64,000 nucleotides of DNA from an uncultured Opitutia bacterium (lineage in GTDB: Bacteria > Verrucomicrobiota > Verrucomicrobiia > Opitutales > Opitutaceae). Shown in pieces: positions 1-64,000 of the stretch. The first letter of the stretch is position 1; the number at the start of each line of letters is the position of its first letter. The stretch is taken from the NCBI GenBank assembly GCA_903862955.1, contig CAIPAH010000022.1:62001-126000 (forward strand), read 5' to 3'. Below the pieces are notes generated by a model. That model was not told where the DNA came from and made no database searches. It saw nothing but the letters and a program-made list of their open reading frames with translations. The position numbers and the translations under genes are program-made.

Positions 1-431
1 AGCACCAGGACACCGGCGCGAAGATGATCCACGCCGCCGACGAGACGACGTCCAACATCGTCGCGAAATCCATCTCCGTCGGCCAGGGCCGCAGTACCTA
101 CCGCGGCGTCGTCCACATCCCGAAGCACCTCAAGGGCTGCAAGAATAACACCGAGTGCGACGCCCTGCTCATCAGCCCGAACAGCCGCACCGACACGTAT
201 CCCGCCATCACCGTCCGCGGCGACCGCAACTCCGTCCAGCACGAGGCCAGCGTCTCGAAGGTCAGCGAGGAGCAGATTTTCTACATGCAGCAGCGCGGCC
301 TCACCGAGGGCCAGGCCATGAGCCTCTCCGTGAACGGCTTCATCAACGACCTCGCGCGCCAGTTCCCGATGGAATACTCCGTCGAGCTCAAGCGCCTCAT
401 CGACCTCGAGATGGAAGGCTCCGTCGGCTGA
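1..431 (+). CDS. sufB: Fe-S cluster assembly scaffold SufB, C-terminal part (5' end outside window)
   Basis: The frame is open from base 3 and gives the last 142 residues of SufB, a scaffold subunit of the cytoplasmic SufBCD complex that builds iron-sulfur clusters. The SufB/SufD core pattern is visible (SRTDTYPAI, then [20 protein letters not shown]). The end, [11 protein letters not shown], is the usual SufB C-terminus and separates it from SufD. sufD follows after about 75 bases and sufT after that, so this is the end of a suf operon whose sufC and regulator probably lie upstream of the window. The 5' truncation is due to the window edge, not to damage. Confidence 0.95.
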
Positions 432-442
432 ACATTTGAAGA

Positions 443-481
443 GGAAAGCCAGAAAACCCGGAATTCCGGCTCCTGGCTTCC
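443..481. repeat. Inverted repeat between sufB and sufD
   Basis: The 12-base perfect palindrome CCGGAATTCCGG at 458-469 lies inside outer arms AGCCAG (447-452) and CTGGCT (473-478), so the sufB-sufD spacer can fold into a hairpin. No T-tract follows, so it is more likely an mRNA processing or stability structure, or a REP-like repeat, than a terminator. Confidence 0.5.
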
Positions 482-506
482 TGGCTTCTCCTTAAAAATT
501 CTTCCC

Positions 507-1838
507 GTGAGTTCCACCGTCACCGAAACCCTCTCCGCCACCGGCAGCTTCACGCCCGAGGTATTCGCCGCGCACCTCGCCTCCGTCTCCCACCTGCCCG
601 CTTGGTGGCTCGACCGGAAGCGCGAGGCATGGGACCGCTTCAACCGGCTGCCGCTTCCGAAGCGCACCGATGAGTTCTGGCGCTTTGCCACGCTCTCCGG
701 CCTCCGCCTCGACGGCTTTTCCCTTCCGGGATCCGTGCCCGCCGGCAGCCTCGGCCACTCGCCCATCGGGATCATCAAGTCGGGCAAGCTCGTCTTCGCC
801 AACAACCGCCTGGTCGCCAGCGAGCCCATCTCGGCCGAGCTCGCGAAACAGGGCGTGATCTTCGAGACGCTGCAAAACGCGCTTCTCCACCACGGCGACC
901 TCGTGAAGGCCCACCTGCTGGCCCATGCGCCCAAGCTGGGCTCCGAAAAATTCACCGCGCTGCACACCGCCCTGCTCAACGACGGCGCGTTCATCTACCT
1001 GCCCAAAGGCGTCGAGCTCGCCGACCCGCTCGCGGTCTTCCACTACGCCGCCAGCCCGGGCGCCGCGGTCTTCCCCCACACGCTCGTCATCGCCGAGCAG
1101 AACGCCCGCGCCACCGTCGTCGACTTCTTCCGCTCCGCCGACGCCGGCACGCATTTCGCCTGCGGGCGCAACGACCTCATCGCCAGCCATGGCGCGCAGC
1201 TGACCTACGTCGCCGCCCAGACGTGGTCGCGCGACACCCTGTCGTTCCAGTCGAACTCCACCGTCGCCCGCCGCGATGCCCGCGTGACCTCGCTCAACCT
1301 TCACCTCGGCGGCCGCCAGTCGCGCCATGAGAGCCACAGCCAGCTGGCCGCACCCGGCGCGCACAGCGAGATGCTTGCGCTGACCGTCGCGCACGGCTCG
1401 CAGGAGTTCGACCAGCGCACCCTGCAGATCCACCAAGCGCCGCACACGAGCTCGAACCTCCTCTACAAAAACGCCCTGCTCCAGCAGGCGAAGACGATCT
1501 TCTCCGGGCTCATCGTCGTCGATCCCGACGCGCAGAAGACCGATGCCTACCAGAGCAACCGCAACCTCATGCTCAGCGAAGAGGCCGAGGCCAACTCGCT
1601 CCCCGGCCTGGAGATCCAGGCCAACGATGTCCGCTGCACGCACGGTGCCACCAGCAGCCGCATCGACCCCGAGCAGGAATTTTACCTCCAGGCCCGCGGC
1701 ATTGCCAAGGAGGCCGCCGATGAGCTACTCATCTTCGGTTTCTTCGAGGAAGTGCTCAGCAAGCTCGACCACCAGACGCTGCACGACTCCCTCCGCGACC
1801 TGATCAAAGTCAAAATCAAGCACCCGCCGGCCAGCTAA
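507..1838 (+). CDS. sufD: Fe-S cluster assembly protein SufD
   Basis: This is a 443-residue SufD, partner of SufB in the SufBC2D scaffold complex. The N-terminal 100 residues are helical (WWLDRKREAWDRF, then RTDEFWRFATL), followed by the beta-helix core. The C-terminal part carries the family signature RCTHGATSSRIDPEQEFYL and the closing helix AADELLIFGFFEEVL. The histidine in CTHGAT corresponds, as I recall, to the functionally important SufD histidine. The start is GTG, 75 bases after the sufB stop; no strong Shine-Dalgarno is seen. It lies between sufB and sufT in the same orientation, so co-transcription is likely. Confidence 0.94.
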   Translation: MSSTVTETLSATGSFTPEVFAAHLASVSHLPAWWLDRKREAWDRFNRLPLPKRTDEFWRFATLSGLRLDGFSLPGSVPAGSLGHSPIGIIKSGKLVFANNRLVASEPISAELAKQGVIFETLQNALLHHGDLVKAHLLAHAPKLGSEKFTALHTALLNDGAFIYLPKGVELADPLAVFHYAASPGAAVFPHTLVIAEQNARATVVDFFRSADAGTHFACGRNDLIASHGAQLTYVAAQTWSRDTLSFQSNSTVARRDARVTSLNLHLGGRQSRHESHSQLAAPGAHSEMLALTVAHGSQEFDQRTLQIHQAPHTSSNLLYKNALLQQAKTIFSGLIVVDPDAQKTDAYQSNRNLMLSEEAEANSLPGLEIQANDVRCTHGATSSRIDPEQEFYLQARGIAKEAADELLIFGFFEEVLSKLDHQTLHDSLRDLIKVKIKHPPAS

Positions 1839-1849
1839 TCCGTCCCGCC

Positions 1850-2395
1850 ATGCCCCACAGCGCCCGCACCCTTTCCCGCGACATCACCGCGACGCAGATT
1901 CCATCCGGCGACAAGACCCCGCTGCCCGCCGGCACGCAGGTCAAGATTTCGCAGACCTTGGGCGGCAATTTCACCGTGGCCACCGACTTCGGCCTGTTCC
2001 GGATCGACGCCAAGGACGGCGACGCCCTCGGCGAAGCCGTCGCCAGCGGTGCCGTCACGACCGCCACCCTCGCGAACGGCGCGCCCGATCCCGCGGCGGT
2101 GTGGGACCAGCTCCGCAAGGTCTACGATCCCGAGATCCCCGTGAACATCGTCGACCTCGGCCTCGTTTACTCGATGGACATTTCAAAACGCGACGACGGC
2201 GCGCACAAGGTGGACGTCGCCATGACCCTCACCGCGCCGGGTTGCGGCATGGGCCCCGCCATCGCCGCCGACGCGAAGGACAAGATTCTGCTCATTCCCG
2301 GCGTCGCCGACGCCGATGTCCGGATCACTTGGGACCCGCCGTGGAACCAGTCGATGATCAGCGAAGAGGGCAAAATGAAGCTCGGCCTGATGTGA
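1850..2395 (+). CDS. sufT: SufT-type Fe-S assembly protein (MIP18/DUF59 domain)
   Basis: This 181-residue protein has a C-terminal DUF59/MIP18 domain from about residue 83: VWDQLRKVYDPEIPVNIVDLGLVY, then MTLTAPGCGMGP with the conserved cysteine, and ITWDPPWNQSMISEEGKMKLG. The N-terminal 80 residues form the extra segment seen in the SufT subfamily (TLGGNFTVATDFGLFRID). SufT proteins help maturation of iron-sulfur proteins. It begins 11 bases after the sufD stop with ATG, so it is translationally close to sufD. It is the last gene of the operon, since the next gene is convergent. Confidence 0.9.
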   Translation: MPHSARTLSRDITATQIPSGDKTPLPAGTQVKISQTLGGNFTVATDFGLFRIDAKDGDALGEAVASGAVTTATLANGAPDPAAVWDQLRKVYDPEIPVNIVDLGLVYSMDISKRDDGAHKVDVAMTLTAPGCGMGPAIAADAKDKILLIPGVADADVRITWDPPWNQSMISEEGKMKLGLM

Positions 2396-2433
2396 GCTGT
2401 CGGGGCGCGGTCTTGCTTCGTCCCCGTCCCTTG

Positions 2434-2490
2434 TAGGTCGGGCTTTACGCCCGATACGCATCAAATGCTGCCGGGGATAAACCCCGACCC
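2434..2490. repeat. Two small palindromic (REP-like) hairpins between convergent genes
   Basis: TCGGGC-tttac-GCCCGA (2438-2454) is followed by CGGGG-ataaa-CCCCG (2472-2486). They lie in the 140-base gap where sufT and the following minus-strand gene converge, so they could slow transcription from both sides. A related motif, a CCCCGACAC/GTGTCGGGG hairpin followed by GGGATAGTCCCTGACCCA, occurs at 39121-39175, which suggests a repeat family. Confidence 0.55.
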
Positions 2491-2536
2491 ACCTTCAGCC
2501 CAACGGGCAGGACTGCGCCCCGCCCTAGGGCAGGTG

Positions 2537-4099
2537 TCACTTGCCACCACTATCCGCGTCCCGCGGCTTCGGCCGCCACACCCGGACCGGGCTGTGGCCG
2601 AAGTAGGTGTAATAATCGATCTGCTCCTCCTTGTCGTAGTTCTTCTTGAGCAGGTCCGACGTGCAGAAATACGGGTCGTCAAACTCCGTCAGCACCAGGC
2701 CATATTCGCGATTGGTGACCTTGCGCACCACCTCGGCGATCACGTTATCGGAGTTGCGGCCGAGCACAGCGATCATCGGATCCCGCCCGATGCCGTTGTT
2801 GGCGAAGGCAAAGCCAATGAACATCGTGTTGCCGTTGTGCAGCACGCGCCGGCCGGAGCGCTCGAAGATATCCGTCGTCGACGCGATGCCAAGCACCTCG
2901 CCGTTGGTGGTGTAGACCAGCTGCTCCATCCGCCGATACGGCGCGTCCGAATCGGGCACCGGGTAGACCGTCAGCCAACGCATCACAAAGACCGCGAGCA
3001 ACGTCCCAAACACGATCTTCACCCACGGCCGGTCGACGGAAAGCGCCGCCAGCAGGAACATCAGCGGGAACAGGAGATGCAGGTGATAGGTGAAATAAGC
3101 CCCGGCGTTCCACCCCATGTAGAAATACACGATCAGGAGGAAGATCACAAAAACCAGCCCGAGCACCTGGGTCTTCCGATCGTCCGGTTCGTTCACCGGG
3201 CGTCCTTCCCTCCGTGCCACGTGCCGCCGCCAGATTCGCGAGCACAAACCATAGATCATCAGCAGCAGGAACGGCCACCCGCGCGCGAACAGCATGGTGG
3301 TGTGCATGAGCGAGATGTCCTCGCGCGAATTCAACTTCGCCGCCTCTCGCTGCACCACCACGGTGACGATGTAATAGTAGGGAAAAAAGTAACACCACAA
3401 CAGGAAGGTCAGGCCGATGAGACCAAAGTAAGCCACCCCGAGCCAGAAGGCTTCCCGGCGGTTGCGCACCAGGAAGTGACCCAGCAGCGTCGCACATCCC
3501 GCCAGCGCAAAGTAACTCTTGCAGTGGAACGCCACCAGCGCGCACGCCAGGCCGAAGATCGTGGACCAGCGCGAATAGTTTCGCTCCCACGGCACCAGCA
3601 TCCCGAGCAGGAAGAAAAACAGGCCCATCAGGTCCGGCCGCGCCGTGATCATGATGTTGTCCAGACACATCCAGTAATACAGCACCGCCGACAGGAGCGA
3701 AATGCCCAGCCCCGCGCCGGCCTTGCACATCAGCCGCACCAGCATGCCGAGCGACAGCACTAGGAAGACCAGGTTGATCATCCGGTGCGCCGAGTAGTCG
3801 ATGCCGAGCAGGGGCTTGAACGCCAACACCACGTAGTTGTAGAGCGGGTCAAAGCAATAGGCCGCGCCCGGCAGTTCGTTCGCCGTGTAGGGATTGCGCC
3901 CGTGATCGAGCAACCACGTGGTCTGCCAGATCGCCGGCTCGTTGTATTCCTGCGGACCCGGCTGCGTGATCACCCGCATGTGGACGAGGACCAACGGGAC
4001 AAACCAGCCCACCGCGATGACGATGCCCACCAGGCTCACCAACTGCCCCACCCGCTCCAGCCAGCGGCCACGGCAGAATCCCAAGATCCGTTCTAGCAT
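2537..4099 (-). CDS. Multi-pass membrane protein, probable GT-C type glycosyltransferase
   Basis: This 520-residue protein has roughly ten hydrophobic segments. The N-terminal segment (residues 14-40) is followed by an extracytoplasmic loop (QPGPQEYNEPAIWQTTWLL, then GRNPYTANELPGAAYCFDP). That pattern, a TM segment and then a polar loop with acidic residues near residues 50-60, resembles GT39/GT87-like polyprenyl-sugar-dependent glycosyltransferases. The C-terminal 130 residues look like a soluble periplasmic domain. The start is ATG at 4099. It stands alone on the minus strand, convergent with sufT. The substrate cannot be read from sequence; the function is inferred only from topology. Confidence 0.6.
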   Translation of the reverse strand: MLERILGFCRGRWLERVGQLVSLVGIVIAVGWFVPLVLVHMRVITQPGPQEYNEPAIWQTTWLLDHGRNPYTANELPGAAYCFDPLYNYVVLAFKPLLGIDYSAHRMINLVFLVLSLGMLVRLMCKAGAGLGISLLSAVLYYWMCLDNIMITARPDLMGLFFFLLGMLVPWERNYSRWSTIFGLACALVAFHCKSYFALAGCATLLGHFLVRNRREAFWLGVAYFGLIGLTFLLWCYFFPYYYIVTVVVQREAAKLNSREDISLMHTTMLFARGWPFLLLMIYGLCSRIWRRHVARREGRPVNEPDDRKTQVLGLVFVIFLLIVYFYMGWNAGAYFTYHLHLLFPLMFLLAALSVDRPWVKIVFGTLLAVFVMRWLTVYPVPDSDAPYRRMEQLVYTTNGEVLGIASTTDIFERSGRRVLHNGNTMFIGFAFANNGIGRDPMIAVLGRNSDNVIAEVVRKVTNREYGLVLTEFDDPYFCTSDLLKKNYDKEEQIDYYTYFGHSPVRVWRPKPRDADSGGK

Positions 4100-4177
4100 G
4101 GCGCGAAGGTTGTCAGGCCCGGGCCATGCGATGCAATGGCGAATGAATTCCCCGCCGCGCTTCGATCCTCGCCCCGC

Positions 4178-5815
4178 CTAGCTGAACCTCGGCTGGAATG
4201 CCCACTTGCTGCCGGAGAACAGTCCGCGATCACTTAATTTCAGGTCGGGAATCACCAGCAGCGCCATGAACGACAGCGTCATGAAGGGCGCATCGAGCCG
4301 CGAGCCCAGCTGTTTCGCCCTCGCGTCGAGCGCGGTGTAGCGCCGGGCCACCGTGCGACCGTCGGCATCCGACATCAACCCCGCAATCGGCAGCGGCAGC
4401 ACGCCGCTCCGGCCGCCGCCCACGACGCTGAGGCCACCCCGTTGTGCGATCACGTGATTCACCGCGGCGGCGAGCGATGCGTCATCGACCCCCACGACGA
4501 CGATGTTGTGGGAATCATGCGCCACGGACGACGCCAGCGCGCCCGACCGCAACCCGAAGCCCCGGATGAAGCCCACTGCCACCGGCGCTGAACGGGCATA
4601 GCGGTTGACCACGGCGATCTTCAGCACATCCCGCGCGGGGTCCGCCACCGCCTGTCCGTCCACGACTTTCGCCCGCAAGCGCAGGTGACGCGTGATCAAC
4701 TGGCCGTTGAGCGCCTGGATGACGTTAAGCTTCCCCTGCCCGGCCGGAACCGCGAAATCGGCGGCCACGCGCGGGCGGGCCCGGAATTGATTCACGACCC
4801 GCGACGGCTGCCGGGGCAGCAGGCTGCGGCCACCCGTGGCCACCAGGCGCCCCGCCAGCCACGTGCGCCGCACGCGGAAATTCCTCCAGCTGTCCACCTC
4901 GATGAAATCCGCCGGATCGCCCTCGCGCAACAGCCCCACCGCCAGGCCATAGTGCCGCACGGGATTGACCGACGCACACGCCAGCACGTCGTAGCGGTCA
5001 GCGCCCAACGCCAGCGCCCGTCGCACGTGTTCGTCCAAGTGGCGCACCATCAGCAGGTCAGGATGCAGGTCGTCGCAGCAAAACATGCACCGCGCCACCG
5101 CCGCCGTCTTCAGCAAGGGCGCCAAGGCAGCAAAGTTCCGGGCCGCCGAGCCCTCCCGAATCAGGATCTGCATCCCCGCGGCCAGCTTGTCCTTCGCCTC
5201 GGGCAGCGTGAAACACTCGTGATCGGTCGTGATTCCCGCCGCCGCGTAACGCGCGGCCTTGGACCCACGCAGCCCCGGCGCATGGCCGTCCACGGGTTTG
5301 CCGAGCTTCCGCGCCGCGGCGATCATCGCGCGCAGCGCCGGGTCGCCATTCAGGACACCGGGAAAATTCATCACCTCCGCGAGAAACTTGATGTCGGGCC
5401 GTGCGAGCAATGAGGCCACGGCGCGCGCGTCGAGTTTCGCGCCAGCCGTCTCGAAGGTCGTCGCCGGCACGCAGGACGGCGCGCCAAAGTTGAACTTGAA
5501 CGGCGTGCGCCGCCCGTCCGCGATCATGTATTTCACCCCGGCCGCGCCGAGGACGTTGGCGATCTCGTGGGGGTCCGACACCGTCGCTACCGTGCCATGC
5601 ACCACCGCATGCCGCGCGAACTCCGCCGGCGGCAGCAGCGAGCTCTCGATGTGGATGTGCGCGTCCACCAACCCCGGCATCAGGAGGTGCCGGCCCCGCG
5701 GGCGGGCGTCGTGGATGATCCGCCGGATGCGGCCATGGGCGATCTCGACGGTGCCGGCAAACTCCGTGCGCGCGTGCACGTCGACAATGCGGCCGGAGAT
5801 GAGTTGAACGCCCAT
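4178..5815 (-). CDS. ade: Adenine deaminase
   Basis: This 545-residue metal-dependent amidohydrolase converts adenine to hypoxanthine in purine salvage. Motifs: the metal-binding HxH in MPGLVDAHIHIESSLL, SDPHEIANVLG, FNFGAPSCVPATTFETAG, EVMNFPGVLNGD, DGHAPGL, TDHECFT, and the C-terminal adenine-deaminase domain with VAHDSHNIVVVG. The open frame runs 100 codons further upstream, but that extension overlaps clpP and is low-complexity. I chose the ATG at 5815, which gives the typical family start (MGVQLISGRIVDV). Its 5' end is 100 bases from the divergent clpP start. Confidence 0.92.
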   Translation of the reverse strand: MGVQLISGRIVDVHARTEFAGTVEIAHGRIRRIIHDARPRGRHLLMPGLVDAHIHIESSLLPPAEFARHAVVHGTVATVSDPHEIANVLGAAGVKYMIADGRRTPFKFNFGAPSCVPATTFETAGAKLDARAVASLLARPDIKFLAEVMNFPGVLNGDPALRAMIAAARKLGKPVDGHAPGLRGSKAARYAAAGITTDHECFTLPEAKDKLAAGMQILIREGSAARNFAALAPLLKTAAVARCMFCCDDLHPDLLMVRHLDEHVRRALALGADRYDVLACASVNPVRHYGLAVGLLREGDPADFIEVDSWRNFRVRRTWLAGRLVATGGRSLLPRQPSRVVNQFRARPRVAADFAVPAGQGKLNVIQALNGQLITRHLRLRAKVVDGQAVADPARDVLKIAVVNRYARSAPVAVGFIRGFGLRSGALASSVAHDSHNIVVVGVDDASLAAAVNHVIAQRGGLSVVGGGRSGVLPLPIAGLMSDADGRTVARRYTALDARAKQLGSRLDAPFMTLSFMALLVIPDLKLSDRGLFSGSKWAFQPRFS

Positions 5816-5915
5816 GGGCCCCAGCAAGCGCACCTGCGGCAGGCTTGGCAATCCCGCGGCCCAAACGGCCAAAGCCACTTGCCAACCGGGTGAAGCCCGC
5901 CAATCTTTCCGGCCT

Positions 5916-6569
5916 ATGCATTTCGACAATCTCCAGCCCGGTTTGTCCGCTCCGCTTCCCCGTGCCGACGAGGATGACGATGACGAGGAGCAGGAAGCCC
6001 CCGCGGCCAAGAAGGGCTCCACGCCCGTGGCCATGCTGATCCAGAAGCGCTTCCTCGACCAGCGGAAGATCTTCCTGTGGGGCGCCGTCACCGACGAGAC
6101 CGCCAAGGACATCACCGAGAAGCTCCTCTACCTCGAGTCGGTCGCCCCGGGGAAGGACATCACGTTCTACATCAACTCGCCGGGTGGCTCGATCACCGCG
6201 GGCATGGCCGTCTACGACACGATGAAGCTCGTCACGTCTCCCATCACCGTCGTCGTCACCGGCATGGCCGCCTCGATGGGCTCCATCCTCCTCTCGGGTG
6301 CGCCCAAGGGTCGCCGCCTGCTCTACCCGCACTCGCGCGTGTTGATCCACCAGCCGCTGATTTCCGGCCGAATGGTCGGCCCCGCCACGGACATCAATAT
6401 CCAGGCGAAGGAAATGGAAAAGCTCCGCGCGGAACTGAACCAAATCCTCGCCGATGCCTCGGGCCAGCCGCTGGAGCGCATCAACCGCGACACCGACCGC
6501 GACTTCTACCTCAACGCGCCGGAAGCCATCGCCTACGGCCTCGCCGACCGCATCGTCGACAAGGTCTGA
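5916..6569 (+). CDS. clpP: ATP-dependent Clp protease proteolytic subunit ClpP
   Basis: This 217-residue serine peptidase is the barrel component of ClpXP/ClpAP. The catalytic triad is visible: serine in GMAASMGS, histidine in YPHSRVLIHQP, and the aspartate expected in the segment around NRDTDRDFYL. The substrate-strand motif FYINSPGGSITAGMAVYD is present. An N-terminal stretch of about 30 residues (acidic run DEDDDDEEQE) precedes the conserved core (VAMLIQKRFLDQRKIFLWG) and is longer than in E. coli mature ClpP. The start ATG at 5916 is preferred over an upstream ATG at 5814 that would overlap the ade start. A strong terminator follows; no clpX lies beside it. Confidence 0.94.
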   Translation: MHFDNLQPGLSAPLPRADEDDDDEEQEAPAAKKGSTPVAMLIQKRFLDQRKIFLWGAVTDETAKDITEKLLYLESVAPGKDITFYINSPGGSITAGMAVYDTMKLVTSPITVVVTGMAASMGSILLSGAPKGRRLLYPHSRVLIHQPLISGRMVGPATDINIQAKEMEKLRAELNQILADASGQPLERINRDTDRDFYLNAPEAIAYGLADRIVDKV

Positions 6570-6593
6570 GCTGGTTCGCAGGACTGTTTTCCT

Positions 6594-6626
6594 AGCGCGG
6601 CCCTTCCCGGCCGCGCTATTTTTTTT
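6594..6626. terminator. Rho-independent terminator of clpP (probably bidirectional)
   Basis: A perfect 9-bp stem AGCGCGGCC/GGCCGCGCT with a 6-base loop is followed on the plus strand by ATTTTTTTTC. It begins 24 bases after the clpP stop. The stop codon of the convergent gene (6616-6618) lies inside it. Confidence 0.9.
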
Positions 6627-8331
6627 CGTCCGGGCTGATGGCGCCGAGCTCGCGCGCCCACGCCATCGCCTGCTCCTGGTCGCCCGCCGCCTGCGCCGCC
6701 GCGGCCGCCTCGCGCAACCACTGCCGCTGGAACTCGATTGGCAGCCCGGGCTCTTGGAGGAGTTGGGTAAACTGCATCTCCGCGCGCGCCGGATCCCCCG
6801 CGTCGCGCAACCACTCCGCTGCCTCACCCGCCAGCGCCCATTCATCCGCTGACAGCGTCGGCATCCGCGCCGTAAACGCCAGCGCCCGCAGCGCCGCCGG
6901 CCGGTCACCGGCCTGCTCCCGCAGCCGCGCCACGGCCAAGCCGAGGGCAAGATTGGGCTGCGCCTGTAGCGCGTCCTCCAACATTGGTCGTACCGCCGCA
7001 TTCAGCCGGCTGATTTCTAGCAAATGCATCTTCCGCAGCGCCGCGTAACCCGCCAAACGCGGCGGCAGATTGGCCCGGTGCTGCCATTGCTCGGCAAATT
7101 TCCGCGCGAAGGGGCGATACAGCGGATCGCCCACCGCAATCGCCTGCCAGCTCAACACCGGTAGTGCATAATAGGCGGCATCGCCGAACGAGTCGCCCCG
7201 GGAGAGGGCCCGCAGCAGCAGGTCGGGCCGGTGCAGGAAATTCAAATACGGCTCGAAGACGTTTCCGACCGTCGCCGTGACGCCCCGCGCCACAAAGGGC
7301 CCCGTCCAGCCCGTGTCGGCCACGTGCAGCGACTGGGCCGAAAAACTGTGGATGTGCACCGCAATCGCGCCCGGGGGAAACCGGAAGCCGGGCAGCATAA
7401 ACGGCCCATTGATGGTCCCGGCATACCAGCCGAAATACAGCACCGGCGCGTCGAATCGCGCGGTGGCGGGAAACGTGTTCGGGGTGCGGTCCGCATCGAG
7501 GTCGAAACCCAGCTCCGTGAGCTGCGTCACGACCGACTCCAACCAGCGGTCGCCCTCGGGGTGCTTGCCGTTGAGGTCGACATAGGCCCGCCCGAGGAGC
7601 CCGGTCCGCTCGGCGGCCATCGCCTGGTCCACCAGCGCGAGCGCCTCGTCCACCGTCGGGCCGTCCAGCCGCGAAACCTTCACCACCTTCGCCAAGTCCC
7701 AGTCCGACGGATGATCGAGGCGGAACAAGGGGTTCGGCACAAAGCCATTGATCGGATAATTCGTCTGCGCCAGCAGGCTCAGCTCGGAATCGACCGCGCC
7801 TTGGTTCGTGCGCAACTCCGACGCATTGTAGGGCGGCGGCCGGGCCACGAGGAGCTCCGGCGAATGCACGATGCGCAATGGCACGCCGCGGCAGGTCACC
7901 AGGTAGGAAATGCGGTGCCCAGCGATGGCATATTCCTTGCGGCCAACCATGTCCCTCAGGGCCATTGGCATCGCATCGAGCCATCGCCGCCGCACGAGTT
8001 CATCCTGCAGCGGCTGCCAGATCGTGGCCAAAAATTCCGGCCAGGTGATCGTCTCGTCCGACGACATCGGCAGGGCGATGATATTCGCGACCGGCACCTG
8101 GCGCGCAGCGGCATAATGCTCGGCGATGCGCCGCGATTCCGGGTCGTTGGCATTGACGAGGAGAACCAGCCGGCTGGCCGCGGAATCCACCGCGGGCGCC
8201 GCGGCGACGGCGGGAGGATGGTCCCTCGGTGCCGGAACCGTAGCCGCTCCGGGCCCGTCGCGGCGGATCACCATCAACCAAACGCCCGCCAGAAGGGCGA
8301 GGAACAGCAGCGCGGCGGAGACTTTTCGCAT
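6616..8331 (-). CDS. TIGR03790 family protein (exported, function unknown)
   Basis: This 571-residue protein begins with an N-terminal membrane segment (AALLFLALLAGVWLMVI) followed by a long domain with the TIGR03790 pattern: LVLLVNANDPESRRIAEHYA, QVPVANIIALPM, YLVTCRGVPLRI and LYFGWYAGTING. The C-terminal 130 residues are alpha-helical and repeat-like (REQAGDRPAALRALAF, WLRDAGDPARAEMQF), probably TPR-type. The family is common in Verrucomicrobiota and Planctomycetota and has no established activity, as far as I know. ATG at 8331 is chosen over a TTG nine bases upstream. It is a single gene; the terminator is shared with clpP. Confidence 0.8.
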   Translation of the reverse strand: MRKVSAALLFLALLAGVWLMVIRRDGPGAATVPAPRDHPPAVAAAPAVDSAASRLVLLVNANDPESRRIAEHYAAARQVPVANIIALPMSSDETITWPEFLATIWQPLQDELVRRRWLDAMPMALRDMVGRKEYAIAGHRISYLVTCRGVPLRIVHSPELLVARPPPYNASELRTNQGAVDSELSLLAQTNYPINGFVPNPLFRLDHPSDWDLAKVVKVSRLDGPTVDEALALVDQAMAAERTGLLGRAYVDLNGKHPEGDRWLESVVTQLTELGFDLDADRTPNTFPATARFDAPVLYFGWYAGTINGPFMLPGFRFPPGAIAVHIHSFSAQSLHVADTGWTGPFVARGVTATVGNVFEPYLNFLHRPDLLLRALSRGDSFGDAAYYALPVLSWQAIAVGDPLYRPFARKFAEQWQHRANLPPRLAGYAALRKMHLLEISRLNAAVRPMLEDALQAQPNLALGLAVARLREQAGDRPAALRALAFTARMPTLSADEWALAGEAAEWLRDAGDPARAEMQFTQLLQEPGLPIEFQRQWLREAAAAAQAAGDQEQAMAWARELGAISPDEKK

Positions 8332-8424
8332 CTGGCTCAAAGTCGGTGACTCTGCCCGGACCCGACCGAATTTCGAGGCCGGATTCGCCTAGCTTGCCAA
8401 CCCCGCCCAAATGGCTTTGCTGGC

Positions 8425-8514
8425 GGCGGCGATGGATTCCGCCTTCCCGCAAGGGTAAACCGCCACGCCCACGCGAGGCTGATGACTCCTGTTAACGGTC
8501 ATTCAAATAACAGG
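8425..8514 (+). promoter_or_regulatory. Fluoride riboswitch (crcB motif) with downstream hairpin
   Basis: The leader of crcB carries the fluoride-riboswitch hallmarks in order: GGCGATGG (8427-8434) facing TTCCGCC for the first helix, a CCCGCAAGGG-type segment, and the conserved GGCTGATGACTCCT (8477-8490). Directly overlapping its 3' edge is a perfect 7-bp hairpin CCTGTTA/TAACAGG (8488-8514), ending 8 bases before the crcB ATG. The overlap suggests ligand-dependent competition between the aptamer and the hairpin. The downstream fluoride exporter gene supports the call. Confidence 0.9.
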
Positions 8515-8522
8515 CCTGTCTC

Positions 8523-8921
8523 ATGCTCATCTACCTTCTTATCGCACTCGGCGGCGCGCTTGGCAGCGTGGCGCGCTACTGGCTTTCCGGCATCATCGCC
8601 GTCCACTACGGCGAGACGTTTCCCTGGGGCACCTTTTGGGTGAACGTCACCGGCTGCCTCGCCATTGGCTTTCTCGCGACCTTCACGGGCCCGGACGGAC
8701 GCTGGATCGCCAGCAGCGAGGCACGGGGCTTCCTCATGCTCGGCATTTGTGGCGGCTACACGACGTTTTCCTCGTTCAGCCTGCAAACGTTGAACCTGGT
8801 GCGGGACGGCGACTGGCTGCGCGCCGGCGCTTATGTGGTCGGTTCCGTCGTCGTCTGTTTCCTCGCGGTGTGGCTCGGGCACACCCTGGCCACATTTCTC
8901 AACCATCCCGTGAAAGGCTGA
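8523..8921 (+). CDS. crcB: Fluoride ion channel/exporter CrcB (Fluc)
   Basis: This 132-residue protein with four TM segments acts as an inner-membrane fluoride exporter (a dual-topology dimer in the family). Signatures: GALGSVARYWLSG, the NVTGCLAIGFL segment with the conserved asparagine, and GGYTTFSSFSLQT, the Fluc phenylalanine-box region. The ATG start is 8 bases downstream of the riboswitch hairpin with no Shine-Dalgarno. The stop abuts the next gene, a DUF190 protein that often accompanies crcB. Regulation by fluoride through the leader is expected. Confidence 0.95.
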   Translation: MLIYLLIALGGALGSVARYWLSGIIAVHYGETFPWGTFWVNVTGCLAIGFLATFTGPDGRWIASSEARGFLMLGICGGYTTFSSFSLQTLNLVRDGDWLRAGAYVVGSVVVCFLAVWLGHTLATFLNHPVKG

Positions 8922-8922
8922 C

Positions 8923-9270
8923 ATGCAACTTCCCATCGACTCCCTCCTGCTGCGCATCTTCATCGGCGAATCCGACCGCTACGAGCACCGGCCGCTCTAC
9001 GAAGCCATCGTGCTCAAAGCCCGCGAACTGAAGCTGGCCGGCGCCACCGTGCTGCGCAGCCCAATGGGGTTTGGCGCCTGCAGCCACCTGCACACCACGA
9101 AGATCCTGCGGCTGTCCGACGATTTGCCGATGGTCATCGAAATCGTGGATGCCGAGGACAAGATCAACGCATTCCTCCCGGTGCTCGACGCGATGATGGG
9201 GGGCGGACTCGTGACGCTCGAAAGGGTCCGCGTGATCCACTACCGCGACCAGCGCCGCAGCGCGCCTTGA
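8923..9270 (+). CDS. DUF190 family protein (CrcB-associated)
   Basis: This 115-residue PII-like small protein has the DUF190 pattern: RIFIGESDRYEHRPLYEAIV, GATVLRSPMGFGACSHLHT, and ADLPMVIEIVD-type strands with HALL-like replaced ends. It is predicted to be cytosolic. It starts with ATG one base after the crcB stop, so it belongs to the fluoride-responsive operon. The family is often linked with crcB, but its biochemical role is not established to my knowledge. Confidence 0.88.
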   Translation: MQLPIDSLLLRIFIGESDRYEHRPLYEAIVLKARELKLAGATVLRSPMGFGACSHLHTTKILRLSDDLPMVIEIVDAEDKINAFLPVLDAMMGGGLVTLERVRVIHYRDQRRSAP

Positions 9271-9295
9271 TTTACCGCGCCGCCTCCTCCGAACC

Positions 9296-9724
9296 GTGAG
9301 CCAATCCTGGATTTTCTGGTCGCTGCTCTCGGCGCTCTTCGCGGGCGCGACCGCCGTGCTGGCCAAGGTGGGCGTCGCGGGGATCGACTCAAACCTCGCC
9401 ACGGCCATCCGCACGACCGTGGTCCTGGCCTTCGCGTGGGCCATTGCCCTCTTGACCAGCCGGCCGTTCTCGCTGTCCGCCTTACAAGGCCGCACCTGGC
9501 TCTTCCTGGGTTTGTCCGGCCTCGCCACGGGGCTCTCGTGGCTCTGCTATTTTCGCGCGCTGCAGCTTGGGCAGGCGTCGCAGGTCGCGCCGATCGACAA
9601 GCTCAGCGTGGTGTTCGTGCTCGTGTTCGCCGCGACGTTCCTGCACGAGCCGCTCACGCTGCGCAGCGGCGTGGGCGGCTTGCTGATTGTGGCGGGCGCG
9701 ATCGTGCTCGCCTGGAAGGCCTGA
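9296..9724 (+). CDS. EamA/DMT-type half transporter
   Basis: This 142-residue protein has about five hydrophobic segments, equal to one EamA repeat (SALFAGATAVLAKVGVAGID near the N-terminus, YFRALQLGQASQVAPIDKLS in the middle, LIVAGAIVLAWKA at the end). Full DMT carriers have two repeats, so this one probably dimerises. The substrate is unknown. The start is GTG at 9296, 25 bases after the DUF190 gene, so it may be the last gene of the fluoride operon. Confidence 0.82.
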   Translation: MSQSWIFWSLLSALFAGATAVLAKVGVAGIDSNLATAIRTTVVLAFAWAIALLTSRPFSLSALQGRTWLFLGLSGLATGLSWLCYFRALQLGQASQVAPIDKLSVVFVLVFAATFLHEPLTLRSGVGGLLIVAGAIVLAWKA

Positions 9725-9733
9725 AGCGCTCGC

Positions 9734-10819
9734 TTACGGCGCCGCTTTGGCTGGCGCCGGATGCGAGGCTGCTTGGCGCTTGAGCAGGTTGGCCCGGAGA
9801 AACTTGTCGGGCGGAGCGTTGTGCCAGGCCGTCAGCCAGATGGACCCGAGCATCTCGCCGCCGCGAAGCAACTGCGCCTCGATGAAGGCCGTGCCCTCCA
9901 CGCTCACGGGGTCATGGTCCGGGCCCGGCTTGCGGTTCTTGGCGTTTTCGTCGCCGAGCTTGCCGGCCTTTTCCAGCTGATAGAGCGGCTCCACCAACTT
10001 CTGCGTGCCCAGAATGTAGTCCATCGTCGCCACGAACAAAGGGTCGCGCTCATCATCCTGCGGCAGGAGCGTGATGGCCTGCGCCGGCGTCACGCGCGGG
10101 GCGATCGCCTCCGTCTTGATGCCAGCCTTGGCGATGATCCCGCCGTCAATCCACGCGTGAATGCCGGTCCACGTCGTGTAGCCGTTCGGGTTGGCGCCGA
10201 CCCAGCCGTGGTGGTAGATCGTGGCGTGGAGCGGCTGGGCGCAATCGCCCACGTAGTGGCCCATGATGCCCATCAGGTAGATCACGTTGGCCTCCGCATT
10301 GGCGACCTCGGCCGGCGTGCCCAGCTCGCGGAAGACCTTGAGATACGAGAAAGCCGACTTGAGCTTGCCGTAATACTCGGCGATCGCCCATGGGGCAAAG
10401 CCGGGCCATTCGCGGGAATGGTCGGCGTTCTTCGTCGGGTCGATCGCCTGGAAATTGGCGGCATGTGCCGCGCGACCCGCCGCGAACTCCAGCGCGAATT
10501 GGTAGCGCTGGGAGGGAATCGTCCGCGGATCGAGGCCCGCCTCATTCACTTCCTCCATGTCCAGGTAGTGATCCACGCCGTTGTAATTTGCGATCGGCAG
10601 GTCCGTCGTGTTGCGCCAGCGGTCAGGCTCCCCCGCGAGGAAGGCGATGCGTTCAGCCGCGTCGGGTGCATGCACGAAGCCCGGGAAATCCGCGGGCAGC
10701 GACTTGAGCGCGAGCTGGTTGACGATGCGGTGGCCCTCGTAGTCCCACGCGCGCAATGCCGCGGCGGGCAATAGGAGCAAGGCCAGGATGACGGGACGGA
10801 GGCAGCGTGACGTATTCAT
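9734..10819 (-). CDS. S1/P1-type zinc nuclease, exported
   Basis: This 361-residue protein has a signal peptide (residues 1-23, hydrophobic VILALLLLPAAALRA) followed by a tryptophan (WDYEGHRIVNQLAL). In S1/P1 nucleases the mature N-terminal Trp is itself a zinc ligand. Other ligand regions: GVDHYLDM, MGHYVGDCAQPLHATIYHHG and IHAWIDGGII. It is predicted to be periplasmic or secreted and to degrade single-stranded nucleic acids and 3'-nucleotides. Its ATG overlaps the stop of the upstream amidase gene by 4 bases (ATGA), showing translational coupling. Confidence 0.9.
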   Translation of the reverse strand: MNTSRCLRPVILALLLLPAAALRAWDYEGHRIVNQLALKSLPADFPGFVHAPDAAERIAFLAGEPDRWRNTTDLPIANYNGVDHYLDMEEVNEAGLDPRTIPSQRYQFALEFAAGRAAHAANFQAIDPTKNADHSREWPGFAPWAIAEYYGKLKSAFSYLKVFRELGTPAEVANAEANVIYLMGIMGHYVGDCAQPLHATIYHHGWVGANPNGYTTWTGIHAWIDGGIIAKAGIKTEAIAPRVTPAQAITLLPQDDERDPLFVATMDYILGTQKLVEPLYQLEKAGKLGDENAKNRKPGPDHDPVSVEGTAFIEAQLLRGGEMLGSIWLTAWHNAPPDKFLRANLLKRQAASHPAPAKAAP

Positions 10820-11994
10820 GTTTTGGACGGAGAAGTTTTTGGAGTCGGCGCCGGGGATTTCGGCGAAAGTCTTTCCAACGCGTCAGCGTAGGCCCCGATG
10901 CCGCTGGCGAGGGCCTCGGCCATCTGCTGGCGGTATTCCGGCGTTGCCGCGCGGCGGGCTTCGGCGTCGTTGGAGAGAAAGACCGACTCGACCAGCACGG
11001 CCGGGCAGTTCAGCCCGCGCAGCACGGCGGAATGCATCGTCTTCTGCCCGCGGTCGTAAGTCTTGAGCGAGCCGATCACTTCGCGATGGAGCGAGTGCGC
11101 CAGCAGCGAACTCCACGGGTCAAAGCGGTTGACCTCCGCCGGCGCGGTTTCGGCGTCGTCCTTCTCGCTGAAACCCCATCCCTTGTCAGAGCGCTGGCCG
11201 GCGCGCGTGAAGGTGTATACCTCGGTGCCGCTCGTCTTCGTGTCGGGATAAAGCGAGTTGAAATGGATGCTGACAAAAAGGTCGGCCCTCGCGCGATTGG
11301 CGATGTCCCAGCGCGCCATGAAGTCCGCCTGTTTGTCCGGCCCGAGTTGGCGGTCGTCGTTGCGCGTCAGCACCACCTTGTAGCCGCGAGTCTCGAGCAA
11401 TTTCTTGAGGCGCTGGGCCACGTCGAGCGTCAGGATCTTCTCCTTCAATCCCAGCGGCAGGTTCTCCTTGCCCGGGTCGGGGCCGCCATGGCCGGGATCG
11501 ATCACCACGGTCCGCGGGCGGCCCAGCAGCGGACCCAGCAGTGACGGCTCCAGCAAGGGCATCAGTTCGCGCTGAAAATCGGTCTTGGTCAGATAAAGCG
11601 CGCCGCTTTTTTGCACCGTGGGATGGCCTAGGAAGAGTCGCAGGCCGTTGACCGACACTTCGCGGCTGCCGGACGTCAGTTCAACCCGTCCGCCATTACC
11701 GGTCAGCGTGAGCCGACGGGCCGACTCCGCCCAGTCCATCTTCCAGCCGAGCATCGCCGCCACGTCGCGCAGGCCGATGAGCTCCATGCCACCCAGGTGA
11801 ACGATCGGCAGCGATGCCAACCGACTCGAGGCCGCGGATGCCGGATGCTGGACCGGGGCCGCGGACGGGACCGAGGCGGTCGGGGCGCCGCTGTTTGGCC
11901 GCGTGGGCGCAACGTGCGCGGCGGGATCGGCCGCGGCGAGCAGGCCGGGAAAGAGTGCAGCCACCACCGCCAAACGTGAGGCCGCGGGGAACAT
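10816..11994 (-). CDS. N-acetylmuramoyl-L-alanine amidase (Amidase_3), exported
   Basis: This 392-residue protein has a signal peptide (SRLAVVAALFPGLLAAADP), a linker and a copper-amine-oxidase-N-like domain (about residues 60-140: LGGMELIGLRDVAAMLGW, LFLGHPTVQKSGALYLTKTDF). The catalytic Amidase_3 domain starts near residue 170: VVIDPGHGGPDPG with a zinc His, LSRN-type VVLTRNDD, DLFVSIHFNSL, and PAVLVESVFLSND with the catalytic Glu. It cleaves the amide bond between MurNAc and the stem peptide. The ATG at 11994 is preferred over an upstream start that overlaps infC. It sits between infC and the nuclease gene. Confidence 0.92.
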   Translation of the reverse strand: MFPAASRLAVVAALFPGLLAAADPAAHVAPTRPNSGAPTASVPSAAPVQHPASAASSRLASLPIVHLGGMELIGLRDVAAMLGWKMDWAESARRLTLTGNGGRVELTSGSREVSVNGLRLFLGHPTVQKSGALYLTKTDFQRELMPLLEPSLLGPLLGRPRTVVIDPGHGGPDPGKENLPLGLKEKILTLDVAQRLKKLLETRGYKVVLTRNDDRQLGPDKQADFMARWDIANRARADLFVSIHFNSLYPDTKTSGTEVYTFTRAGQRSDKGWGFSEKDDAETAPAEVNRFDPWSSLLAHSLHREVIGSLKTYDRGQKTMHSAVLRGLNCPAVLVESVFLSNDAEARRAATPEYRQQMAEALASGIGAYADALERLSPKSPAPTPKTSPSKT

Positions 11995-12005
11995 GCGGCG
12001 GGAAG

Positions 12006-12671
12006 TTAAGCGCCCGCCGAAGCTGCGGCGTCCGGCGCCTCTTCTTCGTGCTCGGCCTGCTGGTCGTCCTTCACATGCCACTTGGGCTTGCGCTTGTTGA
12101 CGGGCAGCGGGGTGAGCATGACGTGGATATTCCGGCCGATGAGCTTCGGGTCCGCATCGGGATGGCCCATGCCGACGAGCTCGCCAACGGCGCGCTTCAT
12201 CACGTCAAAGCCAATCTCGGTGTGCGCCATCTCGCGGCCGCGGAACTTCAGGCGGAGCTTCACCTTGTTGCCATGGTCGAGGAACTCCTCGGCGTGGCGG
12301 AGCTTGGTCAGGAAATCGTTCTGCTCGATGCGTGCGCTGAATTCGATTTCCTTGATCTTGCTGGCCGTGGATTTCGAGTGCGTGTGCTTCTTCTGCTCCT
12401 CGTAAACATACTTGCCGAAATCCATGATGCGGCAGACCGGCGGCGTGGCGTTGGGCGCCACCTCGACGAGGTCGAGGCCGACTTCGAGGGCGAGGTTCAC
12501 GGCCTTGGCGGTGTCGATCACGCCGAGCTGCTTGCCCTCGGGGGAGATCACGCGGACCTGGGGAACCTTGATGCGGTGATTGCGACGGATGGCCGCGAAC
12601 GGGTCGACATTGCGACGCTGATAAGAGCCGGGGCGGCTATTACCGCCGGCGGAGGGAAACGAAGTGGCCAT
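12006..12671 (-). CDS. infC: Translation initiation factor IF-3
   Basis: The N-terminal domain (about residues 30-100) has NHRIKVPQVRVISPEGKQLG and DLVEVAPNATPPVCRIMDFG. The C-terminal domain has KFRGREMAHTEIGFDVM. An acidic alanine-rich tail extends beyond the usual end, making 221 residues versus about 180 in E. coli. IF-3 binds the 30S subunit and checks start codons. ATG at 12671 is chosen over the TTG one codon upstream. Unusually, the downstream genes are an amidase and a nuclease, not rpmI-rplT. Confidence 0.96.
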   Translation of the reverse strand: MATSFPSAGGNSRPGSYQRRNVDPFAAIRRNHRIKVPQVRVISPEGKQLGVIDTAKAVNLALEVGLDLVEVAPNATPPVCRIMDFGKYVYEEQKKHTHSKSTASKIKEIEFSARIEQNDFLTKLRHAEEFLDHGNKVKLRLKFRGREMAHTEIGFDVMKRAVGELVGMGHPDADPKLIGRNIHVMLTPLPVNKRKPKWHVKDDQQAEHEEEAPDAAASAGA

Positions 12672-12777
12672 CAATAAGGTTTGGTCTGGTGTCTAGGTGG
12701 GGCGGTTTTTCGCCGGTAAGGGACTTGATGACAACATCAATTTAGCCCTCCGGTTCCCGCAAAACCGCTTCGAGGGC

Positions 12778-13158
12778 TCAAACGCTGAAGCTTTCGCCGC
12801 AGGAGCAGCTCGCCTTGGCGTTGGGGTTGGAGAACTTGAACCCGCCCGCGACCAGCGCCGCCGAGTAGTCCAGCCGGGTGCCCTTGAGGTAAAGCGCGCT
12901 CTTGCTGTCCACCACGACGGCGACACCCGCGGTGCGCACCAGGATGTCACCCCGCTTGGGCGCCGGGACGAACTTCAGCTTGTAGCTCAACCCGTTACAG
13001 CCGCCGCCCGAGATCGCGACCCGCAGGAAATCGCCCTGCGCTTCGCGCAACCGCAGCGCCGCCGCCTTCGCTCCCGCCGCGGCGGTGAGCTGCACGAGGT
13101 TCTCGTTTCCCTCGCGAACTCCCTCTGGCAAGGCGGTCAATGTGGCGGATTCGGGCAT
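12778..13158 (-). CDS. A-type Fe-S carrier protein (IscA/ErpA/HesB family)
   Basis: This 126-residue protein has the three conserved cysteines of A-type carriers: one in SGGGCNGLSYKLKF and two in the C-terminal CSCGESFSV. These bind and deliver iron-sulfur clusters. The N-terminal segment (about 20 residues) is slightly longer than usual. It starts 12 bases after the pdxA stop on the same strand and is probably co-transcribed with pdxA. It is separate from the suf operon at the start of the window. Confidence 0.92.
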   Translation of the reverse strand: MPESATLTALPEGVREGNENLVQLTAAAGAKAAALRLREAQGDFLRVAISGGGCNGLSYKLKFVPAPKRGDILVRTAGVAVVVDSKSALYLKGTRLDYSAALVAGGFKFSNPNAKASCSCGESFSV

Positions 13159-13170
13159 GGCAGGTCGGGA

Positions 13171-14094
13171 CTATCGTGCAGCGCGGAATTTTATCAAGCG
13201 CCGTGCGGCCTCCACCGCGTTCGCGAAGCTCTTTCCGCTCGCCACGCCCTTCCCCGCGATGCCAAACGCCGTGCCGTGGTCGGGGCTGGTCCGCACCAGC
13301 GACAGGCCCAGCGTCACGTTCACCGCCTCGTCGAAATCAACGGCCTTCAACGGCGCGAGCCCTTGGTCGTGATAAAGCGCCACCACGACATCGAATTCCC
13401 CCCGCAGCGCCCGCGCGAACAGCGTGTCGCCCGGTTCACAGCGGGAAAGCCCGGGAAATTGCCCACGCAGCTGGTCGAGCACGGGGTTGAGCAAGTCCGT
13501 TTCCTCATAACCGAGCAGCCCACCCTCCCCTGCGTGCGGGTTCAGCCCGCACACACCGATGCGCGGCTGCGCAATGCCGTCCGCCTGCGCCAGTTCCGCC
13601 GCCGCGGCGATGGTCCGGCGCAGTAGGTGCGGTCCGAGCTGCTTGGAAACTTGGTCCAAAGCCACGTGCCATGTCGCCAGCGTGACGCGAAGCTTGCCGC
13701 CGCAAAACGCCATCACGGGCTCGCCGCCCCAGCGGGCCGCAAAAAATTCCGTCTGCCCGGGATAAGGGTAGCCGATGCGCGCGAGCCATTCCTTGCTGAC
13801 CGGCCCCGTCACGACGCCGACAAACTCCCCCGCCTTCGCGCCCTGCGCCGCGCGTTCCATCGCTGCCCACGCGACCAACGCACCGTCGGCGTTGGGCTGG
13901 CCGGGCGTCGCGGAGAAATCCTCGAGCCCGACGGCGATCTTCTGCGCCGGCGTTGCCAGCGACTCGAGCCAGCGTGCCGGCCCGATCACGGCCGTGTCCT
14001 TCGCCTCGGCCGGGTGTGCCGCGAGCCAGCCCGCGATGATTTCCGGGCCGACCCCCGCCGGGTCGCCGCAGGTGATGGCGAGTTTACCCGGCAT
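13171..14094 (-). CDS. pdxA: 4-hydroxythreonine-4-phosphate dehydrogenase
   Basis: This 307-residue enzyme acts in vitamin B6 (pyridoxal phosphate) synthesis and oxidises 4-phosphohydroxy-L-threonine. Motifs: LAITCGDPAGVGPEI at the N-terminus, VTGPVSKEWL, YPGQTEFFA, NPHAGEGGLLGYEE (metal ligand region), and VVALYHDQGLAPLKAVDFD, VNVTLGLSLVRTSPDHGTAF at the C-terminus. ATG at 14094 is chosen. It overlaps the 3' end of lpxA by 11 bases, so the two are translationally coupled. An in-frame start 12 codons upstream lies deeper in lpxA. Confidence 0.95.
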   Translation of the reverse strand: MPGKLAITCGDPAGVGPEIIAGWLAAHPAEAKDTAVIGPARWLESLATPAQKIAVGLEDFSATPGQPNADGALVAWAAMERAAQGAKAGEFVGVVTGPVSKEWLARIGYPYPGQTEFFAARWGGEPVMAFCGGKLRVTLATWHVALDQVSKQLGPHLLRRTIAAAAELAQADGIAQPRIGVCGLNPHAGEGGLLGYEETDLLNPVLDQLRGQFPGLSRCEPGDTLFARALRGEFDVVVALYHDQGLAPLKAVDFDEAVNVTLGLSLVRTSPDHGTAFGIAGKGVASGKSFANAVEAARRLIKFRAAR

Positions 14095-14857
14095 CGGACA
14101 CTTCCGCCGCGGCGCGGCGCGCCCGGGCAAAGCTGCGCTTTCCCTCGGCGAAAAACTCCAGGAACCGCTGCGCCTCGGGCGTGGTGAATTTTCCGGCCGC
14201 GAGCACCGCGGCCGCGACCTGGCGGATGTTGCCCGGCGTGAAATAGACCTCGTGGAACACCTGCTTCAGCTCCGCCATCGCCGCCCGGGTGAAGCCGCGG
14301 CGTTTCAGGCCGACCACGTTGAAGCCAATCACGTCGTCCCGCTCGGCCACCATCGTGTAATGCGGCACATCGCGGGTGATCGACGCGTGCCCGGCCACCA
14401 TCACGCTCTCGCCGATGCGGCAATACTGGTGGACCGCCGCGCCGCCGCCGAAAAATGTGTGGTCGCCCACGGTGACGTGTCCCGCCAGCAGCGCGGCGTT
14501 CGCGAACACGACCTGGTTGCCGACGGCGCAATCGTGCGCGGCGTGGCTGGCGGCCATGAAGAAGCAGTTCTCGCCCACCGTCGTGAACTCCCCGGCATGG
14601 ATCGAGCGGTTGATCGTCACGTGCTCGCGGAGAACGGTGCCGGACCCGATGCGCACGCCCGAGGCGAGCGTCCGGTCGAATTTCACATACTGCGGGTCAC
14701 CCCCGATCACGGCGTAGGGATGCACGACCACGCGGTCGCCCAGCACGCAATGCCGCGTGATGACCGCGCCCGCCATGATCTCGCAGTCCACCCCCAGCTG
14801 CGCGCCGGGTTCCACGATGGCCGAAGGATGAATGACCGTGGCCATGACAGCGCTCAC
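14084..14857 (-). CDS. lpxA: UDP-N-acetylglucosamine O-acyltransferase (lipid A first step)
   Basis: This protein of 257 residues from GTG, or 253 from ATG at 14845, is a left-handed beta-helix built of hexapeptide repeats (IHPSAIVEPGAQLGVDCEI onward). The catalytic His is in ASHAAHDCAVGN, followed by the LpxA-specific C-terminal helical part (VVGLKRRGFTRAAMAELKQ). It acylates UDP-GlcNAc at O3, the first step of lipid A synthesis, so this bacterium makes LPS. The GTG at 14857 overlaps the stop of a 43-codon ORF by 4 bases (GTGA), which favours GTG as the true start; MATVIHPSAIV from 14845 is the alternative. Confidence 0.94.
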   Translation of the reverse strand: MSAVMATVIHPSAIVEPGAQLGVDCEIMAGAVITRHCVLGDRVVVHPYAVIGGDPQYVKFDRTLASGVRIGSGTVLREHVTINRSIHAGEFTTVGENCFFMAASHAAHDCAVGNQVVFANAALLAGHVTVGDHTFFGGGAAVHQYCRIGESVMVAGHASITRDVPHYTMVAERDDVIGFNVVGLKRRGFTRAAMAELKQVFHEVYFTPGNIRQVAAAVLAAGKFTTPEAQRFLEFFAEGKRSFARARRAAAEVSDAG

Positions 14858-14985
14858 GGACGCGGACTCTGCTCAAGGCGGTCGTTCATCCGCTTGAGCT
14901 CCTTGTAACAACGATACGCCCAGTATTGGGCGGCATAGGCGCAACAGAGGATGACGAAGCCGAAGACGCCGGTGGTGATGTTCAT
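14854..14985 (-). CDS. Small single-pass membrane protein, 43 aa
   Basis: ATG at 14985 opens a 43-codon frame. A hydrophobic segment near the N-terminus (TTGVFGFVILCCAYAAQYW) is followed by a basic, polar tail (YRCYKELKRMNDRLEQ), consistent with one transmembrane helix and a cytoplasmic C-terminus. The stop TGA overlaps the GTG start of lpxA by 4 bases and the gene begins 19 bases after the preceding gene, which argues for real translation within the aroB-lpxA-pdxA run. No family is recognised. It could act as a translational lead-in for lpxA. Confidence 0.55.
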   Translation of the reverse strand: MNITTGVFGFVILCCAYAAQYWAYRCYKELKRMNDRLEQSPRP

Positions 14986-15004
14986 GCTTGTTAGGGGTGA
15001 AAAA

Positions 15005-15634
15005 TCAGGCTTTCGCGCGCCGCGGGGCGGCCGTGCGGTCGGGGAACATGTCGAGCTGGGCGTCCTTCAGCAGGTCGTAGTTCTTCAGGATGCGCATGAC
15101 CTGCAGCGTGTCGCTCTTGCTGTAGTTCTGGTTGATTTCGATCTTCTCGAGGATGTCGAGCAGCATGGCGCGGAACGAAATGATGGCATCGATGCCGTGC
15201 GCCTTGAGCAGTTCGACGCTCTGCGACCGGAACGGCTCCGCGGTCGGCAGGCTGGGCAGGACCAGGATCTTCGTCAGCGCCCCGGCGTCATCCGGCGGCT
15301 CCTCCGGGAAGAAGCGCGTCACTTCCTTGAGCACGTTTTCCTCGAGGAAGCGGAAGATTTCCGGGCTGCTCTTGAGTGTCGCCGGCGTGAACACGCCCGT
15401 GTGCCAGCCCTTCACGGCCACGACGGCCTTGTGCACAAACGCCAGCTCGCTGGAAAACAGGAAGAAATCGGGCCGGCGCGAGCTGCGGCGCCACGCAGGG
15501 TTGTAGACCACGAGATCAATCTCCTCCTCGCCGGTCTTCTTGCGCGCAGACACCTGGTATTTGCGCGCCTGGCGGACCAGAAATCCGTTCTGCTCAAAAT
15601 ACTCGCGGACAATGCCTTCGTCGATGGCGGACAT
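15005..15634 (-). CDS. Hypothetical protein, possibly nuclease-fold
   Basis: This 209-residue soluble protein is not recognised. The N-terminal half shows EYFEQNGFLVRQARKY, then EEIDLVVYNP and AVVAVKGWHTGVF. The E...D...(V/E)xK spacing resembles the PD-(D/E)xK endonuclease core, but the match is loose and the catalytic Glu is replaced by Ala-Val. The C-terminal half is helical (MRILKNYDLLKDAQLDMFP). It lies 32 bases after aroB and 19 bases before the small ORF that leads into lpxA, so it is a mid-operon gene and probably conserved in the lineage. Confidence 0.7.
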   Translation of the reverse strand: MSAIDEGIVREYFEQNGFLVRQARKYQVSARKKTGEEEIDLVVYNPAWRRSSRRPDFFLFSSELAFVHKAVVAVKGWHTGVFTPATLKSSPEIFRFLEENVLKEVTRFFPEEPPDDAGALTKILVLPSLPTAEPFRSQSVELLKAHGIDAIISFRAMLLDILEKIEINQNYSKSDTLQVMRILKNYDLLKDAQLDMFPDRTAAPRRAKA

Positions 15635-15666
15635 GCGGCGGATTCAACTCCCGAAAGGCGCAAAAG

Positions 15667-16764
15667 TCACAGCGAATCGACCGCGCCGATTTCGCGGAAG
15701 CACGCCTCAACCTGAGCCGGCGCAATGCCCTCCGACCGCGTCACCGCCTCGCCCAGGCGCGTGAGCACGACGAAGCGGGTCTGCCCCGCGCGCACTTTCT
15801 TGTCGCGCGCCGTCGCCACCAGCAGCGTCTTGAGCGCGAGCGGCGACCACAACCGGACCGGCAGGTTGTGGGCCGCAATCACCGCCTCGATTCGCCCGAC
15901 CTCCGCCGCGGAAATGGAGCCGAGCTTTTGCGACAGTCGCGCCGCCGCCACCAGCCCGATCGCCACGGCCTCGCCGTGCAGGTAGGTGCCGTAACCCGCC
16001 ACCTGCTCGATGGCGTGGCCAAAGGTGTGCCCGAGGTTGAGCAATGCGCGACCGCCCTCGGCGGCGAGTTCGCGCTCGTCGGCGGCGACGACGCGCGCCT
16101 TCAGCGCGCAGCAGCGCCGGATGGTCGCCGCGAGTAGTCCGCTCTTTGGCGTGAGTGGCGCGCGCTCGAGCTGCGCGAACAATTCCGCGTCACCCAGCAG
16201 GCCGTATTTGATGACCTCCGCCGCGCCCGCGGCGAACTCCCGCGGCGGCAGAGTCGCGAGGAAATTCGTGTCGATGAAGACCCCGCGTGGCTGGTGAAAA
16301 GCGCCCACGAGATTCTTGCCCGCCGCGAGATTGAGCCCGGTCTTGCCGCCCACCGAACTGTCCACCATCGCCAGCAGCGTCGTGGGTACCTGGAAGAATT
16401 CGATGCCCCGCAGGTAACTCGCCGCGGCAAACCCGCCCAGGTCGCCCACCACGCCGCCGCCGACGGCCCAAAGCACGCCTTGGCGGGAGATGTGATGCGT
16501 CGCCAGGAACTCCTGCACTTCCCCGAAAACCTCGAGTGATTTGGCCTTCTCCCCCTGCGTGACGGTCAGCTGCGGAATCCCGCCAAAAGCCTGCCGCAGA
16601 AAACTCGCCTGGGCCGATGATACTCCTTGATCGGTCAGTAGCGCCGAGGGTCGCCCTGCATCAGCCAAGTCGGCAATGACCCGTTGAATTGCCGTAATTG
16701 CAGGCGATTCAAATCGAATGGGGTAGGAATTTGAACCCAGTTCAACTTTGAGCTCCGAGGTCAT
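15667..16764 (-). CDS. aroB: 3-dehydroquinate synthase
   Basis: This 365-residue NAD+/metal-dependent enzyme catalyses step 2 of the shikimate pathway. Motifs: LLTDQGVSS, GGGVVGDLGGFAAASYLRG, VPTTLLAMVDSSVGGKTGLN, KNLVGAFHQP, EVIKYGLLGD, and the metal-binding HTFGHAIE (here LLNLGHTFGHAIEQV) with HGEAVAIGLVAAARLS. The start is ATG at 16764, the first gene of the long minus-strand run. A possible promoter TTGACT-16 bases-TTTAAA (16772-16799) ends 7 bases before the ATG, which would give an almost leaderless mRNA. Confidence 0.95.
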   Translation of the reverse strand: MTSELKVELGSNSYPIRFESPAITAIQRVIADLADAGRPSALLTDQGVSSAQASFLRQAFGGIPQLTVTQGEKAKSLEVFGEVQEFLATHHISRQGVLWAVGGGVVGDLGGFAAASYLRGIEFFQVPTTLLAMVDSSVGGKTGLNLAAGKNLVGAFHQPRGVFIDTNFLATLPPREFAAGAAEVIKYGLLGDAELFAQLERAPLTPKSGLLAATIRRCCALKARVVAADERELAAEGGRALLNLGHTFGHAIEQVAGYGTYLHGEAVAIGLVAAARLSQKLGSISAAEVGRIEAVIAAHNLPVRLWSPLALKTLLVATARDKKVRAGQTRFVVLTRLGEAVTRSEGIAPAQVEACFREIGAVDSL

Positions 16765-16876
16765 TGAACTGTTTAAAAACAGCCACTTGCGAAAGTCAAT
16801 GTCGCTTCCGTCAGCCTATTTGAGACGAACTCTCAAGATCCCATTGACATGAGACTGCGTCGCATCCTCAATTGAG
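16765..16876. promoter_or_regulatory. Divergent control region aroB / TonB receptor
   Basis: These 112 bases separate aroB from the divergent receptor gene. On the minus side TTGACT (16799-16794) and TTTAAA (16777-16772) form a plausible promoter for aroB. On the plus side there is TTGACA at 16844-16849, an inverted repeat TTGAGA-5-TCTCAA (16820-16836), and the palindrome CTCAATTGAG (16867-16876) touching the receptor ATG. The TTGAG/CTCAA elements could be an operator; they do not match a Fur box well. Confidence 0.35.
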
Positions 16877-19036
16877 ATGCTCTCGATGAAACCTTTCCCT
16901 TCCTCCCACCTCTCTCGTTCAATCACGCGCAGCTTGTTGGTTGCGTGTCTCGTATCCGCCGCCGCGGGGACCCTCTGGGCAAATAATGCGGAGCTGATGG
17001 CCTACAACGACAGCGTCGGGGCAGCGGTCCAGCTGGAGAACTTCGAAGTGGTCGGCCAGCGCGCGGAGTCCAAGAACTACAAGGTCGAGAACAGCATCAC
17101 CGCCACGAAGACCAACACGCCGCTGCTGGACGTCCCCCAGTCCATCTCGATCGTCTCGGAGGAGCAGATCAAGGACCAGCAGATGCTCAGCCTCGGCGAT
17201 GTGGTCCGTTACGTCCCGGGCATCACCGCTATCCAGGGCGAAAACAATCGCGACCAGATCGTCTTCCGTGGCAACAGCACGTCGGCCGACTTCTTCATCG
17301 ATGGCGTGCGGGACGACGTCCAATACTACCGCGATCTCTACAACCTGACCCGCGTGGAGGTCCTCCGCGGGCCCAACGCCATGATTTTCGGCCGCGGCGC
17401 CGGCGGCGGCCTGATCAACCGGGTCACGAAGCAGGCCGGCTTCATCCCGCTGCGGGAATTCACGTTCCAAGTCGGCTCGTTCGGCGACTTGCGCGCGACC
17501 ATCGACTTGAACCAACCCCTCAGCAGCCAAGCCGCCGTCCGTCTCAACACGATGCATGAGGACTCCGACAGCTTCCGCGATTTCGTCGGGCTGCACCGGT
17601 CCGCGGTCAACCCCACCCTGACCTTCGCTCCGTCAGCCCAAACCAAGCTGACGCTCGGCTACGAGCACCTGCACGACACGCGTACCGCCGACCGTGGGGT
17701 CACGTCCTTTCAAGGCCGTCCCGTCGGCGTGCCGATCAACACTTACTACGGCAATCCCTCTGACAGCCATGTGCGGGCCACGGTCGACTTGCTGTCAGCC
17801 ACCTTCGAACACCAGGCCGGCGAGCTGACCCTCCGCAATCACACGCTGTTCGGCGGCTACGACCGCGGCTACCAGAATTACGTGCCGGGCGCGGTGAACG
17901 CCGCCCAGACCCAGGTCACGCTCACAGCGTACAACAACGCCACAAAGCGCGAGAACCTCTTCAACCAAACCGACCTGACCACCACGATCACGACGGGCGA
18001 AATCAAGCACACCCTCCTCGGCGGCGTGGAGCTGGGACGCCAGTGGACGGACAATTTCCGCAACACCGGCTATTTCAACAATTCCGCCACCTCGCTGCTC
18101 GTCCCCTACGACAACCCGTTGATCACCACGCCGGTGACGTTCCGGCAAAGCGCGACCGACGCCGACAACCACCTCGATACAACCGTCGCGGCAGTCTACG
18201 TGCAGGACCAGGTCGACTTCTCGAAACAATGGCAGGCCATCGCCGGCCTCCGCTTCGACGCCTTCGGCCTCGACTACCACAACAACCGCGACGGCAGCTC
18301 CCTCAGCCGCGATGACAACCTCGTCTCGCCCCGCGCCGGCCTGATCTTCAAGCCCGTCGCGAACGCATCGCTCTACGCCAGCTACAGCGTCTCGTATCTG
18401 CCCAGTTCGGGCGACCAGTTCTCCTCGCTCACCGTGATCACGCAGCAGGTCGAACCGGAAAAGTTCACCAACTGCGAGGTCGGCGCCAAGTGGGACCTCA
18501 CGCCCAAATTCTCCCTCACGTCCGCGGTCTACCAGCTCGACCGCACCAACACCCGCTCCACCGACCCCACTGACTCGACGCGCATCATCCAGACCGGCAG
18601 CACCCGCACCGATGGCTTTGAGTTCGGCGTGAACGGCAGCGTCACCGCGGATTGGAGCGTTGCCGGCGGCTATGCCTATCAGGATGCCTTCATCCACAGC
18701 GCCACCACCGCCGCGGCCGCTGGTGCGCAGGTCGCGCAGGTGCCGCACCACAACTTCTCCCTGTGGAACAAATACCAGTTCACCCGGAAACTCGGCGCCG
18801 GTGTCGGCGTGATCTACCGGTCCCGGATGTTCGCGGGCGTGGACAACACCGTCACGCTGCCCGACTACATGCGGGTGGACGCCGCCGTTTATTACGCTTT
18901 CAACCGCCAGTGGCGGCTCCAGGCCAACGTCGAGAATCTCGGCAGCACGCGCTACTTCATCAACGCCGACAGCAACACGAACATCTCGCCCGGCTCGTCG
19001 CGGGCCGTGCACGTCATGCTGCGGGCGTTTTTCTGA
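16877..19036 (+). CDS. TonB-dependent siderophore receptor
   Basis: This 719-residue outer-membrane protein has a signal peptide ([17 protein letters not shown]). A TonB-box-like strand precedes the plug domain ([66 protein letters not shown]). The beta-barrel ends with aromatic F (VHVMLRAFF). The plug motifs match catecholate-siderophore (Fiu/FepA-like) receptors. There is no N-terminal STN signalling domain, so it is not a direct partner of a FecR protein. The alternative start is ATG at 16886. No siderophore transport genes are adjacent. Confidence 0.9.
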
Positions 19037-19037
19037 G

Positions 19038-19090
19038 CGCACCGGCGCGTCGGCCCGCACAATTATTCTTCTCAGCTTCGCGCCGGTGCG
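19038..19090. repeat. 12-bp inverted repeat between the TonB receptor and xylA
   Basis: CGCACCGGCGCG (19038-19049) and CGCGCCGGTGCG (19079-19090) are perfect inverted copies around a 29-base loop. The structure starts just after the receptor stop and ends 22 bases before xylA. No T-tract follows, so it may be a transcript-end stabiliser, a factor-dependent terminator or an operator. Confidence 0.55.
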
Positions 19091-19112
19091 TCATGGATGT
19101 CTTTCCTTCCCC

Positions 19113-20441
19113 ATGAAAAAGACCCGCACCCATTTCCCGAAAATCCGCCGTATCGCCTACGAAGGCCCGAAATCCACCAACCCGCTCGCGTTTCACCACT
19201 ACAACCCGGACGAGGTCGTCGACGGGAAATCCGTGTCGGCGCACATGCGGTTCTCGGTCGCCTACTGGCACTCGTTCCGCGGCGTCGGCTCCGATCCGTT
19301 TGGCCCGGGCACCATCGTCCGCCCGTGGGAAAAGGGCATCGACGCGATCTCCATCGCCAAGACCCGCCTCGATGCCGCGTTCGAGTTTTTCCAGAAAATC
19401 CGCGCGCCATTCTACTGCTTCCACGACCGCGACATCGCCCCCGAGGGCCGCTCGCTCGCGGAGTCGAACCGCAACCTCGACCGTGTCGTCGCCCACGCCA
19501 AACAGCTGCAGAAGGCCACCGGCGTGAAGCTGCTCTGGGGCACGGCGAACCTGTTCTCCAACCCGCGCTACATGTGCGGCGCCGCGACGAACCCCGACGC
19601 CCACGTCTTCGCCTACGCCGCCGCGCAGGTGAAAAAGGCCCTCGAGGTGACCAAGGCGCTTGGCGGCGAGAACTACGTCTTCTGGGGCGGCCGCGAGGGC
19701 TACGAGACGCTGCTCAACACCAACCTCAAGCGCGAGCAGGAGCACCTCGCGGCGTTCCTGCACATGGCCGTGGACTACGCGAAGAGCATCGGCTTCAAGG
19801 GCCAGTTCCTCATCGAGCCCAAGCCGAAGGAACCGACGAAGCACCAATACGACTTCGACGTCGCCGCCGGCATCGCCTTTCTCCGCACCTTCGGCCTTGA
19901 GCAGCACTTCAAGTTCAACATCGAGACCAACCACGCGACGCTCGCCGGCCACACCTTCCAGCACGAGATCGAGGTCGCCGCGGCCCAGGGCCTGCTCGGT
20001 TCGATCGACGCCAACGCCGGTGACGAGCTGCTGGGCTGGGACACCGACCAGTTCAACACCAACGTCCGCGAGCTAACGCTCGCGATGGTTTCCATCCTGC
20101 GCGCCGGCGGACTCGGCAAGGGCGGCTTCAACTTCGACGCCAAGCTGCGCCGTCCGAGCATCGACCCCGAGGACCTGTTCCACGCGCACATCGGCGGCAT
20201 GGATGCCTACGCCCTCGCCTTCAAGCTCGCCCGCCGGATCCTCGCCGAGGGCAAGTTCACGCAATTCCTGCAGGAGCGCTATTCGAGCTACGACGCCGGC
20301 TTCGGCCGCGCCATCGAGAAGCGCCGCGTCGGCTTCCGCGACCTCAACAAGCTGGTCCTCGGCAAACTCGGCGAACCCAAGCCGCGCTCCGGCAAGCAGG
20401 AGTATCTCGAGAACCTGCTTAACAGCTACCTGCACGGCTGA
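19113..20441 (+). CDS. xylA: Xylose isomerase
   Basis: This 442-residue enzyme converts D-xylose to D-xylulose. Motifs: [27 protein letters not shown] (catalytic His), [37 protein letters not shown] (metal-binding Glu and others), [16 protein letters not shown] and [19 protein letters not shown]. Length and class match the long class II enzymes. ATG at 19113 is chosen over an in-frame ATG at 19086. No xylulokinase or xylose regulator is next to it, so it stands alone here. Confidence 0.95.
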
Positions 20442-20494
20442 ATTGCGACACTAGGGTAAGAGGTAAATCATGACCACTTTTCGCGGCCTACATC

Positions 20495-21220
20495 ATGACG
20501 AAATGCCCTATCTGCGATAGGATCATCGTATTTGGTGGGTGCCGAGCTGGCGGACGACGTTACTGCAGCCGTTATTGTTCTCAGAGAGGCGTCGAGCTCG
20601 ATTCGGCGAACCTTTCACCAGAAGAACAAGGAAAGTGGTTCAAGAATGCAGGCAACCGGTGTTGGGTTTGTGGCTCGTCCATCTATAGCGGTGAGATTCG
20701 CGAGGGTTACCGCGTATTCTGCTGCCCAAGATGCCAACACAGAGCTACGGAGCTGAAAGCCACGTGGACTCCATCAGCATCAGGAGAATCACATGTGAGG
20801 CGGGAAGTGCCACCCGGGTTTCAACTCATGAAAGACCGATCCACTTTCCAAGCCAGGCAGAATCCGATGAAAGATCGCGCTGAATTCGAGTCGGCTGTTT
20901 CGAAATTCGCGGCTGAGGCAAAACACTTCCGGCGGAGCGTGTTCTATTACCATTTCCTATTATACGGTTGGCTTTTGATACTGTTTTTTGAGCGGCCGAT
21001 TGATTCGTCGCAAATGAAGTTCGTTTTTCTGGTCGTAGTCTGCCCGATCCTGTTTGTTGGGATCCTGGTGCTGAAAGCCAGGAAACTCGATTCAGTTGAA
21101 GAGGCAGTCGGTCTACGATGCCCTAATTGCAGGCTCTGGTTAGCAAGGCAGATTTCAGGAGCATATACTCGAGAAACTGGCAAATGCATGAGATGCGGGA
21201 CACCGATTTATAATCGGTGA
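20495..21220 (+). CDS. Zinc-ribbon membrane protein, unrecognised, AT-rich
   Basis: This 241-residue protein is not recognised. It has three Cys-rich elements: CPICDRIIVF...YCSRYCSQRG (1-32), CWVCGSSIY...CCPRCQHRA (55-85), and a C-terminal pair CPNCRLWL / CMRCGTPIYNR, all looking like zinc ribbons. A central part (about 145-195) has two hydrophobic segments (FYYHFLLYGWLLILFF, FVFLVVVCPILFVGILVL). So the predicted topology is cytoplasmic zinc fingers on both sides of a membrane hairpin. The DNA is visibly more AT-rich than both neighbours and the codon use differs, suggesting horizontal gain. Confidence 0.7.
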   Translation: MTKCPICDRIIVFGGCRAGGRRYCSRYCSQRGVELDSANLSPEEQGKWFKNAGNRCWVCGSSIYSGEIREGYRVFCCPRCQHRATELKATWTPSASGESHVRREVPPGFQLMKDRSTFQARQNPMKDRAEFESAVSKFAAEAKHFRRSVFYYHFLLYGWLLILFFERPIDSSQMKFVFLVVVCPILFVGILVLKARKLDSVEEAVGLRCPNCRLWLARQISGAYTRETGKCMRCGTPIYNR

Positions 21221-21282
21221 GAGGGCCGAAAAAGAGTCAGACTTTACCTTTTCCCGTTGATGAGTGATTGGCGCGACGGCCG

Positions 21283-22419
21283 CTAGGTCTGCAACACCTT
21301 GCGCAGCGCCGCGTGGCACACGGCCATCTCCTCCGGCGTGCCGATCGAGATTCGGCACCACTCGAGCAGCGGCGCGAAAGGACGCGCGACGATGACGTTC
21401 TCGGCCAGCATTCTCTGCTGAAACTCCGCGATCGGTCGGCCGGTGTGGAAGAAGACGAAGTTGCCCTGCGGCTCGGCGTAGCGGCGACCCAGTTCCTTCA
21501 GCACGGCAATCAGGGCGTCGCGGCCGGCCTTGATCTTGGCGCGCGCCGCGTCGACGTAGGCCGCGTCGTCCAGGCTCGCCCGTGCGCCCACGACGCCGAG
21601 CAGGTTGACGCTGCCCGTCATGAACGGCCGCAGGACTTCGGCCATCGCCGGCTGCATGATGCCGTAGCCGATCCGCTGGCCGGCGAGGCCGTAGAGTTTC
21701 GAGAACGTCCGCGCGACCGTCACGTTGTGTCCGTCGCGCACGAGCCCGACCATCGTGTTGGCGGCGAAGTCGTCCGCGCATTGCAAATAGGCCTCGTCGA
21801 TGAAGACCGGCACGGTCTTCGACACCTCGATGCAAAAGGCCCGCAACTTGGCCGCGGGCACGATCGTGCCCGTCGGGTTGTTCGGGTTACAGATGTAAAT
21901 CGCCTTCGTGCTCGGGGTGATCTTCGCCGCCATCGCGTCGAGGTCGTGCTCCAGACGCTCGTTCAACGGCACGGCCACGACGCGTGACCCCATGCGCTCC
22001 ATCGCCTTCGTCATCTGCATGTAGCCCGGCGACACACTGATGACTTCGCCCTGCTGCCGGCCGAGATACACGCCGTAGGTTTCCAGGATCTCGCCCGAGC
22101 CGACGCCCAGCACGATGTGGTTCTCGGGCACTCCCTCCCGTTCCGCGATCTGCTTCACGAGCTTCGGCGTCAGGCTGAAGGGATAGCGGTGAACGCGCGG
22201 CAGTTCCCGTTGCATCGCGGCGAGCGCGAGTGGCGACGGGCCAAACGGATTCTCGTTGAACGACAACTGCACCGGCCCCACGGGACTGCCGGGTGCGTCG
22301 GCCGCGGGCGCGGACGGCGCAGCCCGAAGCGAGAGGCGGGGCGCCAGGGCCAGGGCGGCGAGGGCCGCGCCGGAGGATTTGAACCACTGACGGCGATTGA
22401 GACGAAGGGTGGAGTGCAT
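21283..22419 (-). CDS. Histidinol-phosphate aminotransferase-like enzyme with Tat signal
   Basis: This 378-residue fold-type I PLP enzyme of the HisC family shows LSFNENPFGPSPLALAAM, GSGEILETYG, ICNPNNPTGTIV, FIDEAYL, and FSKLYGLAGQRIGYGI with the PLP lysine in TFSKLYG. The N-terminus is a typical twin-arginine signal: NRRQWFKSSG, then AALAALALAP and a cleavage-like AA site. The enzyme is therefore predicted to be exported folded with its cofactor, unlike biosynthetic HisC. ATG at 22419 is chosen because it places the RR motif ten residues in. The true substrate may not be histidinol phosphate. It is monocistronic. Confidence 0.85.
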   Translation of the reverse strand: MHSTLRLNRRQWFKSSGAALAALALAPRLSLRAAPSAPAADAPGSPVGPVQLSFNENPFGPSPLALAAMQRELPRVHRYPFSLTPKLVKQIAEREGVPENHIVLGVGSGEILETYGVYLGRQQGEVISVSPGYMQMTKAMERMGSRVVAVPLNERLEHDLDAMAAKITPSTKAIYICNPNNPTGTIVPAAKLRAFCIEVSKTVPVFIDEAYLQCADDFAANTMVGLVRDGHNVTVARTFSKLYGLAGQRIGYGIMQPAMAEVLRPFMTGSVNLLGVVGARASLDDAAYVDAARAKIKAGRDALIAVLKELGRRYAEPQGNFVFFHTGRPIAEFQQRMLAENVIVARPFAPLLEWCRISIGTPEEMAVCHAALRKVLQT

Positions 22420-22520
22420 GGGAGCGCGGACGCGCGACTCCCAGTCTGCCCGGCGCGAACCCAATTCCAAGCGCGCTTCCGCGCGGCTGCCGCCGGCCTG
22501 CGCTTCCTTCCGCGGCCGCG

Positions 22521-23108
22521 TCAGTTCATGTTGGCAATGGCCGCCATCTTGGCGGCTCGGCCGTTCTGAAACAGCACCTGCATCGTGTAGGATTGCAGCG
22601 TCGCCGGCTCCATGGAGCCGCCCTGCGGTCCGCCTGTCTTGCCAATGCTTTCGCCCCCGTTTCGGTCCATGCCCAAGGGCACTTTTTCAGCGCCGAGGTC
22701 GTTGGGATATTCCCCGGCGACCGTCTGCTCCCGCGACATCTGCGGCTGGTAGGCGGACTCCGTCGTGAACGGCTGGTGACGGAACCCGTGCACCGCGTCG
22801 ATGTTCGGGTAGTAGCGCTTCCACGTCCACAGCTCCGCGTGACCGGCGGGGAGGTCCTTCTTCTCAATCGTGTCGGGCCGACCCATGGCAATGTAGACCA
22901 CGTCGGGCGTGAAGCCCGCGGCCACCACCCCTTTGGCGACGAACCGCTTTTGCCACGGATTCAGTGCCGCATATGCCGCGGGTTTTTCGCGCGCCCGAGC
23001 GGCGACGCCGCCATCGGTCTCACAACCGCCGAGCAGGAGGGCAACCAACAGAATCCCGCCCGTCCGCAGCACCGTTTTCCTCAGGGCTAGTCGGGTGCGG
23101 GATTTCAC
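22521..23108 (-). CDS. Lipoprotein, paralogue of 27684-28229 (BamE-like?)
   Basis: This 195-residue protein has a lipoprotein signal (GGILLVALLLGGC, Cys about residue 29). It is clearly paralogous to the protein at 27684-28229: shared (T/S)DGG(V/I)AAR, PWQK(R/K), EGFTPD(V/M)VYIAMG(R/K)PD, ESAYQPQ, SIGKTGGPQGGSMEPA and K(M)A...NMN at the end. The segment around GFTPDVVYIAMGRPD recalls the SmpA/BamE fold (two helices then a strand), but this is only a resemblance. The start is GTG at 23108. It lies 14 bases downstream of the secreted protein gene that precedes it on the same strand, so both may be one operon. Confidence 0.75.
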   Translation of the reverse strand: MKSRTRLALRKTVLRTGGILLVALLLGGCETDGGVAARAREKPAAYAALNPWQKRFVAKGVVAAGFTPDVVYIAMGRPDTIEKKDLPAGHAELWTWKRYYPNIDAVHGFRHQPFTTESAYQPQMSREQTVAGEYPNDLGAEKVPLGMDRNGGESIGKTGGPQGGSMEPATLQSYTMQVLFQNGRAAKMAAIANMN

Positions 23109-23122
23109 GGCGGACGGGGAAT

Positions 23123-24067
23123 TTACTTCGGGGGGTCGTGGTGGAAAGGTTCTCCCACCTTCATGGGCCCGACATCCACCTTGCTATCAGGGATGTTGGT
23201 GTTGATCAGAACCTCGCGACGCCGGGGCAATTTGTCAAAATAAGGCGCGCCCGCGTGGAGCATTGTGGCCGCCACCGTGTTCAAATCCCGGTTGGCGGGG
23301 TCATCGACGGCCATGATGGTCTTCCAGAGCATGTGGGGCTTCTTGGCGGACTTCCGCGGATATTCCCACGCGGTGACCCGGATGAACAGTTTCTCGAAGG
23401 AGGCTTTTTGCAGATTCGCCTCATGGCCGTTCTCCTTGTCGGAGTAAAGCTGGCCCCAATCCGTGATCGTCTGGGTGGGAGGAGAATGGTCGGCCGTGAT
23501 CGGCTGCGCCCAAGTGTTGGGACCTGGAGCTTCCGGAAACAACGACGGGCTGGTTCGCGTCGTCGCCCCCGCCTGACTCAGCAATTGTGACTGGCTTACC
23601 GCACCCGCCACGCCCCCCACTTCGCCCGTGTCGACCATGTAGGGATTGGTCAACTCGCCCCGCCCGTAGCTGGCGGTAATCAGAATGTCGGGCGTTTGCC
23701 CCGGCACGAATTCCTTGAAGCCATTGGCTTCGAGTTCGTTCATCAGGACGCCGGCAATGTACTTTTCATCAACCGGTTTGACCAGGTCCTCCGGGGCCTT
23801 GATCAGGCGGACCGCGAGGATGCCGTAAATTTTCCCGTGTCCGCCGTCGCCCGGGACCTTGTTCTTGGCGTTGGACCAGAGATAGGTGGTGTCCTGCACC
23901 GTCGCCCGCACGCCGACCTCGATCGGTTCGCCCTGCGCGGCGGCCCGGTTCGGCAGCGCCCCGAGGGCCAGTGACACCAGTATCAGGGCCCATCTGCAGA
24001 TCGACGGGTTTCCACGGGGCAAAGAGGAGCGTTCGACGCTCCGACCAAAGCTGGGGGAAGTTTTCAT
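23123..24067 (-). CDS. Secreted protein, DUF4136-like, paralogue of 26486-27649
   Basis: This 314-residue protein has a signal peptide (ICRWALILVSLALGALPNRAAAQ). The mature part resembles the protein at 26486-27649: a helix plus FKEFVPGQTPDILITASYGRG versus FRAIQKGQRPDIVFTVEYGRD, NPYMVD versus NPYLDG, LFIRVTAWEY versus LYIRLNAWQY, and AVDDPANRDLNTVAATMLHAGAPYF versus the matching stretch there. The pattern (a partner-level helix, then PDI(L/V) strand) is DUF4136-like. Unlike its paralogue it lacks the C-terminal STN domain. Function unknown; probably periplasmic. Confidence 0.72.
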   Translation of the reverse strand: MKTSPSFGRSVERSSLPRGNPSICRWALILVSLALGALPNRAAAQGEPIEVGVRATVQDTTYLWSNAKNKVPGDGGHGKIYGILAVRLIKAPEDLVKPVDEKYIAGVLMNELEANGFKEFVPGQTPDILITASYGRGELTNPYMVDTGEVGGVAGAVSQSQLLSQAGATTRTSPSLFPEAPGPNTWAQPITADHSPPTQTITDWGQLYSDKENGHEANLQKASFEKLFIRVTAWEYPRKSAKKPHMLWKTIMAVDDPANRDLNTVAATMLHAGAPYFDKLPRRREVLINTNIPDSKVDVGPMKVGEPFHHDPPK

Positions 24068-24223
24068 GGTTGGGGAAATTTGTCCCCAGCGGCTTCAGCT
24101 CGCTGCTCACCCGCTCATGGGTTGCAGTCGTTGCAGCACGACGGGGATAATGGTGAGACGAGTGCCCGCGAAATTCCGCTATGGGAAAGTGATCACTCGT
24201 CGGCAGGCCGTGGGAGTTGTCGC

Positions 24224-24757
24224 TCATTTGTTCATGTAGAAAATCGTGCCCTTCTTGCCGCCGGTGACCTGGCGGTGATAGATTGCCGTGACCGGTTTGC
24301 CTGTCGTCGTGTCCACGAGCCAAAAATCGCTATACAGGCGGCCTTCCTCCGTCGCTTCGCGACCGTGCTCGATCATCACCTGGTAGGTCACGCCCGCCCG
24401 CGCGTGGAGCGGCAGATAGGCCCGGCTCATCAGGTTGGAATAGCGGTATTCCACCGCGAGGGTGTGCGGGCCCGGGGTGACGGCCAGGGGCTCGTCCGAG
24501 TGGTCAACGGCGTCCGCCACCGGCTTCAGGTCCACCATGCTCACGAAGCCGCGGTGCGCGCTCTGGAAGATCCCATCCTCGCCGAGGCGCGTTCCTTTCA
24601 CCCACGCGACCGGCATTCCGCGCGCGGGCGGGACATACGTTTCCTCGCCAGACGTTCCCGTCGTCGTGCCGCATCCGGCCGCCAGCAAACTCAGGCCGGT
24701 CGCCAGCAGACGCAGGAACAGCCGGCGGGGATTGGGCGACAGTAGGGCGAGGCGCAT
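24224..24757 (-). CDS. Small lipoprotein, unrecognised
   Basis: This 177-residue protein has a lipoprotein signal peptide (LFLRLLATGLSLLAAGC, Cys about residue 29). The mature part is beta-rich (VTPGPHTLAVEYRYSN, YLPLHARAGVTYQVMIEHG), with the pattern of a prealbumin-like sandwich domain. No family is recognised. ATG at 24757 gives a proper basic n-region; a start 7 codons upstream is possible. It is divergent from the sigma factor gene; the shared intergenic region of 189 bases holds a palindrome GGGAAAATATTCCC (24860-24873). Confidence 0.7.
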   Translation of the reverse strand: MRLALLSPNPRRLFLRLLATGLSLLAAGCGTTTGTSGEETYVPPARGMPVAWVKGTRLGEDGIFQSAHRGFVSMVDLKPVADAVDHSDEPLAVTPGPHTLAVEYRYSNLMSRAYLPLHARAGVTYQVMIEHGREATEEGRLYSDFWLVDTTTGKPVTAIYHRQVTGGKKGTIFYMNK

Positions 24758-24946
24758 GAGGGCTTCGAAAGATTCCAAAGAGGGGCGCGGCTTCCGCCGG
24801 AAGGTGTGAAAGTCCGTAAGCCGGAGACGGGCGGGCGGAACTTTTCCAGTAGTTCAGCTGGGAAAATATTCCCGTCGCCGCCTGGTTGAATCCCCTCGAC
24901 AATCCCGACTTGCGGACCGAAAGAAGGGTGCGGTCCGACCCTTCCC
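24758..24946. promoter_or_regulatory. Divergent intergenic region upstream of the ECF sigma operon
   Basis: The 189 bases between a lipoprotein gene and the sigma gene contain the imperfect palindrome GGGAA-AATA-TTCCC (24860-24873). It is a candidate operator or promoter element for either side. No convincing sigma-70 -10/-35 pair is seen. Confidence 0.3.
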
Positions 24947-25474
24947 GTGAGCACTGACGACTTGGCTTCCGCCCGCTGGTTTTCCGAAGAAGTGCAGGTC
25001 CATGCCGGCGCCCTGCGGGCGTGGCTGAGGGGTTCCTACCCCGTTTTGAGCGACCCCGAGAACCTCGTGCAGGAGTCACTCACGCGGGTATGGCGTGTCC
25101 GGCAAACCGGCCGCGTCGAATCCCCCAAGGCCCTGCTGTTCACCACGGCGCGCCATCTCGCCCTCGACGAGCTCCGCCGGCGGAAAATCGCGGCGATCGA
25201 GCCGCTAGCGGAAATCGACGCCCTGCCCGTCTTTGATGACAGCGCCACCGCCGCCGATGTCGCCGCCCGCCACCAGGAACTCGAACTCTTGACCCAAGCC
25301 ATCCAGTCACTCCCCACCCGCTGCCGCCAGGTGCTCACCCTGCGCAAGCTCCACGGCTTGTCGCAGAAGGAGATCGCCGCGCAACTCGGCATCTCCGAAC
25401 ACACCGTCGAGGCCCAGGTCGCCAACGGCGTGCGGGGTTGTGCCAAGTTTCTCGCCCGTCACGGCCTGCCCTGA
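24947..25474 (+). CDS. ECF-type RNA polymerase sigma factor (FecI-like)
   Basis: This 175-residue protein has sigma region 2 (LRAWLRGSYPVLSDPENLVQESLTRVWR, then ALLFTTARHLALDELRRRK) and region 4 (IQSLPTRCRQVLTLRKLHGLSQKEIAAQLGISEHTVE). There is no region 1 or 3, as in extracytoplasmic-function factors. It is followed after 14 bases by a FecR-type anti-sigma/regulator gene and then by the STN-tail gene, so it is the head of a cell-surface signalling operon. The start is GTG at 24947. The target promoters are unknown. Confidence 0.92.
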   Translation: MSTDDLASARWFSEEVQVHAGALRAWLRGSYPVLSDPENLVQESLTRVWRVRQTGRVESPKALLFTTARHLALDELRRRKIAAIEPLAEIDALPVFDDSATAADVAARHQELELLTQAIQSLPTRCRQVLTLRKLHGLSQKEIAAQLGISEHTVEAQVANGVRGCAKFLARHGLP

Positions 25475-25488
25475 TTCTCCGCACCGCC

Positions 25489-26526
25489 ATGCCTCCGCCC
25501 GATTTTTCGTCTGCCTCCGCCGACGCCATCGAATCCGCCGCCGCCCAGTGGCTCGCGCGGCTCGACCGTGGCTTGGCGGAACATGAGCAAGCCGAATTCA
25601 CCGCGTGGCGGGAGGCGGATCTCCGCCACGAGGCCGCGTTTCTCCGCCTCGAAAAAATCTGGGGCGCGCTCGACCAAGTGGCGCGCTTGCGTTCGGCCTC
25701 ACCCGCCGTCGAGCCTGACGAGCTCGCGCAGCCGCGTCGGCGCGCGCGCTGGATCTGGGCCCCGTTGCTCGCCGCCGCCGCGGCCGGTGTTCTCGTCTTT
25801 TTTTCGGGCAACCCCGCCCGTGAGTCCCATCCCCGACCCCACGCCATCGTCCATCCGGGCCCGCAACGCCTTGCACTCGAGGATGGTTCCATCGTCGATC
25901 TCCGGCCTGGCGCGAGAGTGGACGTGAAATTCACCCCCGCCGAACGCCACGTCCGCCTGCTCGAGGGTGAAGCCTTCTTCACCGTCACGAAAAATCCCGC
26001 GCGCCCGTTCATCGTCAGCGTCAATCAGGTCACGGTGCGCGCCGTCGGCACCGCCTTCAGCGTCGGGCTGGATCCACAGGAAATTTCCGTGCTGGTCACC
26101 GAGGGACGGGTTCGCGTCGACGAGATTGCCTCCGCGGCGAGCGCCACCGCCCCGTCCCGCGAGCTTTCGGCCCTCGCCGCCGGCCCGCAGGGCGTCATCG
26201 CCCTCGCGGCGGATCCGGCGTCCACCCGTTCCTTGGCCGTGAAGGTTTCCCAACTGCCGAGCGCCGAGATCGACCAGGCCTTGGCGTGGCAGGGACTTCA
26301 CCTGGAGTTCATCGAAGTGCCCTTGGGCGACGTCGTGGCCGATTTCAACCGCTACAATCGCCGGAAACTCGTCGTCACGGACGAGGCCACCGCGGCGATC
26401 CTCGTCGGCGGAAATTTCCGCGCCGATAACCTCGACGCGTTCATCCGGCTGCTGTCCGCGGGCTTCGGGGTCTCGGCTTTTCCCCATGGCGACGAGATCG
26501 TCCTACGCCAGGTGCACGGCCGCTAG
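25489..26526 (+). CDS. FecR family transmembrane sigma regulator
   Basis: This 345-residue protein starts with a FecR N-terminal domain of about 60 residues (DAIESAAAQWLARLDRGLAEHEQAEF, WREADLRHEAAFLRLEKIW). One TM segment (about 95-112, PLLAAAAAGVLVFF) follows, and the periplasmic FecR domain (VRLLEGEAFFTVTKNPARPFIV, VRAVGTAFSVGLDPQEISVLVTEGRV). The C-terminal 85 residues resemble an STN-like signalling fold (LGDVVADFNRYNRRKLVV, ILVGGNFRADNLDAFIRLLSAGF). Such proteins carry a surface signal to the sigma factor, normally from the STN domain of a TonB receptor. Its 3' end overlaps the next gene by 41 bases. Confidence 0.92.
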   Translation: MPPPDFSSASADAIESAAAQWLARLDRGLAEHEQAEFTAWREADLRHEAAFLRLEKIWGALDQVARLRSASPAVEPDELAQPRRRARWIWAPLLAAAAAGVLVFFSGNPARESHPRPHAIVHPGPQRLALEDGSIVDLRPGARVDVKFTPAERHVRLLEGEAFFTVTKNPARPFIVSVNQVTVRAVGTAFSVGLDPQEISVLVTEGRVRVDEIASAASATAPSRELSALAAGPQGVIALAADPASTRSLAVKVSQLPSAEIDQALAWQGLHLEFIEVPLGDVVADFNRYNRRKLVVTDEATAAILVGGNFRADNLDAFIRLLSAGFGVSAFPHGDEIVLRQVHGR

Positions 26527-27649
26527 CCCGCGGTCGCCGGCCCGGAATGCCGGGCTGGGAGCATGCGGTCGCGTGGTGCTGCTGGCCGCGTGGTGTGCGC
26601 TGCTGCCGCTCGTTCTCCGCGGTGCCGGCAGCGTCCCGGCGGAAATCGGCGTTCGCTCCGCCCTGGCCGATCCCTACGCCCCCGCGCCCGCCCCGGCGGC
26701 GTCTCACGAAGACGGAAGACCGGGCCCGATTTATTACATCGCCTCGATCCAGCAGATCTCGGGCGACGAGCTGATTTCGCCGCCCATCAGCGTGAAGGTC
26801 TTGTTGCGGCAGGCCCGCCAGGCGCTGGACGCCCACGGCTTTCGCGCGATCCAAAAAGGCCAGCGGCCGGACATCGTCTTCACGGTCGAATACGGACGGG
26901 ACTGGCTGGACAATCCCTATCTCGACGGGACCCGCGACTTGCCTGCCGTGGTCGGGGTTTCGAGCGTCACGCCATCCAATGGCTCGGGTCTCAGCTTCGA
27001 ACAGGTGCCCCACCAGAACATTACGGGCGCACCTATCCAGCTGATGAATCAGTTCGAGGTCGGCCGGGAAGCCCGGATCCAGAAGGCGGAGTCCGAGAAA
27101 CTCTACATCCGCCTCAACGCCTGGCAGTATCAGGCCGACGCCAAGGCGCGGCCCCGGCTGTTGTGGGTGACGACCATGGTGGTCGACGACCCGGATCACG
27201 TCGACCTGAGCGCCGTGTCGGTCTCGATGCTCGCCGCCGGTGCGCCCTATTTTGGCCGGGAAATCCGGGACGGAGAGATCACGATCCCCGCCCCCGTCCC
27301 CGACGGCCATGTGAAGGTGGGCGCCCCGCAGGTGCTCGATCCCCTCGCATCGCCAGCGGCTCCCGTCGCCGTCCAGCCCCCGCCGGCGCCGCCGCCTGCC
27401 GCGGAACCGCGAAAGAAATTCGACCTGCCCGCCGGCGCCGCCGCGTCCGCCTTGCAGGCGTATTCGCGGCAGTCAGGCTTGGAGGTCATCTATCCGGTCG
27501 AGCAAGTCCGCGCGATCCGCACGAAGCGGGTCAGCGGTGAACTCAACCCGCGCACCGCGCTCGAGCGACTGCTGGCCGGCACGGGTTTGGTGGCCGTGCG
27601 GGACGAGATGACGGGCGCCATCGCGGTCCGCCCGGCTTCGCCCCGGTGA
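26486..27649 (+). CDS. Secreted protein with C-terminal STN signalling domain
   Basis: This 387-residue protein has an N-terminal signal peptide (VVLLAAWCALLPLVLRGAG). A DUF4136-like domain follows (about residues 65-300), paralogous to the protein at 23123-24067, then a proline-rich linker (APVAVQPPPAPPPAAEP, about 312-328). It ends in a domain matching the STN family (KFDLPAGAAASALQAYSRQ, VIYPVEQVRAIRTKRVSGEL, ERLLAGTGL). STN domains usually sit at the N-terminus of FecA-type TonB receptors or secretins; here one sits at the C-terminus of a non-receptor protein. ATG at 26486 overlaps fecR by 41 bases, coupling translation. An inferred role is input to the FecR/sigma pair. Confidence 0.75.
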   Translation: MATRSSYARCTAASPRSPARNAGLGACGRVVLLAAWCALLPLVLRGAGSVPAEIGVRSALADPYAPAPAPAASHEDGRPGPIYYIASIQQISGDELISPPISVKVLLRQARQALDAHGFRAIQKGQRPDIVFTVEYGRDWLDNPYLDGTRDLPAVVGVSSVTPSNGSGLSFEQVPHQNITGAPIQLMNQFEVGREARIQKAESEKLYIRLNAWQYQADAKARPRLLWVTTMVVDDPDHVDLSAVSVSMLAAGAPYFGREIRDGEITIPAPVPDGHVKVGAPQVLDPLASPAAPVAVQPPPAPPPAAEPRKKFDLPAGAAASALQAYSRQSGLEVIYPVEQVRAIRTKRVSGELNPRTALERLLAGTGLVAVRDEMTGAIAVRPASPR

Positions 27650-27683
27650 ACCTTCCCGGGGCCCGTCGCCTCGGGCGCCGGAG

Positions 27684-28229
27684 CTAGTTCATGTTGGGCG
27701 ACGCCGCCATCTTGGAGACCTTGTCCTTCTCAAACATGATCTGGATGGTATACGACGTAAGGTTCGCCGGCTCCATCGAGCCGCCCTGCGGTCCCCCGGT
27801 CTTGCCAATGGACGCACCTCCGCCCGGGGACATGCCCAAGGGGATCATTTTGCCGGTGTTTGGGTCGATCTGGGTGGTGGTCGCCTGGGGCTGGTAGGCG
27901 GAATCGGTGTTGAAATTCGCGTAGTGCATGCCGCGCAAGGCCCCATTCGTCGGGTAATAGCGGCTGTAGGTCCAAATCTCCACTTTGCCCTGCGGGAAAT
28001 CCTTGGTCTCCACCTTGTCCGGCTTGCCCATCGCGATGTAAACCATGTCGGGCGTGAAGCCCTCGGCGACGGTGCCCTTGTCGATGTATTTCTTTTGCCA
28101 GGGCTTCAGTGAGGAGTACGTGGCCGACTTTTCCTGGCTGCGGGCGGCAATGCCGCCGTCCGATTCACAACCGACAAACATCACGGCGAGCAGAACCGCG
28201 GCGCCGACGGAGACAGGGAACGTTTTCAT
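27684..28229 (-). CDS. Lipoprotein, paralogue of 22521-23108
   Basis: This 181-residue protein has a lipoprotein signal (VGAAVLLAVMFVGC, Cys about residue 21) and mature sequence highly similar to 22521-23108, the two sharing GFTPDMVYIAMGKPD, SAYQPQ and SIGKTGGPQGGSMEPAN. It differs in having a shorter N-terminus. The pair brackets the sigma/FecR/STN gene set, both on the minus strand. The start is ATG. Function unknown; a BamE-like fold is a weak guess. Confidence 0.75.
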   Translation of the reverse strand: MKTFPVSVGAAVLLAVMFVGCESDGGIAARSQEKSATYSSLKPWQKKYIDKGTVAEGFTPDMVYIAMGKPDKVETKDFPQGKVEIWTYSRYYPTNGALRGMHYANFNTDSAYQPQATTTQIDPNTGKMIPLGMSPGGGASIGKTGGPQGGSMEPANLTSYTIQIMFEKDKVSKMAASPNMN

Positions 28230-28396
28230 GGGGTGTTTTTGGGCGGGATTGAAACCGCCCAGTTCCAGACGGATTCAGGGGAGCAATCCACTATGCCTAT
28301 TTTTCGATCCTGCGGGCGAGCGATTTTTGAGGTCGCGCCACAAAAACGCAGGTTCGGGTTGTAAACTTTACCACCCGCGGCACGTCTTGGCGGGGA

Positions 28397-28813
28397 ATGA
28401 AGCTCTCCTTTCTCCTGGCGACCCTCGGCATCCTCCTGTTGGCGGGCTGTTCCTCCCTCGATACGCACCAATCGGCGGACTACAGCCACTACCGACGCAT
28501 CTACGTCGAGCACCGCCTCACCGACAACCACCGCATCGACGAACTGATCACCGCCGAGTTGAAGAGCCGCGGCTACGACGCCTCCAGCGGGCCGCTCACC
28601 ATGATGCCGGACAACACCGAGGCGATCCTCACCTACGCCGACCGCTGGCAATGGGATTTCAAGAGCTACCTCATCGACCTCGACGTCGAGCTGCGCGCCA
28701 ACTTCACCGACAAGCCCCTCGCCCACGGCCACTATCACCAGGCGTCGGCCGCGACCAAGTCCCCGGAGTCCGTCGTGCGCACGATCCTCGATCCGCTGTT
28801 CCCGCGCCGCTGA
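28397..28813 (+). CDS. Small lipoprotein, DUF4136-like
   Basis: This 138-residue protein has a clean lipobox (LATLGILLLAGCSS). The mature part has the DUF4136-like pattern of a strand, a partner helix and a second strand (DYSHYRRIYVEHRLTDNHRID, LITAELKSRGYDA, EAILTYADRWQWDFKSYLIDLDVELR). It lies downstream of a 167-base divergent gap from the 27684-28229 gene. It ends 8 bases before the convergent solute-binding protein gene. Function unknown, probably outer-membrane anchored. Confidence 0.72.
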   Translation: MKLSFLLATLGILLLAGCSSLDTHQSADYSHYRRIYVEHRLTDNHRIDELITAELKSRGYDASSGPLTMMPDNTEAILTYADRWQWDFKSYLIDLDVELRANFTDKPLAHGHYHQASAATKSPESVVRTILDPLFPRR

Positions 28814-28821
28814 CCCGCCGC

Positions 28822-30432
28822 CTACGGACGCAGCGGATAATCCGCGAGCGTGCGCAGGGTCTGTAGCCGCTCGGCCTCGACCGTGAGCTGGTTGGCCGCC
28901 AGCCGGTCGAATTTCCCGCGGGCGAGCCCGATGCCCCGCTCGAGCTGGAAAATCCCGGCCAGCACCGAATCCTTCTGCCGGAGCGTCCCGAGGTTGACGC
29001 GCGCCAGGCGGACGAGTTCCTCCCGGTTGATCTCGTCGTAAAGACGCCGCGTGCCCGCAATGTAGGCGTCGGCGCTCGCACCCTGGCCGCTCAGCAGGTA
29101 AAGATGCTGCAGCAGCACCTCGTTCGCCCGCGAGCCGAGGAACCGGATGTTGATCCCGCCCACGTAGCCGTTTTCCACCGGGCGGAAGGCCGCGGACACC
29201 GCCGGCACCGGCACGCCCTTGATCACCGGCAGCCACGTCGAGATGCGCGAAAACTTCGCGTTGGACTGGCGGCTGGTCAGGAAGCGCAGGAAATCGATCG
29301 CCCGCTCCGGGTGATGCGACGTGCGCGTCAGGCCAAAGGACATCGTCGCAAACGTGTTGGCTTCCGAGACCGGCCCGAGCATCCCGCGGCCATATTTCGG
29401 GTCGCCGGGCCGGAATGCCGGCATCCGAAACGCCCCGACGGGAAAGTCCGCCTGCCGCAGGATGCCGCCCGCATCCCATGTACCCGTCGCCAGCATCGCG
29501 GCGCGTCCCTGCAGGAACTGCAGCATGGCGTCCTCGCGGTTGAGTTGCGACCACCCCGGCGCCATGTAGCGGCCAAACGCCTCAACGGTCTGCAAGCCCG
29601 CCCGCACGTCCGGCGTCGTCAGCGACCAGCGTCCGCGCACGTAGTTGATCAGCGCCTCGTGCCGCGTCATTTCCAAGTCCCGGGAAATGTCCATCGCCAG
29701 CGCATCCCGCTGCGAGGCCGCGTTGAACAACCCGTCGGTGAGTTGCGTAAGGTTGTAGGCGGAGCCCGCGAGCGGGCTGACCGGCTGGTGCGTGACCTCG
29801 GCCCGGCGCGCCAGCGCCTCGCACAGCGCGATGAAGTCATCGAACGTCGCCGGCGGGCGATCCGCCCCCAGCGCCGCCGTGACCAGCTGGCGATTGTAGA
29901 ACACCCGCACCGTCACGACCGCGCTCGGAGCGCCGTAGTATTCGAGCAGGTTGAGACTGAAGTAATGCTGGAACTCGTTTGGCACGAGTTCGGCGGCATA
30001 GCTCTGGCGCCAGGACAGGCCGTGCAGGTCGGGCTCCGCGGCGTTGTAGGGATTGGGCTCCTCGAGGTAGGCGGTGATCGGTGTAAAATAGCGCGCGAGC
30101 ATGTCGTCTGGGTTCTCATACGAGGCGATCTCGATGAGGTCCGGCGCGGTGCCGCCGATCAGCCCCGTGCGCAGCCACTGCTTCCATGCCCGGCCGGGAA
30201 TGTCCATCTGCTCGACGCGCACGTTCGGATGGAGCGCCATGTAGTCGGCCGCGATGGCGTTGAACGCCTCGCGCACGCCGGGCTCGATCTGCCAGTGCGC
30301 AAAGCGGATCACCTCGACGTGGGAGTCGACCACCGCGTGCCCCGGCCGGAGCAACAACCGGCCGGCCGAGTAAAGATAGGCGCCGGCGAGCAATCCCGCC
30401 ACCAGCCAGGTCCGGAGTTTGGAGCGCTTCAT
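28822..30432 (-). CDS. Extracellular solute-binding protein (sugar ABC type), orphan
   Basis: This 536-residue protein has an N-terminal membrane anchor or signal (LVAGLLAGAYLYSAGRLLL). It then follows the bacterial extracellular solute-binding protein family 1 pattern: VIRFAHWQIEPGVREAFNAIA, DYMALHPNVRVEQMDIPG, GGTAPDLIEIASYENPD, and FLTSRQSNAKFSRISTWLPV near the C-terminus. It would bind a sugar or oligosaccharide in the periplasm. No permease or ATPase gene is adjacent. Its ATG overlaps the stop of the upstream gene (30429) by 4 bases (ATGA), so it is co-translated with that unknown protein. Confidence 0.82.
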   Translation of the reverse strand: MKRSKLRTWLVAGLLAGAYLYSAGRLLLRPGHAVVDSHVEVIRFAHWQIEPGVREAFNAIAADYMALHPNVRVEQMDIPGRAWKQWLRTGLIGGTAPDLIEIASYENPDDMLARYFTPITAYLEEPNPYNAAEPDLHGLSWRQSYAAELVPNEFQHYFSLNLLEYYGAPSAVVTVRVFYNRQLVTAALGADRPPATFDDFIALCEALARRAEVTHQPVSPLAGSAYNLTQLTDGLFNAASQRDALAMDISRDLEMTRHEALINYVRGRWSLTTPDVRAGLQTVEAFGRYMAPGWSQLNREDAMLQFLQGRAAMLATGTWDAGGILRQADFPVGAFRMPAFRPGDPKYGRGMLGPVSEANTFATMSFGLTRTSHHPERAIDFLRFLTSRQSNAKFSRISTWLPVIKGVPVPAVSAAFRPVENGYVGGINIRFLGSRANEVLLQHLYLLSGQGASADAYIAGTRRLYDEINREELVRLARVNLGTLRQKDSVLAGIFQLERGIGLARGKFDRLAANQLTVEAERLQTLRTLADYPLRP

Positions 30433-31283
30433 GGGGTCGCCTTCGCCAGTTCCGCCATGCGCTCCGCCGCCGTGCGGTAACGGTTGTCCGTGGACACCGC
30501 CGTCGCGAGAAACTGGCGGTAGTAGGCCAGCGCCTGCTCGCGGTGTCCGAGCGCGCGGGCCACCTCGGCCAATTGGAGGCGCAGGCTCGTGGCCGTCACG
30601 ATGTCATGCGTCTCCAGCACATCGGCGCGCACCAGCCACGCCAGCACCCGTTCATCCAGCACATCATAGTAAAGCGCCGCCCCCGCGAGCGCGCGGTAAT
30701 ACGCGCACCCCGTCTCGGGCAGCTGCGCCGCGCCGGCGATGGGCGCGAGCTCCGCGGCCGCGGCGAGGCGCGCGGGCACGCCGAGGTCGGGTCGCTGGTA
30801 AAGCAGCACCAGCGCGAGCTTGCCCGCCGCCAGCTGCGCGAGAGGATGCGCCGGCGCCATCGCGATCACCGCGCGGTAGCCTGCCTCGATCTCCGCGATT
30901 TCCGCCGGCCGGTGCAGGTGCGCGATGCGCGCGAGCAGGTAGCGCGCGCAGATCGCCGGCTCATCGGCGGCCCGATCCGCCAGCAAGCCGCGCAGCTGCG
31001 CCTCGACCTCCGCCACCTTGGCGGCGGTAACCGGTGAGTCGTTGAGCAGGCTCGCCGCTGCACCCAGCACCCGCCCCCGCTCCGATCCCGTCGACGCGCG
31101 CAAAAAGACCTCGTGGGCATCGTGAAACAGATAGCCGGCGAGGTCCCGCCAGCCTTCCTCCACTGCCGGCGCCCCCCGCAATGTCCCAGCCGCGGACAGC
31201 AACAATCCGGCCTGCCACAGCCAGCACCGCGCCCGGCGCCAGGACCCGGAGAGGCGAGGAAAAGAGGTGGGCGGAAAACGCAT
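30429..31283 (-). CDS. TPR-like exported protein, unrecognised
   Basis: This 284-residue protein has a basic n-region and hydrophobic segment (WLWQAGLLLSAAGTLRG), then alpha-helical repeats (AGYRAVIAMAPAHPLAQLAAGKLAL, VARALGHREQALAYYRQFLATA), consistent with TPR-type repeats. No enzyme motif is seen. It overlaps the solute-binding protein gene by 4 bases and precedes it in the same mRNA, which suggests a shared periplasmic role. ATG at 31283 is chosen; the frame opens further but enters the divergent promoter region. The heparinase-like gene starts 103 bases away in the other direction. Confidence 0.72.
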   Translation of the reverse strand: MRFPPTSFPRLSGSWRRARCWLWQAGLLLSAAGTLRGAPAVEEGWRDLAGYLFHDAHEVFLRASTGSERGRVLGAAASLLNDSPVTAAKVAEVEAQLRGLLADRAADEPAICARYLLARIAHLHRPAEIAEIEAGYRAVIAMAPAHPLAQLAAGKLALVLLYQRPDLGVPARLAAAAELAPIAGAAQLPETGCAYYRALAGAALYYDVLDERVLAWLVRADVLETHDIVTATSLRLQLAEVARALGHREQALAYYRQFLATAVSTDNRYRTAAERMAELAKATP

Positions 31284-31385
31284 TGGAGCCAGCAAAGGCA
31301 GCACAGGGTCGGGAGGCGGCCGGGAGTGTCATGTCGGGCAGCGCTGCTTGCCAAGCCCGGAGCGCACCCCGATGCTCGCCGCACC

Positions 31386-33239
31386 ATGGGTGCCTACGAT
31401 TTCAACTTTGACCTGCCTCCGGGCGAAACCTACGTCCCCTCCGCCGACCGCCGCCGCGCCCTCCAGGCGCTGCTGCCCAAGGAGCCGTTCGCGCTGGCCC
31501 CCAAGGTCACCGACCGCGGCGCATGGGACCGCTGGCGGGACGACGCGTTTGGCCGCCAGATCCTCGCCACCTCACGGGAACTCGCCGCGGCGCCCTATCC
31601 GGACTACACCGACGCCGCGTATCTCGACTGCCTCGAGCGCGAGGACGTCACCCACATCAACCAAGTCCTCCCCCTGATCCGGAAGCGGCAGGTCGCGTTC
31701 CTCTGCGCCGAGGCGATTTACGACACCGGCGAATTCATCCCGCTGATCGCCTCCGACACGCGGCAGCTCGCGACCGTGCGCACGTGGATCCATCCGGGCA
31801 ACGATCTCAAGCGGCTCAATTACGACCTCAAAACCATCGAGCCCGACCTCGGCGGGCTGCACTTCGCCCAGAACCTCGCGCTGATTGATTTCGTTCTCAG
31901 CCCCCGCCTGCCCGCCGACCTGCGCGCCCTCATCCGCACCGAGGTGAACCGCCGTGTCCTCGCCCCCACCCGCACCCGGATTGAATCCGGGAAGGACCTC
32001 AATTGGTGGATCGCGGTGAAACACAATTGGAACGCCGTGAGCATGTCCTGCCTCGCCCACACGGCTGCCGCACTCGTGGACTCGCCCGCTGACCGCGCGT
32101 GGTGGCTCGCCTTCGCCGAGGCGCTGGTCCGGAACTCTCGCGACGGCTATGCCGATGACGCCCTGTGCGTCGAGGGCACCGGTTACTGGAGCTACGCCTT
32201 CATGCAGTATGCCTCGCTCGCCGAGCTGCTCCGCTACGGCACGGGGAATGCCATCGATCTCCTCGACGAGCCCAAGATGCGTCGCGTCGGGCGCTTCCCG
32301 GCGCGCGTCGAGCTCCAGCCGGACGTCTTCCCGACGTTCGCCGATTGCGCGTTGGATGCGCGGCCACTCAACTGGATCCGCCTCTGGCTCGACAACCGCG
32401 TCGGCACGGTGGACCAGCCGACCGTCCCCACCACCCTCGACCCGTTTGCCGGCATGTATCTGCAGTTCGCCGACGAACCGCTGCTGTGGATGTTCCGCAC
32501 CCGCGCGCCGCGTCAGCCGCAAACGCTGGCCCAGCCGCCGGAGTTGCGCACGTGGTTCGAAAACTCCGCGCTGCTCATCTGCCGCCCCGGCCCCGCCACG
32601 TCGCGCCGCCTTTCGGCCACGTTTCTCGGCGGCCACAACGGCGTGAATCACAACCACAACGACCTCGGCTCCTTCACCGTGGTCCTCGACGGCAAAACGG
32701 TCGTCCTCGATCCCGGCGCGGAGGTCTACAGCTTCCGCACGTTCAGCGAGCAACGTTACGACAGCCCGCTGCTGAATTCCTACGGCCACCCCGTGCCGCG
32801 CGTCGCCGGAAAGCTGCAAGAAGCCGGCGCGGAGTGGCGCGCCACGGTGTTATTGAAGGAGTTCACCCCGGACACCGACCGCGTGGTCCTCAATCTCCGC
32901 GGCGCCTACGACGTGCCGACGCTGAAAAAGCTCGAACGCGAATTCATCTTCGACCGCCGCGGCGCCGGCTCCGTCACCGTCATTGACCGCGTCGAATTTT
33001 CCGCGCCCGCCGCCTTCGAGTCCGCGCTTGTCACCCTCGGCAAAGTTGCCATCGAAGGCTCGCGCGTGCGCCTCACCGACGGCTCCGCCTCCCTCGTCGC
33101 CGAAGTCTCGGTCGAAGGCGCGGGTCTGGAAATCACCACCGACACGATCAACCAGCCGCCCCACCCCACCCGCGTCGCCCTGCGCTGCGCGGGCGATGTG
33201 AAGACCGCCACGGTGCGGACCGTCGTGAAACCCGCGTGA
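31386..33239 (+). CDS. Heparinase II/III-like polysaccharide lyase
   Basis: This 617-residue protein has an N-terminal (alpha/alpha) barrel part (WDRWRDDAFGRQILATSREL, YDLKTIEPDLGGLHFAQNL, NWWIAVKHNWNAVSMSCLAHTA). The C-terminal Hepar_II_III beta domain is recognisable by LGGHNGVNHNHNDLGSFTVV and VLDPGAEVYSFRTF. These enzymes cleave uronic-acid polysaccharides such as heparin or alginate-like substrates. There is no signal peptide visible, which suggests cytoplasmic action or an unusual route. ATG at 31386 is preferred over an earlier in-frame start, whose extension overlaps the neighbouring gene. The divergent solute-binding protein gene pair may supply its substrate (inference). Confidence 0.85.
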   Translation: MGAYDFNFDLPPGETYVPSADRRRALQALLPKEPFALAPKVTDRGAWDRWRDDAFGRQILATSRELAAAPYPDYTDAAYLDCLEREDVTHINQVLPLIRKRQVAFLCAEAIYDTGEFIPLIASDTRQLATVRTWIHPGNDLKRLNYDLKTIEPDLGGLHFAQNLALIDFVLSPRLPADLRALIRTEVNRRVLAPTRTRIESGKDLNWWIAVKHNWNAVSMSCLAHTAAALVDSPADRAWWLAFAEALVRNSRDGYADDALCVEGTGYWSYAFMQYASLAELLRYGTGNAIDLLDEPKMRRVGRFPARVELQPDVFPTFADCALDARPLNWIRLWLDNRVGTVDQPTVPTTLDPFAGMYLQFADEPLLWMFRTRAPRQPQTLAQPPELRTWFENSALLICRPGPATSRRLSATFLGGHNGVNHNHNDLGSFTVVLDGKTVVLDPGAEVYSFRTFSEQRYDSPLLNSYGHPVPRVAGKLQEAGAEWRATVLLKEFTPDTDRVVLNLRGAYDVPTLKKLEREFIFDRRGAGSVTVIDRVEFSAPAAFESALVTLGKVAIEGSRVRLTDGSASLVAEVSVEGAGLEITTDTINQPPHPTRVALRCAGDVKTATVRTVVKPA

Positions 33240-33243
33240 TGGG

Positions 33244-33300
33244 CGATAAGCATTAAGCAGTAAGCCAATCCTCTACGCGGCGTTCCAAAGCTTACCGCTT
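33244..33300. repeat. Interspersed intergenic repeat with inverted arms
   Basis: CGATAAGCATTAAGCAGTAAGC (33244-33265; 22 bases, quoted with its twin) is matched at 20 of 22 bases by 45645-45666. Its right half AAGCAGTAAGC (33255-33265) pairs with GCTTACCGCTT (33290-33300) with one mismatch, giving an 11-bp hairpin. It ends 5 bases before the sugE-like start. GCTTACCGCT also follows the copy at 45645. Confidence 0.6.
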
Positions 33301-33304
33301 CTCC

Positions 33305-33622
33305 ATGCACTGGACCTACCTCTTCATCGCCGCTGGCTTCGAAATCATCTGGGCCGTCGGTTTGAAATTCACGGAAGGCTTCACGCGCCTGTGGCCGTCG
33401 GTGGGCGTCGGCGCCGCGATGGCCGCCAGCATGTTCCTCCTCGCGCTCGCCGCCCGAGGCCTGCCCATCGGCACCGCCTACGCCGTCTGGACCGGCATCG
33501 GCGCCGCCGGTACGGCGATCCTTGGCATCATCCTGTTCCATGAAAGCGCGTCCGCACTGCGGCTGATGTGCGTGGCGCTGATCGTTACCGGGGTTGTAGG
33601 GCTGAAGCTCCTGCAGCGATAA
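33305..33622 (+). CDS. SMR family exporter, SugE/Gdx type
   Basis: This 105-residue protein has four TM helices. The active-site Glu lies in TM1 ([21 protein letters not shown]). [35 protein letters not shown] and [26 protein letters not shown] are typical of the SMR family. The [17 protein letters not shown] segment is SugE/Gdx-like, a group that exports guanidinium, rather than the multidrug EmrE group. No guanidine riboswitch pattern is visible upstream; only the repeat lies there. Confidence 0.87.
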
Positions 33623-33647
33623 GCAGGCTTGCCAGGGCGACGCGTTC

Positions 33648-34016
33648 CTAGAGCCGGTAGTGTCCGTTGAACTCGTAAGGTTGACCATCGATGCGGATCG
33701 CGATCTCCGCCGTCTTGTTCGTTCGATCGAGCACGATGAATCCGGTCGCTTTCTCCGTCCACGCCGAGTGCTCACCGGCAAACTCAAACTCGCCCGTCTC
33801 ATAGCGAGTCTTGTTTCCGACCAACTTGATGACGTCGCCGCCCCAGTAGGCGTTCGTGACGTACCCGCCGGAACCAAAACCGGAACCTCGCTTCGCGATC
33901 ACCAGCTGCTGCGGAAGCGGCGGCGCATCGTACAGCACAACGCTGGTGTGAATGCTCGTGCAACCGGCGGTAAGCATCACGGCAACCGTACAGACAATTG
34001 AAACGAGGTGCTTCAT
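33648..34016 (-). CDS. Small lipoprotein, unrecognised
   Basis: This 122-residue protein has a lipoprotein signal (VSIVCTVAVMLTAGC, Cys about residue 19). The mature part is beta-rich and ends with ATGFIVLDRTNKTAEIAIRI and GQPYEFNGHYRL. No family is recognised. ATG at 34016 gives a normal signal peptide; the frame extends 12 codons upstream. The DNA is slightly more AT-rich than its surroundings. It is followed on the same strand by nothing close; it converges with the SMR gene. Confidence 0.65.
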   Translation of the reverse strand: MKHLVSIVCTVAVMLTAGCTSIHTSVVLYDAPPLPQQLVIAKRGSGFGSGGYVTNAYWGGDVIKLVGNKTRYETGEFEFAGEHSAWTEKATGFIVLDRTNKTAEIAIRIDGQPYEFNGHYRL

Positions 34017-34071
34017 GCGTCCTGGAGAGAATCGACTCAATTGGCCCGGCATTCGACTTGGTCCATTACAA

Positions 34072-35538
34072 TCACTCCGGCCGCAGCATCACGTCGAGCG
34101 GCGTCCACTCCCCCGCCGCCACGGTTACGTCGCGCCGCACAGTCGTTTGATATCCCGCGCAGGAAATAATCAGGTCGTACTTCCCCGGCGCCAGCGACCG
34201 CCAGTAATGCCCGAATGCTCCCTCGGTCGTGCGCCGGTCCACCATGTTGCTTTCGATGCGCGGCAGCCAAACTTCGGCCACCAGCGGCTGGCCCGTCCGG
34301 GCATCCGTCACGTGCACGGCCAAACCCGGGCCACGCATCCGCGCGAAGAGCGCCTTCACGCCCTCGAGGTTGGCGGCGATGATCCCGGGCACTTCCCCCG
34401 GCGCGAACAGGTGCGTGCCCTTGCCGGTCTCAATGATGAAATCAAAATCGCCGTGGCGGCCGTACAGCCACGCGTAGCTCTGGCTCGAGGCGCCGCCCGG
34501 TGAGACGGCGTATGTCCCGTGACCTTCCATCGTGCTAATTCGCGACGCCATTTCGCCGGCGATTTCCTTGATCAATGCATCGTCCGGTGCGGGCAGGCCT
34601 CGCCAATCCCACGGATAATAAATCACCTCGCCCTGGCTGTGATAGGACACCGACAGCACGAAATGCTTCAGCTCAAGCAGGTGGCGCATCGCGCGGTTCT
34701 CCGCCTCGGAAAACGGGTGCTCGCCCCGGTAGCGCTCGCTGTCCGGCTGGTCACTGCCGCCCATCGCCCAGTTGAAATCATAGCCGCGGTTCACGTCCAC
34801 GCCCTCGGGAAATATCCCCGCGACGCCGTCGCCGTTCACATCCCGCGCATTCTTGCGCCAGCGCGGATCGCGCCCGGACGTCACGATGTCGTGGCCGTCG
34901 ACGTTCACCACCGGCACGAGGTAAATCTCGCTGCGGTTCACCCACGCCGTCACCTCCGGGTCGCGGCCGTAGTCGAGGACGAGTTTCTGCAGCAGAGAAA
35001 ACACGATCTCGGCGCCCATGATTTCGTCGGAGTGGTGGCACGCGTCGAAGAGCACGCCCGGCTGGTCCTGCGGCTGGCGGGCATCGCGGGACACCCGGTA
35101 GGCATAAATCGGCCGGTGATACTGCGTCGTCTCGCCAAGCTGCACCCGCGCAATCCGCTCCGGATGCGTCCGCACCAGCTCGTCGGCCGCCGCCACGATC
35201 TGGTCGTAGCGATGGTAGATCGCCGGCAGTGTTAGCGTCGGGCCGTAGAGCGCGCGCTTGATCAGCTGCATCCGGTCCGCACTCTCCATCACCTGCGTGG
35301 CGTGAAACCCGTCCCGCTTCAGCGCGGCGAACTCCGCCGGCGTGGCCAGCACGAAGGCCGTGTTGCGCACCAGGCTGAGCACCGTGTCGCGGTTGTAGTC
35401 GTTGTAGGCGAGCCGGCCTTTCTCCTGTTGCGCCACCGCAGGCACATCCCGCACCTCGAGCAACAACGTCCGCGGCTCCGTCGCCGCCCCCATCGCGCCC
35501 ACTGCCGCCAGGATCCCGGCCATCAGCCATTTTTTCAT
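34072..35538 (-). CDS. Zinc carboxypeptidase, M14 family, exported
   Basis: This 488-residue protein has a signal peptide (WLMAGILAAVGAMGA). The M14 carboxypeptidase domain starts near residue 105 (IYHRYDQIVAAADELV). Zinc ligands: CHHSDEIMGAE (HxxE, with the usual Ser/Asp replaced) and the later His in LSVSYHSQGEV. The catalytic Glu is in FDFIIETGKGTHLF. A C-terminal domain of about 90 residues (AVHVTDARTGQPLVAEVWLP, YDLIISCAGYQTTVRRDVTV) resembles the transthyretin-like domain of CPD/CPE-type enzymes. ATG at 35538 is chosen; the longer frame extends over the neighbouring gene. It is predicted to be periplasmic or secreted. Confidence 0.88.
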   Translation of the reverse strand: MKKWLMAGILAAVGAMGAATEPRTLLLEVRDVPAVAQQEKGRLAYNDYNRDTVLSLVRNTAFVLATPAEFAALKRDGFHATQVMESADRMQLIKRALYGPTLTLPAIYHRYDQIVAAADELVRTHPERIARVQLGETTQYHRPIYAYRVSRDARQPQDQPGVLFDACHHSDEIMGAEIVFSLLQKLVLDYGRDPEVTAWVNRSEIYLVPVVNVDGHDIVTSGRDPRWRKNARDVNGDGVAGIFPEGVDVNRGYDFNWAMGGSDQPDSERYRGEHPFSEAENRAMRHLLELKHFVLSVSYHSQGEVIYYPWDWRGLPAPDDALIKEIAGEMASRISTMEGHGTYAVSPGGASSQSYAWLYGRHGDFDFIIETGKGTHLFAPGEVPGIIAANLEGVKALFARMRGPGLAVHVTDARTGQPLVAEVWLPRIESNMVDRRTTEGAFGHYWRSLAPGKYDLIISCAGYQTTVRRDVTVAAGEWTPLDVMLRPE

Positions 35539-35688
35539 CAGGCGGACACGGGTAACGGCCCGCCCCCGGCGGCGCGAAGCAAAAATCCCGCCTCCGCCGG
35601 GCCTACGGCGGCCAGGCCCTCCCCGGTCGCCGCCACCCCGGGCCGAAACATGAAACTTTCCCTCGCTGCTCACGTCTGAAGAGGGCGC

Positions 35689-36357
35689 ATGAACCCACCC
35701 CGCTTGCTCCCACGCGCCGCCCTGCCAGCCCTCGCCGCCATCGTGCTCGCGGGCTGTTCCTCCGGACCCGACCGGCACGCGATGATGGAGGAGGCCCGCC
35801 ACTCGGTGCCGCCCATGGCTGCGCAGGAAACCTATTTTGACGGCCGCGTCGTCGCCCATCTCGCGCTCTCCACCGGCGGTGACCGCGAAGGCGGCCCGGA
35901 TCACGGCGATTCCGGCGGCGGCCCGCGCAGCGGAGGCGGCGGACGGCACGGCGGTGGCGGCCGGCATGGCGGCATGGGCGGAGGCAACAGCGCCAGCTCG
36001 GGCGACTCCTCCGGCGGCGATCTCGCCCAGCAGGCCCGGCACAACGAAAGCATCATGCCCGCGGTCCTGCTGCACCTGCGCCTCCAGAACCAATCGACCG
36101 AGCCCGTCGTTGTCGAAGTGCGCGACCTCAATTCCGAACTCGGCGACTTCGCCGTTCGCCCGGACACGTTCACGATTGCGCCCGGCGAGACGGTCGAGCC
36201 GGACGGGATGCAATCACTGCTCGGCGTCGATACGTTCTCCCTCCCTGTCACCCTCGTCCTGCGGACTGGCGAGAAAACGGAGTCAAAGGTGCTCATGCTA
36301 AAGCCCATTGCTCCGCCGGCCACCCCGCCTGTCCCCGCACCAGCGCCAGCCGGCTGA
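35689..36357 (+). CDS. Lipoprotein of the GPDR-MMEE family (copy 1)
   Basis: This 222-residue protein has a lipobox (LAAIVLAGCSSG). The mature N-terminus GPDRHAMMEEARHSVPPM is shared with the protein at 37128-37955 (GPDRKAMMEEIRHSVPPM). A glycine/histidine-rich stretch (about residues 65-108) follows. The C-terminal beta-rich domain also matches its paralogue: VEVRDLNSELGDFAVRPDTF, GETVEPDGMQSLLGVDTFSLPVTL. No known family comes to mind. It is the first of three genes (with the 2OG oxygenase and the paralogue) in the same direction. Confidence 0.72.
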   Translation: MNPPRLLPRAALPALAAIVLAGCSSGPDRHAMMEEARHSVPPMAAQETYFDGRVVAHLALSTGGDREGGPDHGDSGGGPRSGGGGRHGGGGRHGGMGGGNSASSGDSSGGDLAQQARHNESIMPAVLLHLRLQNQSTEPVVVEVRDLNSELGDFAVRPDTFTIAPGETVEPDGMQSLLGVDTFSLPVTLVLRTGEKTESKVLMLKPIAPPATPPVPAPAPAG

Positions 36358-36455
36358 CGGGCGCACCGTCGGCGGTCGACCGGCCCGCGACCGTCGCACT
36401 TCACCGTTGCTGCGGCCCGTCGGCTGGCGACACTCGTTGGCCCATCGCCGCCGCC

Positions 36456-37064
36456 ATGCCCGTCCGCTCCTATTTTCCCACCCTGCTCTACCGCGCGCCG
36501 CTGCAGTCCGCTGGCTTGACGCGACTGAATGCGGACCTCGCCGCCGAATGCCGGCAGCTGCGCGACTTCGATGCCGCCGGACGCCGTTGGTCGGCAAAGA
36601 ACTATCCGGGTGGCTACACCAGCTACGCGTCGATGAACGAGCTGCATCGCTTCTCCAGCACGTTCGCCGCCCTGGAAAAAAAGCTCCTGCGTCACGCCCG
36701 GGCCTATGCTCGCGCCCTCGAATTCGACCTGCGCGGCCGCACCGTGCGGCTGTCCGACTGCTGGGTGAACATCATGCCGCCCACCGCGGCCCACTCGCTG
36801 CACCTCCATCCGCTCTCGTTCATCAGCGGCACCTACTACGTCGTCACGCCGCGCGGCTGCCCCGGCCTGAAATTCGAGGATCCCCGCCTCAGCAAGTTCA
36901 TGGCCGCCCCGCCCCGCCTGCCCACCGCCGCGCCGGCCCACGTCACCTTCCCGGCCCGCGCCGGCGACGTGGTCCTGTTCGAGAGCTGGCTGCGCCACGA
37001 GGTTCCCGCCAACCGCGTGGCGGAAGAACGCATTAGCATCAGCTTCAACTTCAGCTGGAGTTGA
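36456..37064 (+). CDS. 2OG-Fe(II) oxygenase, TIGR02466 type
   Basis: This 202-residue protein has the pattern of putative 2-oxoglutarate-Fe(II) oxygenases of the TIGR02466 group: CWVNIMPPTAAHSLHLHPLS (metal-binding His region), ISGTYYVVTPRGCPGLKFEDPR, GDVVLFESWLRHEVPANR (distal metal His), and RISISFNFSW at the end. The substrate is unknown; related proteins occur in phages and bacteria. It lies between the two GPDR-MMEE lipoproteins (gaps 98 and 63 bases), so a shared operon is plausible. Confidence 0.82.
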   Translation: MPVRSYFPTLLYRAPLQSAGLTRLNADLAAECRQLRDFDAAGRRWSAKNYPGGYTSYASMNELHRFSSTFAALEKKLLRHARAYARALEFDLRGRTVRLSDCWVNIMPPTAAHSLHLHPLSFISGTYYVVTPRGCPGLKFEDPRLSKFMAAPPRLPTAAPAHVTFPARAGDVVLFESWLRHEVPANRVAEERISISFNFSWS

Positions 37065-37127
37065 AGCGCCCGCCTTTGCCTGCGACATTGATGAAACCCT
37101 CCGGTTTGTTACACGTCTGAGCACCGT

Positions 37128-37955
37128 ATGAAATCACCCCACTGGTCCCTTTGCGCGTGCCTGCCCGCCGCCGCCCTCCTGCTCCTCTCCGCCTGCGAAA
37201 CCGGTCCCGACCGCAAGGCGATGATGGAGGAAATCCGCCACTCCGTCCCGCCCATGACGGCCAGCAACGACTTTTTCGAGGGCAGCATTTCCGCCCGGCT
37301 GCTGCTCGGCGGGAACGCGCGCGACATCCTCATCCTGCAGAACGGCGAACACAGTGACTCCCGGAATGCGGACAAGATGATGGCGGGCATCGGCAGCAAC
37401 GTCCTCGGCACCCGCATGGGCGAGGGGTCATTTGGCGGTGGCTCCAGCGCACCGATGACCTCGGGCTCAGCCCCCGGCGGTCGCGGTGCCGCAGTCGAAG
37501 ATCCGCTGGCGGAGGATAGCAAACCTGAGGGCGCGCCCGAAGAGGGCACGGGCAAGGACACCAAGCACGTTTACCAGGGCAACCGCGGCATGCGCGGCGA
37601 AACCGAGTCGACGGACTATTCCGAAGGATCCCGGCCGCGCGTACACGAGAGTGAAATGCCGCCGGCGTCGCTCCACCTCGTCCTGGAAAACAAAGGCCAG
37701 GCCACCATCGTGGTCGAGATTCGCGAGGTTAACTCGGACTTGGGCAATTTCGCCGTGCGTCCCGACACGCTGACCCTCGAGCCCGGGCAAACCAAGGAGG
37801 TTGAGCCGATGCAGTCACTTCTCGGCGTGGAGTCGTTCGAACTGCCCGTTAAAGTGCAGCTGCGCGTGGGCGGGGTGAACGAGACGAAGATTCTCACCCT
37901 CCGGCCCAACAAACCCTCGGAACAGCCGCCTCCGGCGCCTCCGCCGGCACACTGA
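37128..37955 (+). CDS. Lipoprotein of the GPDR-MMEE family (copy 2)
   Basis: This 275-residue protein has a lipoprotein signal (LPAAALLLLSACETG). It has the same mature start as copy 1 (GPDRKAMMEEIRHSVPPM) and the same C-terminal domain (VEIREVNSDLGNFAVRPDTL, EVEPMQSLLGVESFELPVKVQL). The central linker (about 85-165) is Gly/Ser/Glu-rich and differs from copy 1, so the linker evolves fast. A proline-rich tail ends it. It is 63 bases after the oxygenase gene. Confidence 0.72.
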   Translation: MKSPHWSLCACLPAAALLLLSACETGPDRKAMMEEIRHSVPPMTASNDFFEGSISARLLLGGNARDILILQNGEHSDSRNADKMMAGIGSNVLGTRMGEGSFGGGSSAPMTSGSAPGGRGAAVEDPLAEDSKPEGAPEEGTGKDTKHVYQGNRGMRGETESTDYSEGSRPRVHESEMPPASLHLVLENKGQATIVVEIREVNSDLGNFAVRPDTLTLEPGQTKEVEPMQSLLGVESFELPVKVQLRVGGVNETKILTLRPNKPSEQPPPAPPPAH

Positions 37956-38056
37956 AGTTGCTGGTTCGCATCGTTTCGCGGGCTCCCCGTCCCGCCTGGC
38001 CTGCTATTCGTCGCAAACGGCTTTATTCCTGCCGCAAACGGGATTCAATTGTCCGC

Positions 38057-38566
38057 GTGAAGACGATCGAGGTCAGCGACGAGGCCTATGCCACGCTGCA
38101 AAAGCTCGCGGGCGGGATTCATCGCACGCCCGACGAAGTCCTGAACTCGCTCCTGCACGTGCCCGCCGGTTCGCCCGAGGCGGCTGATCCGCTCGCGGCG
38201 TTTGTGCTGGGCGTCGATTTCCGCACGAAGTTCACCGCTGCCGACCGGTATCTCGCGATCCTCGGCTGGGTCGCCTCGCGGCATCCGGCCGACTTCGGGG
38301 AATTCATCCGCAGCCTGCCGGGCGGCCGGCATTACCTGAGCCTGCCGCCGGAGGAAGTCCTCGCGACCTGCCGCCGCAACCAGGCCCGCCAGATCGATGG
38401 CACGCAATTCTGGGCAATCATGAACCTCGACGCCGCGGCGCACCGCCACTTCCTCGCGCAGGTGCTGGAGTTCCTGGGTTACCGGGCGGAAGTGATCGAG
38501 TTCGTCTGCGGTTCCCTCGGCTCGCCGGGCGCGACGCGCCGCGTGGTTTCGTCCGCCGCGGCCTGA
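38057..38566 (+). CDS. SeqA-like protein (replication initiation regulator family)
   Basis: This 169-residue protein matches both ends of SeqA. The N-terminus MKTIEVSDEAYATLQKLAG compares with E. coli SeqA MKTIEVDDELY, which forms the ribbon-helix-helix oligomerisation domain. The C-terminal part has FGEFIRSLPGGRHYLSL, QARQIDGTQFWAIMNLD and FLGYRAEVIEFVCGSLG, against the SeqA segments FAEATESLHGRTRVYFA, KHVPGTPYWVITNTN and ELIEKVCGTI as I remember them. SeqA binds hemimethylated GATC and delays re-initiation. The GTG start at 38057 gives exactly the SeqA-like N-terminus; the open frame upstream is longer. DNA-contact residues differ (N152 is Asp, the two Arg of GRTR shift). No dam gene is in the window. 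Confidence 0.75.
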   Translation: MKTIEVSDEAYATLQKLAGGIHRTPDEVLNSLLHVPAGSPEAADPLAAFVLGVDFRTKFTAADRYLAILGWVASRHPADFGEFIRSLPGGRHYLSLPPEEVLATCRRNQARQIDGTQFWAIMNLDAAAHRHFLAQVLEFLGYRAEVIEFVCGSLGSPGATRRVVSSAAA

Positions 38567-38623
38567 CCGGCTCGCGGAATTTGCGCTTCCGGCGCGCCCT
38601 GACCCGAACTAGCTTGGGCCTGC

Positions 38624-39034
38624 GTGACCTCCCCCGCTGACCTGCCCGAGCCCAAGCGCCGCAGTTTCCTGAACTTCCTCGCGTCGGTGCGCTTCGCCAT
38701 CGAGGGATTTTTCGCCGCCGTCAAACACGAGCCGTCGTTCCGGGAAGACCTCCTGTTCGCCATCCTGCTCGTGCCGTTTGCGATCATCCTGCCGGTCAAC
38801 GCCGTCTCGACCGCGCTGATGATCTCATCGCTCATCCTGATCCTCATCGTCGAGCTCCTCAACTCCGCCATCGAGTGGGTCATCGACTACCTGCGCCCGG
38901 AAATGCACCCACTCGCGAAGCGCATCAAGGACATGGCCAGCGCCGCGGTCTTCCTGAGCTACATCAACTGCATCGTGATCTGGGGCATCCTGCTGTCGCC
39001 CAGCAACAGCGTCTGGCGCCGCCTCCTGGGCTGA
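38624..39034 (+). CDS. dgkA: Diacylglycerol kinase (DgkA type)
   Basis: This 136-residue membrane protein with three TM helices has the signature VELLNSAIEWVIDYL and AKRIKDMASAAVFLSYI. DgkA phosphorylates diacylglycerol (or undecaprenol in many Gram-positives) at the inner membrane in phospholipid recycling. The start is GTG at 38624, 57 bases after the SeqA-like gene. The conserved AFRSELAIE segment of E. coli DgkA appears here as EDLLFAILLV-type text, so this is the YbbI-like broad DAGK_prokar family. It is followed by repeats. Confidence 0.85.
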   Translation: MTSPADLPEPKRRSFLNFLASVRFAIEGFFAAVKHEPSFREDLLFAILLVPFAIILPVNAVSTALMISSLILILIVELLNSAIEWVIDYLRPEMHPLAKRIKDMASAAVFLSYINCIVIWGILLSPSNSVWRRLLG

Positions 39035-39058
39035 GCGCCCGGCGATAGGCCGGAGGAT

Positions 39059-39232
39059 GGCCACGAAAAGGCACAACGAGGCGCAAAAAATCGGAATAGT
39101 TCCGATGTGGGCGGATTTACCCCCGACACGAATGGAACATCGGGCTCAGTTGTGTCGGGGATAGTCCCTGACCCACGCCCGCCCGTCTGAATTGCAGTAT
39201 TTCTTGCGTCTTTTGTGCCTCTTTGCGGCCAA
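39059..39232. repeat. Complex inverted repeat after dgkA
   Basis: The outer arms are TGGCCACGAAAAGGCACAAC (39059 onward) and its imperfect inverse ending CTTTTGTGCCTCTTTGCGGCCAAT (39209-39232). Inside lie a perfect hairpin TCGGAA-tag-TTCCGA (39091-39105) and CCCCGACAC/GTGTCGGGG (39121-39160). The outer arm motif GGCCRCRAARAGGCGCAAA recurs in inverted pairs at 63307-63418. It fills most of the 214-base gap and looks like a composite of REP-type or MITE-like elements. Confidence 0.65.
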
Positions 39233-39248
39233 TCACCGCCCGGCGAAT

Positions 39249-40364
39249 TCACCGCAGCTTCGCGAAGAGCCACGCCGCCAGCGTCACCATGCCGATGTTG
39301 GGCAGCCACGCCGCCAGCATCGGGTCGATGATCTGCTTCGTCGCCAGCGACGACGCGATGTTGGTGAGGATGTAGTAGAGGAAAAACAGCACGAAGGACT
39401 TCGACACGCCCACCGCGGGGTTCACGCGCACGCCGGTGACGGCAAACGGGATCGCGATGGCGATGACAATCAGCGGCCCGAGCGTGTCCGCGACGAGGCC
39501 GTAATAGCGCACTGCGTAGGGCGTGACCTTGGGGCTGTTCTCCTGCTCGAAGTAATCGATCAGCAGCCGGAGTTCCGGAAACGACAAGTCGCGCACCGGC
39601 CGGCTATCGACGAGGAGCATCAGCTTCGGATCCTCCTGGAACCGGCTCACGATCTTCTGCGTGAACGGCGCGGTGCTCTCCAGCTCGCCGGAATCGGGAT
39701 CAAACGTCAGCTCGCGGCCATCCTTGAAAATCCAGCCCTCGCCATGCTCGCCCAGGGCCGCCTCGGTCGCCACGAACCGCGTCACCTCGCGCCGCCGGTC
39801 GTCGAGCTCCGACACCGTCACGCCGAAGCCCCGGTGCAGCACCTGGCTGTAGCGGTTGAAAAACCACATGCGCCGCGCGCGCTGGTTGTTGAACGCCACG
39901 CTGTCCACTGCGCCCACCCGGTCCGCCTTGAGCACGCGCGACTCCCGGCGAAATTCCAGGCTGTCCTTCAACTCGCGGGAGGTCTCGACCGACCACGGCA
40001 CCACCGTCGAGTTGAGCCACCACGCCAGCCCGCAGGCGAGCACCCCGACCACCCAAACGGGCGCCGTGATGCGCCAGAGGCTCACGCCCGCGGCCCGCAG
40101 CGCGGTGAATTCGTTGGCGCGGTGCAGCTTCCCAAGCACGAAGAGCAGCGACAGCAGCAGCGCCAGCGGCAGCACGACGGCCAGGAAGCTCGGCATCGTC
40201 ACGAAGAAATACATCCACATGTCCGCCCCGCGCGCGCCGAGGTCGCGCAACGTGCGAAAATCGTCATACAGCACCTGCACCAGCATCAGGCCGACCGTCG
40301 CCGCCAGCACGAGCCCGAGGATCGTCAGCCATTCCCGCAAGAGGTGTCGGTCATACGTGTTCAA
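39249..40364 (-). CDS. LPS export permease of the LptF/LptG (YjgP/YjgQ) family
   Basis: This 371-residue inner-membrane protein has three N-terminal TM segments (LTILGLVLAATVGLMLVQVLY, WMYFFVTMPSFLAVVLPLALLLSLLFVLG, ITAPVWVVGVLACGLAWWLN). A periplasmic beta-jellyroll domain follows (about 120-270), then three C-terminal TM segments (TLGPLIVIAIAIPFAVTGV, SFVLFFLYYILTNIASSLA, LAAWLPNIGMVTLAAWLFAKL). LptF and LptG form the LPS exporter with LptB; which of the two this is cannot be decided. The start is TTG at 40364. No lptB or second permease is adjacent. Confidence 0.85.
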   Translation of the reverse strand: MNTYDRHLLREWLTILGLVLAATVGLMLVQVLYDDFRTLRDLGARGADMWMYFFVTMPSFLAVVLPLALLLSLLFVLGKLHRANEFTALRAAGVSLWRITAPVWVVGVLACGLAWWLNSTVVPWSVETSRELKDSLEFRRESRVLKADRVGAVDSVAFNNQRARRMWFFNRYSQVLHRGFGVTVSELDDRRREVTRFVATEAALGEHGEGWIFKDGRELTFDPDSGELESTAPFTQKIVSRFQEDPKLMLLVDSRPVRDLSFPELRLLIDYFEQENSPKVTPYAVRYYGLVADTLGPLIVIAIAIPFAVTGVRVNPAVGVSKSFVLFFLYYILTNIASSLATKQIIDPMLAAWLPNIGMVTLAAWLFAKLR

Positions 40365-40513
40365 CCCCGCCGATCAAATCCCGCGCCCCGGCGAATGCAA
40401 AACCCAATCGGCGCCCGCGCGGCACGCCAGCTGCTTTCCCGGGTCGAACAGATGGGTTGTAAACTCCCCCCCGCTCCCTTTTCCTTCCTCCTCCCAAAAA
40501 TCTGCCTTTTCCC

Positions 40514-41644
40514 ATGATCAAAGCCCTTCGTTTCACGCTGTTACCCGTGCTCGCCGCCGCCCTCGCCGCGGCCGCCGTCGCGCAGGATCCCATCAAGGTC
40601 GGCGAGTTCGCCTCGCTGACCGGCAAGGAGGCGGCGTTCGGCCAGTCCTCGCACAAGGGCACCCTCCTCGCCATCGAGGAACTCAACGCCACCGGCGGCG
40701 TGCTGGGCCGCCAGTTCGAGCTCATCACCGAGGACAACCAGTCGAAACAGGGCGAGTCCGCCACGATCGTGAAGAAGCTGATCTCCCGCGACCAGGTCAT
40801 CGCCCTGCTCGGTGAGGTCGCCTCCGGCCGCTCCCTCGAGGCCGCGCCCATCGCCCAGAACTACAAGATCCCGATGATTTCGCCGTCGTCCACCAACCCG
40901 AAGGTCACCGAAATGGGCAGCTACATCTTCCGGGTGTGCTTCATCGACCCGTTTCAGGGCACCGCGATGGCGAAGTTCGGCAAGGACACCCTCCATCTCA
41001 AGAAGATCGCCCTCCTCACCTCCGTCTCGTCGCCCTACAGCGTCGGCCTCGCCAAGTATTTCAAGGAGACCTTCGCAAAGATCGGCGGCGAGATCACGAT
41101 CGAGCAAAAATACTCCGAGGGGGACAAGGACTTCAAAGCCCAGCTCACCGCCATCAAGGCCGCCAACGTCGACGGCATCTTCGTCCCCGGCTACTACACC
41201 GAGGCCGCCCTGATTTCCAAACAGGCCCGCGAGCTGGAAATGGACTACCCCATCTTCGGCGGCGACGGCTGGGAGGCGCCCCAGCTCATCGAGATTGGCG
41301 GCAAGGCCATGGAGGGCACCTACTATTCCACGCATTACTCCCCCGAAAACACCTCCCCCGGCGTGCAAAGCTTCGTGAAGAAATTCCGCGCGCGCTTCGC
41401 CGGCGAGATTCCTGACGCGATGGCCGCGCTGGGCTACGACTCCGCCATGGTCCTCGCCGACGCCATCAAGCGCGCCGGCACCACCGACCACTCCAAGCTC
41501 CGCGCCGCCATCGCCGCCACGAAGAATTTCAACGGCGTCACCGGCAAGACCACCATCGACTCCAACCGCAACGCCACCAAGGCCGCCGTCGTCATCACGG
41601 TGAAGGACGGCGCCTTCAAGTTCGTCCAGGCCATCAACCCGTGA
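40514..41644 (+). CDS. Branched-chain amino acid ABC transporter substrate-binding protein (copy 1)
   Basis: This 376-residue LivK-type periplasmic binding protein has a signal peptide (LLPVLAAALAAAAVAQ). It has the type I periplasmic fold: IKVGEFASLTGKEAAFGQSS, GVLGRQFELITEDNQSKQGES, VIALLGEVASGRSLEAAPIAQ, ISPSSTNPKV, and GGDGWEAPQLIEIGGKAMEGTYYSTHY. Its stop overlaps the GTG start of copy 2. It is the first gene of the liv-type operon to LivF (46444). Confidence 0.92.
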   Translation: MIKALRFTLLPVLAAALAAAAVAQDPIKVGEFASLTGKEAAFGQSSHKGTLLAIEELNATGGVLGRQFELITEDNQSKQGESATIVKKLISRDQVIALLGEVASGRSLEAAPIAQNYKIPMISPSSTNPKVTEMGSYIFRVCFIDPFQGTAMAKFGKDTLHLKKIALLTSVSSPYSVGLAKYFKETFAKIGGEITIEQKYSEGDKDFKAQLTAIKAANVDGIFVPGYYTEAALISKQARELEMDYPIFGGDGWEAPQLIEIGGKAMEGTYYSTHYSPENTSPGVQSFVKKFRARFAGEIPDAMAALGYDSAMVLADAIKRAGTTDHSKLRAAIAATKNFNGVTGKTTIDSNRNATKAAVVITVKDGAFKFVQAINP

Positions 41645-42795
41645 GGCGCCACCTGCCCCCCGCCGTCGCGCGCAGCCTCACCCGCTGCGCGTTGTTTTTT
41701 CTGCCGCTCGCCCCGCTCGCCGCAGCAGACGCTTCCGCCCCGATCAAGATCGGCCAATACGCCTCGCTCACCGGCAAGGAGGCGTCCTTCGGCCAGGCCT
41801 CGCACCGCGGCGTCGCCCTGGCCGTCGACGAGCTCAACGCGCATGGCGGCATCCTCGGCCGCGAGGTGGAGTTTCTCGTCGAGGACATCCAGTCCAAGCC
41901 CGGCGAGTCCGCCACCGCAGTGAAAAAACTCATCGCCCGCGACGAAGTCGTCGCCGTCCTCGGCGGCAACGCCTCGACCAACTCCCTCGAAGCCGCCCCC
42001 GTCTGCCAGGCCGCCCACGTGCCCATGATCGCGATCTCCTCGACCAACCCGAAGGTCACCGCGATGGGCTCCTACATCTTCCGCGCCTGCTTCATCGACT
42101 CGTTCCAGGGCGCCGTGCTGGCGAAGTTTTCCCACGACACCCTCCACGCCAAGCGCGTCGCGCTGCTCACGTCCGTCTCGGCCCCCTACAGCGTGGGCCT
42201 GTCCCGCGTCTTCCGCGAACGCTTCACCGCGGCCGGCGGCGAGATCGTCGCGGAACAGAAATACACCGAGGGCGACAAGGATTTCCGCGCGCAGCTGACC
42301 GCGGTCAAGGCCCTCGCCCCCGACGCCATCGCCGCCACGGGCTATTACACCGAAGCCGCGCTGATCTGCCGGCAGGCCCGCGACCTCGGCCTGGACATCC
42401 CGATCATCGGCGGCGACGGCTGGGAAGCCCCGCAGCTGATCTACCTCGGCGGAGCCGCCGTCGAGGGCACCTACTACTCGACCCACTACTCCGCCGAGTC
42501 GCCCGCGCCCGAAGTGCAGCTCTTCATCAAGAAATTCCGCGCCCGCTACGACGGCGAGACACCGGACGCCGTCGCCGCGCTGGGCTACGACGCGATGATG
42601 CTCCTGGCCGACGCCATCACCCGCGCCGGTACTACCGCCGGCCCAAAACTCCGGGACGCACTCGCTGGTACCAAGAATTTCTCCGGCGTCACCGGCCGCA
42701 CTACCATCGACACCGACCGCAACCCATCCAAGCCCGCGATCATCGTCACGGTGAAGGACGGCCACACGCAGTTTGTTGGCGCAGTGGCCCCCTAG
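41641..42795 (+). CDS. Branched-chain amino acid ABC transporter substrate-binding protein (copy 2)
   Basis: This 384-residue paralogue of copy 1 shows IKIGQYASLTGKEASFGQAS, GILGREVEFLVEDIQSKPGES, and GGDGWEAPQLIYLGGAAVEGTYYSTHY. The signal peptide is FFLPLAPLAAADA. The start is GTG overlapping the copy 1 stop by 4 bases (GTGA), so both are translated together. Differences near the ligand region (AVLGGNASTNSLEAAPV versus ALLGEVASGRSLEAAPI) suggest a shifted substrate range. The pair probably feeds a single permease. Confidence 0.92.
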   Translation: MRRHLPPAVARSLTRCALFFLPLAPLAAADASAPIKIGQYASLTGKEASFGQASHRGVALAVDELNAHGGILGREVEFLVEDIQSKPGESATAVKKLIARDEVVAVLGGNASTNSLEAAPVCQAAHVPMIAISSTNPKVTAMGSYIFRACFIDSFQGAVLAKFSHDTLHAKRVALLTSVSAPYSVGLSRVFRERFTAAGGEIVAEQKYTEGDKDFRAQLTAVKALAPDAIAATGYYTEAALICRQARDLGLDIPIIGGDGWEAPQLIYLGGAAVEGTYYSTHYSAESPAPEVQLFIKKFRARYDGETPDAVAALGYDAMMLLADAITRAGTTAGPKLRDALAGTKNFSGVTGRTTIDTDRNPSKPAIIVTVKDGHTQFVGAVAP

Positions 42796-42824
42796 GTTGG
42801 ATCAGCTGCCTGCCGCGTTGTGGT

Positions 42825-42917
42825 TTAATCTCCCGGGTGTTCCTTCAGGTGTGCCAGGATGAGGCGATCATACCGCTCGGCTGGCTTTTTCGCCCAGAGC
42901 TGTCCAATGCGGATCAT
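42825..42917 (-). other. Possible 30-aa ORF in the intergenic gap
   Basis: An ATG-to-TAA frame on the minus strand gives 30 residues, MIRIGQLWAKKPAERYDRL onward, ending in KEHPGD. It looks compositionally protein-like and could be a remnant of a gene. It sits in the 211-base gap between the second binding protein and livH. There is no further evidence of expression. Confidence 0.2.
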
Positions 42918-43006
42918 CCTTTTGAGAATTTAACGAGGTTCCGCGACATAGGCGAACGTGGCGATTGACCCGTGCCGCCAGCCCTTTCAACTGTCTCCTT
43001 CTTCGC

Positions 43007-43897
43007 TTGTCTGAATTCCTCCAACAACTCCTGAACGGTCTTTCCCTGGGGGCGATCTATGCGCTGATCGCGCTGGGCTACACGATGGTCTACGGCGTGC
43101 TGCGCTTCATCAATTTTGCCCACTCGGACGTGTTCATGGTCGGCGCGTTCCTCGGCTACTACCTGGGCAAACTGGTGCCGGAACACACCATCTGGGGCGG
43201 GCTGGCGGTCCTAGCCGTCTCGATGATCGGGTGCGCGATCCTGGGTATGACGATCGAGCGCCTCGCCTACCGGCCGCTCCGGAGCGCGCCCACGCTCAAC
43301 GTCCTCATCACCGCCATCGGCGTTTCGCTGCTGCTGGAATACACCGGCCAGGTTTTCTTCGGCGCCGCGCCCCGCAATTTCCCGTCGATCTTCCCGGTTC
43401 GCAATTTTTCCTTCGGCAGCGTGATCGTCACCAGCAACCAGCTGATCGTCATCGCCGTCTCGGTCGTGTTGATGATCGTCCTCCAGCTGATCGTCTACCG
43501 CACGAAGATCGGCACCGCCATGCGCGCCGTCTCGCTCAACCCCAAGGCCGCGGCGCTCATGGGCGTGAACAATGACGTCGTCATCTCCTTCACCTTCGGC
43601 CTCGGCTCCGCCCTCGCCGCCGCCGGCGGCATCCTCTACGCGCTCAACTATCCGTCGATCGACCCGCTGATGGGCGTGATGCCCGGCCTCAAGGCCTTCG
43701 TCGCCGCCATCCTCGGCGGCATTGGCAACATCCCGGGCGCCGCACTCGGCGGACTCATCCTGGGCACCGTCGAGACGTTCGTCAGCGGCAGCCAGTGGTC
43801 CACGTACAAGGACGCCATCGCGTTCGCGATTCTCATCATCATCATGCTGTTTCGCCCCGCCGGCCTGCTGGGCAAGTTCACCGTCGAGAAGGTCTGA
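43007..43897 (+). CDS. livH: Branched-chain amino acid ABC permease LivH
   Basis: This 296-residue inner-membrane permease shows LLNGLSLGAIYALIALGYTMVYG at the N-terminus, FAHSDVFMVGAFLGYYL, MRAVSLNPKAAALMGVN (coupling region), and GLKAFVAAILGGIGNIPGAALGG. It has about eight TM helices. I choose TTG at 43007 because it gives the typical LivH N-terminus MSEFLQQLLNGLSLGAIY; an open frame from 42965 adds 14 unlikely residues. It is followed by livM after 6 bases. Confidence 0.93.
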   Translation: MSEFLQQLLNGLSLGAIYALIALGYTMVYGVLRFINFAHSDVFMVGAFLGYYLGKLVPEHTIWGGLAVLAVSMIGCAILGMTIERLAYRPLRSAPTLNVLITAIGVSLLLEYTGQVFFGAAPRNFPSIFPVRNFSFGSVIVTSNQLIVIAVSVVLMIVLQLIVYRTKIGTAMRAVSLNPKAAALMGVNNDVVISFTFGLGSALAAAGGILYALNYPSIDPLMGVMPGLKAFVAAILGGIGNIPGAALGGLILGTVETFVSGSQWSTYKDAIAFAILIIIMLFRPAGLLGKFTVEKV

Positions 43898-43903
43898 GCC
43901 GCC

Positions 43904-44848
43904 ATGCCGCCGAAACCGCATCTCGCCCTTCTCGCCGCGCTCCTGTTCGCCTTCGGCGTCCAGCATTTCTCCGATCAGTTCAATCCTTACTACCTCGACG
44001 TCCTCACCGGCATCGGGATCAACGTCATCCTCGCCGTCTCCCTCAACCTGGTGAACGGCTACACCGGCCAGTTTTCGCTCGGCCACGCGGGCTTCATGTC
44101 GGTGGGCGCCTATCTTTCGGCGGCCGTGACACTGTATTTCGCCCCACGCTGGTTCGGCGAGGATGGCGGCACCGCCTGGCAGGAGGGCGGGCTCTTCCTG
44201 ATGGCGCTGCTCGCCGGCGGGCTCAGTGCGGCGTTCGCGGGTCTGCTCGTCGGCGTGCCTTCGCTGCGGCTGAAGGGCGATTACCTCGCGCTCGTCACGC
44301 TCGGGTTTGGCGAGATCATCCGCGTGACGTTCCAGAACGTCGAGTCGCTCGGCGGCGCGCTCGGCCTGAACGGCATCCCGCCCTACACGACGATCTTCTG
44401 GGTGCTGGCGTTCGTCGCCATCACGATCTTTGTCGTCACCTGCCTCGTGAACTCGACCTACGGGCGCGGTTTCCTCGCCACGCGCGATGACGAGATCGCG
44501 TCCGAGGCCGTCGGGCTCAACACCACGCGCTACAAGATCGTCGCGTTCGTGATCGGCGCCTTCTTCGCCGGCATCGCGGGCGGACTTTACGGGCACTTCA
44601 AGCTCACCATCACGCCCACGGGCTTCGACTTCACCAAGTCCATCGAGATCGTGGTCATGGTCATCCTCGGCGGCATGGGCAACACCCTCGGCGTCATCCT
44701 CGCCGCCATCCTCCTCACGCTGCTGCCCGAGGTGCTCCGGCCGGTCGCCGAATACCGCATGGTGCTCTATTCCTTCCTGCTGATCGTCCTCATGCTCGCC
44801 CGGCCGCAGGGGCTGTTCAATTTCAAGTTCGGCAAGTCCAAGGCCTGA
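43904..44848 (+). CDS. livM: Branched-chain amino acid ABC permease LivM
   Basis: This 314-residue permease has the LivM pattern: NVILAVSLNLVNGYTGQFSLGHAGFMSVGAY, VGVPSLRLKGDYLALVTLGFGEIIRV, ARFLATRDDEIASEAVGLNT-type coupling loop (here GRGFLATRDDEIASEAVGLN), and VVMVILGGMGNTLGVILAA. The stop overlaps the livG ATG by one base (TGATG). Confidence 0.93.
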   Translation: MPPKPHLALLAALLFAFGVQHFSDQFNPYYLDVLTGIGINVILAVSLNLVNGYTGQFSLGHAGFMSVGAYLSAAVTLYFAPRWFGEDGGTAWQEGGLFLMALLAGGLSAAFAGLLVGVPSLRLKGDYLALVTLGFGEIIRVTFQNVESLGGALGLNGIPPYTTIFWVLAFVAITIFVVTCLVNSTYGRGFLATRDDEIASEAVGLNTTRYKIVAFVIGAFFAGIAGGLYGHFKLTITPTGFDFTKSIEIVVMVILGGMGNTLGVILAAILLTLLPEVLRPVAEYRMVLYSFLLIVLMLARPQGLFNFKFGKSKA

Positions 44849-45639
44849 TGCCCGCCCCGCTCCTCCAACTCGACCAGACGACCATCCGCTTCGGCGGACT
44901 CACCGCCGTCAATGGCGTGGACTTTATCGTCGGCGAGGGCGAATTGTGCGGGCTCATCGGCCCTAACGGCGCCGGCAAGACCACCGTCTTCAACGTCATC
45001 ACCGGCGTTTACCAGGCCACCGAGGGCACGGTGACGTTCGCGGGACGCAACCTCGCCGGACTCAAGGTCAACGAAATCGTCGAGTGCGGCATCGCCCGCA
45101 CCTTCCAAAACATCCGCCTCTTCGGCAGCCTCTCGGTCTTCGACAACGTCCGCGTCGCCTGCAACCTTCACCGCGACACCAGCCCCTTCCACCCGCTCAT
45201 CCGGCTCGGTGCCTTCCGCCGCGACGAGGCCGCCATCACGCGCCGCGCCGAGGAGCTGCTCGACATTTTCAATCTCCGCCGTTTCAGCGACGCCCCCGCC
45301 AAGAGCCTGCCCTACGGCGAGCAGCGCCGCCTCGAGATCGTCCGCTGCCTGGCGACCAAGCCCAAGCTGCTCCTCCTCGACGAACCCGCCGCGGGCATGA
45401 ATCCCTCCGAAAAGGTCGAGCTCGTGCGGCTGATCCAGCAAATCCAGAAACAGTTCAACCTCTCCATCCTCCTCGTGGAGCACTCGATGAAGGTCGTCAT
45501 GGGCGTCTGCCAGCGCATCGCCGTGCTCGATTACGGCGTGAAGATCGCCGAGGGCGACCCGGCTGCGATCCAGAGCGACCCCAAGGTCATCGAGGCCTAC
45601 CTGGGCGAGGACCACACCAACAGCCTGTCGCATCACTGA
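44848..45639 (+). CDS. livG: Branched-chain amino acid ABC ATPase LivG
   Basis: This 263-residue ATP-binding subunit has Walker A GPNGAGKTT, the LivG-specific RTFQNIRLFGSLSVFDNVRV, signature SLPYGEQRRLEIVR, Walker B LLLLDEPAAGMNP, and the switch His in LLVEHSMKVVM. It pairs with LivF to drive the LivHM permease. Confidence 0.95.
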   Translation: MPAPLLQLDQTTIRFGGLTAVNGVDFIVGEGELCGLIGPNGAGKTTVFNVITGVYQATEGTVTFAGRNLAGLKVNEIVECGIARTFQNIRLFGSLSVFDNVRVACNLHRDTSPFHPLIRLGAFRRDEAAITRRAEELLDIFNLRRFSDAPAKSLPYGEQRRLEIVRCLATKPKLLLLDEPAAGMNPSEKVELVRLIQQIQKQFNLSILLVEHSMKVVMGVCQRIAVLDYGVKIAEGDPAAIQSDPKVIEAYLGEDHTNSLSHH

Positions 45640-45644
45640 GGAAG

Positions 45645-45725
45645 CGATAAGCTTTAAGCACTAAGCTCCAAACCTCTGCATGTCCTCCTCCGCTACTGTG
45701 CTTACCGCTGGCAGCTTACCGCCTA
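45645..45725. repeat. Interspersed intergenic repeat, second copy
   Basis: CGATAAGCTTTAAGCACTAAGC (45645-45666) matches 33244-33265 at 20 of 22 bases. It is followed by GCTTACCGCT (45700-45709) and AGCTTACCGC, the same downstream arm as in the first copy. It sits between livG and livF and decides that livF should start at the downstream ATG (45737). Confidence 0.6.
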
Positions 45726-45736
45726 AAGCGTCCGCG

Positions 45737-46444
45737 ATGCTCCGCATCACCGACCTCTCTGTCAGCTACGGCGCGATCTCCGCGCTGGACGGCATTTCCT
45801 TCGCCATCGAGCAGGGCGCGATCGTCACGCTCATCGGTGGCAACGGCGCGGGCAAGACCACCACGCTCCGCACGATCTCCGGGCTCCTCCGTCCCAAAGC
45901 CGGCCGGATCGAATTTCTCGGCGAGGACATCACCAAGCTGCGCCCACACCAGATTGTCGCCCGCGGGCTCTGCCACGTCCCCGAGGGCCGGATGATCTTT
46001 TCCAACCTCACCGTGGACGAAAACCTCGCGATGGGCGCCTACCTGCAGTCCGACGACGAACTCATTGCGCGGAACCGCGACTACGTCTTCAGCATCTTTC
46101 CCCGGTTGAAGGAGCGCATCCGCCAGATGGCCGGCACGCTTTCCGGCGGCGAGCAGCAGATGCTCGCGATCGGCCGCGCACTCATGGGCAACCCGAAGTT
46201 CCTCATGCTCGACGAGCCCTCGCTCGGCATCGCGCCCCGCCTGATCAGCACGATTTTCGAGAAGATCGTGGAGATCAACCAGCAGCACGGCATCACGATT
46301 CTCCTCGTCGAGCAGAACGCCAACCTCGCCCTCGAGGTCAGCCGCACCGCCTACGTCCTCGAGACCGGCCACATCGTGATGCAGGGCGAAAGCAAGCAGC
46401 TCCGCACCGACCCCCAGCTCAAAGCCACCTACCTCGGCGGCTGA
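45737..46444 (+). CDS. livF: Branched-chain amino acid ABC ATPase LivF
   Basis: This 235-residue ATP-binding subunit, close to the usual LivF length, has Walker A GGNGAGKTT, LRPHQIVARGLCHVPEGRMIFSNLTV, signature TLSGGEQQMLAIGRAL, Walker B LMLDEPSLGIAP, and the switch His replaced by Gln in LLVEQNAN as usual for LivF. ATG at 45737 is chosen. The ATG 57 bases upstream lies inside an intergenic repeat and would add an odd N-terminus. Confidence 0.94.
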   Translation: MLRITDLSVSYGAISALDGISFAIEQGAIVTLIGGNGAGKTTTLRTISGLLRPKAGRIEFLGEDITKLRPHQIVARGLCHVPEGRMIFSNLTVDENLAMGAYLQSDDELIARNRDYVFSIFPRLKERIRQMAGTLSGGEQQMLAIGRALMGNPKFLMLDEPSLGIAPRLISTIFEKIVEINQQHGITILLVEQNANLALEVSRTAYVLETGHIVMQGESKQLRTDPQLKATYLGG

Positions 46445-46476
46445 ACGCAATCCACACTTCGCCTCACGGGGCGGCG

Positions 46477-48528
46477 TCAGGTTGTGACCGAGCCGTTGGA
46501 ATTTTCCGGTCCGGACTTCTTTTCGTTCGGATCCGATTTGGGCACCAGGCGTTCGAGTTCAGCCTTGGCCATCTTGAACTCGGAGTCGGACATGTAGCCG
46601 GTGGCGACACACCGGTTCAGCCATGTGATGGCGTCGTCCTTCCGTCCTTCCGCCAGCGCCCGTTCGGCAATCCAGAACGTCGCTTCGCATTCGTGGTCGC
46701 TAATCTCCATGGTCGTTCCCTGCCGGGCGCGCTGCAGCAATTCCTCCGTGGACAATTCGTCGAGGAAGTAGCGCAGCCCGTTCGCGGACCACGCTCCCGG
46801 CGCCACCGTCTGCTGCCCGGCCCGGAGAACCTGGACTTCGCGCTGGCCGATCCGCCGCGCGGTCAAGTCCGACATGATGGCTCGGTAGGTGTCGTTCTTG
46901 TGGCTCAGCGCATAGGCCCGGTATTCCAGATGAGCCTCGGCGAGTTTCCCCGCCATCACGAGGTGCACGGCGTAGTTGATCTTCAAGCCCGCGGAGCCGA
47001 GGCGTGAATTGCGCAACAGATCCCGGTAAAGCTGTTCGGCCGCGGCATAGTGGCGCTCCGTGTCCAGCAGGCGGACCTCGATGATCTTGATCGATTCCAT
47101 CACGCTGACGCCTGACATCGCGTAGATCCGTTCCGAACCGCCGATGATCTGCAGGACCCGCTGCAACTCGCGACGGGCGGGTGGCACCGCGTCGATTTCG
47201 CAGAGCAATTCCGCCCGCCGGAGACGATAACCACCCTCACCGCTCGTTCCCGGAGGCATGAGCGCGAGCATCGTGTCCACCAGGGCAATCTGGCGTTCGA
47301 TTCTGACCGCGAGCAGCGGATTGATCCGCTGGTCGCCGGACCACGCCTCGCTGAAGCCCTCCTGTTCGATGGGCATCGAGGCCGTCGTCCCCATCGGGTT
47401 GGCCGCGGTGACCTTTTCGACATAGGCTGCCGAGGGTTCGTTGAGCAGCTTCCGGCACCAAACTTGCCAGCGTCGCAGCTCCTGCTCGTTGGCGAAGCCG
47501 CGCAAAACCAGCTCGTCACGCCAAGCGAGCCATGCCAGATCCGGCCGACCGTGGGCCTCAAACGCCGCGACCGAGGCCTCGACTTCGCGCCCTTCCGCCG
47601 GGTCACCGTATTCGATCCAACGCGACCAGCGCTGGGCCAGGGTGGTTCCACCGAGCCATTGGCCGATGGTCGCGTCCAGGGCCGTGGCCAGGATCGGATC
47701 GTCGTAGCGGACAAATTTCAGGTCCTCGGGTGTCACGTCGAGGAGGTCGCCGATGCGCTTGTCCAGCAGCTCACGCGACCGGCCAGTCCGCGTGAGGAGC
47801 TCCACGCGCCGCGCCTCCAACTCGATGAGTGCGCGCAACAGTCCCGGCCGGTTCGACCATTGGACGATGCGGGCGCGCAGGGTCTTGATGGTGGCATCGC
47901 ATTGTGCGATCGTCTCCATCTGGCTGGCCGAGGGAATGCCGGCCAGCAGCAGGTCGTCCAGGTAAAGCAACATGGCCTCGTGCTGCCCGTATCCGCGCCG
48001 CACCGTGGCCGTGAACGGCAGGGTGGCCTGGGCCAGCGCAATCGTCCGCGCCGCCGTCACGTAATTCCGGTTGAGGATCGCCAGCGTGGAGACCAGATAC
48101 GGCAGGCTGACGTCCCGGGGATCCAGCTCGCGCTCGGCCAGCCAAAACGCCGGGTTGTAGCTGACCAGTCCCGGGAAATCGAATCCTGGCCCGGGCTTGC
48201 CCAGTTCTTCCATGAGTTGCATGCCCAATTTCTGCACCCCGGGAAGTTTTTGGGGATCACTCCGGGCATAGGTCGCGGCCACGCTCATGGCGTCCGCCCT
48301 CGCCTGCGACGCCAGGAGTTTTTCCAACCGGGTGACGAGCGCCACGGGCACGCCCGATCCCGGGGGAAAATACTCCCGCATGATCAGCTTGTTGCTCGTC
48401 GTGGGTGCCATCATCGGCATGGGCGCCTGTGCCCACAGTCCGCCGGCCAGCATCACACCCAGGCCAGCCAGGTGGAATTTCCGCCATCGACCCCGCCGGC
48501 TCCCCGCTCCCATGTGAAGTAGGCTCAT
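46477..48528 (-). CDS. Large exported helical-repeat protein, unrecognised
   Basis: This 683-residue protein has an N-terminal signal sequence (FHLAGLGVMLAGGLWAQ). Most of the remainder is alpha-helical with TPR/SEL1-like character (AAEQLYRDLLRNSRLGSAGLKINYAVHLV, AEAHLEYRAYALSHKNDTYRAIM). The C-terminal DDAITWLNRCVATGYMSDSEFKMAKAELERLV also resembles a helical repeat. No enzyme motif is identified. ATG at 48528 is chosen, 33 bases into the open frame. It is divergent from htpG and convergent with livF, and could be an adaptor in the periplasm. Confidence 0.7.
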   Translation of the reverse strand: MSLLHMGAGSRRGRWRKFHLAGLGVMLAGGLWAQAPMPMMAPTTSNKLIMREYFPPGSGVPVALVTRLEKLLASQARADAMSVAATYARSDPQKLPGVQKLGMQLMEELGKPGPGFDFPGLVSYNPAFWLAERELDPRDVSLPYLVSTLAILNRNYVTAARTIALAQATLPFTATVRRGYGQHEAMLLYLDDLLLAGIPSASQMETIAQCDATIKTLRARIVQWSNRPGLLRALIELEARRVELLTRTGRSRELLDKRIGDLLDVTPEDLKFVRYDDPILATALDATIGQWLGGTTLAQRWSRWIEYGDPAEGREVEASVAAFEAHGRPDLAWLAWRDELVLRGFANEQELRRWQVWCRKLLNEPSAAYVEKVTAANPMGTTASMPIEQEGFSEAWSGDQRINPLLAVRIERQIALVDTMLALMPPGTSGEGGYRLRRAELLCEIDAVPPARRELQRVLQIIGGSERIYAMSGVSVMESIKIIEVRLLDTERHYAAAEQLYRDLLRNSRLGSAGLKINYAVHLVMAGKLAEAHLEYRAYALSHKNDTYRAIMSDLTARRIGQREVQVLRAGQQTVAPGAWSANGLRYFLDELSTEELLQRARQGTTMEISDHECEATFWIAERALAEGRKDDAITWLNRCVATGYMSDSEFKMAKAELERLVPKSDPNEKKSGPENSNGSVTT

Positions 48529-48619
48529 GTTCAGGATTCCCGGGCCGTCGCCATTTAGCACCAGCCTACCTCCGCTTGATTTCGCCTCAAGTGCGCATTA
48601 AGTTCTCCGCTCCTATTTT

Positions 48620-50461
48620 ATGTCCACTTCCGCCCCGCAGAAATTCGAGTTCCAGGCTGAGATCGCCCAGCTGCTCAACATCGTCACGCACTCGCTCTAC
48701 ACCGAGAAGGAAATCTTCGTCCGCGAGCTGGTGTCCAACGCCTCCGATGCCCTGGAAAAGCTCCGCCACACGCAGATCACCGAGAAGGACATCTTCGACG
48801 ACAAGCTGGAGCTCGAGATCAATGTCACCACCGACGACAAGGCCAAGACCATCACCTTCCAGGACTTCGGTCTCGGCATGACCCGGGCCGAGCTCGTCGA
48901 GAACCTCGGCACCATCGCCCATTCCGGCTCCAAGGCCTTCCTCAAGGCCCTCGGCGAGGGCGAGGCCAAGAACACCAGCCTCATCGGCCAATTCGGCGTC
49001 GGCTTCTACTCGGCCTTCATGGTCGCGAAGAACGTCAAGGTCTACTCCCACTCCTGGCGCGCCGGCGAGCCCGGCCACGTCTGGACCAGCGACGGCTCCG
49101 GCAGCTACGAGATCGAGGAGCGCGAGGGCCAGCGCCGCGGCACCAAGATCGTCATCGAGCTCAAGGATGACTGCGCGGACTTCGCCCAGGACTGGAAGGT
49201 GAAGGAGATCCTCGAGCGCTACAGCGCATTCGTGTCGTTTCCGATCAACCTCAACGGCAAGCGCGTCAACACGGTCCAGGCGCTCTGGCTGCGCTCCAAG
49301 AACGAGATCAAGGACGAGGAATACACCGAGTTCTACAAATTCCAGGCCCACGCCTTCGACGAGCCGCGGCTGCGCCTGCATTTCTCCGCCGACGCCCCGC
49401 TCTCGATCAACGCGCTCCTCTTCGTCCCGAAGGAAAACACGGAGAAGCTCGGTTTCGCCCGCACCGAGGCGTCCGTCGCGCTCTACTGCCGCAAGGTCCT
49501 GATCGACGCCAAGCCCAAGGCCCTCCTGCCCGAGTGGCTCCGCTTCCTCAAGGGCGTCGTCGATAGCGAGGACCTCCCGCTCAACATCTCGCGCGAGACG
49601 ATGCAGGACAAGGCCCTCATCGAGAAGCTGAACAAGGTCATCACGAAGCGCTTCCTCAAGTTCCTCGAGGACGAGGCCAAGAACCGCCCCGACGCCTACG
49701 CCGAGTTCTACGCCGAGTTCGGCATTTTCCTGAAGGAAGGCGCCGCGATGGACTTCACCCACAAGGATGCCCTCGTGAAGCTGCTCCGCTTCGAGTCGTC
49801 GCTCACCGAGAAGGGCAAGACCACCAGCCTCGCCGACTACGTCACGCGCATGGGCAGCGACCAGAAGGAGATTTATTACCTCATCGGACCCAACCGCGCC
49901 GCCATCGAAAGCGGCCCGTATCTCGAGGGTTTCAAAGCCCGCAACCTCGAGGTGCTGTTCTGTTACGAGGCCGTGGACGAATACGTGATGAGCAACGTGC
50001 GCGAATTCGACGGCAAGAAACTGACCGCCGCCGACCACGCCGACGTGAAGCTCGCCGACCTCCCGAAACCCGAGGGCGCGCTCAGCGAGGCCGACACCAA
50101 GACGCTCACCGAGTGGCTCAAGACCACGCTCGGCGACCGCGTCGCCGAGGTGAAGGCCAGTGACCGCCTCGTCGACTCCCCCGCCCTCGCACTCAACGCC
50201 GACAAGTTCACGTCGCCCCACATGCGTCGCATGATGAAGGCCATGAACAAGGACGGCGCCGACTCCCCCCTCCGCGTCAACCTCGAGATCAACCCTCGCT
50301 CCGCCGTAATGAAGCGCCTGTTCGAAACGCACACCGCGTCGCCCGACAAGGCCAAGCTCGTCGCTGAGCAAATCCTCGACAACGCCCTCATCAGCGCCGG
50401 CCTGCTCGACGACGCGACCCCGATGGTCGCCCGACTCTACAAGCTGCTCGAGTCGGTCTGA
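48620..50461 (+). CDS. htpG: Molecular chaperone HtpG (Hsp90)
   Basis: This 613-residue protein has N-terminal ATPase motifs: ELVSNASDALEKLR, FQDFGLGMTRAELVENLGTIA, LIGQFGVGFYSAFMVA and GTKIVIELKDD. The middle domain shows LPEWLRFLKGVVDSEDLPLNISRETMQ, with the catalytic Arg. The C-terminal dimerisation domain ends LYKLLESV. The start is ATG at 48620. Immediately after its stop begins, in reverse, a truncated dehydrogenase gene. Confidence 0.95.
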   Translation: MSTSAPQKFEFQAEIAQLLNIVTHSLYTEKEIFVRELVSNASDALEKLRHTQITEKDIFDDKLELEINVTTDDKAKTITFQDFGLGMTRAELVENLGTIAHSGSKAFLKALGEGEAKNTSLIGQFGVGFYSAFMVAKNVKVYSHSWRAGEPGHVWTSDGSGSYEIEEREGQRRGTKIVIELKDDCADFAQDWKVKEILERYSAFVSFPINLNGKRVNTVQALWLRSKNEIKDEEYTEFYKFQAHAFDEPRLRLHFSADAPLSINALLFVPKENTEKLGFARTEASVALYCRKVLIDAKPKALLPEWLRFLKGVVDSEDLPLNISRETMQDKALIEKLNKVITKRFLKFLEDEAKNRPDAYAEFYAEFGIFLKEGAAMDFTHKDALVKLLRFESSLTEKGKTTSLADYVTRMGSDQKEIYYLIGPNRAAIESGPYLEGFKARNLEVLFCYEAVDEYVMSNVREFDGKKLTAADHADVKLADLPKPEGALSEADTKTLTEWLKTTLGDRVAEVKASDRLVDSPALALNADKFTSPHMRRMMKAMNKDGADSPLRVNLEINPRSAVMKRLFETHTASPDKAKLVAEQILDNALISAGLLDDATPMVARLYKLLESV

Positions 50462-50905
50462 AGTAACGCAGGCGAGCCGCCCGCCGATCGAGCTGTATTC
50501 GCCCTCGTTGTTTTCGCGCACGATGCAGATGTCGATGTCCCCGGGTCCGCGGTTCCGCAGCGGCGACTCCACCCCGCGCATGAGGCGGGCGGGCCGCACG
50601 TTGGCGTATTGCCGGAAGCCGCGCCGGATTGGGATGAGCAGGCCCCAGAGCGAAATGTGATCCGGCACCGGCGGAAAGCCCACCGCCCCGAGGTAAATCG
50701 CATCGTGCCGGCGGATTCGGTCGAGTCCGTCCTCCGGCATCATGCGGCCCGTCTCGCGGTAATAACCGCAACTCCACGGCAGCTGGTCCCACGTGAACTC
50801 GAGCCCGTGCCGGCGCGCGGCGGCGTCCACCACGGCGATGCCGGCCGGCACCACTTCGGTACCGATGCCGTCGCCGGGAATGGTCGCGATGCGGTATTTT
50901 TTCAT
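50462..50905 (-). pseudogene. Truncated tartrate/isopropylmalate-type dehydrogenase
   Basis: From ATG at 50905 the reading frame matches the N-terminal about 145 residues of the tartrate dehydrogenase branch of the isocitrate/isopropylmalate dehydrogenase family: YRIATIPGDGIGTEVVPAG, GYYRETGRMMPEDGLD, DAIYLGAVGFPPVPDHISLWG, YANVRPARL, IDICIVRENNEGEYSSIGGR. The family is about 350 residues long. Homology stops near 50475, just before the htpG stop, and the frame then runs antisense through htpG. So about 60 percent of the gene is lost, including the metal and substrate residues of the C-terminal half. A deletion that joined it tail-to-tail with htpG is the simplest explanation; a misassembly is possible. 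Confidence 0.85.
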
Positions 50906-51364
50906 GGTGCGGGACGAAAAAAGATAAACGTGCCTCGCGTATACGTTGCCACCCCGGGCTGGAAGTGCGCGGGGAAAATCTTTCGTCCAAATTCGGATTT
51001 GGAGCGGTCCCGCCGCCGGAGGTGAGCGCACATATTCTGCGACCTATGCGGATAGCGCAGCGGCAGCTCAGAGTGCAACGCCCTTCGCGAGGTCCGCAAA
51101 TTATGAGAACATTTTCTCAGAAAGCGAGATGACCCCGGGACGGCATTACGCTACATTCGCGAATCGCTTCTGTTCGCCGCATGACCCCGCGCCTTTTCGG
51201 GCTCAATTTGTCTGACGCTTTTGCCGCGGTCAACCGACTGGCGCATGCGGCGTTTGTCACCCCCTAGCGCGGTTCACCCGCGCCGTTGTCACCCCTGCAT
51301 GATTGGTCCCTGCCTCGCTTTGGAAAATTTCCTGTCCTGCGGCCCGACGCGGCCGGCTCCTGCG
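50906..51364. other. Non-coding gap between gene remnant and lipoprotein SBP
   Basis: No gene is supported in these 459 bases. There is an inverted repeat TGAGAA-catt-TTCTCA (51104-51119), and a tRNA-like stretch GCGGATA...TCCGC (51048-51097) that does not complete a cloverleaf. Short frames here lack protein-like composition. The start of the next coding sequence is at 51365. Confidence 0.5.
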
Positions 51365-52417
51365 ATGTCCCGCATCGTCCCTGCGACCCTCCGGCTGCTC
51401 GGCCTCTGCGCGGCCGGCCTCGTCCTCGCGGGCTGCGGCCGCGCACCGGCGACGGCGGAAAACACCGCGGGCAAATCCGCGCTCCTGCCGGTGGGCTTCC
51501 AACTGGACTGGTATCCGGCCCCGGAACATGGCGGCCATTTCCAGGCCCTGGTGAAGAACTTCTATCGCGACGGCGGGCTCGACGTCACGATTGCACCCGG
51601 CGGGCCCAGTTCGTTTCCCGTGGAGAAGATTTCCACTGGCCGCATGCAGTTCGGCATCGGGCGGGCGGACGACGTGATCATGGCCGTCCGCCAGGGTCTC
51701 CCGCTGCTGATCGTCTGCGCCCAGATGCAGCACGACCCACAGGCGATCATGGTCCACGCGGACAGTCCCGTGAAGACTTTCGGCGACCTCGATGGCAAGT
51801 CGGTGATGGCCGGCGTGGGCTCCAACTGGATCTCGTTCATCCAGCAGCGGTATCACGTGAAGTTCAACATCCTGCCGATGGACTTCACGATGACGCGCTT
51901 CATTGCGGACCGAAATTTCATCCAGCAGTGCTTCATCTCGAACGAGCCCTTCTTCGCGGAGCTCCACGGCGTCAAAACGCGCGCCCTGCTGATCGCGGAT
52001 TCCGGTTATGACCCGTATCGCGTGATCTTCACGAGCAAGGCGTTCGCCCGCGAGCATCCCGAGGCGGTCCGCGCCTTTGTGGCGGCCACGATCCACGGCT
52101 GGGACGACTATCTCAACGGCGACGCCACCGCGGCGCGGGCGCGGATCCACGCCGAAAATCCGTCCCAAAGCGCCGAGCTGATGGACTACTCGATCGCCGC
52201 GATGAAGCGGGCCAAGCTGGTCGCGGGCGACCCCGCGAAGGGCGAGCGGACCGGCCTCCTCACGCCCGAGCGCCTCGAGTCCATGCAGCGCACGATGGTG
52301 GACCTCCACATCATCGAGGCCGCCCTGCCCTTGGAAAAATTTGTCACGTTCCGGTTTCTGCCGGCGGAATTCAATGCCAGCCCCGCCGCGCCGACCTCCT
52401 CTGAGTCAAAGCACTAG
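51365..52417 (+). CDS. NMT1/THI5-like ABC substrate-binding lipoprotein, orphan
   Basis: This 350-residue protein has a lipobox (LLGLCAAGLVLAGCGRA). The mature part follows the NMT1/THI5-like (SsuA/ThiY) pattern: LPVGFQLDWYPAPEHGGHFQALVKN, GGLDVTIAPGGPSSFPVEKI, MQFGIGRADDVIMAVRQGLPLL, FGDLDGKSVMAGVGSNWISF. Relatives bind thiamine precursors such as formyl-aminopyrimidines, or sulfonates. ATG at 51365 is chosen over the longer open frame. No permease or ATPase is present; the flanking genes are truncated, so its operon partners may have been lost. Confidence 0.82.
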   Translation: MSRIVPATLRLLGLCAAGLVLAGCGRAPATAENTAGKSALLPVGFQLDWYPAPEHGGHFQALVKNFYRDGGLDVTIAPGGPSSFPVEKISTGRMQFGIGRADDVIMAVRQGLPLLIVCAQMQHDPQAIMVHADSPVKTFGDLDGKSVMAGVGSNWISFIQQRYHVKFNILPMDFTMTRFIADRNFIQQCFISNEPFFAELHGVKTRALLIADSGYDPYRVIFTSKAFAREHPEAVRAFVAATIHGWDDYLNGDATAARARIHAENPSQSAELMDYSIAAMKRAKLVAGDPAKGERTGLLTPERLESMQRTMVDLHIIEAALPLEKFVTFRFLPAEFNASPAAPTSSESKH

Positions 52418-52472
52418 CCTACCCCCGGGCGCCGATCGCGGCGTTCATGAAGTCCAACCCCAATAAAACGAT

Positions 52473-53383
52473 ATGAAACAGACGATCATACAGCTGATCC
52501 GGTTGAGTTCCGCCCTCGGCTGCGCCTGCGGCAGCCTCGCTCTTGGTCTCCGCGCGCAAACCTCTGCGCCGGCGACGACGCCCCCCGCGACCACGGCGCC
52601 CGCCGCCACCTCGCCGTCCACCAGTCCCGACCCGGATCACGTCACCAAGCTCGCGAAGTTCACCGTGACCGAGGTGCCGCTCGACGACCAGGTGCTCCCG
52701 ACCGTCCGCCCCGTGGGATCGGTGATGGGCGACGACCGCAACATCCTCGATATCCCGCGCTCGGTCTCAAGCGTGAACGCGGCCATGATGCGCGAACGCA
52801 TGGTGAAAAACGCCATGGACTTCGGCCAGTTCTCCGCCGGCGTTTACTCCGCAGCGCAATACGGCATCCCGTCGGTGCCCTTCATTCGCGGCGAACTCTC
52901 CCAGCTCTACATGGGGGGTCAGCAGATCCCGTTCTCCCGCAACTCCACGCCGCCCAGCTTCAACGGCGTCGAGGCGTTCGACATCGTCAAGGGTCCCGGC
53001 TCCGCCGTCTACGGCCCCCAGACCGAGGGCGCGGGCGGTTACGTCAACTTCGTCCTCAAACAGCCGTATTTCGACCGGCAGCACACCACCCTGGACATCA
53101 CCTACGGCGGCTGGTCCAGCGGACGGTCGTATTCGAATACCGAGCTCACCCTCGATACCAGCGGGCCGATCAGTGACAAACTCGCCTACCGGATCAGCTA
53201 TCTCGGCCGCGGCGGCGATCAGTATTACCTCAACGCCAAGGACGAAACCCAGGACCTCTACGCCGCCCTGACCTACCGGCCCAACAGCAAGGTGGAGCAC
53301 GAAGCGTGGGTGCAGGCCTATGAGACCCGGACCAACGAAATCCCCGGCGTCAGCCGCGTCACCCAGGACTTCATCGCCAGCGG
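52473..53383 (+). pseudogene. Truncated TonB-dependent receptor
   Basis: The ATG frame encodes a signal peptide (SALGCACGSLALGLRAQ), a Thr/Ala/Pro-rich linker, a TonB-dependent plug (LDIPRSVSSVNAAMMRERM, GVYSAAQYGIPSVPFIRGE, VEAFDIVKGPGSAVYGPQTEGAGG) and the first barrel strands (LDITYGGWSSGRSYSNTELT, LAYRISYLGRGGDQYYLN). Homology ends near residue 303 (about 53,380) where a full receptor would need about 500 more residues; the frame then runs antisense through a nucleoside hydrolase remnant. It lies 55 bases after an NMT1-like binding protein, so it once may have supplied the same ligand. Confidence 0.85.
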
Positions 53384-53917
53384 ATCACAGCGGACGTTCC
53401 ACTCCGCCCTTGGCCGCTGGAATTCGCCCGCCATGAGAGCGAAGCGCGGGATCGCGGGTTTCAAGTCGGGCTCGCGGAGCAGCAGCGTGGCGAGATTGGT
53501 CATCGGCCCCGTCCCGATGGGAACGGTCTTTCCGGGATGCAGGCGCAGCTGAGCGGCGAGGAGTTCGACGCCGTGCTGTGACGGCTTGCGCGGCAGAGCG
53601 GACGCCGGGCGGGCACCGGGCAATTGCACCAACCACGGCCGCGCGACGGGACCGTTGGGCCAGATGTCAGGAGTGACGCGGCCTGGCAGTGGATGCCCGC
53701 CGCCGGCGGCGACGCGTACGCGGGCGCTCGGGCCCGCGGTGCTGGCAAGCAACGTCCGGGCGAGCCGCGCGCGGTTTTCCGTTTCGCCCAGCACGGTGCT
53801 CACGCCGGCGAGTTTCAGCTCGGGACTCGCGCAGATCAGGCTCAGCGCAAGGATGTCGTCCGTGTCGTCCCCGATGTCGGTGTCGAGCCAGACGGACTGC
53901 GGAATCTTCTTCGGCAT
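53381..53917 (-). pseudogene. Truncated nucleoside hydrolase (inosine-uridine family)
   Basis: From ATG at 53917 the frame has the nucleoside hydrolase N-terminal motif VWLDTDIGDDTDDILAL, ELKLAGVSTVLGETENRARL, VPIGTGPMTNLATLLLREP (calcium-binding region) and AEWNVRCDP (the NxxxDP motif). Homology ends at about 53,381, where it meets the truncated TonB receptor tail-to-tail; about 120 C-terminal residues, including the active-site His region, are missing. In the family these enzymes hydrolyse N-glycosidic bonds of nucleosides. Confidence 0.85.
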
Positions 53918-53973
53918 GGCGGAGGCAGCCAAGCGTCGGGCGTCCCCCGGGGCAAGTTTGCTCCGACTGGTGG

Positions 53974-55251
53974 TCAGGTGTGCAATTCCGGGAAGAAAAG
54001 CGGCGCGCTGAGCGCGAGGCCGTCGCCGACACTGGTGAACTCGCCGCCGTCGCGAATTTTATCCGCGCCGAATCGGCCGGTAAATTCCGCGCGCAAACGG
54101 CGGAGGAGCGCGGTGCCGCCGGTCAGGAAGACCGTCTCGACGCTCGCCGGCGCAATGTGGGCGCCCGCGAGAAACCGGTCGAGGTAGTCGACGATTTGCG
54201 CGGTGAGATCGGCGGAATTGCGGTCGAACTCCTCGAGCGTGAGCTGTTCGTCGAGCGGAATGCGCGGGTGGGTGAAACGCAACGGGGCGACCTCCTGCGT
54301 GGTGAGGGCAATCTTGGCGCCCTCGATCATCTGGAAGATCGCGAAGCCCTGGTTGTCCTTCACGAGCGACTCCAGGCGCTCGAAGGCCGCCGGGTCGCTG
54401 GAGAGCCGGGCGAGGCGCCAAATCAGGTCGAGCTTGGGCGCGTTGCGCAGGAAGACGATCTGGTCCCAGTGGCAGATCTGGCGGTGGAGGGTGTCGGGCA
54501 CCTCGAGCCGCTTGCCCCAGCTTTCGAACGTTGCGCCGCGGCCGAACCGTGGGGTGAGTTTGTGCCACATCGTGGCGGAATCGTATTTGTTGCCCGCGAC
54601 CGGCAGGCCGCCGGTGGCGAGGATGTCGCCGGCCCGCCCGGTCATTCCCTGCCGGCGCGGATCGAGTTGCACGACGGTGAAATCCGACGTGCCACCACCG
54701 AAGTCACCGACGAGCACGCGTTCGGGTTGGGTGATGCGCGCTTCGTAGGCGAAGGCGGCGGCGATGGGTTCGAATTGGAAATGGATTTCCTCAAAGCCCG
54801 CGAGGCGCGCTGCCATGCGGAGCCGGTCCTGCGCGACTTCGTCCTCGGCCGGATCGGTCGAGAAGACGGCGGGCCGCCCCATCACGACGCGTTTCACATC
54901 CTGGCGCGTGACCTCGTCGGCCTTTGCTTTCAGATGGCGCAGAAAGAAAGCGATGAGGTCCTCCAATGGGTAGGACTGGTTGTTGACGATTGTCTCGGTG
55001 AACGTGCGGTTGGGCAGGATGGTCTTGATCGCCTGGAAGAACCGCCCGCGCATCCGGTCCGACACGTAGCGGAGCTTCGCGGCGTTGCCGATCAGCGGTG
55101 GATCGCGGCGCAGCGTGTAGGGAAAATACATGAACGACGACTCGACGCCGGCGATGCGCGGATCGCGCAGCAGCGCGCGTTTTTCGACGTCCCAGATGGT
55201 GATGGACGAGTTGCTGGTGCCGAAATCGATGCCGTAGACGTAGGTGGGCAT
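53974..55251 (-). CDS. Hsp70-like chaperone, YegD type
   Basis: This 425-residue protein has the actin/Hsp70 ATPase fold: phosphate-1 VYGIDFGTSNSSITIWD, GRPAVFS, phosphate-2 VLVGDFGGGTSDFTVVQ, GSGL-like GGLPVAGNKYD, and adenosine motif VETVFLTGGTALLRRL. No substrate-binding domain is present, as in the YegD subfamily. The start is ATG at 55251; the open frame upstream is not protein-like. Function of this subfamily is not established. Confidence 0.88.
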   Translation of the reverse strand: MPTYVYGIDFGTSNSSITIWDVEKRALLRDPRIAGVESSFMYFPYTLRRDPPLIGNAAKLRYVSDRMRGRFFQAIKTILPNRTFTETIVNNQSYPLEDLIAFFLRHLKAKADEVTRQDVKRVVMGRPAVFSTDPAEDEVAQDRLRMAARLAGFEEIHFQFEPIAAAFAYEARITQPERVLVGDFGGGTSDFTVVQLDPRRQGMTGRAGDILATGGLPVAGNKYDSATMWHKLTPRFGRGATFESWGKRLEVPDTLHRQICHWDQIVFLRNAPKLDLIWRLARLSSDPAAFERLESLVKDNQGFAIFQMIEGAKIALTTQEVAPLRFTHPRIPLDEQLTLEEFDRNSADLTAQIVDYLDRFLAGAHIAPASVETVFLTGGTALLRRLRAEFTGRFGADKIRDGGEFTSVGDGLALSAPLFFPELHT

Positions 55252-55631
55252 GGAGCTTCTCCGGAGGGAAAACCGACGTTGAAAATGCGGCAGGGGAAAA
55301 CAGGGGACGCCGTGGTCTCCTGGGCGAGGGGTGGAGAAGCCACTGACCGCGAGTGGCTTGCACAAGCCTGAAGCGCTTTTCGCAGCGAAATTTAAGCCGG
55401 GCTGGAGGATTGCGTCCGACAAGCTGCGGCGGTAAAAGAAAGGTTGGCGGTCGCCATTACGTGCGGCGAGAAGCGTGCGATGATGTGCCTTCCGACCTGC
55501 AGCAACATTGGAGCCGGGGCGCCCTCGCCCCGGATGGACGGAGGGACGCGGCGGGGCGCCGCATCTCCAACGATGCATATGAATCACGGGCTGGAAGCCC
55601 GTGCCACGCCGGAGGATGCAGGCGGTTCACG
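55252..55631. repeat. Non-coding region with several strong hairpins
   Basis: No gene is supported in these 380 bases. There are three palindromes: CCGGGGC/GCCCCGG (55514-55533), GCGGCG/CGCCGC (55548-55562) and the perfect CACGGGCT-gga-AGCCCGTG (55585-55603). They look like REP elements. The region separates the Hsp70-like gene from an integrase remnant. Confidence 0.6.
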
Positions 55632-56198
55632 GATTACGTTTACAACAAGAACGTGGGGGACGTGACCAAGAAAAACATCCTCACCCATCTCAGCGTCCTG
55701 TTCAACTACGCCATCAAGGAGGAGTTGCTGGGGATTAACCCCGTCAAGAAAATCACCCGTCCTACCATCAAGTTCCACCAGCCCCACGTCCTCACGCCCG
55801 CTGATTTCGAGAAGCTGCTCCAACGGTGCGTGGAGTTCGGCTGGCACGACCGGCTGGCCATCTTTGTCCTCGTTGGCTTCTGTGGGATTCGGACAGAGGA
55901 AGCCTCGCGTCTGAGTTGGAGCCACCTGCACCTCGACCGCGGCATCGTGGAGTTGCCCGCAGAGTTCGCCAAGAAAGCCCGGTTCAGAAACAACCCGATT
56001 CCACCAAACGCGATGGCGTGGCTGAGGTTCATCGAGGACAAGCGGCGGACTGGCCCAATCATTGGCCCAAAGTGGAAGCGAATGTTGGAGGCGGCGGTGG
56101 GGTCGGCTCGAATCACCTACCACCAAAACTGTATCCGCCATTCCTTCTGCTCCTATGCGCTGGCCTGCGGCTGTCATTGCAGACCGGCTGACAGATGA
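55632..56198 (+). pseudogene. Tyrosine recombinase fragment (truncated at both ends)
   Basis: The frame resembles the core of a tyrosine recombinase: TKKNILTHLSVLFNYAIKEELL, NPVKKITRP, HVLTPADFEKLLQ, FCGIRTEEASRLSWSHLHLD (the first catalytic Arg), and NCIRHSFCSYALACG (the HxxR-like motif, here RHSFCSY). The N-terminal SAM-like domain is lost, and after RHSFCSYAL the frame shifts to a stop before the catalytic Tyr. So it is a dead remnant. It lies 230 bases from the tRNA-Ser with a second integrase remnant, marking an integration hot spot. Confidence 0.8.
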
Positions 56199-56408
56199 AC
56201 GTGTAGGGTGGGCAATTGAACGACACGTCCTTAGCCCTCCGTTGAGGGTGTCGGATGGAACGTGATTCGTCATCTTCGACGTGTGGTCGTGACAACCTAC
56301 TCCTATCGGCCAAGTCCGCAGATCTGTTTGGCATACGTCCAAACAACCCGCTCAGGATCGAGGGCTAATTTCACGCCAAATTTTCGCTTCCGTTTTTGGG
56401 CGTTCACC

Positions 56409-56430
<22 letters not shown>
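56199..56430. other. Non-coding stretch upstream of tRNA-Ser
   Basis: These 232 bases lie between the integrase remnant and the tRNA. No promoter consensus is convincing and no protein-like frame is seen. The end, just before 56431, should hold the tRNA promoter. Confidence 0.4.
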
Positions 56431-57417
<987 letters not shown>

Positions 57418-57586
57418 GTTTCACGCAGTCGAAAGGGTGGCGCAACGGGCCCTGATGGGCAGCAGGGTGGGTTATTCTGACGGAGTTGTTACCAAATACC
57501 GTCGGCGGTGACGGAGATTTGTCCTGACGCTTGGGCGGGGCGGGTCATCGTGGGAGCGATGAGAAATCGGCCTCAACCCAGACGCC
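57418..57586. other. Leader of the riboflavin operon, no canonical FMN riboswitch
   Basis: 169 bases separate the att repeat from ribE. The stretch has GGGCAGCAGGGTGGG and GTCGGCGGTGACGGAG pieces that faintly recall RFN-element segments, but the ordered consensus is not found. No promoter consensus is clear. Confidence 0.35.
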
Positions 57587-58171
57587 ATGTTTAGCGGCAT
57601 CGTCGAAGCCATCGGCAGGGTCAGCGCGGTGCGGGACACGCCGCAGGAACGGGTCGTGGTCATCCGGCTTCCCGCCGGCTGGAAATTCGGGGAAGGCGAG
57701 AGCGTGGCCGTGGAGGGAGTCTGCTCCACCGTGCAGCGGCGTTCGGCGGCGGATTTCGAAGTCGTTTACATGCACGAGACACTGCGGCGGACGACGCTGG
57801 GGACACTCCGCCGGGGCTCGCCGGTGAATCTCGAGCGCAGCCTGCGGCTGAACGCCTTGGTGAGCGGACACCTGGTGCAGGGCCACGTCGACGCCACGGC
57901 CCGGATCCGCGGCATTCGCCAGGACGGGTCGGCGAAGATCTACGAATTCGCGATTCCCTCCCGCTACCGGCGCTACGTCGTCGAGAAGGGCTCGATCGCC
58001 CTCGACGGGATCAGCCTCACGGTCAAGTCCGAGACGCCGCATGGCTGCACCGTCTCGCTGCTGGCATACACGCTGGCGCACACGACGCTGGGCCAAAAAC
58101 GGAAGGGCGATCGCGTGAACGTCGAGGCCGACGTCATCGCGAAATACGTCGAGAAACTTTTCCGCAAATGA
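57587..58171 (+). CDS. ribE: Riboflavin synthase alpha subunit
   Basis: This 194-residue protein has two lumazine-binding barrels. The first starts at MFSGIVEAIGRVSAV and has GESVAVEGVCSTV. The second begins near LNALVSGHLVQGHVDATARI and has VEKGSIALDGISLTV. It dismutates two lumazine molecules into riboflavin. The start is ATG at 57587. Its stop overlaps the ribH ATG by 4 bases (ATGA). Confidence 0.94.
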   Translation: MFSGIVEAIGRVSAVRDTPQERVVVIRLPAGWKFGEGESVAVEGVCSTVQRRSAADFEVVYMHETLRRTTLGTLRRGSPVNLERSLRLNALVSGHLVQGHVDATARIRGIRQDGSAKIYEFAIPSRYRRYVVEKGSIALDGISLTVKSETPHGCTVSLLAYTLAHTTLGQKRKGDRVNVEADVIAKYVEKLFRK

Positions 58172-58647
58172 AGACCAAGCCTGCCCTCCCGACGATCCGC
58201 CGCACCCTGGCCGCGCGGTCCCGCATTGCCCTCATCCGGGCCGACTTTAACGCCGACATCACGACGAGCTTGCAGCAAGCGTGCGTCACTGCGTTGCAGG
58301 CGGCGGGAGTTCCCGCGGCACGCATCGACCGGTTCACGGTGCCCGGCTGCTTTGAAATTCCGCTCATGGCGCAGCGGCTGGCGCTGAAGCGGAAATACGA
58401 CGTCATCATCGCACTGGGCGCGGTCATTCGCGGCGACACGTTTCACTTTGAGCTGGTGGCGACGGAATGCGCGCGGGGGGTGATGGACGTGTCGCTCCGC
58501 CACAACGTCCCGATCGTGTTCGAAGTGTTGGCCGTGTATCACCGGCGAGACGCCGTCCGCCGGGCCGGGCCGAACCGGCTCAACAAGGGGCTCGAGGCGG
58601 CGGCGGCTGCGCTCGCGCTGCTGACGCAGCTGGATTCACTCTCATGA
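58168..58647 (+). CDS. ribH: 6,7-dimethyl-8-ribityllumazine synthase
   Basis: This 159-residue protein has the lumazine synthase pattern: IALIRADFNADITTSL, DRFTVPGCFEIPLMAQRLA, YDVIIALGAVIRGDTFHFELVATECARGVMDVSL, PIVFEVLAVYHRRDAVRRAG (usually GVLTxxxxEQAxxRAG; here diverged to VLAVYHRRDAVRRAG), NKGLEAAAAALALL. It condenses the ribityl-pyrimidine with dihydroxybutanone phosphate. It overlaps ribE and ribBA by 4 bases each. Confidence 0.93.
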   Translation: MKTKPALPTIRRTLAARSRIALIRADFNADITTSLQQACVTALQAAGVPAARIDRFTVPGCFEIPLMAQRLALKRKYDVIIALGAVIRGDTFHFELVATECARGVMDVSLRHNVPIVFEVLAVYHRRDAVRRAGPNRLNKGLEAAAAALALLTQLDSLS

Positions 58648-59858
58648 AAGCCACCACCACCATCGACGAGGCGCTCGCCGACCTTCGCCGCGGACGCATG
58701 GTCATCGTGCGCGACAGCCTCGACCGCGAGAATGAGGGCGACTTGGTCATGGCCGCGCAGGCGGCGACCACGGCCAAAGTGAACTTCATGATCAAGGAGG
58801 GCGGGGGCTTGATCTGCGTGGCGGTGACGCGGGAAATCGCGGTCAACCTTGGGCTCTCGCCGATGGTGGCGTCCGAGGACAACGCAACGCCGTTCGGTTG
58901 CGACTTCACGGTGTCGGTGGATGCGCGTCGCGGCATCACCACGGGAATTTCCGCCGCCGATCGCGCACTGGCCATCCGTCTGCTGGCGTCACCGCAGGCT
59001 CACTCCTACGATTTTGTGCGGCCTGGACATATCTTTCCCGTTCGGGCGCGCGCGGGCGGCGTGCTGGTGCGACCCGGCCATACCGAGGCCGCGGTGGATC
59101 TGGCGCGGCTGGCGGGGCTGCGTCCGGCGGCGGCCATCTGCGAAATCCTCGGTCGCGACGGCCAGGCCGCCAGTGCGAGGACGCTGCAAGCTTTGGGCCG
59201 GCGCCATCGGTTGAAAACGGTGACGATCGAGCAGTTGATTGATTACCGGCGCTCGCGGGAACAGCTGATCAAGCGCCTGGCGACGGCGAAGATGCCGACG
59301 GCCTACGGCCAGTTTACCGCGCATGTTTACGACTGCCCGTCGCAAAATTTGCAGCACGTCGCCCTCGTGATGGGCCCGGTTTCGGGCGATCGCCCGACGC
59401 TGGTGCGGGTGCATTCGCAATGCCTGACCGGGGATGCCTTGCATTCGATCCGCTGCGACTGCCACGACCAGCTGGAGGCGGCGATGCGCAAGATCCAGGA
59501 CCACGGCTCGGGGGTCGTGGTTTACCTCAGCCAGGAAGGCCGCGGCATCGGGCTCGCCAACAAGATCCTCGCTTATGCGCTGCAGGACCAGGGCCTCGAT
59601 ACCGTGGAGGCCAACGAGAAACTGGGCCTGCCGGCGGACATGCGGGACTATTCGGTGGGCGCGCAGATCCTCCGCGATCTCGGGGTGCGCAAGATCCACC
59701 TGTTGACCAACAATCCCCGCAAGATTTCGGGCATCGGGCGTTTCGGTTTGCAGATCCTGAAGCGCGTGCCGTTGGAAACGAAGCCGCGCCAAACGAACCG
59801 CGCGTATTTGCGCGTCAAAAAGGACAAGCTGGGTCACCTGCTCAGCAAGGTGCAATAG
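58644..59858 (+). CDS. ribBA: Bifunctional DHBP synthase / GTP cyclohydrolase II
   Basis: This 404-residue protein has an N-terminal DHBPS domain (about 1-200: VIVRDSLDRENEGDLVMAA, DARRGITTGISAADRA, GHIFPVRARAGGVLVRPGHTEAAVDL). The C-terminal GTP cyclohydrolase II domain starts near 210: VRVHSQCLTGDALHSIRCDCHDQ with the three zinc cysteines, VVYLSQEGRGIGLANKI, DTVEANEKLGLPADMRDY, VRKIHLLTNNPRKISGI. Thus both precursor branches come from one gene. The ATG at 58644 overlaps the ribH stop; it shares one base with the ribD start at its end. Confidence 0.95.
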   Translation: MKATTTIDEALADLRRGRMVIVRDSLDRENEGDLVMAAQAATTAKVNFMIKEGGGLICVAVTREIAVNLGLSPMVASEDNATPFGCDFTVSVDARRGITTGISAADRALAIRLLASPQAHSYDFVRPGHIFPVRARAGGVLVRPGHTEAAVDLARLAGLRPAAAICEILGRDGQAASARTLQALGRRHRLKTVTIEQLIDYRRSREQLIKRLATAKMPTAYGQFTAHVYDCPSQNLQHVALVMGPVSGDRPTLVRVHSQCLTGDALHSIRCDCHDQLEAAMRKIQDHGSGVVVYLSQEGRGIGLANKILAYALQDQGLDTVEANEKLGLPADMRDYSVGAQILRDLGVRKIHLLTNNPRKISGIGRFGLQILKRVPLETKPRQTNRAYLRVKKDKLGHLLSKVQ

Positions 59859-60979
59859 TGGCCCAGCCCGAGGCATATATGCGCCAGGCCCTGAAGCTGG
59901 CGCGGCATCCGGTCCAGGCGCCGCATCCCAACCCGTGGGTCGGGTGCGTCATCGTGCGGCGCGGGCGCATCGTCGGGCGGGGCTGGCATTGCGGACCGGG
60001 CACGCGGCATGCCGAGATTGTCGCGCTGGACGAAGCCGGGCCGCGGGCGCGCGGGGCAACGGTCTATGTGACCCTCGAACCCTGCTGCCATTACGGGCGG
60101 ACGCCGCCGTGCACCCACGCGCTGATTCGGGCGGGGGTGGGCGAAGTCGTGTTTGCGATGCGCGATCCCAATCCCGTGGTCGCCGGCCGAGGTGCGCGGT
60201 TGCTGCGGCAGGCCGGCATCAAGGTGACGCAGGGACTTGGCGCGGCCGAAGCCCGGGCATTGAACGAGGCGTATCTCAAGCACCGCGCGACCGGCATGCC
60301 GTTCGTCAGCCTGAAAGTCGCGGCGAGTTTGGACGGCAAGACCGCGACGCGAGCTGGCCATTCGAAATGGATCACGGACGCGGCGGCCCGGAAACACGGG
60401 CGAAAAATCCGGGCGGAGCACCAGGCGATTCTGACGGGCGTCACCACGATCTTGCGGGACGACCCGCATTTGGGAGCCAGAATCCGCGGGGTCGGGGAAA
60501 CGTGGCGCGTCGTGGTCGATTCCCTGCTGCGGACGCTGCCGGGCAGCCAGGTGGTGCAATCGGGACACTGCGTGATCGCGTGCACTTCGAATGCGAGCCC
60601 TCGGCGCCAAGCCCGGCTTGAAGCCCAAGGCGCGCAGGTCTGGCGGTTTCCCGGGCGGCGCGTGCCCTTGCGCGGCCTGCTCCGCCGACTGGGAGCGCAC
60701 GGGATTGTCAGCGTGCTGGTGGAGGGAGGCAGCGAAGTGCGGGGGAGCTTGCTCGACGCCCGTTTGGCGGATCGCGTTTATTGGTTTCTCGCACCCAAGA
60801 TACTCGGGTCACAGCAGGCGTTGTCCGCCGTTGGCGGCCGGGGTGCGGGTCGGCTCACCGAGGCGGTGCACCTTGGGCAGGCAAGGATCGAGGCTGTCGG
60901 CTCCGGCTGGCTGGTGACCGGAACCCTGAGCAAATACGCCCTGAACCCGACCTCGTCCCGCAAGGCTGGCGGGGAATGA
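59858..60979 (+). CDS. ribD: Bifunctional riboflavin deaminase/reductase RibD
   Basis: This 373-residue protein has the deaminase domain (about 1-145: HPNPWVGCVIVRRGRIVGRG, GTRHAEIVALDEA, VTLEPCCHYGRTPPCTHALI with zinc ligands). The reductase domain follows (about 150-360: VSLKVAASLDGKTATRAGHSKWIT, AILTGVTTILRDDPHL, VSVLVEGGSEVRGSLL). The start is GTG at 59858, sharing one base with the ribBA stop (TAGTG), the tightest junction in the operon. With ribE, ribH and ribBA the whole pathway from GTP and ribulose-5-P is nearly complete here. Confidence 0.94.
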   Translation: MAQPEAYMRQALKLARHPVQAPHPNPWVGCVIVRRGRIVGRGWHCGPGTRHAEIVALDEAGPRARGATVYVTLEPCCHYGRTPPCTHALIRAGVGEVVFAMRDPNPVVAGRGARLLRQAGIKVTQGLGAAEARALNEAYLKHRATGMPFVSLKVAASLDGKTATRAGHSKWITDAAARKHGRKIRAEHQAILTGVTTILRDDPHLGARIRGVGETWRVVVDSLLRTLPGSQVVQSGHCVIACTSNASPRRQARLEAQGAQVWRFPGRRVPLRGLLRRLGAHGIVSVLVEGGSEVRGSLLDARLADRVYWFLAPKILGSQQALSAVGGRGAGRLTEAVHLGQARIEAVGSGWLVTGTLSKYALNPTSSRKAGGE

Positions 60980-61124
60980 TTCAGGGGAGACGGTCTGTCC
61001 GGTTCGGCGGCGCCCAAAAGCGTGCGAATCGCATGCAACCGGACCGGATTCTCCTACCATTCGTCGTTTCTGGGTTGTCGGAGGCGAGGCGCCGGGCTTG
61101 GATAGACCCTTTAATTCCCTCCCC
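60980..61124. other. Intergenic region before the M3 peptidase
   Basis: These 145 bases hold no gene and no clear terminator for the rib operon. TTTAATTCCCTCCCC precedes the next ATG. Confidence 0.4.
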
Positions 61125-63239
61125 ATGCACATACCCTCACGTTTGATTCCGTCCGCCCTTTGCCTGCTGCTGCCTGTCGCCGCGGCGCTCTCGGCGTCCG
61201 CTGCTCCCACCACGCTGGCTGATTTCCAAGCGCTGGCCGCGAAATCCCACACGCAGCTGGTGTTGCCCACGTATCCGCTCACGCCCGCGGACGTCAAAGC
61301 CCAGGCCGAGAATGCCATCAAGGAGGCCGACGCCGCCTTTGATGCGCTGGCCGCGCAGGATCCCGCGAAGCTGAATTTCGACAACACGTTTGCCGCCGCC
61401 GATACAATCGGGGCCAAGGTCACCGACGTGGCCCTCGTCATCGGCACCGTGTCCGAGTCCAGCACCGACAAGGCCATGCGCGACACCGCGAATGAAATGT
61501 CGGTCAAGCTCGATGAATGGGCCGTCGGCCTCGACTATCGCGAACCGCTCTATCGCGCGCTGAAGGCCGTGGCCGATGCCAAGCCGAAGCTCGATGCCGA
61601 GCAGCAGCGCCTGCTCGACGACCAGATGCGCAGCTACCGCCGCGCCGGCCTGTCGCTGCCGGCCGCGCAGCGCGCCGAGGTGGAGCAGCTGCGGAAGGAC
61701 CTCGCCGGGTTGAACACGCAGTTCGCCATCAACATCAACGAAGCCCGCGCCCCGCTCGACTTCACCGCGGCGGAGCTGGCCGGCGTGCCGCAGAGCTTCC
61801 TCGACAGCCCCGGCGTCAAGCAGCCCGATGGACGTTACCGCGTGATGGCCAACATCACCTGGCACGCCATCGCGATCGGCGAAAACGCCGACAATCCCGA
61901 GGTGCGCCGCAAGGTGCTCACGGCCCGCTGCCAGCTGGCGCGGGACACCAACACGGCCGTCCTGTCCAAGCTCGTCGTGCTCCGCGCCGACATTGCCCAC
62001 CGTCTCGGTTACGCCAATTGGGCCGACTACCAGACCGAGGTGCGCATGGCCAAGACCGGCGCCGCGGCCTTGAAGTTTGAAAACGACCTCGTGGCCGGCC
62101 TGCAGCCCAAATTTGCCGCGGAAATGGAGACACTCCGCCAGATGAAGGCGGCGCAGACGGGCAAGGCTGACGCCAAGCTCGAGGCGTGGGACATCAATTA
62201 CTACACCAACAAGCTCAAGAAGGACAAATACGCCGTCGATGCGGAAAAGCTCCGCGTCTACTTCCCCTACCAGGCGACGCTGCAGGGCATGTTCTCGATC
62301 TACCAGCGGATCTTCAGCCTGAAGTTTACCGAGGTGGCGGCGCCCTACGTCTGGGCGGCGGGTGTGAAGCTTTACGTCGTGCAGGACGCCGAGACCGGCG
62401 TGCCGATGGGGGCGTTCTACCTCGACATGTTCCCGCGCGACGGGAAGTTCAACCACTTCGCGTGCTTCTCGCAGAAGGCCGGCGGCGTGATGGCCAATGG
62501 CGGTTATGACCTGCCCGTTGCCGCGCTGCTCTGCAACTTCCCGGCGCCGTCCGCGGACAAGCCCTCGCTGCTGAAGCATGACGACGTCGTGACGCTCTTC
62601 CACGAGTTCGGCCACGTGATGCACGGCATGCTGGCGCGCGCGCGCTTCGCCTCGCAGGGCGCCTTCACGGTGCCGCGGGACTTCGTCGAGGCCCCGTCGC
62701 AGATGCTGGAGAACTGGCCGTGGGACAAGAAGGTCCTCGACACCTTCGCCGCCGACTACCGCGACCCGTCCAAGAAGATTCCGGCCGACGTCATCGACTC
62801 GCTGGTGGCGGCCCGTCAGGCCACCGAGGGCTACGGCGAGCGCCGCCAGCTCTCCATCGGCCTGCTCGACCTCAACCTGCACACGCTGTCGGAAGACGCC
62901 GCCTGGCAGGCGGACGTGGTGAAGATCGTGAACGACACGACTGCCCGCGTCTCCATTGCCCCTCCGGCTGACACATTTTGGGCCGCGTACATCGGCCACC
63001 TGGCGGGTTACGACGCCGGTTACTATGGCTACCTCTGGGCGAAGGTCATGGCGATCGACATGGCCAGCGTCTTCAAGGCGTCGCCGGATGGTTTCCTCGA
63101 CGTAAAGGTCGGCCGCCGCCTGCGCGACGAAGTTTACGGCAAGGGCGACACGCGCGACGTGGGCGATTCCGTGGAGAAGTTCCTCGGTCGCCCGCGCTCG
63201 ATGCAACCCTTCCTCGAATACGTCGGCATCAAGAAGTGA
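61125..63239 (+). CDS. M3 family metallopeptidase (oligopeptidase), exported
   Basis: This 704-residue protein has a signal peptide (LIPSALCLLLPVAAALSASAAP), followed by the M3 peptidase (Dcp/oligopeptidase A-like) fold. The zinc motif is DVVTLFHEFGHVMHGMLARA (HExGH, zinc ligands and catalytic Glu). Also visible: NADNPEVRRKVLTARCQLARD and YTNKLKKDKYAVDAEKLRVYFP, PYQAT regions. It degrades short peptides in the periplasm. ATG at 61125 is chosen; a start 27 bases upstream gives a poorer signal peptide. A strong terminator follows. Confidence 0.93.
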   Translation: MHIPSRLIPSALCLLLPVAAALSASAAPTTLADFQALAAKSHTQLVLPTYPLTPADVKAQAENAIKEADAAFDALAAQDPAKLNFDNTFAAADTIGAKVTDVALVIGTVSESSTDKAMRDTANEMSVKLDEWAVGLDYREPLYRALKAVADAKPKLDAEQQRLLDDQMRSYRRAGLSLPAAQRAEVEQLRKDLAGLNTQFAININEARAPLDFTAAELAGVPQSFLDSPGVKQPDGRYRVMANITWHAIAIGENADNPEVRRKVLTARCQLARDTNTAVLSKLVVLRADIAHRLGYANWADYQTEVRMAKTGAAALKFENDLVAGLQPKFAAEMETLRQMKAAQTGKADAKLEAWDINYYTNKLKKDKYAVDAEKLRVYFPYQATLQGMFSIYQRIFSLKFTEVAAPYVWAAGVKLYVVQDAETGVPMGAFYLDMFPRDGKFNHFACFSQKAGGVMANGGYDLPVAALLCNFPAPSADKPSLLKHDDVVTLFHEFGHVMHGMLARARFASQGAFTVPRDFVEAPSQMLENWPWDKKVLDTFAADYRDPSKKIPADVIDSLVAARQATEGYGERRQLSIGLLDLNLHTLSEDAAWQADVVKIVNDTTARVSIAPPADTFWAAYIGHLAGYDAGYYGYLWAKVMAIDMASVFKASPDGFLDVKVGRRLRDEVYGKGDTRDVGDSVEKFLGRPRSMQPFLEYVGIKK

Positions 63240-63254
63240 TTTGAGCCAATTCCC

Positions 63255-63295
63255 GCCGCCGGTTCGTCCTCAGGACGGGCCGGCGGCTTTTTTTT
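63255..63295 (+). terminator. Rho-independent terminator of the M3 peptidase gene
   Basis: An extended stem GCCGCCGG...CCGGCGGC (63255-63262 with 63280-63287), continuing inward with CGTCC/GGACG and a 3-base loop, then T8 (63288-63295). It starts 16 bases after the stop codon. Confidence 0.93.
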
Positions 63296-63306
63296 GGCCG
63301 GATGGG

Positions 63307-63418
63307 ATTGGCCGCAAAGAGGCGCAAATGGGCGCAAGAATGGGGAGACGGAAGTGGATGATCAGCGCGATTGGACGGTCGGGGTCTTTGTGCATTTTGC
63401 GCCTCTTGTGGCCAAACT
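63307..63418. repeat. Inverted GGCCGCAAAGAGGCGCAAA-type repeat pair
   Basis: ATTGGCCGCAAAGAGGCGCA (63307 onward) is repeated inverted as TGCGCCTCTTGTGGCCAAAC (63397-63416), with about 50 bases between. The arms share the GGCC(G/A)CAA(A)GAGGCGCAAA core with the repeat after dgkA (39059-39232). It occupies the middle of the 233-base gap. Confidence 0.6.
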
Positions 63419-63472
63419 CAGGGCGTGAATCGTGACTGGCCTCTATCTGCGGCTCTGTTTTAGGACAAAGGC

Positions 63473-64000
63473 ATGAAAACCGATCCCCGGGTGGACGCCT
63501 ACATCGCGAAGTCGGCGGATTTTGCCCGGCCGATCCTGCGTCACTTGCGCGTGCTGGTGCACGAGGCGTGTCCGGAGGCGGAGGAGACGATCAAATGGGG
63601 CATGCCCTCGTTTGTGCATCATGGGATCGTTTGCGGGATGGCGGGCTTCAAACAGCACTGCGCGTTTGGATTTTGGCGCAAGGGATTGACCGACGAAATC
63701 GCGCGGACGGGCGTCAAGGCGGAGCAGGCCATGGGCAGTCTCGGTCGTATCACGGGTCTCGGCGATCTGCCCGCCGACCGGGCGATGCTCGGCTACATTC
63801 GCAAGGCGGCCAGGTTGAACGAGGCGGGTGCGCCCGCGCGGCCGAAGCCCAAGGCGAAGCCGGCACTGCCGGTGCCGGCGGATCTGGCCGCGGCCCTCAG
63901 GAAGAACGCCAAGGCTGCAAATTCGTTTGCCGGGTTCAGCCCGGGCGCGCGGCGCGAGTACATCGAATGGATCACCGAGGCCAAACGTCCCGAGACGCGC
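63473..64000 (+). CDS. YdhG/DUF1801 plus YdeI-like protein, 3' end outside window
   Basis: From ATG at 63473 the frame is open to the end of the window (176 codons). The N-terminal half has the DUF1801/YdhG pattern (PILRHLRVLVHEACPEAEETIKWGMPSF, GMAGFKQHCAFGFWR). After a lysine/proline-rich linker comes the YdeI/OmdA-like helical part (LAAALRKNAKAANSFAGFSPGARREYIEWI). Such proteins are small cytosolic proteins of unclear role; some are named bacteriocin-protection proteins. The truncation is caused by the window edge. Confidence 0.85.
   Translation, partial: MKTDPRVDAYIAKSADFARPILRHLRVLVHEACPEAEETIKWGMPSFVHHGIVCGMAGFKQHCAFGFWRKGLTDEIARTGVKAEQAMGSLGRITGLGDLPADRAMLGYIRKAARLNEAGAPARPKPKAKPALPVPADLAAALRKNAKAANSFAGFSPGARREYIEWITEAKRPETR

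Follow-up and report, generated by a model that had tools for sequence, protein, structure and literature searches.

What might a FecI-type sigma factor and its FecR-type anti-sigma factor sense when the gene that follows them encodes a secreted envelope protein in place of a TonB receptor? This question is raised by a locus of a lake bacterium of the family Opitutaceae, located within the window, the 64,000-nucleotide stretch of DNA that was analysed. The genes and domains of the locus are arranged as follows.

22521..23108, minus strand: A1, a lipoprotein with the motif GFTPDxVYIAMGxPD (BamE/GWxTD-like), paralogue of A2
23123..24067, minus strand: B1, a secreted protein of the B family without STN, weak DUF4136 match
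24224..24778, minus strand: C, a lipoprotein divergent from the sigma gene, with a paralogue at G000:C7:87743
24947..25474, plus strand: FecI-type ECF sigma factor of 175 amino acids (Pfam Sigma70_r2, Sigma70_r4_2)
25438..26526, probable ATG 25489, plus strand: FecR-type anti-sigma factor (Pfam FecR, DUF4880)
26486..27649, plus strand: B2, with signal peptide, B domain, Pro-rich linker and C-terminal STN
26639..27280, plus strand: B domain of B2, PelC/CsgG/TraT/DUF4136-like predicted fold
27404..27634, plus strand: STN signalling domain, C-terminal in B2, with sequence matches to FpvA, PupA and PupB
27684..28229, minus strand: A2, a lipoprotein convergent with B2, paralogue of A1
28397..28813, plus strand: D, a lipoprotein, Sbal_3080-like

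Most gene boundaries of the original prediction were kept, but ATG 25489 is the probable start of FecR, and C begins at either TTG 24778 or ATG 24757. B1 precedes A1 with a gap of 14 bp, fecR adjoins the sigma gene, and B2 overlaps fecR by 41 bp.

The original prediction described two copies of one lipoprotein and two of a DUF4136-like secreted protein around the sigma and fecR genes. Both duplications are borne out, and the two pairs do flank these genes: A1 and A2 are 54% identical over 182 columns (BLASTP E 2e-75), and B1 shares 33% identity over 314 columns with the B part of B2 (E 5e-42). C and D match neither family beyond their signal peptides, and D scores below cut-off against the Sbal_3080 lipoprotein family. 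The A family, presumably BamE-like as judged by eye, has matches in 81 of the 141 genomes searched, and A2 falls below the GWxTD cut-offs of both Pfam (14.3 against 26.9) and NCBIfam (19 against 28). This genome holds nine B genes and eight A genes. Lipoboxes were assigned by eye to A1, A2, C and D; B1 and B2 have none.

The likeness to DUF4136 is weak by profile, since Pfam DUF4136 (PF13590) reaches B1 only at E 0.003 (18.4 bits against a gathering score of 32.8, below cut-off) and lists no match for B2. The predicted fold supports it better, if not specifically: the AlphaFold2 model of B2 aligns with the DUF4136 structure 4f54 at a Z of 9.0 over 129 residues, with PelC and CsgG scoring similarly, and the B domain aligns with PelC, CsgG, TraT and 4f54 at Z values of 8.1-10.5 and 8-19% identity (VIA-align; 9.0-10.6 for the nearest entries). 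Proteins that form rings in the outer membrane or act in transport share this predicted fold, although unlike these structures B1 and B2 lack a lipobox and B2 carries an additional STN. The model of B2 is of mediocre quality (mean pLDDT 62.8, and under 60 for much of the STN part), and a poor single-sequence structure (pLDDT 38.5) was left unused. Across 14 B proteins, B2 included, 31 columns are invariant.

The sigma factor is of the FecI type with regions 2 and 4 (Sigma70_r4_2 3.9e-16, Sigma70_r2 1.1e-7), and the NCBIfam FecI models match it only below cut-off. FecR matches Pfam FecR (1.3e-18) and DUF4880 (1.3e-7) above cut-off and retains 56 of the 61 columns conserved in 37 relatives. The tail of B2 falls below the Pfam cut-off for STN (E 3.3e-5, 24.0 bits against 28.4), yet it aligns at 5e-8 with the signalling domain of FpvA, whose structure is solved, also matches those of PupA and PupB, and keeps 17 of 19 conserved columns. 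While the presence of this tail had been noted in the original prediction, its unusual aspect, the missing receptor, had not been recognised: B2 contains no plug, barrel or any other receptor domain, and the protein ends four residues past the STN match.

Related cassettes were collected by a FecR search of 250 genomes, 148 of which gave a match; the sample comprised 18 of the 19 best FecR matches from other genomes (L076-L093; G181:C570 was omitted), two loci chosen by their STN (L094, L095), and further sets of 20 and 40 picked by hand. The near-identical L077 and L078 were each counted, and L095 and some of the 20 added loci yielded none that was complete. The position of the STN was compared in 38 cassettes including the window, 37 of them with a sigma gene called. 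In all 37 other sigma-FecR cassettes the STN is N-terminal, starting at residue 25-89 ahead of a TonB receptor; B2 alone carries it at the C-terminus. The STN also tracks its FecR, both for the window (Spearman 0.59, p 1e-4) and over all cassettes (Mantel r 0.83, reached in 0 of 2000 permutations, which ignore phylogeny). These comparisons place the sigma factor and FecR in a clade in which the third gene usually encodes an STN-TonB receptor, and show that the third gene here encodes a predicted secreted protein of the B family with a receptor-type STN at its C-terminus.

A first scan of genome contigs with B2 as query returned no match, and the fusion of B and STN was found in this genome alone among 252 searched in the family; it may therefore be young or non-functional. 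Synteny in relatives, where the lipoproteins had been expected to accompany the sigma genes, speaks against a fixed association. The block of C, sigma, FecR and B2 sits within an A-B-A gene set, which G002 and G004 have at the same place without the sigma block; G006 concurs as far as it is readable. Because these congeners carry the set without the block, the link between lipoproteins and sigma factor was, judged from synteny, acquired in this lineage and is not an obligatory one. At three other loci of Opitutaceae (G074, G003, G008), A or B genes stand together with sigma-FecR and a gene for a barrel-less STN protein; the recurring orders, from 16 loci with a PEP protein out of 36 genomes with a match, are SIG-FecR-B-B-STN.PEP, SIG-FecR-A-STN.PEP (twice) and SIG-FecR-STN.PEP.

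Which genes the sigma factor might control is suggested by a promoter motif of related cassettes, TAAYGGAAA-N13-CGTC, and four candidate sites lie at the locus.

24157..24181, minus strand: predicted promoter of B1-A1, TAGCGGAA-N13-CGTC, spacer 1 nt below the norm
24826..24851, minus strand: predicted promoter of C, TACTGGAAA-N13-CGTC, PWM 22.6 bits, also a pattern match
25206..25231, plus strand: sigma-type promoter within the sigma gene, directed towards FecR-B2, PWM 24.2 bits
28268..28293, minus strand: weak predicted promoter of A2, TAGTGGAT-N14-CGTC, one mismatch

Of all sites in the 263,314 bp scanned in this genome, the top three belong to this locus, upstream of C, upstream of B1 and in front of FecR-B2. 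The B1-A1 site ranks third, and is one of two such sites in 3.6 Mb. Searched as patterns, the whole genome has four sites with a spacer of 14 and two with a spacer of 13, three of these six lying within about 1.1 kb at the locus; the plain spacer-14 pattern by itself is not enriched genome-wide (four matches against seven for the reversed control). A rigid-spacer scan gave only the C site and the intragenic site. The B1 and A2 sites are weaker evidence, because they were found only with a relaxed spacer in inspected upstream regions; A2 scores 14.7 on the flexible scale, for which the control has nine sites of at least 14 per 1.92 M positions. In G004, G002 and G006, the homologous A/B loci contain no site scoring at least 13.

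The pairing of duplicated secreted parts with a dedicated sigma factor thus finds support in the predicted sites at C, at B1-A1, weakly at A2, and inside the sigma gene. The broader proposal that all six genes answer to this sigma factor does not hold, because no site precedes D (best score -0.9), which was ruled out as a target. Furthermore, neither directly upstream of B2 nor between fecR and B2 is there a site (best -3.5): the receptor promoter of related cassettes is gone, and FecR-B2 would be read from the intragenic site.

That intragenic site, 265 nt ahead of the sigma stop codon, is the best of the genome stretches scanned, and only 5 of 20,000 synonymous recodings reach its score. Among the relatives, 28 of 37 sigma genes score at least 17 bits, 25 of these exactly 265 nt before the stop. 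At the corresponding sigma-gene column, 66 of 80 NTN codons are NTA, against 78 of 3,616 (2.2%) elsewhere (codon columns were counted in 84 cassettes). The notion that the site is a mere protein constraint was rejected, because isoleucine, valine and leucine are all encoded there by NTA. The site also covaries with the receptor promoter (12.13 against 10.90, the maximum of 5,000 permutations being 11.38; 76 cassettes, phylogeny ignored). By position and codon usage, it is a family-wide conserved element. In a validation set, 9 of 40 cassettes reach 17 bits, where 0.22 would be expected from synonymous reshuffling; those below 17 bits are read as more distant sigma factors with other boxes. By eye, the element occurs in about 4 of 18 sigma genes of G118, from another family of the order; neither E. 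coli fecI (best -5.7 bits) nor this genome's second sigma-FecR cassette (C23, L055) contains it.

Taken together, and with somewhat more confidence than doubt, the locus is read as a form of FecIR cell-surface signalling that does without a receptor and would monitor an assembly in the envelope; a promoter within the sigma gene would supply feedback through the anti-sigma factor. The sigma factor would be held at the inner membrane by FecR, and the STN of B2 would dock on FecR at its periplasmic end, shielding it from proteolysis; in passages of PMC11637429, a lone periplasmic STN is described to block signalling and protect FoxR. The B domain, whose predicted fold makes outer-membrane rings in PelC, CsgG and TraT, would bind some partner in the envelope, which may be B1, A1/A2 or its ligand. 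If this partner changed, the STN would be pulled away or altered, such that FecR is cut and the sigma factor released. The released sigma factor would raise C, B1-A1 and probably A2 as output, and would also raise FecR-B2 from the intragenic promoter, shutting off and re-arming the switch, without raising itself. Of the original suggestion of an envelope system that senses or builds surface structures, the envelope part gains some support from the modelled B fold; the building part is not supported.

Like the FecI-FecR-FecA, FpvA and FoxA systems, the locus combines a FecI-type sigma factor, a FecR with a periplasmic domain, and an STN homologous to those of FpvA, PupA, PupB and FoxA. Unlike them, the STN ends a PelC/CsgG-like protein without plug or barrel, and the promoter lies within the sigma gene, with none between fecR and the transducer. 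Partial precedents exist. VreA of the Pseudomonas aeruginosa PUMA3 system (VreA-VreI-VreR), known here from its description in part of PMC4971064, is a barrel-less, apparently periplasmic receptor with a signalling role only; PUMA3, however, has the order vreA-I-R (receptor, sigma, anti-sigma) instead of the sigma-FecR-B2 order seen here, and is described there as being under PhoB and not self-regulated. In sigH-rshA of Corynebacterium glutamicum, as set out in sections of PMC3489674, a sigma-dependent promoter in the sigma coding region, with transcript start points mapped 62-66 nt before rshA, drives the anti-sigma gene only, and response shut-down was proposed as its role. The anti-sigma families are unrelated, and the element described here occupies a fixed place in FecI-type genes family-wide and would also drive the transducer gene. 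A C-terminal STN in a periplasmic signalling protein is likewise found in PupR, but PupR is itself the anti-sigma factor, with the STN at its extreme C-terminus; the authors, in the portion of PMC7186176 cited, place the STN N-terminal to other domains in more than 8,000 SMART proteins, to which B2 would be the transducer-side exception.

The solitary fusion, the lost receptor promoter and an STN below the Pfam cut-off would also be expected of a decayed cassette, in which a B gene copy was fused by a deletion to the N-terminal part of a TonB receptor, leaving the STN as a passenger, FecR permanently shielded or unshielded, and the sigma factor constitutive or silent. This is judged unlikely: the 387-codon frame of B2 is open with a GC3 of 0.835 similar to its neighbours, the conserved STN columns and the B invariants are retained, cassettes that combine a barrel-less STN with A or B genes occur repeatedly, and the sites upstream of C and B1, absent from the relatives' homologous loci, argue that the sigma factor is in use.

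Less credence still is given to ordinary iron or sugar signalling, with B2 as an adaptor relaying for a TonB receptor encoded elsewhere, whose STN was lost or is shared. A TonB receptor gene does lie at 16877-19036, yet its upstream region scores just 10.0; a pattern site is found 97 bp upstream of exbB-exbD, recalling the control of exbB2D2-tonB4 by PUMA3 (in the same part of PMC4971064), but it is one of the four genome-wide matches outnumbered by the reversed control. That the sigma block merely landed among envelope paralogues, without functional tie, is judged the least probable alternative. The abundance of A and B genes in the genome and the sigma-less A-B-A set of G004 would allow it, but B2 is fused to a signalling domain, the best sites of the scanned stretches precede C, B1 and FecR-B2, and independent A/B-sigma cassettes exist.

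The preferred reading, of a receptor-free switch, can be extended, tentatively and with considerable doubt, to an Opitutaceae class in which sigma/FecR would read the assembly state of a PelC/CsgG-like and BamE-like outer-membrane ring. The STN would reside on a separate barrel-less protein beside A/B genes or on the C-terminus of the ring protein, one ring presenting many STN; the family's FecI-type sigma genes would hold a self-promoter that co-diverged with sigma specificity and selectively raises anti-sigma factor and transducer, so that 'non-autoregulated' sigma factors would be feedback-wired in their coding sequence.

FecI-like sigma factors are described, in part of PMC8103513, as an exception to ECF autoregulation. 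A conserved promoter inside their genes suggests a feedback loop missed by scans of upstream regions, and would provide a handle for predicting the promoter of each sigma factor from the sequence of that factor's gene. If the switch has passed from a nutrient receptor to an envelope protein that is secreted, it would illustrate how the module can be rewired to sense cues that are not transported substrates. Literature searches (DUF4136, intragenic promoters, anti-sigma factors, STN transducers without TonB) found nothing on this locus, and no paper on fecR in Opitut- taxa or on FecI/FecR with an intragenic promoter. As a separate observation, which bears on a possible truncated sigma product, some sigma-gene columns contain start codons in frame, among them codon +28 in 50 of 83 genes.

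In the window, the sigma-FecR pair is followed by a gene for a fusion protein. B2 (26486-27649, +) comprises a secreted B-family protein as its N-terminal part and, beyond a proline-rich linker, an STN domain at residues 307-383 that resembles the signalling domains of FpvA, PupA and PupB. An AlphaFold2 model of B2 built from 14 sequences has a mean pLDDT of 62.8, with most of the B core at 80-92, and the VIA-align neighbours of this predicted core, BDI_1242 (Z 10.6), PelC (10.5-9.9), CsgG (9.4) and the DUF4136 protein 4f54 (9.0), score within a narrow spread. These are secreted or outer-membrane proteins, and several form rings. Among 252 genomes of the family and also 141 relatives, a single protein uniting B with STN occurs in the host genome only.

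In the closest FecR relatives within the family, the next gene encodes an STN-TonB receptor, of approximately 1,000-1,330 residues where complete, and the STN begins at residue 25-89 in all 37 cassettes other than that of the window. Inspection of seven short or odd cassettes revealed receptor sequence after or just past the STN, with contig ends or frame breaks interrupting some. FecR and STN similarities run parallel across 38 cassettes (Mantel r 0.83), and the Spearman correlation for the window cassette is 0.59.

The original prediction described the neighbouring secreted proteins as paralogous, and lipoproteins A1 and A2 (54%) and secreted proteins B1 and B2 (33%) are indeed true paralogue pairs. 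The host genome (3.61 Mb, 31 contigs, completeness 100%, contamination 0.12%), in which the window spans bases 62001-126000 of contig C22, possesses eight A and nine B copies, and a B-B-B-A cluster lies at C22:25794-29057; the names of related Opitutae metagenome genomes suggest a lake habitat. Matches to A were found in 81 of the 141 genomes searched and to B in 73, a figure that takes in genomes matched via STN alone. Tandem arrays of A-family genes, with four matches each, were observed at L282, L283 and L284 (in G031, G074 and G059). A paralogue of the lipoprotein C lies at C7:87743. Four congeners (G002, G004, G006 and G011) carry homologues, and the 2.6-3.5 kb of surrounding sequence that was read for them showed no sigma gene.

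A synteny check in related genomes had also been proposed, and congeners carry the lipoprotein set without the sigma block. Gene order is SBP-D-A-B-A-HisC-XylA in G004, SBP-D-A-HisC-XylA in G002, and A-HisC-XylA in G006 as far as the contig end, and the sigma block is absent from G004 and G002 and from the readable part of G006; in the window, B1 and A2 are separated by a C-sigma-FecR-B2 block. These gene orders are most simply read as an older secreted set to which the sigma block was added later in the host lineage.

Word-pair counting upstream of receptor genes yielded the motif GGAA(A)-CGTC, one word pair of which occurs in 22 of 37 upstream sequences (0.4 in shuffles) and a second in 19 (0.1 in shuffles). 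A matrix, TAAYGGAAA-N13-CGTC, was built from 25 sites, all of them receptor promoters. On both strands of 253,770 bp of the host genome, just two sites exceed 22 bits, both at the window locus: 24847 (-) before C, and 25210 (+) within sigma. A 960-kb Markov control contained none above 18 bits. When spacers of 13-15 are allowed, 25210 (24.2), 24847 (20.7) and 24177 (-) before B1 (20.1) rank as the best three sites in 263,314 bp. A check for a shared motif upstream of each gene of the cluster had been proposed: C and B1 have the sites just given, A2 reaches only 14.7 and the lipoprotein gene D has no upstream site in the relaxed-spacer scan. G004, G002 and G006 have no site scoring at least 13 in their homologous A/B loci. 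Genome-wide, the spacer-13 pattern has two matches (none in the control), one being the B1 site, and the spacer-14 pattern has four, two at the window locus (seven in the reversed control). One spacer-14 match, C14:80142-80167 (-; L146), fits the sigma promoter well and has an exbB-exbD operon 97 bp downstream; another, C24:435196-435221 (+; L049 9201), is followed after approximately 130 bp by a B-family gene that stands alone. An 18.6-bit site at window position 53780 (-), within an open reading frame, is probably due to chance, and a TonB-dependent receptor gene near the sigma locus (16877-19036, +) scores just 10.0 upstream for the motif.

The site within sigma recurs across the family. 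Although the matrix was trained on receptor promoters only, the coding sequence scores at least 17 in 28 of 37 sigma genes, at exactly 265 nt before the stop codon in 25, 268 in two and 322 in one; in all 28, the codon preceding the box is ATA, GTA, CTA or TTA. In an alignment of 84 sigma genes, the site column has 80 NTN codons, of which 66 are NTA, versus 78 of 3,616 in 52 other columns. Nine of 40 non-training cassettes reach 17 bits, where synonymous reshuffling predicts 0.22, and the score of the window site was matched in 5 of 20,000 recodings. The intragenic site also agrees with the receptor promoter of its own cassette better than permuted pairs do (12.13 of 16 in 76 cassettes, versus 10.90 when permuted, with a maximum of 11.38 over 5,000 permutations), a statistic that ignores common descent; shared variants include TAGCAG and a CCGTGG minus-10. 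In another family of the order the element is less frequent, with approximately 4 of 18 sigma genes showing it on inspection by eye, and E. coli fecI lacks it. Such a promoter implies that sigma would raise fecR and the transducer without raising full-length sigma.

A periplasmic STN by itself is reported to stop signalling and to shield the anti-sigma factor from cleavage, and the FoxA signalling domain to be cut off in vivo (PMC11637429). On this basis, B2 may be proposed as a soluble guard of FecR, whose release would trigger sigma; we infer this guard step, as we do any ligand of B and any meaning of C. VreA, which is barrel-less too, provides a precedent for such a transducer (PMC4971064), and the SigH-dependent rshA promoter, located in sigH, for an embedded one (PMC3489674). 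The literature searched gave no match for the combination of a barrel-less transducer with a promoter embedded in the sigma gene, for the C-terminal STN, for the B partner, or for an embedded promoter conserved family-wide.

Beyond the window, sigma-FecR accompanies a barrel-less STN protein, here named PEP and by eye degenerate metallopeptidase-like, at four loci, with two B genes intervening in G074, one A gene in G003, one A gene in G008 and none in G082. Six of 16 PEP loci compared carry an STN, four of these six adjoining sigma-FecR, which lies beside none of the ten STN-less PEP genes. The sigma-internal GTAACTGA box is found again, identical, in the stretch that separates fecR from B in G074 and from A in G003, and is not repeated between fecR and A in G008. 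An STN on a degenerate metallopeptidase-like, TPR-like protein adjoining sigma-FecR constitutes a second kind of barrel-less transducer:

L068, 9848-11836: STN with metallopeptidase-like/TPR-like protein
L267, 8614-10860: STN with metallopeptidase-like/TPR-like protein
L268, 9349-11496: STN with metallopeptidase-like/TPR-like protein
L270, 6932-9001: STN with metallopeptidase-like/TPR-like protein

An antisense sigma-type site precedes the sigma stop codon by approximately 620-640 nt in the window (24847) and in 12 other cassettes (L077-L079, L081, L083, L084, L086, L087, L130, L133, L139 and L144). Its presence does not depend on the start of a divergent gene close by, and it could possibly serve as a small-RNA promoter or in self-repression.

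Follow-up and report, generated by a model that had tools for sequence, protein, structure and literature searches.

A sigma–fecR operon of an Opitutaceae genome with a receptor-type STN domain at the C-terminus of a putative periplasmic protein

Cell-surface signalling of the FecI–FecR–FecA type, which uses transducers such as FecA, FpvA, PupB and FoxA, has been treated as a matter of TonB receptors. The C-terminal regions of FecR-type proteins and the STN domains of receptors have a common fold and associate by β-strand pairing. When no signal is present, the signalling domain of the Fox system binds the anti-sigma protein and protects it against proteolysis, the receptor being cut for this purpose (PMC11637429). 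The one studied exception that we found is the PUMA3 system (VreA–VreI–VreR) of Pseudomonas aeruginosa, in which VreA is barrel-less and mostly soluble, with the STN domain first and a TolA/TonB-like domain behind it (PMC2729926).

Here, we describe an operon from a lake-type Opitutaceae genome (3.6 Mb in 31 contigs), analysed within a stretch of 64,000 nucleotides that is referred to as the window. Its genes follow one another on the plus strand in the order sigma factor, fecR and STN partner (P0003), spanning positions 24947-27649 of the window, with these features:

24838-24896, plus strand: upstream control signature TTTCCAGTA...GGAAAAT...CTCGAC, common to receptor-type sister operons
24947-25474, plus strand: ECF sigma factor, FecI-like, 175 residues, GTG start (profile searches)
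25489-26526, plus strand: FecR-type anti-sigma factor with a DUF4880 N-terminus, one membrane span, a FecR domain and a C-terminal region (Pfam)
26486-27649, plus strand: fusion protein P0003, 387 residues, with a signal peptide, a PelC/CsgG/DUF4136-fold domain, a proline-rich linker and a C-terminal STN domain (sequence, profiles and structure model)
26633-27355, plus strand: DUF4136-like sensor-candidate domain of P0003, residues 50-290 (structure model, structural matches and family alignment)
27356-27400, plus strand: proline-rich linker of P0003, residues 291-305 (sequence)
27401-27646, plus strand: STN signalling domain and four-residue end of P0003, residues 306-387 (Pfam, NCBIfam, conserved positions and PDB match)

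Like systems of the FecI–FecR–FecA type, the operon combines an ECF sigma factor, a FecR protein with a DUF4880 region and an STN domain of the FpvA/PupA/PupB kind, whereas P0003 differs from their transducers in having no plug, barrel or TonB box, a C-terminal STN domain and an N-terminus with the PelC/CsgG/DUF4136 fold. It resembles VreA as a receptor-like protein that has a signal peptide, no barrel and an STN domain beside an unrelated periplasmic domain. In PUMA3, however, vreA precedes vreI and vreR, whereas here the order is sigma, fecR and partner, the STN domain is C-terminal and the other domain is unrelated to that of VreA. A barrel-less STN partner is known from VreA, and what is new is this build, a C-terminal STN domain on a PelC/CsgG/DUF4136-fold domain; the open-licence literature that we searched held no description of a C-terminal STN domain or of a DUF4136/PelC-fold partner.

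The sigma factor and FecR are both typical of their families. The former matches Sigma70_r4_2 (E=4e-16) and Sigma70_r2 (E=1e-7), is 52-68% identical to the sigma factors of receptor-type operons and scores above the cut-off of the sigma70-ECF superfamily model, the FecI subfamily models remaining below their own cut-offs. FecR matches PF04773 (E=1e-18) and DUF4880 (E=1e-7), has a single transmembrane stretch as judged by eye, and its C-terminal region aligns with those of other FecR proteins. The coupling of P0003 to these genes, proposed in an earlier reading of the sequence alone, is supported; all three genes lie on the plus strand, and that of P0003 overlaps fecR by 41 bases. No plug or barrel gene adjoins the operon, as that reading had also noted: the nearest one seen (16877-19033) is about 6 kb away and has no STN match. 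A wrong joining of two genes during assembly would explain why only one genome carries the fusion, but we consider this highly improbable: the operon lies well inside a 304-kb contig (C22) of a draft assembly that is rated 100% complete and 0.12% contaminated, P0003 is one open frame of even composition, and overlaps of the kind seen with fecR are typical of operon genes.

The sequence comparisons identify the tail of P0003 as a genuine receptor-type STN signalling domain. Its PDB matches are all receptor signalling domains (FpvA E=4e-9, PupA 2e-6 and PupB 8e-5), and the NCBIfam FecA model matches residues 305-383 (E=3.5e-6). The Pfam STN model reaches E=3.3e-5 and 24.0 bits, just under its curated cut-off of 28.4. 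The domain retains 20 of 22 positions with a conservation of 70% or more among 35 STN domains of sigma–fecR operons, and it is 50-60% identical to the nearest receptor STN domains of the family, which adjoin the closest FecR genes. It was modelled at low confidence (pLDDT 60 when folded alone without an alignment), too low for the model to serve as proof. The sequence-only reading had thus recognized the domain correctly but had begun it too late, at residue 325; the true span is approximately residues 305-383. Since the protein ends four residues further on, it has no room for a TonB box, plug or barrel, and no plug or barrel Pfam match was found in it. We also considered an STN domain of the secretin type and rejected it, the two other Pfam STN matches of the genome being secretin-like proteins that are unlike the P0003 tail.

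The N-terminal domain of P0003 comprises some 220 residues (approximately 51-270) and is predicted to adopt a PelC/CsgG/DUF4136-type fold over residues ~51-265. Its model has a core pLDDT of mostly 80-97 and is most similar to PelC (Z 10.7), CsgG (9.0), the DUF4136 structure 4f54 (9.0) and TraT (8.6), with Foldseek E values of 1.6e-5 to 8e-4 for structures of this fold. No Pfam family, DUF4136 (PF13590) included, matches the domain; three of 19 members of its family match DUF4136 at E<=0.01 (best 0.0022), below the Pfam cut-off. The genome holds several copies of this DUF4136-like family, among them a paralogue of 34% identity that lies directly upstream (23126-24067, opposite strand) and itself matches DUF4136 weakly (E=0.003). 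Rings at the outer membrane are formed by PelC, CsgG and TraT, the matched structure entries naming a TraT decamer and a PelC dodecamer. P0003 shares its predicted fold with such DUF4136/PelC/CsgG/TraT outer-membrane lipoproteins and differs from them by its added STN tail, by a sequence below the Pfam DUF4136 cut-off and by the absence of a lipobox: none was seen by eye, and the residue at -1 of the signal-peptide core cysteine (AAWC) is not small. The suggestion that the protein is lipid-linked is consequently unsupported, and P0003 is likelier to be a soluble periplasmic protein than a lipoprotein.

To place the operon, we used a tree of the sigma and FecR proteins from 37 operons, in which the window pair falls within a group of receptor-type operons (support 97); the one member of this group labelled X in the tree (L099) is also a receptor by Pfam. 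Among 252 family genomes, the closest FecR relatives are approximately 50-58% identical and are followed by STN-bearing proteins of approximately 1000-1340 residues; those that were tested have plug domains and, in part, barrel domains. On this phylogenetic evidence, the sigma factor and FecR descend from receptor-type operons. A tree of the STN domains alone (~90 columns) gave the P0003 tail no firm placement.

The upstream region keeps a signature of this clade. A CTSGAC box is found in 12 of the 13 clade operons examined, the window included, and in none of 20 other operons; this count was reached in 0 of 2000 shuffles, which understate chance somewhat because the motif was recognized post hoc. 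TTTCC..TA and GGAAAAT boxes occur upstream in several clade members, the TTTCC..GGRAAAT pattern occurs once in the window's own genome, and a scan for standard sigma-70 promoters yielded no match. Because the pair nests in the receptor clade and the upstream signature is kept, the receptor body has apparently been lost and replaced: a receptor-type operon appears to have lost plug and barrel, retained its STN domain and acquired a DUF4136-like domain N-terminal to it.

Several other origins were rejected. Derivation from operons in which the STN domain precedes a long domain of another kind (described below) is ruled out by the sigma and FecR tree. Orthology with receptor operons of the same genus (L080, L081 and L095) fails because these form their own clade (support 99), whereas the window pair groups with other genera (support 97); the flanking genes of L080 and L081 do not match those of the window either. 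A split receptor with an STN-less ortholog elsewhere in the genome was sought with a receptor of genome G165 as query, and the best full-length matches were 30-33% identical, none of them ortholog-like.

Four sister genomes (G161, G167, G168 and G170) carry the same flanking genes at 64-93% identity. The contig of G161 stops short of the site and is uninformative. The sigma–fecR–fusion operon is absent from the site in all three others, where the gap holds a single lipoprotein-like gene of the GWx type (G168), a GWx, a DUF4136-like and a second GWx gene (G167) or other content (G170), which makes the operon a gain or a relocation at a variable spot in this genome. This variability, the missing receptor body and the singleton status of the fusion would also suit a remnant, in which the receptor was deleted, the STN domain left behind became fused fortuitously with a paralogue and the operon is drifting. 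We regard such a remnant as improbable, since the operon displays no decay: the reading frame has no frameshift or stop, the end branch of the window pair is ordinary (0.47 against a median of 0.45), the GC3 resembles that of the neighbouring genes and composition is even, and both the STN positions and the control signature are conserved.

A survey of 252 family genomes and 384 evenly drawn genomes of the class yielded no second DUF4136–STN fusion; a limited number of candidates was scored per genome, so that a diverged copy could escape. The fusion as query found no relative in contigs from 84,980 species. The DUF4136-like family found 17 loci in the same contigs, all from Opitutae, Opitutaceae or Verrucomicrobia assemblies, and in none of them does an STN gene adjoin the DUF4136-like gene. 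Linkage of this family to sigma, fecR or STN genes, on which the earlier reading had made its proposal depend, is occasional (four of the 29 best family loci). Genes for both parts of the fusion do lie close together in other genomes: a five-gene operon of genome G011 (L130, 4873-10333) consists of sigma, fecR, two DUF4136-like genes and an STN-long-domain gene, which links the two domains outside the window's genome, and in G105 two DUF4136-like genes precede a gene of the STN-long-domain type.

The STN-long-domain operons of the same family (n=10: L085, L086, L130, L133, L136, L137, L139, L140, L141 and L145) likewise couple a secreted non-receptor STN protein to sigma and fecR. They differ from the window operon in forming a separate sigma/FecR clade (support 99, including one FecR with no STN nearby) and in having an N-terminal STN domain followed by a C-terminal region of ~550 residues instead of a DUF4136-like domain; the frames comprise 650-783 residues, and the two that were scanned have no Pfam match in this region. 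The architecture had been put forward as possibly undescribed. This holds for the domain order, which occurs in no other genome sampled, and not for the principle of a barrel-less STN protein, which is already known from VreA (PMC2729926) and recurs in the family.

Another protein of the same genus (G165; L083, 7820-9382, minus strand) comprises 521 residues and follows sigma and fecR, with no receptor match nearby. Its STN domain is succeeded, as judged by eye, by a TonB box and a plug start (VTGSRL) and then by an unrelated region of ~370 residues, and perhaps represents another receptor replacement. We tentatively suggest that the STN domain is a portable adaptor: the lineages of the window fusion and of the STN-long-domain clade, as a minimum, and probably also that of L083, may independently have moved FecR/sigma switches from TonB receptors to periplasmic proteins, with a PelC/CsgG-fold domain as the sensor and TonB-independent envelope sensing in the present case.

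Our data suggest that the locus most probably encodes a functional cell-surface-signalling system that senses the envelope. We think it probable, on balance, that it is a Fec-type operon in which a soluble periplasmic protein has replaced the TonB-dependent transducer, and from this we infer both STN–FecR pairing and envelope sensing. Since a small periplasmic protein with a signalling tail stands in place of the receptor, the switch probably responds to the envelope rather than to a nutrient; because P0003 lacks a TonB box, a plug and a barrel, the signal cannot be TonB-driven substrate uptake through this protein. In the proposed mechanism, the STN tail would pair in the periplasm with the C-terminal part of FecR, which is STN-like, and this contact would shield FecR from proteolysis and keep the sigma factor silent, as in FoxA/FoxR. 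The PelC/CsgG-type domain would act via the proline linker on the tail and set its state, and an envelope change (damage, a different assembly state, or a bound outer-membrane or exopolysaccharide component) would lead to FecR cleavage and sigma release. By analogy with the Fox system, an STN tail tethered to a periplasmic protein may suffice for holding FecR, and the N-terminal domain would determine the moment of release. Against the model, the fusion is a single case from one draft assembly, its STN part folds at low confidence, and the regulon of VreA, the sole studied barrel-less partner that we found, did not require it when phosphate was scarce (PMC4971064).

The main rival to this sensing model is that the fusion merely delivers an STN domain which stabilizes FecR and holds the sigma factor inactive, while the DUF4136-like part serves export and stability and senses nothing. 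The dispensability of VreA during phosphate starvation makes this the principal alternative (PMC4971064), and the Fox signalling domain protects a FecR-type protein in the absence of signal and works after receptor cleavage (PMC11637429). We nonetheless find such a permanent lock unlikely, because P0003 has a whole PelC/CsgG-fold domain that retains most family-conserved residues in the family alignment and exceeds the needs of export.

The locus and its relatives suggest that the STN–FecR contact is a general plug-in through which other periplasmic proteins may drive ECF sigma factors. P0003 offers a minimal partner for testing this contact alone, a disputed point after the FoxA/FoxR work, and the wider pattern of receptor replacement deserves a census.

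Additional genes were noted around the operon and in related loci. A lipoprotein-like gene (24227-24778, minus strand) is divergent from the sigma gene and has no relative in the loci fetched from other genomes. Two small, related lipoprotein-like genes with a weak GWxTD match (22524-23108 and 27687-28229, both minus strand) flank the operon, and relatives of these adjoin several STN-long-domain operons and also a DUF4136-like gene (L159). Further along the window, a 359-residue frame with a plug domain only (52473-53549, plus strand) is followed by a long frame (53689-55371, plus strand), possibly a split TonB receptor. In four other loci (L082, L084, L148 and L149), STN receptors after sigma and fecR have a frame that is broken or in two, possibly through frameshifts. 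Finally, the window's own genome contains a canonical sigma–fecR–STN-receptor operon of a distant clade (L050, 4029-9121, minus strand), which is suited as a specificity control.
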